Source of the DNA: a virus
Length of the DNA: 30,772 nucleotides
IMG/VR virus record: IMGVR_UViG_3300006790_000073
Span: 1 to 30,772 of that record
Reading direction: 5' to 3' (one strand)
The notes beneath the pieces were generated by a model. It saw only the letters and a program-made list of their open reading frames with translations, made no database searches and was not told the DNA's origin. The position numbers and the translations under genes are program-made. Of this stretch, positions 1-30,772 are shown in pieces (the first letter of the stretch is position 1; the number at the start of each line of letters is the position of its first letter).

Positions 1-30
1 CCCATGTGCCAGCCGCGTCATCGCGGCCGA

Positions 31-104
31 GGCGAGTTGGCGGAGTGGTTACGCAGCGGATTGCAAATCCGTGTACACCGGTTCGATTCCGGTACTCGCC
101 TCCA
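31..104 (+). tRNA. tRNA-Cys (GCA), likely prophage attachment gene
   Basis: The sequence folds as a complete cloverleaf. A 7-bp acceptor stem joins 31-37 with 94-100, followed by the discriminator U and an encoded CCA at 102-104. The anticodon stem GCGGA/UCCGU encloses the loop UUGCAAA, whose anticodon is GCA. The T arm has a canonical TTCGATT loop. It decodes cysteine codons for the host. A tyrosine integrase gene ends about 115 bp downstream and faces the tRNA, which is the usual layout when a phage integrates into a tRNA 3' end and restores it. The attL core would then lie within the T-arm/acceptor 3' half, but no second copy is present here to define it. Confidence 0.97.
80..104. other. 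putative attL core (3' end of tRNA-Cys)
   Basis: This is inferred from context. Tyrosine integrases commonly recombine at the T-loop/acceptor part of a tRNA gene and leave an identical segment at the far prophage end. Homology to the host tRNA ends at position 104, and phage-like A/T-rich sequence starts right after it. The matching attR lies outside this window, so the core limits are not defined. Confidence 0.45.
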
Positions 105-108
105 TTTA

Positions 109-148
109 ATTTCAAGCACTTAGAAGATTTTTCGCTTTAGCTTGAAAT
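109..148. repeat. inverted repeat next to attL
   Basis: ATTTCAAGC at 109-117 is a perfect inverted copy of GCTTGAAAT at 140-148. A second interleaved pair, CTTAGA at 119-124 and TCTAAG at 153-158, lies alongside. The gap from 105 to 220 holds no gene and is clearly richer in A/T than its surroundings. The repeats could be integrase or excisionase arm-type sites, or a weak terminator between the tRNA and the converging integrase transcript. The sequence does not decide between these. Confidence 0.4.
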
Positions 149-220
149 CGCGTCTAAGCAAATGTCTAAACATTCTGTTTTTGTTCTGTTCGTTTTTCGG
201 GCCAAGAACAGGGTGTGGCG

Positions 221-1237
221 TTATGGCTTTTTGTGGCGACTTTGGGCTTCGATTGCCCGCACGCGCTGACGGATTTGCTGGGTGTAGTGTGCGACCATCT
301 TGGGGCTTTGCCCGGTGACTGCGGCCACCAGTTCGTCATTGCATCCCGCTTCGACCAGTTCGCATGCCGCGTTGTAGCGCCAGCTGTGGATGTCGAAGTC
401 CAGCGCCCCGATGTCTTCCCTGATCTTCCGAATGGCCTGCGAAGCGCCGCGATATGACCAGCGATTGGTCGCGCGGTGGTTCGTCAGCATGAACAGCGAC
501 CGGCGTGGTGCCGCGTCCAGCGCCTCCTGAAGCGCGGGCACGATGGGCACCCAAAGCCGTTTCCCGGTCTTGTTCTGTTTGACCGTGATTCCCCCGTCCT
601 GAATGTCGCCCCACCGCATTTCCAGCACATCACCGATGCGCTGGCCGGACCCAAGGCACAACTCCATTAGAAGGCGTTCGCGGGTGCCAAGGGGGGCGGC
701 TTCGCGGAAATCGTCTATCAGGCTTTGCGGCCATGGCAGTCGTGGGTCTGTGTCCACCTTCAGCAGCGACACGCCCTTGGCAGGGTTGTCAGTGCGCCAC
801 CCAAGGTCGATGCAGTGTTCCATCAGGATGCGGATGACCTTCACCGCATAGTTCGCGAAGTACGGCTTTTCGGCGTTCTGGTCGCGCAGGCGGATCACAT
901 CCTTGCGCTGCAGGTTGGCCGGGTTCAGCGGCCCGAACCGTTCGTCAATGAAAGCGGTGTACTTGTCATAATCCAGCGCCGTGCGTGGCTTCAAATTCCG
1001 ATAGCGCGGCGACTTGTGGTAGCTGCGAATGAGCGCGGAAAAGCTGCGGCGCAGGACTTTGGGCTGTTCGTCACCCTTCAGGATGGCGGCGTATTCGGCC
1101 CAAAATTCGGGGGTTCCGAAGTCCGCCTTGATCTTTTGCGAAGGCCAGCCGCGCCGCTGAAAATATAGCCCATTGCGTTGTCGGTATATGAATTTAGGAA
1201 GCTCCCGCTTTGTCATATCGCATATCCACTTTGTCAA
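221..1237 (-). CDS. int: tyrosine recombinase / phage integrase
   Basis: The 338-aa protein is a site-specific recombinase that integrates and excises the prophage. The N-terminal half (residues about 60-150) matches a core-binding SAM-like region. The C-terminal catalytic domain shows Arg200 (GSGQRIGD), Lys223 in the beta-hairpin (KTGKRLWVP), His284-x-x-Arg287 (HSWR) and Tyr318 (AHYTQ) as the nucleophile. The usual LGH box reads TGQ, so the His/Trp position is Gln310, an uncommon but tolerated change. The track start is TTG at 1237. An in-frame ATG at 1216 gives a 331-aa protein, and neither start has a strong Shine-Dalgarno site. It is the last gene of the leftward operon and overlaps the preceding small gene. 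It points at tRNA-Cys, its probable target. Confidence 0.95.
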   Translation of the reverse strand: MTKWICDMTKRELPKFIYRQRNGLYFQRRGWPSQKIKADFGTPEFWAEYAAILKGDEQPKVLRRSFSALIRSYHKSPRYRNLKPRTALDYDKYTAFIDERFGPLNPANLQRKDVIRLRDQNAEKPYFANYAVKVIRILMEHCIDLGWRTDNPAKGVSLLKVDTDPRLPWPQSLIDDFREAAPLGTRERLLMELCLGSGQRIGDVLEMRWGDIQDGGITVKQNKTGKRLWVPIVPALQEALDAAPRRSLFMLTNHRATNRWSYRGASQAIRKIREDIGALDFDIHSWRYNAACELVEAGCNDELVAAVTGQSPKMVAHYTQQIRQRVRAIEAQSRHKKP

Positions 1238-1379
1238 ATTCCGAAAGGTTTTCCGGTTCCGTTTCTAATTCTAACTCGATTCGTTTTCCCTCGATCACCA
1301 CGCGCTTGACAACCCGCCCTTCGGCTTCGAAGGCTTTCAGGTAATTCAGGGCTTTCTTTTCGGCTGTCATGGCTGGCAT
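1194..1379 (-). CDS. small conserved phage protein, unknown function
   Basis: About 61 aa, starting MPAMTAEKK. The ATG at 1379 has a good Shine-Dalgarno AGGGGA six bases upstream. The alternative ATG at 1370 overlaps the stop of the DUF5131 gene as ATGA. The protein is short and highly charged: residues KALNYLKAFEAEGR followed by alternating hydrophobic/charged residues (VVKRVVIEGKRIELEL) suggest a helix and a beta-strand pair. It sits directly upstream of the integrase and overlaps its start, so it is translationally coupled to it. An excisionase or integrase-accessory role is possible from position alone, but no HTH or winged-helix signature is visible. I do not recognise the family with certainty. 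Confidence 0.65.
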   Translation of the reverse strand: MPAMTAEKKALNYLKAFEAEGRVVKRVVIEGKRIELELETEPENLSEFDKVDMRYDKAGAS

Positions 1380-2434
1380 GGTGCGTCCCCTTCCAGCAGG
1401 CCGCGTGGCACCTCGTTCCACTGCTGTCCGTCCAGTGATCGCCCGGCGGCTTTCTTGCCGATGCGGTGCATGGACATAGGGCGCGGACCTGCAAACGCAC
1501 CGTGGGGTGCTTTTGGGAACTGCCCCTTTTTTCCCAAATCGTATTCTGTGCCGTCACTGTCCATGCAGATGCCATCGAACCGGCGGCGGGTGTCAGCGTC
1601 CGGATGTTCTTCTGGCGCTTCATCAAACAGAATGGGGTCGATGGTTTCATTGTGTTCGGAATAGGGTTGCCATTCCCCCCACTGTTTGAAGAAGAAAGCG
1701 ACACCGGCGGCGGTGCACTGGTCGCGCAAGTCGCGTGCCCAATCGGGGTGCATCGGGCGGGCGTTCGGGCCGCTTTCGCCGCCGCAGATGACCCAATCAA
1801 TGTGCGGGCCGCTGCGGCCAAGGCCATCGACGCCGGTCAATGCGCCGTGGCAGATAGTGATGTTTTTGCTGATTTTCCCCTTCGGGACTGCGGCGAAGTC
1901 TATGCTTCCCAAAAGCGGTTCAGCGCTGACAAACCGAATTGCCGCAGGCGCGGCCAGCAGGTGCGGAATGTTCTGGTTGGCCGTCTTCTGTGTCCCGGCG
2001 CTGGTGCCAAGCCATACGTGGGGCCAGCCATCCCCCCAATCTGGCGGCAACATCTTCGCGATGTTCTGTGGGCGCTTTGTCAGCAGCAGCCAATCCAGTT
2101 GGTCACATTCCCGAATGAGCGCCCAAAGGTCTTCGCGCCAGCTGCTGGCCACGGCATTGTCGAAAACATCGGCCAGCGATGCGCAGAAGACCCGCTGTCG
2201 CCGCCCGTGGGTGGCGTGGAAGGCTTCGGCCTGCGCGTTCCACCGGCGCGGCTTGTTCCAGTTCTGTGCGCTAGTCCTGCGCCGGGGGGCCTTTGGTCCC
2301 CAATGGATGCCGCCGGTGAACCTTTGGTCGCGATTTTCGGCATAGCAGTGGTCGCATTCCGGGGCGACCTTCTGGCATCCTTCCCACGGATTGAACGTGT
2401 GATCTGTCCATTCAATTTTCGACTGTTCAGCCAT
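1367..2434 (-). CDS. DUF5131 family protein (phage Gp37/Gp68-like)
   Basis: The 355-aa protein starts MAEQSKIEWTDHTFNPWEGC, the typical opening of the DUF5131 / phage Gp37-Gp68 family found in mycobacteriophages and many prophages. Cys20, Cys27 and Cys30 form a C-x6-C-x2-C cluster in the N-terminal region, reminiscent of the radical-SAM iron-sulfur motif (C-x3-C-x2-C) but with different spacing. Later segments VFCASLADVFD, WLLLTKRPQNIAKMLP, VWLGTSAGTQ, RFVSAEPLLG and WVICGGESG are characteristic family motifs. The start at 2434 has AAAGGA seven bases upstream and overlaps the DUF4031 stop. The biochemical function is not established; a metal-cluster enzyme is inference. It is in the leftward early operon. 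Confidence 0.9.
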   Translation of the reverse strand: MAEQSKIEWTDHTFNPWEGCQKVAPECDHCYAENRDQRFTGGIHWGPKAPRRRTSAQNWNKPRRWNAQAEAFHATHGRRQRVFCASLADVFDNAVASSWREDLWALIRECDQLDWLLLTKRPQNIAKMLPPDWGDGWPHVWLGTSAGTQKTANQNIPHLLAAPAAIRFVSAEPLLGSIDFAAVPKGKISKNITICHGALTGVDGLGRSGPHIDWVICGGESGPNARPMHPDWARDLRDQCTAAGVAFFFKQWGEWQPYSEHNETIDPILFDEAPEEHPDADTRRRFDGICMDSDGTEYDLGKKGQFPKAPHGAFAGPRPMSMHRIGKKAAGRSLDGQQWNEVPRGLLEGDAPCQP

Positions 2435-2753
2435 GGGCTCGTCCTTTCACGCAGGCGGCTTTCGCCGCTTCGACTGCGGCGCGTTCGTCAAGGTCTGCGA
2501 ACCACTTGCTGCGGTATCGCTTCACCACATCGACCAGCTGGCGGCGGTTCACTTCGATGGCCCCGGCAGCGACCGCCTTGGACCGCATCGCTTTGCAGAT
2601 GTCGAAGTGTGGATGGCTGGCGTGCTGGAACCACTTGCGGGCCACTCCAATCTGGTCGGCCATCGCCAGAAGTTCTTCCATGCTGTCGGCCAGCATGTGG
2701 CACATGACCATCCGACCGACGCGGTGACGGGGTGCATCGACATAGACGGCCAT
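2427..2753 (-). CDS. DUF4031 domain protein
   Basis: About 108 aa, starting MAVYVDAPRHRVGRMVMCH. The ATG at 2753 shares one base with the stop of the previous gene and follows a GAGGAG ribosome site. The opening YVDAPRH, the segment HMLADSMEELLAMADQIGV and the later HFDICK motif match the DUF4031 family, small proteins common in phages and bacteria. Several conserved His, Asp and Trp residues (VDAPRH, WFQH, HPHFD) suggest metal or nucleotide binding, but no activity is established. The last bases overlap the DUF5131 start, so the two are probably co-translated. Confidence 0.85.
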   Translation of the reverse strand: MAVYVDAPRHRVGRMVMCHMLADSMEELLAMADQIGVARKWFQHASHPHFDICKAMRSKAVAAGAIEVNRRQLVDVVKRYRSKWFADLDERAAVEAAKAACVKGRAHG

Positions 2754-3121
2754 CACATCAACTCCTCGGTTTCGTGCCGGGTCAACGCGCCCGGTTCTTC
2801 CCAAACGAATGCGCCATCCATCGTTGTCTCGAGGCGGTCGCGGGCGATTTCCAAGATTTCAGAAACGATGCGCCCGCGAATTTCCTTGGCAATCCGCCGT
2901 TCGCGCAGTGCGGGGTGTTCGATGGTAGGGGTGATGCCATCGTGGATCTGCACCAGCCTTTCCAGTTCATCCCAAAGTGCATCGCAGCACGCCCCGTGGT
3001 GGCCAATCTGTTTTTCAGGTGCCCGCGACCATGCGGCGGCGTCATCGCGTGCCGTCAAGGCCCGTTTCGCCAGCGCCAGCACGCGCTGCAGGTCATCGTG
3101 GATTTCTGACGGTTGGGTCAT
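2753..3121 (-). CDS. hypothetical protein, helical
   Basis: 122 aa, starting MTQPSEIHDDLQRVL. It is almost entirely predicted helix with many charged residues and one Cys-Cys pair (HHGACCDALWDEL). The start overlaps the SNF2 gene stop as ATGA and the end overlaps the DUF4031 start as TGATG, so it is embedded in the operon. No family recognised. The amphipathic segments RVLALAKRALTARDD and LRERRIAKEIRGRIVSEILE could form coiled coils. Confidence 0.75.
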   Translation of the reverse strand: MTQPSEIHDDLQRVLALAKRALTARDDAAAWSRAPEKQIGHHGACCDALWDELERLVQIHDGITPTIEHPALRERRIAKEIRGRIVSEILEIARDRLETTMDGAFVWEEPGALTRHETEELM

Positions 3122-4776
3122 TCGCTTGCCTCCCGGCCAAGGACTGCCATGGCCAGCTTGCGCATGCGGCTGTCATCCATCTGTTTGGCGTCGAAGCCCT
3201 GCATCGGGTCGATGATGCCCCGGCTTTGGTCGGCCTTGACCCCTAGCATGTCCATGATGACAGGATCGCTGCCGCCAGCGGTGTGCAGGTAGTGCGCGGT
3301 GACTTGTCTGGTCTGACCGGGGCGGCGCAATCTGCCGATGACCTGTTTGTGCACCTGCGGTGACCAATCCAATTCGCCAAACACCACGTCGCTGCAGTAT
3401 TCCTGCAGGCCGTCAAGGCCAGCGCCAGACCGCAGGGAAATCATCATCACGCGGGCATCGCCCTTGGTGAAGCGTTCGACGTTTCGGCGCTTGCCTGCGG
3501 GGCTTTCTGTCCCGGTGTACATGACCGGGTTATGGTGCTGCAGTGCGCGGTTCCAGATGTCATAGACATCGCGGTGCCAGCCTGCCAGCAGCACGCGGGG
3601 GCTGTCGCGCAGCAGAAGGTCCACATAGGCCGCAACGGAGTCGGCCTTGGCCACGCCTGTCAGCAGGCGCATCTTCATGTCCAATTCCCGCGCAGCTTGT
3701 CCGGCCTTCACGAATGACCCTTCCAGAACGGTCATCGCCAGTGTCTTGAATAGGTCTTCGGCGTCCTGTGCTGCCCCCTCGTTCCAGCCCACTTCCCAAT
3801 CGACCGTGTTCAAGGGCGGCATCTGTGCCGACACCGTTTCATCGAATTCGGTGCGGCGCAGAAAATACCCCTTGTCGCGCAGGTAGGTGCCAAGGGCGTC
3901 CGGGTTTTTGACCGTCTTCCCCCAATCGCACCATTCGCGCATGAATTCATCGCGGTTGCCCAAAAGGCCCGGTTCGATGAACTGCATCACGTTGAAAATT
4001 TCATCGCCGTAGTTGTAGATCGGTGTGGCGGTCAGGCCCATCGAAACATCGGCTGTCGAAGACAGCAGGTCTGCAGCGACACCCTTGGCAGTGCCCCTGC
4101 CGGTGCGCAGTTCCTGCACTTCATCATAAATGACCGTGCGGAACAGGCCGGTGTTGATGACATCGGTCCAGCCCGCGATGTTCGAATACTTGAACACATA
4201 GGCATCTGCCATCGGCAGGTCATAGGGTTTGGTGCCCTTGATGATGTGCGTGCGAAGGTTTGTGAATTCCTCCGCACGGTCTGCCCATTGCCCGGCAAGG
4301 TGGGGCTGCACCACGATAGCGGCTGGCAACGGTGCGCCGCTGGTCAGTGTGCATAAGGCGGAAATCGTTTTCCCAAGGCCAAGGTCATCGCCTAGCAGCA
4401 GGTTCGGGTTCTGAATTGTCAGTGCTGCAGCTTGCTGCTGATAGCCATAAGGCTGTCGGCCTTCCACAAAGCCGGATGCTGTCGCGGGCTTCCAGTCTGG
4501 CATCAGGATGCGTTCGCGTTCGGCGGCTTTCGTTGTGATGCGTTCGACACCGGCAGTCAGGTCGGCTTCATGGGTGTGCTTCAGGGGATAGCGCTGCATG
4601 AACCAGTGCAGGTCCGCGCGGTTTTCGTCGGTGTCGGTCAGAACGATTTCCTGCGCGGTCTTCGGCACCTTTGTGAACAGGCGCTTGAAAGCTATGGCGA
4701 CGTGCGGCTGAAGGTCGGTGATGCGCCAGTGCGGCGGGTTTTCCCCAAGGTTCAGGCTTCCATAGGTGATGGTCAC
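3118..4776 (-). CDS. SNF2-family DNA helicase/ATPase
   Basis: Superfamily 2 DNA-dependent ATPase, about 552 aa from a GTG start at 4776. That start overlaps the nuclease stop as GTGA and is preceded by GGGGAGGGG. A longer frame to 5037 only reads out-of-frame nuclease sequence, so I reject it. Visible motifs are GDDLGLGKT (Walker A, about residues 130-137), YDEVQEL (motif II, DEVQ rather than DEAH, about 217-223), GLTATP (motif III, about 247-252), SLRSGAGLDGLQ (motif V) and QVIGRLRRPGQT (motif VI). Phage SNF2 proteins of this size usually travel with a small PD-(D/E)XK nuclease, as here, and are thought to act in replication or recombination. A role in defence or anti-defence is possible but unsupported. 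Confidence 0.93.
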   Translation of the reverse strand: MTITYGSLNLGENPPHWRITDLQPHVAIAFKRLFTKVPKTAQEIVLTDTDENRADLHWFMQRYPLKHTHEADLTAGVERITTKAAERERILMPDWKPATASGFVEGRQPYGYQQQAAALTIQNPNLLLGDDLGLGKTISALCTLTSGAPLPAAIVVQPHLAGQWADRAEEFTNLRTHIIKGTKPYDLPMADAYVFKYSNIAGWTDVINTGLFRTVIYDEVQELRTGRGTAKGVAADLLSSTADVSMGLTATPIYNYGDEIFNVMQFIEPGLLGNRDEFMREWCDWGKTVKNPDALGTYLRDKGYFLRRTEFDETVSAQMPPLNTVDWEVGWNEGAAQDAEDLFKTLAMTVLEGSFVKAGQAARELDMKMRLLTGVAKADSVAAYVDLLLRDSPRVLLAGWHRDVYDIWNRALQHHNPVMYTGTESPAGKRRNVERFTKGDARVMMISLRSGAGLDGLQEYCSDVVFGELDWSPQVHKQVIGRLRRPGQTRQVTAHYLHTAGGSDPVIMDMLGVKADQSRGIIDPMQGFDAKQMDDSRMRKLAMAVLGREASE

Positions 4777-5132
4777 AATGCGCCCCTCCCCAATGAGACA
4801 AGGAACAGCGGCACCCCGTGAATCTGATCGGGCAGGCCAAGGTATGTGCCGGTGACCAGTATCAATCCGGTCAGCCGGTCGCCTTCGCAGTAGCGTTCCA
4901 TCTGGCGATAGATTTGGCGGCGCGGGCATCTGGTTTTCACCTCGATGCCGATGGTGTCGGCCACCATGAAGTCGATGCGGTCTTTCGGCCCCATGCGCAC
5001 TTCGCGTTCGAAGGGCGTACCGGTGCTGGTCAGCCAATCTTCCAGCGCGTCCTGCAGCGCCAGTTCGGTTGTCACAGGCATGCGCAGGCCGCGCAGCTGG
5101 TGGGTCAGGGCTTGGGGTGTGATGTCAGACAT
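4773..5132 (-). CDS. PD-(D/E)XK-like small nuclease
   Basis: 119 aa, starting MSDITPQALTHQLRG. The ATG at 5132 has GGAGG six bases upstream, and the longer frame to 5264 overlaps the neighbouring gene. The core is ELALQDALEDWL, then FEREVRMGPKDRIDFMV, then IGIEVKT. This is the E...D-x(n)-E-x-K pattern of the restriction-nuclease fold, with the Asp in RIDF and Glu/Lys in EVK. The helix IYRQMERYC follows, as in Holliday-junction and VRR-NUC enzymes. The gene is coupled by GTGA overlap to the SNF2 ATPase, so the two probably form one DNA-processing unit. The exact substrate (branched DNA, nicked DNA or ends) cannot be read from the sequence. Confidence 0.8.
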   Translation of the reverse strand: MSDITPQALTHQLRGLRMPVTTELALQDALEDWLTSTGTPFEREVRMGPKDRIDFMVADTIGIEVKTRCPRRQIYRQMERYCEGDRLTGLILVTGTYLGLPDQIHGVPLFLVSLGRGAL

Positions 5133-5391
5133 CTTCCGCCTCCCGTACCGGGTCCAGCAGGTTGCGGTGCACGGGCACGAATGGCCAGTCTTCGCCCCTG
5201 ATGGCTGCACGGCTGCGCAGAGTTTCGGCTTGGTGGTGATAGCCAAGCCATGACCACGTGACATCGGTGGTGGTGCCCTGACCGGACAGGTGCAGCAGTT
5301 CGCCTGTCTGCGGATTGCGCAGGCGCACCTTGTCCTTGGCCAGCAGGGTCTGGAACGCGCGTTCCTTGGGGTTTGCGAACTGCACCGGCAT
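5125..5391 (-). CDS. hypothetical protein
   Basis: 88 aa, starting MPVQFANPKERAFQTLLAK. The ATG shares a base with the preceding gene's stop (TGATG), and the end overlaps the nuclease start by 8 bp. It is soluble, with a central NPQTGELLHLSGQGTT segment and several Trp residues (WSWLGYHH, WPFVP). It sits immediately upstream of the nuclease-SNF2 pair, so a link to DNA processing is plausible but only positional. No family recognised. Confidence 0.7.
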   Translation of the reverse strand: MPVQFANPKERAFQTLLAKDKVRLRNPQTGELLHLSGQGTTTDVTWSWLGYHHQAETLRSRAAIRGEDWPFVPVHRNLLDPVREAEDV

Positions 5392-5618
5392 CAGAAGGCA
5401 ATCTCTTCGGCGTCACGGCGGGCCGCGAAATCACAATCCGTCAGCGCGAAATCGCGGGTGCCGTTCTTGTCGTGGTCGAAGCCTTCCAGCAGCCATTGCG
5501 GCTGCGGGTGATACTTGGTCGCGCCCCAATAGATGCGGATCGGTGTGACCGTTCGAATGGCGAACTGGCCGCGCCAGTTGACATAACCGAATTCGATGAT
5601 GCGGGGATGGTCAGGCAT
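5391..5618 (-). CDS. hypothetical protein, small beta-rich (phage family)
   Basis: 75 aa, starting MPDHPRIIEFGYVNWRG. The ATG at 5618 overlaps the upstream zinc-finger gene by 8 bp. Segments YWGATKYHPQPQWLLEGFDHDK and TRDFALTDCDF resemble a small protein seen in many alphaproteobacterial prophages and loci, in which a W-L-L-x-x-x-D-x-D-K core precedes RDFAL. I know of no assigned function. The fold looks mostly beta-strand, like a small barrel. Confidence 0.75.
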   Translation of the reverse strand: MPDHPRIIEFGYVNWRGQFAIRTVTPIRIYWGATKYHPQPQWLLEGFDHDKNGTRDFALTDCDFAARRDAEEIAF

Positions 5619-5826
5619 ATCGCTTTTGGCTCCAATAGTGTTCCCGCGCCCATGCGACCTGTTCAGCGACGATTTGCGCGGCGGTTTTGGCGATGCGACC
5701 AGTGCCGTTGCACTGATTGCAGGGAATGTCGGTTGAACCGAAGACGGTGCGCTGCCGGTCGGCTTCGCGCCGCAATTCACAGGCTGGGCAGGTGTAGCCA
5801 TTGCCGTGCAGCGTGGGGTCTGGCAT
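5611..5826 (-). CDS. small zinc-ribbon protein
   Basis: 71 aa with two C-x2-C knuckles: YTCPACELR near residue 13 and IPCNQCNGTGRI near residue 37. The second is of the DnaJ-type C-x-x-C-x-G-x-G form. Four cysteines of this spacing usually bind one zinc. The ATG at 5826 has GGAG six bases upstream. Small zinc-ribbon proteins in phage early operons often bind nucleic acid or a host protein; that is inference. Confidence 0.75.
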   Translation of the reverse strand: MPDPTLHGNGYTCPACELRREADRQRTVFGSTDIPCNQCNGTGRIAKTAAQIVAEQVAWAREHYWSQKRYA

Positions 5827-5829
5827 TGG

Positions 5830-6060
5830 TCACTCCGCATTGTCCTTGGCCCACCCCATCACCTTGAATTTCAGGAAGTCACCGATGCGGGATGCGACAT
5901 CGCAGTGCGCCTTGTTCCGGCCATAGGTGGTGACGTGTTCGCCGCAGGGTTCCGGTTCTTCGCCCACGCGCCGCGCAATGATGACCACTTGGTCATAGCC
6001 ATAGGATTTCGCGATGCGTTCGGCGGCGCTGATCGGGATGGGCTTCATCGGGGCGGTCAT
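5830..6060 (-). CDS. conserved phage hypothetical protein
   Basis: 76 aa. Segments AERIAKSYGYDQVVIIARRVG and GEHVTTYGRNKAHCDVASRIGDFLKFKVMGW form a pattern I recognise from other alphaproteobacterial phages, without an assigned function. The first half looks like an alpha-beta unit, and the second carries conserved His and Cys residues (EHVTTYG, KAHCD). It starts two bases after the GapR-like gene stop. Confidence 0.75.
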   Translation of the reverse strand: MTAPMKPIPISAAERIAKSYGYDQVVIIARRVGEEPEPCGEHVTTYGRNKAHCDVASRIGDFLKFKVMGWAKDNAE

Positions 6061-6062
6061 GG

Positions 6063-6449
6063 TCAGGCCATCCCCAATGCTTCTTTGTACATTTCCAGCA
6101 CGGCCTCTTCTTCGGCCACATCATTGGCATCGCGCTTGCGCAGTGCGATGACCTTGCGCATCACCTTGGTGTCGTACCCACGGCCCTTGGCTTCGGCCAT
6201 CACCTCCTTCTGCTGGTCAGCGATGTCCTTCTTTTCCGCGTCCAGACGTTCGAAGCGTTCAATGAAAGACCGCAGTTCTTCGGCGGTGACCCGATAGGAA
6301 TTATCGGCGGCAGAATCGAAAGTGGGATCTGGTTTCATCGGGGGCTTTCCCTTCATGCGGCGCAATTCTTCGGTTCGCGCCTTCATGGCGGCGACCGTGG
6401 TTTCCACCGTTTGGTCGCCTGCCGTTATCGTGACGCGGGTGTCATCCAT
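6063..6449 (-). CDS. DUF2312 / GapR-like DNA-binding protein
   Basis: 128 aa. Residues about 52-128, from YRVTAEELRSFIERFERLDAEKK through EVMAEAKGRGYD to VIALRKRDANDVAEEEAVLEMYKEALGM, match the DUF2312 family. Its Caulobacter member GapR binds A/T-rich, overtwisted DNA and supports replication. Here an extra N-terminal extension of about 50 residues (MDDTRVTITAGDQTVETTV and on) precedes the domain, whereas chromosomal GapR is about 90 residues. The start shares a base with the NYN gene stop. A role in phage or host DNA topology is a family-based inference. Confidence 0.9.
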   Translation of the reverse strand: MDDTRVTITAGDQTVETTVAAMKARTEELRRMKGKPPMKPDPTFDSAADNSYRVTAEELRSFIERFERLDAEKKDIADQQKEVMAEAKGRGYDTKVMRKVIALRKRDANDVAEEEAVLEMYKEALGMA

Positions 6450-6994
6450 CAGGCTGCAGCGCCGTCGCGGGCTTTGCGGGCGATGGCATCGCGCAGGGTG
6501 TCCAGTTCCACGAAAGCGTCAGCTGCGCGGCGCAGGTCATCGGCAATCATCGGGGGTTGCGTGCGCATGCTGGACACCACGGTGACCCGCGTGCCGCGTT
6601 CCTGAAGGAACGTGACCAGCGGGGTGAAGTCGCGGTTGCCGGTGAACAGCACGGCATGGGCGATGGCCGGTGCCAGCTTCATCACTTCCACGGCCATTTC
6701 GATGTCGGTGTTGCCCTTGATGCGCTTACGCCCGTCTTCGGCTTCAAAGACCTTGGCGGGCTTGGTCACCACGTTCCAGCCGTTGTACTGCATCCAGTCC
6801 ACCAGCGGGCGGATGGCCACGTGGTCATCAGTGTCGGCCAGCGGGGTGAAATAGCTGGCCCGCAGCAGCCGCCCCTTGGTCTGGAAGGCTTCCAGCAGGC
6901 GCTTATAGTCCACGTCGAACTGCAACGCGCGGGCGGTGGAATAGAAATTGGGGCCGTCGATGAACAAGGCCAAGTTTTCGTCTTTGTAGAACAC
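6449..6994 (-). CDS. NYN domain protein (LabA/PIN-like)
   Basis: About 181 aa from a GTG at 6994 with AAAGGA six bases upstream; a TTG at 7015 is also possible. The core NLALFIDGPNFYSTA, then KGNTDIEMAVEVM, then VLFTGNRDFTPLV is the LabA-like NYN family, a PIN-like metal-dependent ribonuclease fold. Acidic residues are Asp13 (FIDG), Asp97 (NTDIE) and Asp122 (NRDF). The usual SGDxDF reads TGNRDF, so one conserved acidic position is Asn120 and activity may be altered. Chromosomal relatives are common in Rhodobacterales. The phage copy lies between a small membrane peptide and the GapR-like gene. RNA cleavage is inferred from the family. Confidence 0.88.
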   Translation of the reverse strand: MFYKDENLALFIDGPNFYSTARALQFDVDYKRLLEAFQTKGRLLRASYFTPLADTDDHVAIRPLVDWMQYNGWNVVTKPAKVFEAEDGRKRIKGNTDIEMAVEVMKLAPAIAHAVLFTGNRDFTPLVTFLQERGTRVTVVSSMRTQPPMIADDLRRAADAFVELDTLRDAIARKARDGAAA

Positions 6995-7011
6995 GGGCAA
7001 TCCTTTCGTGG

Positions 7012-13103: not shown

Positions 13104-13492
13104 CCCTTCCGGCACCACGCCTTGCGAATGCACCGGCGGCGCATTTTGACTTGGAACCCTTTCACGTCACGGCGCATCGCGAACTGGCGGATTTTCCGCT
13201 GGTCGCGCCGGGCGTTTGTCTGAACCCGATGTGTTCGCGCGTCTTCGCGCCATCGCGCAGCTGGCAGCGCTACTGCTGCGAAACCTGCCGCAAGATGGAT
13301 GAAGCCGAAATGCGCCGCATCGGCCAGAAGGCCGCGCCCGCCCTGCTGGCGTGGCGCATGGGCAAATATGAAAAAAAGGACGCCGGTCTGCGGGCACTAT
13401 CCCGCGCCGGTAGCAACTATGTCACCCGGCTGCAGTCGGAATGGTATCGCGACCGCATGGCACGTGCGTCCGAAAGGAGGCAGCATGACTGA
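13100..13492 (+). CDS. zinc-finger-like protein
   Basis: 130 aa from ATG 13100 (ATGA overlap). The central GVCLNPMCSRVFAPSRSWQRYCCETCRKM contains a C-x4-C and, after about 14 residues, Y-C-C-x2-C, a zinc-binding finger in the style of phage and plant FAR1-like or recombination-directionality motifs (C..........QRYCS..C+). The C-terminal third is basic helix (RLQSEWYRDRMARASERRQ). Nucleic-acid binding is likely. It is adjacent to the probable replication gene. Confidence 0.75.
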   Translation: MTLPAPRLANAPAAHFDLEPFHVTAHRELADFPLVAPGVCLNPMCSRVFAPSRSWQRYCCETCRKMDEAEMRRIGQKAAPALLAWRMGKYEKKDAGLRALSRAGSNYVTRLQSEWYRDRMARASERRQHD

Positions 13493-14135
13493 AGCGGCAA
13501 AGACCATCCGGCTGGTCGATAGCGACACCCTGTATGAATACCCAATCCCGTCCGGCGAACGGCTGGACAGCCATTTCTTCATCACGTGGCGTTTCGACTG
13601 GTGGCTTCATTCCGAATTCCGCCTGCTGGCAGACAAGGAAGTCCGTGCGGTCGGCTTCGACCTTTTCAACATCGCGCAGAAGGAAGACCCGGTGGGCACG
13701 CTTCCTGTCGATGAACGCCTGCTGGCGCGTCTGGCCGGGGAATCGCTGGAAGAATGGCGGCGGCTGATGGAGCGCCCGATTGGCCCGCTCTACAACTGGA
13801 AGCAATGCCGCTGCGACAACGGCCATGTGCGCCTGTATCACCCGGTGGTCCTGAAGATCGCGCAGGATGCCCTTGGGCTGCGCGAAGACCGTCTGGCCAA
13901 GCGCGAAGCCGAACGCGAACGCAAGCGGCTGGACGCGCTGCCAGACAAGATGCTGCGCAGCGGTGCGCCGAAGGGCATGACCGAAGACCCGGTGATGGTG
14001 CTGCAGTTCGACCAGTTCTTGGTGGACCACTTTGACGCCATGGGTCAGCGCCGCCCTGCAATGATCCGCAAGGCGCTGGAAGCATTTTCGCTGGCGCAGG
14101 AAGGCATCGACTGGAAGGCCGAAATCGGCTGCTGA
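13485..14135 (+). CDS. probable replication initiation/helicase-loader protein (DUF1376-like)
   Basis: 216 aa from ATG 13485 with AAAGGAGG upstream. DSHFFITWRFDWWLHSEFRLLA, then KEVRAVGFDLFNIAQKEDPVGTLPVDERLLARLAGES and EWRRLME, resembles the winged-helix N-terminal region of DUF1376 phage replication proteins, where G-x-x-x-L-L-x-x-W and G-T-L-P-D-D motifs are typical. A highly charged helix (LAKREAERERKRLDAL) follows. The gene is followed immediately by a periodic repeat array that looks like an origin, as in initiator-ori pairs. Binding of the product to those repeats is inference. Confidence 0.65.
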   Translation: MTEAAKTIRLVDSDTLYEYPIPSGERLDSHFFITWRFDWWLHSEFRLLADKEVRAVGFDLFNIAQKEDPVGTLPVDERLLARLAGESLEEWRRLMERPIGPLYNWKQCRCDNGHVRLYHPVVLKIAQDALGLREDRLAKREAERERKRLDALPDKMLRSGAPKGMTEDPVMVLQFDQFLVDHFDAMGQRRPAMIRKALEAFSLAQEGIDWKAEIGC

Positions 14136-14136
14136 A

Positions 14137-14224
14137 TTCCTTCCGCGTTTCTTCCGCCGGAAGGAAACTGGAAGGAACGCGGAAAGAAGCCGGAAGGAAT
14201 CCGGAAGAAAAACGGAAGGTTTGG
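14137..14224 (+). repeat. 11-bp iteron array, candidate replication origin
   Basis: Six head-to-tail 11-bp units begin at 14159, 14170, 14181, 14192, 14203 and 14214, each starting GGAAGG or a one-base variant (GGAAAG, GGAAGA). Two units in the opposite orientation precede them at 14137-14147 and 14148-14158 (TTCCTTCCGCG, TTTCTTCCGCC). The 11-bp period equals about one helical turn, so all would face the same side of the DNA. The array starts two bases after the stop codon of the putative initiator. Confidence 0.75.
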
Positions 14225-14259
14225 GATGGAATTTGCACGTTTTGCGCCTCGTTCGTTCC

Positions 14260-14312
14260 GATTTCTTCCGGGCTGAAAGGAAAGAAGAAGAAAATATAAA
14301 AAAACGAAATTG
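14260..14312 (+). other. A/T-rich purine tract next to the iterons
   Basis: Between the array and the next gene, 14272-14312 is mainly A with some G (AAAGGAAAGAAGAAGAAAA then TATAAAAAAACGAAAT). It is the most A/T-rich stretch in this GC-rich region. Iteron plus adjacent A/T-rich segment is the classic layout of a DNA-unwinding element. No gene is seen in 14136-14385. Confidence 0.5.
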
Positions 14313-14385
14313 CCAAAAGCGCCCCAATACCGACCGAAGCGCCATTTGAGACCGGGGCAGATGCAATGAAGAAGGGCAAGAACCG

Positions 14386-14976
14386 ATGGACAGTGCTGAA
14401 CAGGCAGAAGGTGAAAAAAGGGTCAAAGGGGTGCTTATTGACCCTTTGATGCGGCGGGGGCTGGCAAAGCCGACCAGTCTGACAAAGGCGCAGTTTGGCG
14501 ACATGGTTGAAGACCTGTGTGCCCGGCTGGCCTACATGACCGATGCGAACCTGATGGCCTTGGAAGAACAGGTGGCCGCGAATGCGGGCGGCAAGGACAA
14601 AGACCGGTTCCCGATTGGTCAGCGCATTCTGGAATGGGCGGCGCAAATCCAGCCGCCGGGCGATGATGCTTCGCCGCTTATCCGCGCGGTCTTTGCAAAC
14701 CAGCTGGGGCTGGATGCTTTGGCGGGTGGCTGGGCACCGGAACTTCTGGTGGAACTTCGGGTATCGCGGCGCTGGCCGGGGTCGTGGGCGGTGAAGTCCA
14801 TCAAGGACAAGGCGGACAGCGCCATCCGGCAAATGCGGGATCTGGATGCCAAGCTGGCGCGGGGTGACACGCTGGCCCCTGCCGAAGACCAGTGGCGGTC
14901 GCGCCGTCTGGCCACCATCGCCAAGTGCCAGCGCATTGCTGACCTTGGCCAAGGAAGCGGGGGCGCGGCATGCTGA
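14386..14976 (+). CDS. hypothetical protein downstream of candidate origin
   Basis: 196 aa. SLTKAQFGDMVEDLCARLAYMTDANLMALEEQVAAN, then RFPIGQRILEWAAQIQPP, then SPLIRAVFANQLG, is mostly helix. The C-terminal part (SIKDKADSAIRQMRDLDAKLARG) looks like a coiled coil. It could be a replication partner (helicase loader or clamp-type adaptor) by position, but I do not recognise the family. The stop shares a base with the NusG-like start. Confidence 0.65.
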   Translation: MDSAEQAEGEKRVKGVLIDPLMRRGLAKPTSLTKAQFGDMVEDLCARLAYMTDANLMALEEQVAANAGGKDKDRFPIGQRILEWAAQIQPPGDDASPLIRAVFANQLGLDALAGGWAPELLVELRVSRRWPGSWAVKSIKDKADSAIRQMRDLDAKLARGDTLAPAEDQWRSRRLATIAKCQRIADLGQGSGGAAC

Positions 14977-15635
14977 TGGGTAAAATCGAAGCGCAGGAAA
15001 TGCAGTGGTTCGCGTGCCGGGTGAAGCGCAAACAGGTGGGCGGCATCCGCACGGTCACGGTCGGGGGCGAGTTCGAAGTCTACCGCGACCGCGCGGGCCG
15101 CGTCCGCAAGCGGCGGATCGATGGCACGGGCGACCGGGTGTTCCTGCCCGAACACCTTCTGCGCCGTGCGGGGTTCGAAGTCTTCCTGCCGGTGAAGAAG
15201 GTTCTGCGGCGCAAGAACCGCTTCAGCCCGGACAAGGTGTTCGTGTCGCAGCCGCTTCTGGTGGACTGGATGTTCGTGGGCTGGCCGGTCGGGGAAAGCC
15301 GATGGCATGACCTGATGGAACTGGATGTGGTCACCGGCGTCATGGGCACCGGCGGGCGTCCGGTGGAAATCCCGCCTGCCCGCGTGATGCGCCTGATGCG
15401 GCAATGGGGCGGCGGTCAGCTGTCTCCTGAATGTCATCGCTACCTGAAGACGGGCTGCGAATTCGCGGCGGGTGACACCGTTCGCGTGGTGGCGGGTCCG
15501 CTTGATGGTCAGGAGGTCCGGGTGGTCGATGCTGTTGGCCCTTCGGTGCGGGCGCTTCTGAACATTTTGGGCGGCGAAATCGAAGTGGAAATTCGGTCTG
15601 ACCTGCTGGAAGCGGTGCGTTCGGCGGAATGTTAA
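14976..15635 (+). CDS. NusG-like transcription antiterminator
   Basis: 219 aa from ATG 14976. The N-terminal part (EMQWFACRVKRKQVGG, then LLRRAGFEVFLPVKKVLRRK, then VSQPLLVDWMFVGWPV and LDVVTGVMGTGGRPVEIP) corresponds to a NusG NGN domain with a variable insertion of about 35 residues. The C-terminal CEFAAGDTVRVVAGPLDGQEVRVVDAVG, then IEVEIRSDLLEAV, is a KOW domain. NusG paralogues bind RNA polymerase and drive processive or antiterminated transcription (RfaH, LoaP and phage versions). It is the last gene before two intrinsic terminators and the late operon, which suggests a Q-like late regulator. The antitermination role is inference from family and position. Confidence 0.85.
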   Translation: MGKIEAQEMQWFACRVKRKQVGGIRTVTVGGEFEVYRDRAGRVRKRRIDGTGDRVFLPEHLLRRAGFEVFLPVKKVLRRKNRFSPDKVFVSQPLLVDWMFVGWPVGESRWHDLMELDVVTGVMGTGGRPVEIPPARVMRLMRQWGGGQLSPECHRYLKTGCEFAAGDTVRVVAGPLDGQEVRVVDAVGPSVRALLNILGGEIEVEIRSDLLEAVRSAEC

Positions 15636-15857
15636 GCCGCACTCGATATTGTTAAGGGGGGTTGACGGAACACATCATCTTCCCTTAACAGTCGGAATCA
15701 GACGAAGGTTCGGTGGCCACTGTTGAAAGATACATGCCATTGTTCCGGGCGGTCGAAGTCGCATGTGATGCACCCGATTTCGACTGTATGCCGTCAAGTC
15801 CGGGCACCCACGCGAAAGCGCCGCCGCCTGTGACACTGCTGCTGCAATGGATGGAAT

Positions 15858-15885
15858 GGCCCGGCTGGAAAGCGCGGGCCTTTTT
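15858..15885 (+). terminator. intrinsic terminator 1 of late leader
   Basis: GGCCCG (15858-15863) pairs with CGGGCC (15875-15880), a GC-GC extension lies inside, and five T residues follow at 15881-15885. It is on the plus strand in front of the late genes. Confidence 0.75.
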
Positions 15886-15973
15886 CATGTCTGACGGTTG
15901 TGTGAGATTTGAACGCCAGCAACGGAGGCAGCGATGAAGCGCATCTGAACATTCCCTTGTCCCTCGGTTTGAA

Positions 15974-16008
15974 GGCCGGTCGCGGAAATCCTGCGGCTGG
16001 CCTTTTTT
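15974..16008 (+). terminator. intrinsic terminator 2 of late leader
   Basis: A 12-bp stem (15974-15985 with 15991-16002, including some G-U pairs) has a five-base loop and six T residues at 16003-16008. It lies about 90 bp after terminator 1 and 28 bp before the gpZ-like gene. Confidence 0.85.
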
Positions 16009-16036
16009 GTGACGGTAGTCGAACGGAGGGCGGGTG

Positions 16037-16600
16037 ATGTTCAGCGTGGGCGAAGTCGATGTGAAGGGCCTGCAGCGGTTCGAAAACATGCTGGGCGCTT
16101 TGGGGGCGGAAGCGCCTAAGGCCGTGAACCGGGCGCTGAACCGCACCGGCGACATGGCCCGCACGCAAGTCGTGCGCACGCTGGCACGTCAAACCGGACT
16201 GCCACAGAAGACCATCCGCAAGGCGGTCAAGGTCAAGCGGTCCACGTGGTCGGACCTGAACTATACGATGTCCGCCGCTGGCGGTGACGTGTCGCTGAAG
16301 TATTTCAAGCCGCGCGAAACCCGCAAGGGCGTGACCGCGTTCGTGCGGGGCAAGCGCGAACTGTACGAAAGCACCTTCCTGAAGGGTGGCAGCTTCACCC
16401 GTGGGCGGGTGGTTCTGAACATGGGTGGTCATGTCTTCCTTCGGGTTGGCAACCGAACCGACTTGGAAAAGCAAAAGTCCGGTGTGGTCATCCCGGCGGA
16501 AATGGTGGACGGGGCAACCGCCGAAGCGTTCGACCGCACAGTGTCTGAACAGCTTCCGCGCCGATTGGACCATGAAATCAGTCGCCTTCTGGGCCTCTAA
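16037..16600 (+). CDS. phage minor tail protein Z-like (gpZ)
   Basis: 187 aa from ATG 16037, with GGAGGG six bases upstream. VGEVDVKGLQRFENMLGALGAEAPKAVNRALNRTGDMARTQVVR, then LARQTGLPQKTIRKAVKV, is the signature of the GPZ minor tail protein family (lambda gpZ), which acts in tail completion and joining. Residues after 100 (ESTFLKGGSFTRGRVVL) are the beta-rich half. In lambda, Z lies after the head genes, but here it is the first late gene, before terminase. Family relatives also occur in contractile-tail phages, so the protein can still act at the head-tail interface. Confidence 0.85.
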   Translation: MFSVGEVDVKGLQRFENMLGALGAEAPKAVNRALNRTGDMARTQVVRTLARQTGLPQKTIRKAVKVKRSTWSDLNYTMSAAGGDVSLKYFKPRETRKGVTAFVRGKRELYESTFLKGGSFTRGRVVLNMGGHVFLRVGNRTDLEKQKSGVVIPAEMVDGATAEAFDRTVSEQLPRRLDHEISRLLGL

Positions 16601-16777
16601 CCGGCCCCGAAAAGGCAAGGGACCGTACCCCGTCCGGAAAGCACGCGGTGCGGAAGCGGCCCGAGGGTTCGGCAGTCAGACGGCTTTTGCAAAGCCTTAA
16701 CAATAAGGGGATTTCACTTAACGCCGGGCGCTTAACATACCTGCCCCACCGGCCCCGGACAGGATGGACAGGCACAC
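16601..16777 (+). promoter_or_regulatory. gap with clustered CTTAAC hexamers
   Basis: No gene is seen. CTTAAC occurs at 16696-16701, 16717-16722 and 16731-16736, and CCTTA/TAAGG forms a short inverted repeat at 16695-16708. TTAA is rare in this GC-rich window, yet the same hexamer or its complement occurs in the late leader and before the repressor. It may be a regulator site or promoter before the terminase operon. Confidence 0.4.
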
Positions 16778-17503
16778 ATGCAGCCAGCACATCAGGAAAT
16801 GTCGCAGGCCGATTTCGCGCGGGCCATGGGGGTCAGCCGCGCGGCGGTCAGTCAGTGGAAGTCGAAGGACATCCTGCGCGACGATGCGTTCACCAAGCCG
16901 GGTAAGTCCGGCAAGATCATTTACCCGGTCGCGGTTGAACAGGTCCGGCGCAACCGTGACATCGGTCAATCGCTTGGCAATGGCATCGCGACCCGGACCA
17001 CGGTGGATGACGCACCGCAGGTGCAACCCACCGCCGCGCCAGACCCTGCGCCTGCGCCGGTCCAGCAGCCAAGCCTGCCGATGGCCGAAGCCGCCCCGGT
17101 TGAACAGGCCGCGCCCGAAGCGCCTGCCGCGTCATCGACCCCGGCTGCGCCAAAGCCCGATACCGTCGAAGACCAGCTGAAGCGGGCCAAGCTGGAAGAA
17201 CAGCTGCGCCGCAATCGAATTCAGGCGGCGGATGAAGCGCTGCGGCAGGGCATGCTGATGTCTGCCGACGATGCCCGCGAACAGATGACCCGCATCGCGG
17301 GGATGATGCTTCAGATTTTCGAAGGCGCTTTGCCTGACTTTGCCGCCGCGATGGCCGCACAGTTCGACATTCCGCAGCGCGATGTCCTGCACCTGCTGCG
17401 GGCGGAATTCAAAAAGGTCCGCAAGACGGCGGCGATGAAAGAACGCGCCCGCGCGGATGAAGTGGAAAAGGACGTGGCCACCTCGGTTGAACTGGATGCC
17501 TGA
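16778..17503 (+). CDS. terminase small subunit-like (Nu1-type)
   Basis: 241 aa. The N-terminal MSQADFARAMGVSRAAVSQWKSKDIL is a helix-turn-helix/winged-helix like lambda Nu1, which recognises the packaging site. An Ala/Pro-rich linker of about 80 residues follows (PAPAPVQQPSLPMAEAAPVEQ). Then a helical part (LKRAKLEEQLRRNRIQAADE and MLQIFEGALPDFAAAMAA) probably carries oligomerisation and large-subunit contact. The stop shares a base with the large-subunit start. DNA recognition and packaging start are family knowledge; the cos or pac sequence is not identified. Confidence 0.85.
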   Translation: MQPAHQEMSQADFARAMGVSRAAVSQWKSKDILRDDAFTKPGKSGKIIYPVAVEQVRRNRDIGQSLGNGIATRTTVDDAPQVQPTAAPDPAPAPVQQPSLPMAEAAPVEQAAPEAPAASSTPAAPKPDTVEDQLKRAKLEEQLRRNRIQAADEALRQGMLMSADDAREQMTRIAGMMLQIFEGALPDFAAAMAAQFDIPQRDVLHLLRAEFKKVRKTAAMKERARADEVEKDVATSVELDA

Positions 17504-19473
17504 TGCTGGATGTCGCTGTCACAAGCGCCGAATGGATGGCGCACGATGTTCTGGCGGATGTCATCGACCCGCCGCCGCCTGTCGATTACCTGACATGGGC
17601 AGAAGAAAACATCGTCTTTTCGTCGCGGGAAAGTCCGCTGCCCGGCCCGTACAACCGGGAACGCTTCAGCTACTTTGACGAAATCCTGCGGGCCTTGTCG
17701 CCCGATGACCCGTGCCGGGTTGTCACCTTGTCGAAATCAGCGCAGCTGGGCGGCACGGTGCTGGCCAATATCTTCACCGGCGGTTCCATGGACATGGACC
17801 CCGGCGATTTCCTCTATGTCCACCCGACCGACGAAAACGCGCGGCGGTGGTCGAAGATGAAGCTGGCCCCGATGCTGAAAGGCACCACGGCGCTGCGCAA
17901 GATTTTCCCGATGAAGGCCCGCGACGGTCAGGATTCGGTTTTCTACAAAGAGCGCCGCGACGGTCGCGGGGCTATCCAGATTTCAGGCGCGAATTCGCCC
18001 GCTTCGCTTTCGCAAGTGTCCATGTCCCGGCAGGTTCAGGATGACCTTGCCAAGTGGGATATGAACAGCGCTGGCGACCCGGAAACCCAAGCGGACAGCC
18101 GCAGTCAGGGTTACGAATTCGCCAAGATTTTCAAGATTTCGACGCCCATGGTGGTTCCGGGGTGTCGCATCACAAAGAACTTTGAGTCCGGCAGTCAGGA
18201 ATTTCTGCACGTTCCATGCCCGCATGACGAATGCGGCCACATGCAGGTGCTGGAATGGGAAAACATGCTGGCCAGTCTGGATGAAGACCATCCGGAGCGG
18301 GCGCATTTCACCTGTGAAGGCTGCGGGGCTTCGATTGAAGAACACCACCGCCCGAAGATGCTGCGGGGAGCCAAGTGGATCGCCGCGAACCCGAAGATGA
18401 AGCGGGTGCACCGGTCATTCTACATCTGGTCGGCCTATTCGCTGCTGCAGTCCTTTGAACGCATCGCGCGGTCATGGCTGTCGGCCAAGGGCGACCCGCC
18501 AAAGGAGCAGACCTTCTGGAATGACGTGGTGGGCAAAGCCTATCGCGTCTTGGGCGAAGCGCCGCCATGGGAAGACATCCGCGACCGTGCGTCGGAATCG
18601 GATTATGCCCACGGCACCATCCCTGCGGGCTTCCCGTTGCTGACCTGCGGTGTGGACTGTCAGGGCGACCGGGTGGAATGGCAGGTGGTCGCGTGGGGTC
18701 AGAACAAGCGCCGCGCGGTGGTCGAATATGGCGTGTTCAATGGGCACATTTCCGATGAAGGGTGCCAGTCGAAACTGAACGGCCTGCTGCGGCAGGGCTT
18801 TCGGAACGCCTATGGCCGGAAGGTTGAAATCGACCTGCTGGCCATCGACGGCAACGCCTACACCGAAGACGTTTGGGATTGGGCGCGTCGGCACCCGGCA
18901 TCCCGCGTCATCATGGTGCGTGGTGTGCATCCTGAAAGCGCCCCGCTGCTGGCGCAGGTGAAGAAGGAACGGAATCGGCGCGGCAAGATCGTTCGCTATT
19001 CGAAGCGCTTCTTCAACTTCGCATCGTCGGTTCTGAAGATGGGGCTTTACCGGAACCTGAAGAAGACAGATCCGGAAGAACGCGGGTTCATCGCCCTGCC
19101 GAAAGGGTTGGAAGATGAATTCTTTCGTCAGCTGACGGCGGAAAGCCGGAAGGCGCAGAAAGCGAAATCGGGCTTCACCCGGTATCTGTGGGTGAAGGAC
19201 CCGAATCAAGCGAACGAAGGTTTGGACACCCACCTTCAGGCGGAAGCTGCGGCCATTCGCCTTGGGGTGCGCAATCTGCCGGACACCGAATGGGACCGCC
19301 TGATGACGGAACGCGAACGCCCGCCGGAAGATGTGCAGGGCGACTTCGAAGACCTGCTGATGGCGGCGCAGCCGCAAGCCGAACAGGTGGCGGATGAAAA
19401 GCCCGCCGAAGACGAAACTGAAGCGCAGGCCAAAGAGCGTGCGCGGTCGAAGTGGAAACGAAGAACTTCTTGA
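17503..19473 (+). CDS. terminase large subunit (GpA family)
   Basis: 656 aa, the usual size for GpA terminases (about 640 aa). It cuts concatemeric DNA and drives it into the procapsid. The ATPase P-loop is SKSAQLGGT (residues 77-85), in which the usual Lys-Thr/Ser pair is replaced, as in several GpA members with an upstream Lys (Lys78). The acidic position around QDD (179-181) is Walker B-like. A four-cysteine zinc finger is formed by Cys239, Cys244, Cys271 and Cys274 (CPHDEC and CEGC). The C-terminal nuclease has GVDCQGDRVEWQVVAWG and IDLLAIDGNAYTEDVWDW. The C-terminal tail is acidic and Glu/Ala-rich, and probably contacts the portal. Start ATG 17503 overlaps the small-subunit stop. Confidence 0.95.
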   Translation: MLDVAVTSAEWMAHDVLADVIDPPPPVDYLTWAEENIVFSSRESPLPGPYNRERFSYFDEILRALSPDDPCRVVTLSKSAQLGGTVLANIFTGGSMDMDPGDFLYVHPTDENARRWSKMKLAPMLKGTTALRKIFPMKARDGQDSVFYKERRDGRGAIQISGANSPASLSQVSMSRQVQDDLAKWDMNSAGDPETQADSRSQGYEFAKIFKISTPMVVPGCRITKNFESGSQEFLHVPCPHDECGHMQVLEWENMLASLDEDHPERAHFTCEGCGASIEEHHRPKMLRGAKWIAANPKMKRVHRSFYIWSAYSLLQSFERIARSWLSAKGDPPKEQTFWNDVVGKAYRVLGEAPPWEDIRDRASESDYAHGTIPAGFPLLTCGVDCQGDRVEWQVVAWGQNKRRAVVEYGVFNGHISDEGCQSKLNGLLRQGFRNAYGRKVEIDLLAIDGNAYTEDVWDWARRHPASRVIMVRGVHPESAPLLAQVKKERNRRGKIVRYSKRFFNFASSVLKMGLYRNLKKTDPEERGFIALPKGLEDEFFRQLTAESRKAQKAKSGFTRYLWVKDPNQANEGLDTHLQAEAAAIRLGVRNLPDTEWDRLMTERERPPEDVQGDFEDLLMAAQPQAEQVADEKPAEDETEAQAKERARSKWKRRTS

Positions 19474-19600
19474 CCTGAGAAACTCCGGGCGCGTGAGCGC
19501 AGGTGCAACCGGCTGAACACATAGGCTGGACCGGAACAGGCAAGGACAAGCGGGGCCGGTCAGGTCGGTGAAATCGTGGGTTCAAATCCCGCCCCCGCTG
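19474..19600 (+). ncRNA. tRNA-like structured segment between terminase and portal genes
   Basis: AGCGGGG (19549-19555) pairs perfectly with CCCCGCT (19593-19599), exactly 7 bp like an acceptor stem. A canonical T arm precedes the 3' strand: stem GTGGG/CCCGC with loop TTCAAAT (19576-19592). A discriminator-like G follows at 19600. Only 20 bases replace the D and anticodon arms, so it is not a normal tRNA and no anticodon can be named. Upstream, GACCTGA (19472-19478) could pair with TCAGGTC (19560-19566), GACCGG with CCGGTC, and GCGC-GTGA-GCGC is a GNRA hairpin. This may be a tRNA remnant, a tRNA-like RNA or a packaging-related structure. CCA is not encoded. Confidence 0.5.
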
Positions 19601-19620
19601 ACAAATTCGAAGGGAACGCG

Positions 19621-21201
19621 ATGAGCGGTCTAATCAAGCCAGACGGAACGCCACTGGTGGCGGCTGAACGGTCTTCGCGCCCGACCGCCCGCTATATGCG
19701 TGACACCAAGAGTGGCGTCATCGCCAGCCGGGTCGCGCCCCTGACCAGCCATCGTGACGATGTGCGCCGGTCATGGTCGCGGGCTGCAGGTCTGGCCATG
19801 GACCTGATCCAGAACAGCGGTCGCCTGAAAGGTGCGACCGACCAAGTTCTGGCCGACACGGTTGGCGTGGGTCTGACCCTGACGCCTGACCCGGACCTTT
19901 CGGGCATGGGGTATGACGAAAAGGAAAAGGCTGACTGGATTCGGTTGGTCAAAAAGCGCTGGCGGGCCTATTGGCACAACGCCCGTGAATGCGACATGCG
20001 TGGCAAGCTGACGGGTCCGCAGATGGTGGACATCGGGCTGCGCTGGCACATCGCCTATGGCGAGGCGACCGGCGTCTTCGATTTCTTCACCGCAGGCGAC
20101 CGCAGCCGGTATGGCATCACCAGCGGCACCAAGCTGTGCCTTGTTCCGCCGCCCCGACTGGTGCAGGACACCAGTCCGCTGGAAGGGCTGTTCCAAGGGG
20201 TGCATCACGATGGCAAGGGCCGTCCGGTGTCCTATCGCTTCGAAACTGTCACCGGCGGTTTGAAGTCGAAGCGCGACTATGCGGCATTCGATGTCGATGG
20301 TCGCCCGCTGGTCATGCACGTCTTTGACCCGATGGACGCCACTGATGTTCGGGGCATTTCGCTGCTGGCACCGGCCTTCCGGAAGCATATTCAGGCGGAA
20401 ATGCTGGATGACGCGACCCTGCAGATGGCCATTCTGCAGACGGTCTTTGCCATCACGCTGACATCCGAAGCGCCAAGCCAAGATGCCTATGAAGCGCTGG
20501 AAGTGCTGAAGGAAAGCGAAGGCGGCACGGGGTATGCACAGGAGTATCTGGACTTCCTTGGGGCGCAGCTGGACCGGGCAGCGGAAAGCCGGATTTCGGT
20601 TGGCGCTGACCCGCAGGTGTCGCACCTTGGCCCCGGCGAAAAGCTGGGCATGGAAACCGCGAAGGTGCCCGGTCAGGACTTCCTGCCGTTTTCGAACAGC
20701 CTTGCCCGCGACATGGCCCGCACCATCGGCATCACCTATGGCGGGCTGACGATGGACCACACCGCTGCGACCTATTCCAGCGTGCGCATGGAAAATGCGT
20801 CCATCTGGGCCGTGGTGATGCGGCGGCGCGAACGCATTGCCGCTCCGATGTGCCAGATGGTCTATGGCAACTGGCTGGATGAAGAGGTGGGCGAAGGCCG
20901 CATTCCGTTCAAAGGCGGATATGAAGCCTTCCGCGCGAACCGTGACCGGGTGGCAGCTGCAAACTGGCAGGGGCCTGCGAAGCCCACGGCGGACGATTAC
21001 AAGTCGGCACGGGCTTCGACCGAACGGCTGTCGAATGGCACCAGTTCCATCGCCAATGAAACCGGCGACCTTGGGGTGGACCCGGATGCGCTGTTTGAAC
21101 AGCGCCAGCGGGAACACCAGCGCTATGTCGATGCGGGGATGGAATCGCCCTATGCGGCACGGGATGCGCAGCCTGTCATCGAAACGGAGCCTGCCCCATG
21201 A
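19621..21201 (+). CDS. portal protein (lambda gpB family)
   Basis: 526 aa from ATG 19621 with AAGGGA upstream; the longer frame from 19576 reads the RNA-like segment and is rejected. RDTKSGVIASRVAPLTSHRDDVRRSWSRAAGLAMDLIQNS and GATDQVLADTVGVGLTLTPDPD are typical of the lambda gpB portal N-terminus. LGPGEKLGMETAKVPGQDFLPFSNSLARDMARTIGITYG, then YSSVRMENASIWAVVMRRRERIA, is the conserved C-terminal portal core. It forms the dodecameric ring for DNA entry and connects the head to the tail. It ends with an ATGA overlap into the gpW-like gene. Confidence 0.95.
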   Translation: MSGLIKPDGTPLVAAERSSRPTARYMRDTKSGVIASRVAPLTSHRDDVRRSWSRAAGLAMDLIQNSGRLKGATDQVLADTVGVGLTLTPDPDLSGMGYDEKEKADWIRLVKKRWRAYWHNARECDMRGKLTGPQMVDIGLRWHIAYGEATGVFDFFTAGDRSRYGITSGTKLCLVPPPRLVQDTSPLEGLFQGVHHDGKGRPVSYRFETVTGGLKSKRDYAAFDVDGRPLVMHVFDPMDATDVRGISLLAPAFRKHIQAEMLDDATLQMAILQTVFAITLTSEAPSQDAYEALEVLKESEGGTGYAQEYLDFLGAQLDRAAESRISVGADPQVSHLGPGEKLGMETAKVPGQDFLPFSNSLARDMARTIGITYGGLTMDHTAATYSSVRMENASIWAVVMRRRERIAAPMCQMVYGNWLDEEVGEGRIPFKGGYEAFRANRDRVAAANWQGPAKPTADDYKSARASTERLSNGTSSIANETGDLGVDPDALFEQRQREHQRYVDAGMESPYAARDAQPVIETEPAP

Positions 21202-21458
21202 GTACGATGAAGGTTGGCCAAGATGTCGTGCAGATGGATGACCCCTGTGCGATGGCCGATGCGCTGCGCAAGGTTCGCATTCGTTTGAGTGCGGGCCAGC
21301 TTCGGGAAACCGTGCGCATGGACGGCGAGGAAGTCACATTCCAGCGGGCGCGGCTGGATGACCTGAAACAGCTGATTGCGGAATACGAAAACGCCTGCCG
21401 CCGGAAGACCGGCGGCGCGGCCCGCACCAGACATGCGAAGCGGTTCCGCTTCACCTGA
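21198..21458 (+). CDS. head-tail joining protein gpW-like
   Basis: 86 aa, overlapping the portal stop as ATGA. MADALRKVRIRLSAGQLRETVRMDGEEVTFQRARLDDLKQLIAEYENACRR matches the lambda gpW pattern: short N-terminal helix, a beta hairpin with V..DG..V.F..A...DL, and a final helix. gpW plugs the portal after packaging. In lambda it precedes the portal gene; here it follows it. Confidence 0.8.
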   Translation: MSTMKVGQDVVQMDDPCAMADALRKVRIRLSAGQLRETVRMDGEEVTFQRARLDDLKQLIAEYENACRRKTGGAARTRHAKRFRFT

Positions 21459-21475
21459 CCGACAAGGAGACAGAC

Positions 21476-22546
21476 ATGACCATCTTGGTGGATGGCGAAC
21501 TCGTTCTTTACGGGTTCGTCGGGGATGACTTTTGGGGTGATGGCTTTACCGCATCGCAGGTCATCGACGCGCTGGCGATGCTGGGGCGTGATGCGGACAT
21601 CACCGTGCGCATCAATTCGGGCGGCGGTTATACCGATGACGGCATTGCCATCTACAACGCCCTGAAAGCACATCGCGGGGATGTTGCCGTGGTGGTCGAT
21701 GCCATCGCGGCATCGTCGGCTTCGGTCATCGCCATGGCGGGTGACACCATCACCATGCGGGCCGGTGCCCTGATGATGATCCATGACCCGGCGAAGTTCA
21801 CGTGGGGCAATGCGGGCGACCACGAAAAGTCCACCGAACAGCTGAACAAGCTGGCTGACCTGATGGCCGATATCTACGCCGAACAGACCGGCGAAGATGC
21901 CGAAACCATCCGCGAAGATATGAAGGCCGAACTGTGGCTGACCGGCGCGGAAGCGGTGGAACGCGGGTTCGCAACCGACACCGAAGGGGGCCGCGCCAAG
22001 GCTGTCGCCGCCTTCGATTACCGGGTTTATTCCCAAGCCCCCAAGAAACTCGTGGCCATGGCGAAGAAGGAAAAGTGGTCCTTCGAAGCTGCGACCCGAA
22101 ACGCGGCGTCCGCCGTGCAACCCCCGGACCATGAAAAGGAGACACCGACCATGGCACCCAAACCCGAAGCGGCGGACAAGACACCCGCCAATCCGGCCCC
22201 CGGTCAGCCGACCGGCGGCGCTGATGCTTCCAGCGCTGCGGATGTGAAGGCCCGCATCAAAGCCATCACCGAAGACGATGCGGCAAAGGGGCATGAAGCC
22301 CTTGCGAAGCATCTGGCCTTCGACACCGACATGCCCGCCGATGACGCCATTGCGGCGCTGAAGGCGGCAGCAACCGATGCGCCGCAGGCGAAGGCCGACG
22401 ATGCGCCGAACCCCGCCAAGTATCAGGCCAGCCGCAGTGCCGCCGCTGACCTTGCGCAACCCGCGCCGGGCGCTTCGGCCAAGCCGAAGGCCACCATCAA
22501 CACCGGGGGCATCTATGCCGCCCGCCGTGCCGGAAAGGAGGCATAA
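21476..22546 (+). CDS. ClpP-like prohead protease with scaffold C-terminus
   Basis: 356 aa. Residues 1-200 are a ClpP/S14-like capsid maturation protease: RINSGGGYTDDGIAIYNAL, catalytic Ser80 in AIAASSASVIAMAG, His103 in MMIHDPAKF. Residues about 200-356 are a flexible Ala/Pro/Lys-rich scaffold (AADKTPANPAPGQPTG, then DVKARIKAITEDD). A second in-frame ATG at 22151 with AAGGAG nine bases upstream would make the scaffold alone, as in lambda C/Nu3. The protease cuts itself and the scaffold during head assembly. Start ATG 21476 has AAGGAG upstream. Confidence 0.93.
   Translation: MTILVDGELVLYGFVGDDFWGDGFTASQVIDALAMLGRDADITVRINSGGGYTDDGIAIYNALKAHRGDVAVVVDAIAASSASVIAMAGDTITMRAGALMMIHDPAKFTWGNAGDHEKSTEQLNKLADLMADIYAEQTGEDAETIREDMKAELWLTGAEAVERGFATDTEGGRAKAVAAFDYRVYSQAPKKLVAMAKKEKWSFEAATRNAASAVQPPDHEKETPTMAPKPEAADKTPANPAPGQPTGGADASSAADVKARIKAITEDDAAKGHEALAKHLAFDTDMPADDAIAALKAAATDAPQAKADDAPNPAKYQASRSAAADLAQPAPGASAKPKATINTGGIYAARRAGKEA
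22151..22546 (+). CDS. nested scaffold protein (Nu3-like)
   Basis: In-frame internal product of the protease gene, about 131 aa, starting MAPKPEAADKTPANP. It has a strong Shine-Dalgarno AAGGAG at 22136-22141 and proper spacing, inside the coding sequence. Lambda makes Nu3 from the same arrangement in gene C. The product would act as an internal scaffold for capsid assembly and be degraded later. Confidence 0.75.
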   Translation: MAPKPEAADKTPANPAPGQPTGGADASSAADVKARIKAITEDDAAKGHEALAKHLAFDTDMPADDAIAALKAAATDAPQAKADDAPNPAKYQASRSAAADLAQPAPGASAKPKATINTGGIYAARRAGKEA

Positions 22547-22549
22547 GCC

Positions 22550-22930
22550 ATGGAAAACGCAACCATGCAGACCCGCAATCTGGTTTTCCTGCTGTCTGAG
22601 GCCGCAGGCCGCCGTTCGCGCAGTATCGTCACCATCGCCAATGGCGCGGGCAAGCTGGCCGCTGGCACCGTTCTGGGCAAGGTGACCGCCACCGGCGAAT
22701 ACGTTCCCGCGCCCGCTGCCGAAGTGGTCGGCAAAGAAGGTGCCGAAACCGCCGTGGCCATTCTGGCCTATGGCGTCGATGCGACCGACCAAGCGGTGGA
22801 AGTCACCGCCATCGACCGCGATGCCGAAGCCAAGCTGCCGATGCTGTCTTTCGACGCTTCGGTGGACGATCAAGCCAAAACCGATGCGAAGGTGGCGCAG
22901 CTGAACGCTGTCGGCATCCGCGTGCGCTAA
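22550..22930 (+). CDS. head decoration protein gpD-like
   Basis: 126 aa. SIVTIANGAGKLAAGTVLGKVTATGEYVPAPA, then GAETAVAILAYGVDATDQAVEVTAIDRDAEA, is the lambda gpD family of capsid-stabilising trimers (normally about 110 aa). The start has AAGGAGG eight bases upstream. It lies between the protease/scaffold gene and the major capsid gene, the lambda order C-Nu3-D-E. Confidence 0.88.
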   Translation: MENATMQTRNLVFLLSEAAGRRSRSIVTIANGAGKLAAGTVLGKVTATGEYVPAPAAEVVGKEGAETAVAILAYGVDATDQAVEVTAIDRDAEAKLPMLSFDASVDDQAKTDAKVAQLNAVGIRVR

Positions 22931-22943
22931 GGAGACCGCGACC

Positions 22944-23942
22944 ATGTGGGAAACTGAATTTTCTGTGCTGGCCCTGACGGCTGCAATCAACAATCAGCCG
23001 TTCGTGCCGGGCCAGCTTGGCGCGACCGGTATCTTCGATGAAGATGGCGTGGCCGTGACCACCATCAAAATCGAAGAAAACAACGGCACGCTGGCGCTGA
23101 TCGAGCCGACCCCGCGCGGTGGCCCCGGTCAGACCATCGGTGACGATGACCGGCGCGTCATCCCGTTCGAAATCGACCATTACGAAATCAATGATGCCGT
23201 GCTGGCCGATGAAATTCAGGGTGTGCGCCAGCTTGGCAGCGATGACCAGCTGGAAACCATCCAGAACCGCGTCGATGCGAAGCTGCGCACCCATGCGCGG
23301 GCGCTGGATGCCACGCTGGAACACCAGCGGGTCGGGGCCATCAAGGGCGTCATCCTGTCCGGAAAGGGCAAGGTGCTGCACAACCTTTATGACCGCTTCG
23401 GCCTTGCCGTGCCTGCGCCGATTGCGCTTGGCATCAATGCGCAGGTGGAAGGCATCGCCACCAAGATCAAGGGCGATGTGGTCTATTCCATCGAAGACGA
23501 ACTGGACGCGCCCTATGACCACATCCACGCGATGTGTGGCCGCGATTTCCACGATGCCCTGTGGGACCAGAAGGAAGTGCGCGAAACCTTTCTTGCCGAC
23601 AACATGGGCTATCAGCTGCGCGACGGTGCGCCGGACGTGTTCACGGTCGGCAAGGTCACCTTCGAACGCTACCGCACCGGCAAGAAAGCGACCGCCGCGA
23701 ATGGTGGCGCGGCCTTCATCGCAGCGAATGAAGCGCGGGTGTTCCCGGTCGGTGTGCCGGATCTGTTCATCACGCGCTTCGCCCCGGCGGACCTTGAAGA
23801 AACGGTGAACACCATCGGCCTGCCGCGCTACGCGCACCAGTACGGCATGCAGAACGGCAAGGGTCGCCATCTGGACAGTCAGATGAACGCGATTTCGGTC
23901 TGCACCCGTCCCGGCGTGCTGAAAAAGCTGACCATCGCCTGA
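22944..23942 (+). CDS. major capsid protein (lambda gpE family)
   Basis: 332 aa (lambda gpE is 341 aa). LTAAINNQPFVPGQLGATGIF, then TIKIEENNGTLALIEPTPRGGPGQ, then FEIDHYEINDAVLADEIQGVR and LYDRFGLAVP are conserved family segments of the HK97-like fold. The C-terminus (RYAHQYGMQNGKGRHLDSQMNAISVCTRPGVLKKL) is the usual end. A strong AAGGAG lies before the ATG. It is followed by a terminator-like hairpin that may limit read-through, keeping capsid output high relative to downstream connector genes. Confidence 0.95.
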   Translation: MWETEFSVLALTAAINNQPFVPGQLGATGIFDEDGVAVTTIKIEENNGTLALIEPTPRGGPGQTIGDDDRRVIPFEIDHYEINDAVLADEIQGVRQLGSDDQLETIQNRVDAKLRTHARALDATLEHQRVGAIKGVILSGKGKVLHNLYDRFGLAVPAPIALGINAQVEGIATKIKGDVVYSIEDELDAPYDHIHAMCGRDFHDALWDQKEVRETFLADNMGYQLRDGAPDVFTVGKVTFERYRTGKKATAANGGAAFIAANEARVFPVGVPDLFITRFAPADLEETVNTIGLPRYAHQYGMQNGKGRHLDSQMNAISVCTRPGVLKKLTIA

Positions 23943-23969
23943 CACCTGAAGAACAGGACAGTGAAGTAA

Positions 23970-23996
23970 GGCCCGGCGGGAAACTGCCGGGCCTTT
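23970..23996 (+). terminator. attenuating terminator after the capsid gene
   Basis: GGCCCGGC (23970-23977) pairs with GCCGGGCC (23986-23993) around an eight-base loop, followed by three T. The short T run suggests partial termination rather than a full stop, since late genes continue downstream. Confidence 0.65.
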
Positions 23997-24055
23997 GGCT
24001 GCATCCCCAAGCGCCCGCGCGGCGCTTCGGAATTCAGCCTGTGAAGGAGACAATC

Positions 24056-24442
24056 ATGGCGCAGTCGAAGAAGAAGTGGGTGGCCTTCAAGAGCAATGCC
24101 ACCGTGCCCGGCGATGTGATGGGTGAAGACAAGGACCAGAAGATGCAGGTCGGTGAACCCGTCCAGCTTCCTGAAGCCTATGCGGACCACGTGGTGCAGG
24201 ATGGCTTTGCCGCATTCTGCGATGCGCCGAAGAAGACTGCGCCGAAGAAATCCGGCGGGCAGTCGGCTGAAGAAAAGGCTGCTGCGGAAGCTGCAGCCAA
24301 GCTGGAAGCTGCGCAGGCCCGCGTGGATGACCTGAACGCCAAGCTGGGCGAGATGTCCGAAGGCGATGACGGTTGGGAAGACCTGACCAAAGAACTGGAT
24401 GAAGCGGTCACCGAACTGGCCGCGCTGCAGCCTGCATCCTGA
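24056..24442 (+). CDS. head-completion-like hypothetical protein
   Basis: 128 aa from ATG 24056 with AAGGAGA five bases upstream. The N-terminal part (KKWVAFKSNATVPGDVMGED, then VGEPVQLPEAYADHVVQDGFA) looks beta-rich. The C-terminal part (AEEKAAAEAAAKLEAAQARVDDLNAKLGEM) is a coiled coil. Its place between the capsid and connector genes is that of lambda FI. Function unproven. Confidence 0.7.
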   Translation: MAQSKKKWVAFKSNATVPGDVMGEDKDQKMQVGEPVQLPEAYADHVVQDGFAAFCDAPKKTAPKKSGGQSAEEKAAAEAAAKLEAAQARVDDLNAKLGEMSEGDDGWEDLTKELDEAVTELAALQPAS

Positions 24443-24813
24443 TGGACCGCAGTCTGCGCGAAGACCTGATGGCCGAAGTGGATGATGTGTGGTCGGAAGC
24501 CGTCCGCCATCTTCCGCTGGCCGATGGTCGCAAAGACCCGGAACGCGATGCGCTGGAATTCACCGCCGTGCTGCGGACGGGTGACCGCGATGCGGAGCGG
24601 ATGAACTTCGGTCGCGGGAACAACGCCCGCGCCGGTGTGACGGCGGATGGTGGCCATCTGCGCATCGACCGCGCGGTGCATGCCGCGCTGGTGGTCCGCA
24701 AGGGCGACAAGGTGGTGGCGCTGGATCGTGATGGCCAGCCGGTGTTCGAAGTGCTTTCGATCGATGATCGGTCGCACCTTCGACTGATTTGCGAACTTGG
24801 GGATGCGAACTGA
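24442..24813 (+). CDS. head-tail connector protein (FII-like)
   Basis: 123 aa, sharing a base with the previous stop. RDALEFTAVLRTGDRDAERMNFG, then ADGGHLRIDRAVHAALVVRKGDKVVALDRDGQPVFEVLSIDDRS, forms a small beta-barrel pattern like the phage attachment protein FII (117 aa in lambda). It probably bridges head and tail. Assignment is by size, position and pattern. Confidence 0.6.
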   Translation: MDRSLREDLMAEVDDVWSEAVRHLPLADGRKDPERDALEFTAVLRTGDRDAERMNFGRGNNARAGVTADGGHLRIDRAVHAALVVRKGDKVVALDRDGQPVFEVLSIDDRSHLRLICELGDAN

Positions 24814-25589
24814 TGTCGCTGACGATGATGGCATTGCGGATTGCGGCGGTTCAGGCGCTGAAGGCTGGCGGCACGCTGGTCGGTGACAATGTGCTGGACA
24901 GTCAGATTTCCGCCATCGACCAGACGGCTGATGGTCAGCTGCGCAGCGACCAGCAGCGCCCCTTCATCGCGGTCTACACCGATGCGGCCAAGGCCCAAGA
25001 CTTGGGCCAGACCGGGCTGCGGTCGAATGGCCGGGTGGACATCATGTTCAACTGCGGCGTGTCGGTCACGATGGCTGAAACGAACAAGGAAACCGGGGAA
25101 ACGCAAATCGTGGACCTGTTCCCGGCGACCGACGCCAATCTGGAAGCGGTTCTGGACGCGCTGGATGTGCAAATCAGCCGCGTGCTGACCGACCCGAACA
25201 ACCCTTGGGCGCAGGTCTTCGGGGATTTCGTGCAAGCTTATGTGGCGAAGGAACACGTGCGGTCCAGCAGTTCGGCGGAAAATGTGCGCCTTGCGGCTGG
25301 CCAGACCAAGCTGACGGTCGATGTCTTTGCCGACCCGCGCCATGGCCAGCCCTTGGCTGAAGGTGGCCCTTGGCCGCGCTTCATGACGCTGATGGCGGAA
25401 CATGGCGTGCCGCAGCTGGCGCTGTTCCAGCAGCTGGTGGGTGACCCGGTGTCGGGGGGCTATGAGGAATTTGAACGGCTGACAGGTATGACCACGCGCG
25501 ATGCGCAGTCGCTGCGCCTCTACACCTTCGGGGGTGTGCCCTGCGATGTGGTGGTGACCGATGCTGTCAATGAAACGGTGCCGGTCTGA
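24813..25589 (+). CDS. tail-connector/neck-like hypothetical protein
   Basis: 258 aa from ATG 24813, sharing a base with the previous stop. MMALRIAAVQALKAGGTLVGDNVLDSQISAIDQ, then QQRPFIAVYTDAAKAQ, then RVDIMFNCGVSVTMAETN and IVDLFPATDANLEAVLDALDVQ, resemble tail terminator/minor tail proteins (gpU-like alpha-beta fold) but the protein is longer. Its place before gpV supports a neck or tail-terminator job. No firm family. Confidence 0.6.
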   Translation: MSLTMMALRIAAVQALKAGGTLVGDNVLDSQISAIDQTADGQLRSDQQRPFIAVYTDAAKAQDLGQTGLRSNGRVDIMFNCGVSVTMAETNKETGETQIVDLFPATDANLEAVLDALDVQISRVLTDPNNPWAQVFGDFVQAYVAKEHVRSSSSAENVRLAAGQTKLTVDVFADPRHGQPLAEGGPWPRFMTLMAEHGVPQLALFQQLVGDPVSGGYEEFERLTGMTTRDAQSLRLYTFGGVPCDVVVTDAVNETVPV

Positions 25590-26134
25590 TGGCTGGCCTG
25601 CCGGAAATCATTGATGACCTGCGCCGCCGCGTGACCGAACTGGAACGCCGCCAGCGGGCGCAATCGCGCACCGGCGTCATCACTGAAGTGGACGCTGGCA
25701 ACGGGCTGGCGCGGGTCCGGCTGCAGGACGGTGACCAGCCGTTTTTGACGGGTTGGATACCGTGGACCGAACCCTCTGCGGGGGCGAACAAAACGCACAA
25801 CCCGCCTTCGGTCGGGCAGCAGGTGCAAATCGCATCAGAGTCCGGCGACCTGCATGATGCGGTCATTCAGGGAAGCCTGAATTCGGATGCGAATGGTCGG
25901 CCTTCAGGAGCCGGTGATGAATACGTGCTGGCCTCGGTCGGTGACGCAAGTGTGACCATCAGTGGCGGCGGTTCTTCGCTGGCGCTGAAGGTGGGTGGTG
26001 TGACGGTGACAGTCACGGCGGCGGGCTTCGCGGTCGATGGCGGTCAGGTCACCCACAACGGCACCGACATTGGTGACACGCATACGCATAGCGGGGTCAT
26101 GGCAGGCCCGGCTGATACAGGAACGCCAAACTGA
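25589..26134 (+). CDS. baseplate assembly protein V (spike)
   Basis: 181 aa. The N-terminal helix (LPEIIDDLRRRVTELERRQRA) is followed by an OB-like domain (TGVITEVDAGNGLARVRLQDGD, then GWIPWTEPSAGANKTHNPPSVGQQVQIAS). A triple-helical beta spike (SVTISGGGSSLALKVGGVTVTVTAAGF) ends in DIGDTHTHSG. His165 and His167 are the metal-binding apex motif H-x-H of P2 gpV spikes. It is the membrane-piercing tip of a contractile tail, so the phage is a myovirus type. Confidence 0.92.
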   Translation: MAGLPEIIDDLRRRVTELERRQRAQSRTGVITEVDAGNGLARVRLQDGDQPFLTGWIPWTEPSAGANKTHNPPSVGQQVQIASESGDLHDAVIQGSLNSDANGRPSGAGDEYVLASVGDASVTISGGGSSLALKVGGVTVTVTAAGFAVDGGQVTHNGTDIGDTHTHSGVMAGPADTGTPN

Positions 26135-26145
26135 TGGAGTTGACC

Positions 26146-26376
26146 ATGGCTGACCAGAAGACCACCACCCCGGCGGACTATGAAGTGACGCAAGCCCGTG
26201 AAATCGGTGGCGTGCACCGCGCCGTGGGTGAAACCGTCACCCTGACGCCGCTGCAGGCCAAGTATTACCTGCCGCCCTACGGCACGGGCCTGAAACCTGC
26301 TGCTGCGAAGGCTGCGGCAAAGCCGAAGGCGGACGCGGAAAAGGCCGCGACCAAGGGTGACAAGGCTGAAGGCTGA
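26146..26376 (+). CDS. small hypothetical protein in baseplate cluster
   Basis: 76 aa from ATG 26146, with GGAG six bases upstream; the ATG at 26134 overlapping the gpV stop lacks such a site. EIGGVHRAVGETVTLTPLQAKYYLPPYGTGLKP resembles the short N-terminal domain also seen in the capsid-neighbour protein (loop around G-E-x-V-x-L). The C-terminus is a Lys/Ala-rich tail. Unknown function. Confidence 0.65.
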   Translation: MADQKTTTPADYEVTQAREIGGVHRAVGETVTLTPLQAKYYLPPYGTGLKPAAAKAAAKPKADAEKAATKGDKAEG

Positions 26377-26381
26377 CCGCC

Positions 26382-26771
26382 ATGGACCTGAACCACGATA
26401 CCGGGGGCGCGGTCGAAGGGTGGGACCATGTGGTGCAAAGCATCCAGACCATCCTTGCCACGCGGCTGAATGCCCGCGTCTTCCGGCGTGAATTCGGGTC
26501 CGAAGTCCCGGCGCTGGTCGATGCGCCGATGAACGAAGCCAATGTTCTGGCGCTGTATGTGGCCGTGGCCGAAGCGCTGGAACGGTGGGAACCCCGTTTT
26601 GAACTGACCGATGTTGCCGTGGAAGGTGCTGAAACGGGGGCTGTCACCATGACCCTGATCGGCAATCACCGACCGAACGCCCACAAAGGCGACCTGACCA
26701 CGGTTGTCGATAACATTCAGACCATCCGCGTCATGCGTGACCGGGTGGAAAATTGGAGCCTTGCCGCATGA
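26382..26771 (+). CDS. baseplate protein gpW / gp25-like
   Basis: 129 aa. GWDHVVQSIQTILATRLNARVFRREFGSEVPALVDAPMNEANVL, then RWEPRFELTDVAVEGAETGAVTMTL, is the T4 gp25/P2 gpW lysozyme-like fold used as the baseplate wedge component. P2 gpW is 115 aa. The order V-W-J-I-H matches P2. The end overlaps the gpJ start as ATGA. Confidence 0.9.
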   Translation: MDLNHDTGGAVEGWDHVVQSIQTILATRLNARVFRREFGSEVPALVDAPMNEANVLALYVAVAEALERWEPRFELTDVAVEGAETGAVTMTLIGNHRPNAHKGDLTTVVDNIQTIRVMRDRVENWSLAA

Positions 26772-27724
26772 GCCGCTTTGCCGCGCTGGACCTGACCACA
26801 CTGCCGGACCCGACCGCGATTGGCGTGCTGGACTTCGACGCCATTCTGGAAGCGCGACTGGTCGAACTGGAAGCGCAGCTGGCGGAAGTCTTCGATGCGC
26901 CGAAGGTGGCCGAAGTCATGGCGCTGGCCCGCAACATCGCGGCCAGCCCGATGCGCTATCTGAATGAAGCGGCGGCGGCGCGGGAACTGTATCTGGAAAA
27001 CCGCATCAATGAAGCGGTGCGGTCGGTGTTCCTGTCCACGGCGCGTGGCGATGACCTTGACCAGATCGGGGCAAATCGCGGAGTGCTGCGCAAGGTGCTG
27101 GATGACAGCGACCCGGACAATCCGGTCATGGAAAGCGATGAAGCGTTTCGCGCCCGCATCCAGCTGGTCATCGAAGCATGGTCGCCGCATGGCACCGAAG
27201 GGTCATATGTCTATTGGGCGTTGGATGCCGATGACCGCGTGGTGGACGTGGCGGTCTATGGGCCAAACCATGGGCTGGACCCAGCCATTCTGCCCGCCGA
27301 ACCAAAGATGGTCATTCTGTCCAGCGAAGGCGATGGCACGGCGGATGCGGCGCTTCTGGATGCGGTGTTCCAGCACTGCACCACCGACAAGCGCCGCCCT
27401 GTGGCCGACAAGCTGACCGTGGTGTCCGCGCAGCCGGTGCCCTACGCCATCGAAGCGGTTCTGCATGTCACCACCCCGGAAACCGCATCTGCGGTTCAGG
27501 CAGCGGCGCAGGCGGCGGCGCAGGCATTCGTGAATGGCCGCATTCGCATCGGTCGGAAACTTTACCGCACGTCCATCGCTGCGGCGCTGAATGTGCAGGG
27601 CGTGGTCGATGTCGAACTGGTGTCGCCTGCCGCTGACTTGGACATCGGGCCATTCGATGCGCCCCACTGCACCGGCATCACCGTGACGCTGGAATCCATC
27701 ACCGGGGGCTGGCGCGATGTTTGA
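26768..27724 (+). CDS. baseplate protein gpJ-like
   Basis: 318 aa from ATG 26768. RYLNEAAAARELYLENRINEAVRSVFLSTARGDDLDQIGANRGV, then SDEAFRARIQLVIEAWSPHGTEGSYVYWALDADDRVVDVAVY, is the P2 gpJ / Mu gp47 / T4 gp6 baseplate family (P2 gpJ 302 aa). It forms the inner wedge ring. The gene ends with an eight-base overlap into gpI. Confidence 0.93.
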   Translation: MSRFAALDLTTLPDPTAIGVLDFDAILEARLVELEAQLAEVFDAPKVAEVMALARNIAASPMRYLNEAAAARELYLENRINEAVRSVFLSTARGDDLDQIGANRGVLRKVLDDSDPDNPVMESDEAFRARIQLVIEAWSPHGTEGSYVYWALDADDRVVDVAVYGPNHGLDPAILPAEPKMVILSSEGDGTADAALLDAVFQHCTTDKRRPVADKLTVVSAQPVPYAIEAVLHVTTPETASAVQAAAQAAAQAFVNGRIRIGRKLYRTSIAAALNVQGVVDVELVSPAADLDIGPFDAPHCTGITVTLESITGGWRDV

Positions 27725-28562
27725 TGTGAAGGACACCTTGCTGCCGCCCACGGCCACGCCGTTGGCCAAGGCGCTGGACATCTTGGAAGAACGGCTGTTC
27801 AGCCTGCCCGTCCAGATGATTTCGAAAGACCCGGTCACGGTCGATGTCGGTCTTCTGGACCATCTGGCGTGGGAAAACTCAGTTGACACTTGGGACTCAG
27901 ATTGGCCTGAAGACGTAAAGCGCAACGCAATTGCTGCGAGTCTTGAGGTCCATAGATACAAGGGTACGCGGTTCGCAATCAGTCAGGCGCTTTCACCATT
28001 TGGTGTAAAGGTCGAAATCTTGGAGTGGTTTGAGTCGGAAGGCGTTGTTCTGCTCATGCCGCCGGGTAGCTTTCGCGCGACCGCATTCGCTGGTCGCCCG
28101 CTCTACGGAGCGGGTGGCGCTGTGTTTGATAGCCGTATGCTTAAGTCTATGACTGCGATTGTGCAGCGAGTTGCGCCAGTTTCGCGGAAACTGAGTTTCC
28201 GGCTTGGATATCTTCAGCACCAACACTTGCGGGTTGCTACTCATGGGCAGACGGCAATCGCGATGCGCGGTTTTTCCGATGTCAAACGACCAGTTACTTC
28301 AGTTGGGCAGCGCGCGCGATTGAGCGCAACTGCGCGTGGCGCTGTAAGGTGCACTGGGCGTGCCAAGGTGCAGCGCAGGTCAATACACAATGAGGGTCAC
28401 TATGGCTTCTCGCAAAGCGCCATTGCAGCTGCGAGATTTGCAGGTCATGCCATCGCCAAGCGCCCGCCAAACTCAGTTTTCGCAATCACCACTCTAATGG
28501 GCGGTGGCACCGCAGCGGTACGTGTCAGCGGCTCTGCGGTGGCGGAAAGGTACAATCAGTGA
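27717..28562 (+). CDS. tail protein gpI-like with unusual C-terminus
   Basis: 281 aa; P2 gpI is about 176 aa. Residues 1-130 (LLPPTATPLAKALDILEER, then VGLLDHLAWENSVDTWDSDWPEDVKRNAIAASLEVHRYKG) are the gpI core that connects the baseplate to the fibre. The last 100 or so residues (FSDVKRPVTSVGQRARLSATARG, then AHAIAKRPPNSVFAI-type segments) are basic and do not look like gpI. Around 27880 the codon use changes: TTG, ATA, AGT, GTA and GAT-rich triplets appear, in contrast to the GC-rich, GAA/CTG style upstream. This suggests a recombination junction inside the gene. Confidence 0.85.
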   Translation: MFDVKDTLLPPTATPLAKALDILEERLFSLPVQMISKDPVTVDVGLLDHLAWENSVDTWDSDWPEDVKRNAIAASLEVHRYKGTRFAISQALSPFGVKVEILEWFESEGVVLLMPPGSFRATAFAGRPLYGAGGAVFDSRMLKSMTAIVQRVAPVSRKLSFRLGYLQHQHLRVATHGQTAIAMRGFSDVKRPVTSVGQRARLSATARGAVRCTGRAKVQRRSIHNEGHYGFSQSAIAAARFAGHAIAKRPPNSVFAITTLMGGGTAAVRVSGSAVAERYNQ

Positions 28563-28569
28563 GGATCAC

Positions 28570-30772
28570 ATGGGACTGAATATCACACCGACACTAAACA
28601 TCTTGGGTGAGCGGGCGGTTGAGCTTGCCTTGGCAAACGGGGGGCTTGGTCGGCTCAGCCACATCGCCCTTGGGCGCGGTCAATATCACCCAGCAGGAAC
28701 CGAAAGTGCCTTAGCCGATGAGGTCGCGCGGGCGCAGATCGAGACGGTCACGCCGCAGGGCGATCACGTCGAAATCACCGCAACGGTCATTGCGCCGGTG
28801 GATTTCACGGTTGGCGAAGTTGGGTTCCTGTTTGAGGACGGCACACCTTTCGCCATCTGGTCCGAAGATCCTGCCCGCCAATATCCTGAGCTTGATTTGG
28901 TCACCGGCGAACAGGTCACCCAAGGCGGTGTGCCGCAAACCCGAGCGGGCCGTCCGCTGGCCAGCGTGGCGGCGGGCACGGAAATCCCATTCCGCTACAC
29001 AATTGATGTGGGTGTCTATGGCCCGGATCGCATCACCGTGGTCGCGCAACCCCTGAATGAAGCCTATGCCGGGCTGGACCTGCGCCTGCGCGGGCTGGAA
29101 GCCGTTGAATTTGCGGCCCCCGAACAGTTCCCCGGCACCGACGCTGAAAAGCTGACTACTGCAATCGAAAGCGGCAGGCCCGAGGTGTTCATCAACGGCA
29201 CCTATACCGTCGATCAGATGGTGGCGCAGTTGTCTAAGCCGACGCGCTTGGTCTTTGGCCCCAATGCAAAAATCCTGCGTTCGGATTTTGGCGCGGAGAT
29301 CATGTGGGACATCGACCTGAACGGTCACGACCTTGAAGTGGTCGGTGGCGGGGTAATGAACGGCCAAAACAAAGTTCCGATCATTGCCCGCTACTACAAT
29401 TCGACCGCCACGCTTGCGCGCCTTCGCATGACTGATGGTCCGCGCTATCTGAATGCATATCGCCGTATTGCGGATGGTCAAGGCGCGGCTTCCGGCGTTC
29501 AAATTTGTGGATTGATCCAACCCATCCTTCGTGGGATCGCTGGCGATCTGGTATCGCGCGAAGCTGGGGCTGGCATCCCGGGTGTCGCAGGATCGAGTGG
29601 CTGCTCGATCTTCTACCGCAATGTGGGTGGTGAGAACCTTTGGCCGGTCAATCCAGTGGTCGAGGATTTCCAATTCGACAACGTTACTTCAGAGGAAGCA
29701 GCGGGCGATCCCGACAATGCCGACTGCGATGTCCTCAAAATTTTCACCGGAGCCTCGCAGGTCAACGGATTTGCCAATGATCGAATGACCGTGCGCGGCG
29801 TTCGCGGCAAGAATTTCCGTGGCCGACTGCTCAAGGCGCAATGCGGCCTTGCAGCGGTTTATGACGCGGATTTCGAGATTGACGACATCACCCCGATCAC
29901 CGGGGGCGGTTCAATCATCGACGTTCAGTCGGCGGGCGCTGGCTTCGTTAAAGGGGTCAAAGGAACGATCCGCGACCGTGGGGCGAATAGCTGGTTCGGC
30001 GGGGATGGTGAGTATGACGGTCAGATCGTCGCGCTTTATACCGGTGCGGACACGGGGCGGACGCCTCTTGTCATCCCCGTTTCCGATATCGCCGTTGTGA
30101 TCGATGCGCCCGCTGGGCGAGGTCTTTCGTCGATTGTCGAAGCCACCTCGGGCTACACCCGCACGACGCCCACAACTCTCAACGTGACCAACGCGCATGT
30201 GGAGGGTGAGGTTCGCTGCCTTTCGATGGTTGGTATCGGCACCGCTGGCGTTCCGCAGGTCGTGAACCTCGAAAACGTCACCGCCACGAAAATTGTGGAC
30301 GGTGCCACCGGGATCGCCACATCGGCTGGTGGCGACACGTCGATTTTCTTGGCGCGGTGCGGTCATTTCGGCGCAGAGGTTCCGGCGTGTGTCGTGAGTT
30401 ACGCGCCGGAGGTGTCCCCCAACTGCCCAGTCGAGGGGTCAATGCTTCGCGGTATTGCTGTAACACCTGCCAGCGGTGGCGAGCGCGGCTCCGCCCCGTT
30501 GCGGGCGCGGACTATTGTTCCCAACAGCGGCGGGAACGGTGGGGCCATCAATCTCGAAACGCTACCGATTGCGGATGAAGAGACGCATATCTGTCGGGCT
30601 GGCGGCTACTTCATTGGCTACGGCTTGATCTCGATCACTACATCGCTGAATTCCAACGGACAGATCATTCTAGCCGCTGGGGGCGGCGGGTCGCTTTTGA
30701 AGGAAAGCACGGGTGGTTCCAGCTTTGAAATTGGCGCGGGGGTGAACCCGGACGTTGATGGCAAAATCAACG
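28570..30772 (+). CDS. tail fibre / tailspike, partial (runs off window)
   Basis: At least 734 residues from ATG 28570 with GAGGAT just upstream. I read the frame directly; it has no stop to the end, so it is partial at the 3' side. The N-terminus (MGLNITPTLNILGERAVELAL, then VAPVDF-type beta segments, and IPFRYTIDVGVYGPDRITVV) resembles the P2 gpH-type fibre domain that docks on the baseplate. From about residue 200 (TAIESGRPEVFINGTYTVDQM) it continues as repeating beta segments such as DIDLNGHDLEVVGGGVMNGQN, the parallel beta-helix of tailspikes and pectate-lyase-like depolymerases. It is the host-receptor protein. Whether it is enzymatic is unknown. Confidence 0.8.
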   Translation, partial: MGLNITPTLNILGERAVELALANGGLGRLSHIALGRGQYHPAGTESALADEVARAQIETVTPQGDHVEITATVIAPVDFTVGEVGFLFEDGTPFAIWSEDPARQYPELDLVTGEQVTQGGVPQTRAGRPLASVAAGTEIPFRYTIDVGVYGPDRITVVAQPLNEAYAGLDLRLRGLEAVEFAAPEQFPGTDAEKLTTAIESGRPEVFINGTYTVDQMVAQLSKPTRLVFGPNAKILRSDFGAEIMWDIDLNGHDLEVVGGGVMNGQNKVPIIARYYNSTATLARLRMTDGPRYLNAYRRIADGQGAASGVQICGLIQPILRGIAGDLVSREAGAGIPGVAGSSGCSIFYRNVGGENLWPVNPVVEDFQFDNVTSEEAAGDPDNADCDVLKIFTGASQVNGFANDRMTVRGVRGKNFRGRLLKAQCGLAAVYDADFEIDDITPITGGGSIIDVQSAGAGFVKGVKGTIRDRGANSWFGGDGEYDGQIVALYTGADTGRTPLVIPVSDIAVVIDAPAGRGLSSIVEATSGYTRTTPTTLNVTNAHVEGEVRCLSMVGIGTAGVPQVVNLENVTATKIVDGATGIATSAGGDTSIFLARCGHFGAEVPACVVSYAPEVSPNCPVEGSMLRGIAVTPASGGERGSAPLRARTIVPNSGGNGGAINLETLPIADEETHICRAGGYFIGYGLISITTSLNSNGQIILAAGGGGSLLKESTGGSSFEIGAGVNPDVDGKIN

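Follow-up and report, generated by a model that had tools for sequence, protein, structure and literature searches.

The window, the whole stretch of DNA that we analysed, is an IMG/VR virus record of 30,772 bases. It contains the following features:

31-101: tRNA
221-1237, - strand: integrase
9052-9423: Cro/C1-type HTH protein
9760-10281: CII-like protein
14386-14976, + strand: conserved gene for a 196-aa protein of unassigned function, directly upstream of the NusG-like gene and overlapping it
14970-15635, + strand: NusG-like gene, encoding a 221-aa phage NusG-family protein (NGN domain and KOW-like C-terminal domain)
15649-15659, + strand: TTGTTAAGGGG element just 5' of the -35 box, from the alignment
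15662-15690, + strand: probable late promoter, TTGACG (15662-15667), 17-bp spacer and TTAACA (15685-15690)
15701-15850, + strand: conserved structured leader RNA, type A, from covariation and a covariance model
15858-15885, + strand: terminator 1, GGCCCGGC-loop-GCGCGGGCC followed by T5, with a bulged G (hairpin 15858-15880, -16.6 kcal/mol)
15934-15948, + strand: MKRI-stop frame after a Shine-Dalgarno-like GGAGG
15971-16009, + strand: terminator 2, 15-bp stem followed by a T-run (hairpin 15971-16005, -26.4 kcal/mol)
16037-16600, + strand: first late gene, encoding a neck/minor tail Z-type protein (PF06763, E=1.9e-10; phrog_27, E=1.4e-30)

The late genes begin at about 16037 and encode the neck/minor tail Z-type protein, the small and large terminase subunits (GpA type) and the portal. 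The start of the first late gene was placed at 16037 on the basis of a conserved ATGTTCAGC and is probable. The NusG-like gene is the last gene ahead of this operon, as the initial annotation had stated. Close kin of the window are prophages of Rhodobacteraceae and allied genera, found in Phaeobacter, Antarcticimicrobium, Palleronia, Thalassovita, Ruegeria, Sulfitobacter and other hosts. Among the prophages are L024 and L025, in Phaeobacter sp. 11ANDIMAR09 and Rhodobacteraceae KLH11. A tblastn search of 50,697 phage records with three members of the NusG-like family gave 0 matches.

The NusG-like protein contains an NGN domain (PF02357, E=3.3e-7, 31.2 bits, cut-off 22.2), and PF02357 is matched by 15 of 15 family members. 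The initial annotation had assigned it both NGN and KOW domains. The first is above its cut-off, whereas the Pfam KOW match is weak, with 17.3 bits against a cut-off of 22.3, and the C-terminal domain is KOW-like in the AF2 model. This model (mean pLDDT 78.3) shows an NGN fold followed by a β-barrel C-terminal domain. In the PDB, the folds that match it best are those of NusG and RfaH chains, and the barrel resembles NusG C-terminal domains. The protein and 15 of 15 relatives match phrog_6386 (E=1.2e-15 for the window protein), whose label, ‘transcription antiterminator’, is an annotation name only and says nothing of demonstrated function.

Comparison with the named NusG subfamilies in NCBIfam gave scores below all cut-offs. 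The window protein reaches 23.0 bits with the housekeeping NusG model (TIGR00922, equivalog, cut-off 135.7), 26.8 bits with the RfaH model (TIGR01955, equivalog, cut-off 144.5) and 40.5 bits with the UpxY model (NF033644, subfamily, cut-off 100). It has no match at E<=0.01 to the LoaP model (NF033641), and the relative L055 scores 21.7 against 125 with that model. Because the NusG, RfaH and UpxY scores are far under the cut-offs and no LoaP match is seen, the protein is a NusG paralogue that belongs to none of the named subfamilies. Each of the 5 tested host genomes has a core NusG (E about 1e-25 to 1e-27) in addition to the weak-scoring phage one. By these sequence criteria, the NusG-like protein is a paralogue distinct from the host’s own NusG.

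A conserved insert of ~35 residues, rich in Arg and Lys, is located around residues 24-58, just N-terminal to the NusG-profile match. It is conceivable, as a guess, that this basic insert binds nucleic acid. Some NusG-like proteins carry a Cys-rich, zinc-ribbon-like extension at the C-terminus (L015, 6001-6870; L038, 4980-5855; L055, 2622-3524); the extensions in L038 and L055 have no NCBIfam match. By tblastn, the 196-aa gene precedes the NusG-like gene in most loci and is missing in L036-L038. Its product has no Pfam, PHROG or NCBIfam match, and may act together with the NusG-like protein.

Alignment of the relatives revealed a probable sigma-70-type late promoter, TTGAC[G/C]-17 bp-TTAACA, which begins 26 bp past the stop codon of the NusG-like gene. 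Transcription from it would start at about 15697. The -35 and -10 boxes and the 17-bp spacing are kept across relatives, and the spacer sequences diverge. The TTGTTAAGGGG element accompanies leader types A, B and part of C, and the window holds one match to it, with 0 expected. The distance from the -35 box to terminator 1 is 192-197 nt in type A and 181-183 nt in type B. Extra sequence or genes separate the NusG-like gene from the promoter in L013, L015, L028, L119, L122 and L123, and in these loci the promoter, leader and late gene remain together. Other inserts sit behind terminator 1, and none lies between the promoter and the leader end in any locus seen. The near-constant spacing and the lack of inserts argue for a late transcription start ahead of the terminators. 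As the promoter is upstream of both, late transcription probably must cross both. Neither the promoter nor the structured RNA behind it was noticed in the initial annotation.

Two terminators between two operons, the second ending some 28 nt short of the first late gene, might merely insulate early from late transcription, with the late operon beginning downstream of 16009. The promoter conserved upstream of terminator 1, its near-constant spacing and the covarying RNA in between speak against such insulation, which we regard as very improbable. A generic scan of the + strand from 13000 to 18000 also found no sigma-70-like site, a result of little weight because the same scan missed the promoter at 15662-15690. 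A late start after 16009, the outcome that the initial annotation had set against its own proposal, is thus made unlikely.

The leader RNA in the window belongs to type A. The type A consensus, built from fifteen leaders with 13 distinct cores, is composed of a three-helix junction, a 3' hairpin capped by a GNNA-type loop and a small CTGCTGCTGCA stem. Pairing is seen in 94.9% of cells, and double compensatory changes occur in 21 of 46 pairs; slid controls gave 25-46% paired and 3-11 doubly changed pairs. The type A covariance model, R1, scores the window leader at 173 bits. In type B, 95.6% are paired and 13 of 39 pairs are doubly changed. The type C leader (AGGAYGAYCC...CCCTGYCAA) precedes the late region in L036-L038, L072, L119, L121-L126, L128, L129 and L134. 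Folding type C and C-like leaders jointly yielded only a weak consensus. The type A model matches the type C 3' hairpin weakly but significantly (2e-4 in L037, 1.6e-5 in L134), a hint of common origin. The three types share short motifs alone, so a common function for them can only be inferred. No match at the gathering score was found in Rfam 15 (4227 families) for the leaders of the window and 15 relatives, and the best sub-threshold matches in the leader are noise. The leader RNA was previously uncatalogued.

A structured RNA immediately 5' of an intrinsic terminator could also be a riboswitch-like or leader-peptide attenuator that governs terminator 1 without a dedicated protein, and in the window a 74-aa open frame starting at 15713 spans terminator 1. 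The substitutions among relatives show no third-codon-position bias in this frame (differences 89/89/78), and indels shift it in L012, L013 and L034. A coding or leader-peptide role was thus rejected, and the description of the leader as free of genes stands. A riboswitch-type alternative pairing with terminator 1 was rejected as well, as no conserved partner was found. When the 3' arm of terminator 1 is blocked, the partners of the 5' arm scatter and the folds are 7-14 kcal/mol less stable. Together with the lack of an Rfam riboswitch match, these results make an attenuator extremely improbable.

The two strong terminators that had been noted in the leader were confirmed by folding. In a fold-based scan of the whole + strand of the window under one rule, they are the only compact strong ones. 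The third match, at 4578, is a long imperfect fold, and no further such compact terminator is present on the + strand within the late operon. Dinucleotide shuffles of the leader gave a mean of 0.013 terminators, compared to 2 observed. A generic terminator scanner missed both, probably due to the bulge and G-U pairs. Terminator 1 is almost letter-identical in most relatives, with changes that preserve pairs, such as AGCCCGGC...GCGGGCT in L030 and a loop-closing T-A to G-C in L010. Terminator 2 is kept in many relatives and absent from several, including L006, L012 and L028, suggesting that terminator 1 is the core element. In L006 (817-1091), the DNA that separates the T-runs of terminators 1 and 2 is missing and terminator 1 alone is retained, as if the DNA had been lost by recombination between them.

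No clear terminator 1 is found behind the leader in the distant relatives L036, L122 and L124, although the RNA is present. With terminator 2 often missing, this indicates that control of termination may not be the universal role. The system may also act on other termination or pausing.

To see how closely these elements are tied to each other, we collected their occurrences in viral, plasmid and bacterial sequences. A profile search of IMG/VR gave 38 NusG-like loci, 37 of them usable and one cut inside the gene. The promoter and leader follow the NusG-like gene in 35 of the 37. Two of the 35 leaders (L117/L049 and L131/L045) fit none of types A-C. The leader was not found in L120 and L133 within the sequence covered. 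Scans of IMG/VR for the leader alone (types A, B and C) found 15 stretches, and every one is on a contig that bears the NusG-like gene. The initial annotation had proposed synteny in related prophages as a check, and the gene, promoter and leader RNA do recur together in dozens of relatives. These loci share ancestry, so the counts are not counts of independent events. Pattern matches in L019 and L022 (promoter motif) and in L046/L053 (terminator motif) were discarded as chance matches in unrelated DNA.

Among 72,556 plasmid records, a search with the leader DNA found a single one, a 39-kb Leisingera phage-plasmid. This record has a near full-length match to the NusG-like protein, and no other plasmid record does. 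Its leader, which was left out of model building, fits the type A model with E=6e-25. Its late genes are of the HK97 type with a ClpP-like protease and are unrelated to those of the window. The late genes are also unrelated in L038 and L132, as judged from ORF sequence. The occurrence of the same elements ahead of unrelated late genes suggests that the cassette moves as a unit. In 397 Rhodobacteraceae genomes, strong matches to the NusG subfamily were found in three (G001, G020 and G335). The type A model matches G001 alone, the type B pattern matches G020 alone, and the leader in G335 is type C-like. The type C pattern gave 4 matches in these genomes, no more than its reversed-pattern control, and is uninformative. 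As these matches are at chance level, only a few cases document the linkage outside viral records.

Compact, covarying and flanked by a promoter and a terminator, the leader RNA resembles an sRNA gene. It might then be an independent phage small RNA, released at terminator 1 and directed at a target of its own, with the NusG-like protein acting elsewhere or generally; the lambda 6S transcript is the case for comparison. We consider this unlikely. Such a gene could sit anywhere, yet the leader precedes the late operon, and it is near-strictly linked to the NusG-like gene even where the late genes are unrelated.

The sequence comparisons support the NusG-family protein, the promoter, the covarying RNA, the terminators and their linkage. 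From these, we propose, as the likely mechanism, an antitermination switch for the late genes, with the leader RNA serving to recruit the NusG paralogue. A short transcript from the promoter at 15662-15690 would fold into the ~150-nt RNA. By default, it would end at terminator 1 (~185-190 nt), and read-through would end at terminator 2 (~310 nt). The upstream operon would supply the phage NusG paralogue, which would be loaded onto the transcribing polymerase when the leader RNA emerges, most likely through contact with this RNA or with an RNA-polymerase complex that it forms. The modified polymerase would then run past the terminators and transcribe the morphogenesis operon from 16037 onward, and the effect would presumably be processive. 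Parts of this mechanism differ in their certainty. We are fairly confident that the NusG-like protein acts on this leader. That the leader RNA is its loading site is a less secure, though still favored, assignment. We lean only slightly toward the broader reading that the leader RNAs, of at least three types (A, B and C), are the loading platform of a distinct subfamily of phage NusG paralogues, and that together they form a portable antitermination cassette for the late genes of otherwise unrelated Rhodobacteraceae phages.

The LoaP system of Bacillus velezensis (dfn/mln operons) offers the closest comparison. LoaP, itself a NusG paralogue, depends on a hairpin in the leader RNA to override an intrinsic terminator (PMC12691694). 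In both systems, a specialised NusG-family protein is encoded beside its target operon, and the target leader carries an RNA element and an intrinsic terminator. The LoaP RNA is a small UNCG-type hairpin, whereas the RNA here is ~150 nt, contains several helices and has no UNCG-closed hairpin in its covariation-supported consensus, as judged from the consensus structure. The target also differs, a phage late operon in Alphaproteobacteria here and an antibiotic cluster for LoaP. Since the RNA is larger and lacks the UNCG hairpin, and the protein does not match the NCBIfam LoaP model, we claim at most that the system works like LoaP.

The initial annotation had described the locus as a Q-like late switch. 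In lambda, the corresponding elements are pR', the leader, tR' and Q. The likeness is in layout only: a late promoter, a ~190-nt leader ended by an intrinsic terminator, and a regulator gene directly ahead of the late operon. Unlike lambda Q, the regulator here has a NusG fold, and the conserved feature is a folded RNA instead of a known Q-binding DNA site. Among the window proteins scanned, no Q-type antiterminator family was found in the Pfam and PHROG matches. Of the logic first proposed, antitermination by a dedicated NusG paralogue at terminators in the late leader is the reading with the best support, and synteny in dozens of relatives adds to it, but Q is not the closest analogue. What is conserved from promoter to terminator is a ~150-nt folded RNA, which recalls LoaP- or put-type systems, and the switch logic is best read as closer to LoaP than to lambda Q.

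The put RNA of HK022 suppresses termination and, like the leader, is located near the transcript start. It acts without a protein and is thus a known protein-free precedent (PMC9378689). The leader RNA, highly conserved, might likewise modify polymerase itself, with the NusG-like protein a mere helper or dispensable. We find this distinctly unlikely, because it leaves unexplained the near-constant presence of the NusG paralogue linked to the RNA.

Other specialised systems also invite comparison. RfaH, ActX and UpxY are specialised NusG paralogues for long operons, and the best NCBIfam scores of the window protein are those for UpxY and RfaH, both far under cut-off. RfaH is loaded at ops, an element in the non-template DNA, and overcomes intrinsic terminators inefficiently (PMC7819879). 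In the Caulobacter gene transfer agent, GafZ provides an alphaproteobacterial case of antitermination in a phage-like late cluster (PMC11150451). Unlike the regulator here, GafZ is not a NusG paralogue; it is a DNA-binding protein that acts at the promoter and works with host NusG.

The locus looks like an RNA-guided on/off switch ahead of virus-particle genes in viruses of marine Rhodobacteraceae. To our knowledge, the phage late switches understood in detail use Q-type proteins or initiation activators. Pairing a NusG paralogue with a folded leader RNA would, if true, be a different solution. The specialised NusG paralogues we know of come mainly from antibiotic, capsule and pilus operons, and few of their target signals are known. 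We found no report of this phage NusG subfamily or leader RNA in a search of the open-access literature. The window protein, with a type A leader, and the L005 protein, with a type B leader, are 89% identical. With dozens of natural RNA/protein pairs, and near-identical proteins that go with different leader types, recognition can be tested by swapping.

Several additional features were observed in and around these loci. Relatives carry accessory genes inserted in the gap that separates the NusG-like gene from the late promoter (L013, 6678-9137; L028, 5753-7590; L119, 3479-6183; L120, 3594-7248; L122; L123). Judged by eye, ORFs in the L120 insert look like an HNH protein, a dGTPase and a nucleotidyltransferase. 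Right behind terminator 1, intact small genes starting with MKR, MKT or MKK are found in L026, L030, L038, L045, L049, L072 and L126 and encode an apparent signal peptide. The MKRI-stop frame in the window is probably a remnant of this gene that retains its start alone.

A non-coding stretch of ~150 bp within 16601-16777, 5' of the terminase small-subunit gene, is strongly conserved. It holds up to three regularly spaced CTTAAC(A/G) repeats and is possibly a packaging (cos/pac) site. A TTAACA motif flanks the late promoter too, and the window contains six SYTTAACA sites, compared to 0.82 expected. In the relative L009, a C4 antisense RNA is located at 4004-4090 (Rfam RF01695, 59.3 bits).

Follow-up and report, generated by a model that had tools for sequence, protein, structure and literature searches.

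The window analysed here is the whole 30,772-nt stretch of an IMG/VR virus record, which is integrated adjoining a tRNA-Cys gene (31-104) and encodes an integrase. Its late region, in which a Clp-type protease and a capsid gene are also recognised by Pfam, carries on the plus strand the gene of the large terminase subunit gpA (terL, 17503-19473; PF05876 and PF20454), followed by that of a lambda-type portal protein (19621-21201; PF05136). The 147 bases from the terminase stop to the portal start encode no recognisable protein, and they harbour a structured element whose tRNA-like part runs in the direction of both late genes and stops 20 nt 5' of the portal start. Downstream of that part, TTCGAAGGGA (19606-19615, plus strand), which is common to the homologous element described below, would provide the portal with a ribosome-binding site (GAAGGGA), a role suggested by its spacing. 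Outside the late region, the integrase and the tRNA-Cys attachment region (30-1454) are 96-97% identical among the window, the prophage that carries that homologue and a third phage, L007; the structural genes of the window and of the former, in contrast, share no more than about 76% identity, which means that the integration module travels separately. Next to it, on the minus strand, lies variable cargo (1367-7015) with DUF5131, SNF2-like and NYN-domain genes, which is possibly defence-related.

The tRNA-like part (19549-19600, plus strand) is laid out exactly as the initial annotation had described it: the strands AGCGGGG (19549-19555) and CCCCGCT (19593-19599) form a perfect 7-bp acceptor-like stem, which is followed by a discriminator-like G (19600) and then by ACA, not CCA, and which encloses a T arm (GTGGG-TTCAAAT-CCCGC, 19576-19592). 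The place of the D and anticodon arms is taken by just 20 nt (19556-19575), which hold a D-loop-like segment, GTCAGGTCGGT (19559-19569), and neither a conserved D stem nor an anticodon arm. Such a layout (7 bp, 5 bp and a TTCRANN loop) is expected 0.01 times per window, given that 30 Mb of random sequence with matching dinucleotide composition contained 5 hits, and it was observed once. Upstream of it, and overlooked by the initial annotation, there is a hairpin that is part of the same element (CCGGCT-GAACACATA-GGCTGG, 19509-19529, plus strand). It is flanked by an outer helix that can be read directly from both known sequences (19484-19535, plus strand): TCCGG (19484-19488) with CCGGA (19531-19535) in the window and CTCCG with CGGAG, at the same place, in the homologue, although this helix is weak evidence because its 4 common pairs do not vary. 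The folding energy is unremarkable (z = -0.4 for 19471-19602 and -1.2 for the tRNA-like part), and the structure would have been missed by folding energy alone. As for the pseudoknot that had been proposed between GACCTGA and TCAGGTC, the pairing does exist in the window, but it is equalled in 4.6% of shuffles and has no counterpart in the homologue, which speaks against it.

That homologue, L012, belongs to a prophage of Palleronia caenipelagi, where it occupies exactly the same terL/portal junction (it is the same element as L103). It offered the possibility of looking for compensatory stem changes in a homologous phage, and these were found. The 18 pairs of the three helices (6 in the hairpin, 7 in the acceptor-like stem and 5 in the T stem) are all standard in both sequences; 12 of the 36 paired positions differ and not one of the 18 pairs is broken, the changes amounting to 5 two-sided, compensatory ones, 3 of them in the acceptor-like stem, and 2 one-sided ones to or from G-U. 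The T stem and the hairpin stem, which reads CTGGCT-GAACACATA-GGCCAG in the Palleronia prophage, both take part in this compensation. No double change appeared when the structures were slid by 1-3 columns as a control, and a random placement of the same 12 changes kept all the pairs in 0 of 400,000 trials. The loops are kept (7/7 positions in the T loop, 9/9 in the hairpin loop and 12/14 in the D-like region, with 10 of the 11 nt of the D-loop-like segment identical), and so is the acceptor-to-T-arm gap of just 20-21 nt, and the hairpin holds an invariant 16-nt run (GGCTGAACACATAGGC). Conservation is lower in the two connecting stretches, with 9/19 positions in the spacer that joins the hairpin to the acceptor and 2/6 in the link from the D-like region to the T stem. 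The element as a whole is identical at 65 of 93 positions, and the flanking genes are about 76% identical, a similar divergence. Two sequences are few, yet such a pattern would be hard to get without selection on the RNA fold, and the structure-preserving changes therefore point to function. What the analysis shows is a structure that is real, under selection, placed in non-coding space and optional.

A coding explanation was considered for the hairpin, namely a short peptide ending in LNT before a TAG (CTG AAC ACA TAG); since the two members have different upstream frames and the stem shows compensatory changes, the segment is read as RNA and not as coding sequence. An antisense target was likewise rejected: 13 nt of the hairpin (TGAACACATAGGC) recur at 4191-4203, opposite the SNF2-like gene (3118-5037, minus strand), a match that is probably due to chance because neither the Palleronia phage nor the L007 phage has this gene. 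A host-wide scan for the complement of the hairpin loop returned only one other site.

The element is a presence/absence polymorphism among relatives. In most of the near relatives, among 78 viral loci retrieved by means of the terminase, terL and the portal gene are joined directly, with a terL stop that overlaps or touches the portal start. In L007, two blastn matches to the window (16036-19456 and 19616-22615) adjoin each other at L007 coordinates 4954/4963, so that the inserted segment comprises 159 bp (19457-19615, plus strand), including the altered last codons of terL, where L007 has 8 bp (GAAACAGG). On both sides the two phages are close: terL is 97% identical, the portal and the next gene are 90-99% identical in 200-base steps, and the identity drops, to 82%, only towards the distal end of the compared stretch. 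The usual portal ribosome-binding site sits in the terL tail, and both elements bring TTCGAAGGGA as a new one; the element swaps the usual direct junction for a spacer equipped with a separate ribosome-binding site. The terL tail of the window (KWKRRTS, versus KWRNRTR in L007, L012 and most relatives) looks as if the segment had been exchanged by recombination with another phage, in an event that may have been a gain or a loss of the element. At the same junction, two further loci (L028, after 3840, and L020, after 4970) bear different short insertions, which contain small reading frames, and for that reason the junction looks like a tolerated insertion point.

How widespread is this element? 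Neither pattern scans of IMG/VR and GTDB nor models run on roughly a thousand alphaproteobacterial genomes brought up a third member, although records close to the window may have been missing from the sequences searched. A covariance model built on the two members hit only the Palleronia locus in 394 genomes of its family, 390 of its order and 385 of its class, samples that overlap and searches that apply strict filters. A terminase at least 75% identical was present in just 4 of the 394 family genomes, and the element in Palleronia only; furthermore, neither the rest of the Palleronia genome nor any of several hundred related genomes showed additional copies. The remaining matches were discarded one after another. 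The exact 16-mer occurred in L012 and in three unrelated coding hits; the D/T-loop pattern reached, besides L012, unrelated sequences (L279, L300 and L088 among them); the pattern scan of the GTDB genome collection recovered the same Palleronia locus, ordinary tRNAs and chance coding hits; the matches of model R1 in other genomes (25-35 bits) were partial and, viral loci included, contained no recognisable tRNA-like element; and BLASTN against phage and plasmid records gave just tRNA-like or short chance matches. In the part of the literature that was searched, no description of such an element appeared. As an RNA, then, the element is real and very rare.

Two of those discarded matches deserve a remark in their own right. 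On the minus strand of L088, a 110-kb viral contig, an anticodon-less tRNA-like sequence (GTCGGGT, a D loop, GGGGGTTCGAATCCCTC and ACCCGGC, at about 1370-1430) stands alone between genes. In turn, L279 and L300 contain viral tRNA genes that are apparently split by group I introns and in which the D/T pattern had reached the 3' part of the tRNA; ARAGORN called neither of these tRNAs.

What could such an element do? The role in late gene expression or packaging that had been suggested for it survives only in its first half: an effect on late expression is still the leading idea, whereas the element is not a packaging RNA of the pRNA type and packaging does not require it, because it is absent from L007 and further relatives whose terL and portal are nearly the same. 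RNase P and the CCA-adding enzyme use the acceptor stem, the T arm and the G-G of the D loop of tRNAs, and the anticodon part is needed for decoding. A processing signal is the simplest reading, since the part that RNase P reads is kept, in one orientation between late genes, and ends just before the portal gene. The element would accordingly be a structured RNA within the late transcript, whose 3' half imitates the top half of an anticodon-less tRNA (acceptor stem, T arm and the elbow formed by the D and T loops) and is cut by the host RNase P around 19548/19549 and possibly cut again, or trimmed, on its 3' side close to 19600. In the manner of tRNA punctuation, this cut would separate the terL and portal messages and end their translational coupling, leaving the portal with its own ribosome-binding site on a short leader that begins just before it. 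A small RNA would be freed, which may include the invariant hairpin as its functional part; otherwise, the hairpin might form the end of the terL message. Inside the element, signals resembling promoters or terminators were not seen, which fits the processing of a read-through transcript. We give this reading a probability of roughly 0.38. The efficiency of the processing is uncertain, because CCA is not encoded and neither U8/A9 nor the D stem of tRNAs is kept, and any benefit would be conditional, given that the presence of the element is optional. Against it, the invariant hairpin is unexplained by processing alone, and just two members are known.

The main rivals are a mimic acting in trans and a switch of translation in cis, and the invariant loop of the hairpin favours a binding partner. 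The excised RNA could act in trans as a tRNA mimic that occupies a host tRNA-binding factor (a defence protein, a nuclease, or an enzyme that modifies tRNAs or adds CCA); the GAACACATA loop would then offer a second site for binding, and the junction would be no more than a tolerated place for cargo. The tRNA-like fold without the decoding part, the invariant 16 nt, the cargo-like presence/absence and a junction that takes other insertions (L028, L020 and extra short reading frames) all suit this proposal, which is nonetheless rather doubtful: it has no known partner, the only coding sequence common to the window and the L012 phage and absent from the L007 phage being a stretch of 31 residues in the DUF5131 gene close to the integrase, and no promoter of its own is seen. 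Alternatively, the tRNA-like fold, or the hairpin beside the ribosome-binding site, could bind a host factor in cis, much as the thrS operator does, and would tune the portal against terL after the loss of their direct coupling. The short distance to the portal start and the ribosome-binding site that the element carries speak for such a switch, and two states are possible, as the UGAAC of the hairpin loop can pair with GUUCA of the T loop (5 nt, found in about 3% of shuffles). That pairing, however, is short and bound up with two conserved loops, and the relatives manage without the element, so that we deem a switch of this kind unlikely.

Readings in which the phage draws no benefit fare worse. 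A short tRNA-like repeat could be passed between phages as a non-autonomous, mobile or recombination-borne element; its clean gain or loss between phages 97% identical on both flanks, the altered terL tail as a trace of arrival or loss by recombination, and an imperfect direct repeat at its two ends (TCGAAGTGGA and TCGAAGGGA) speak for it. Nevertheless, the same site and a divergence like that of the flanks fit descent within one junction, the genomes searched hold no copies elsewhere, and the structure-preserving changes point to function, all of which makes this origin quite improbable. Least probable by far is a decayed tRNA or a remnant of an attachment event, as the initial annotation had also contemplated. 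The weak Rfam tRNA matches of the two members (18.5 bits for the window and 20.0 bits, with a cut-off of 29) are in its favour; the co-variation of the stems, which is not what decay leaves, largely refutes it, and it is further opposed by CC in place of U8-A9/G9, by the missing CCA and by the lack of a similar tRNA in the host (the best match of the element to any of the 28 host tRNAs covers 24 of 32 positions); moreover, the attachment site is the tRNA-Cys, which lies elsewhere. A more ambitious version of the processing idea, which we hold to be somewhat doubtful, is that of a new class of phage small RNAs: an anticodon-less tRNA mimic joined to an invariant hairpin, cut out of the late mRNA by the host enzymes that process tRNAs, and either re-setting the terL/portal ratio or occupying a host tRNA-binding factor. 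The 97%-identical prophage without the element is a natural isogenic-like comparison, and an element so compact and optional would make it possible to test directly whether phages employ RNase P to cut mRNAs or make tRNA decoys.

Bacteria have few tRNA-like RNAs with no role in decoding, and the element resembles several of the known systems in part. It shares with canonical tRNAs (RF00005) the 7-bp acceptor and the 5-bp T stem, here kept by compensatory change, the 7-nt TTCAAAT loop, the D-loop-like GG and the discriminator-like base, and differs from them in lacking an anticodon arm, a conserved D stem, U8 and an encoded CCA, and in scoring below the gathering cut-off, which excludes a working tRNA. 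In the window, ARAGORN called the tRNA-Cys only, and in L012 it called nothing; the bases after the acceptor are GACAAA and GAACTT, respectively, while all 28 distinct host tRNAs examined encode CCA; and where the element has CC at positions 8-9, those tRNAs have the normal arrangement (T or C, then A, G or other bases). The tRNA-like domain of tmRNA (RF00023 and its clan), which the initial annotation had invoked, is alike in its acceptor, its T arm and a D-loop-like segment without a D stem. Unlike it, the element has no tag reading frame or long insert between the D-like segment and the T arm; neither ARAGORN nor Rfam called a tmRNA, and there is no room for an in-domain tag frame or pseudoknots. 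YrlA, a bacterial Y RNA, is non-coding and includes a tRNA-like module that has a D and a T loop, a likeness in the tRNA-mimicking domain that goes with no Rfam match and no TROVE/Ro protein (PF05731) in the Palleronia genome. The thrS operator of E. coli is an example of tRNA mimicry in a leader just 5' of a start codon, where the fold described here also lies, but it mimics the anticodon arm, exactly what the element does without. Finally, mascRNA and menRNA (RF01684, the best weak Rfam match of that type in the window, with 19.0 bits and a cut-off of 42.5) are released by RNase P from MALAT1 and NEAT1; they are eukaryotic, and the likeness is one of functional analogy only, that of a small tRNA-like fold ending a longer transcript.
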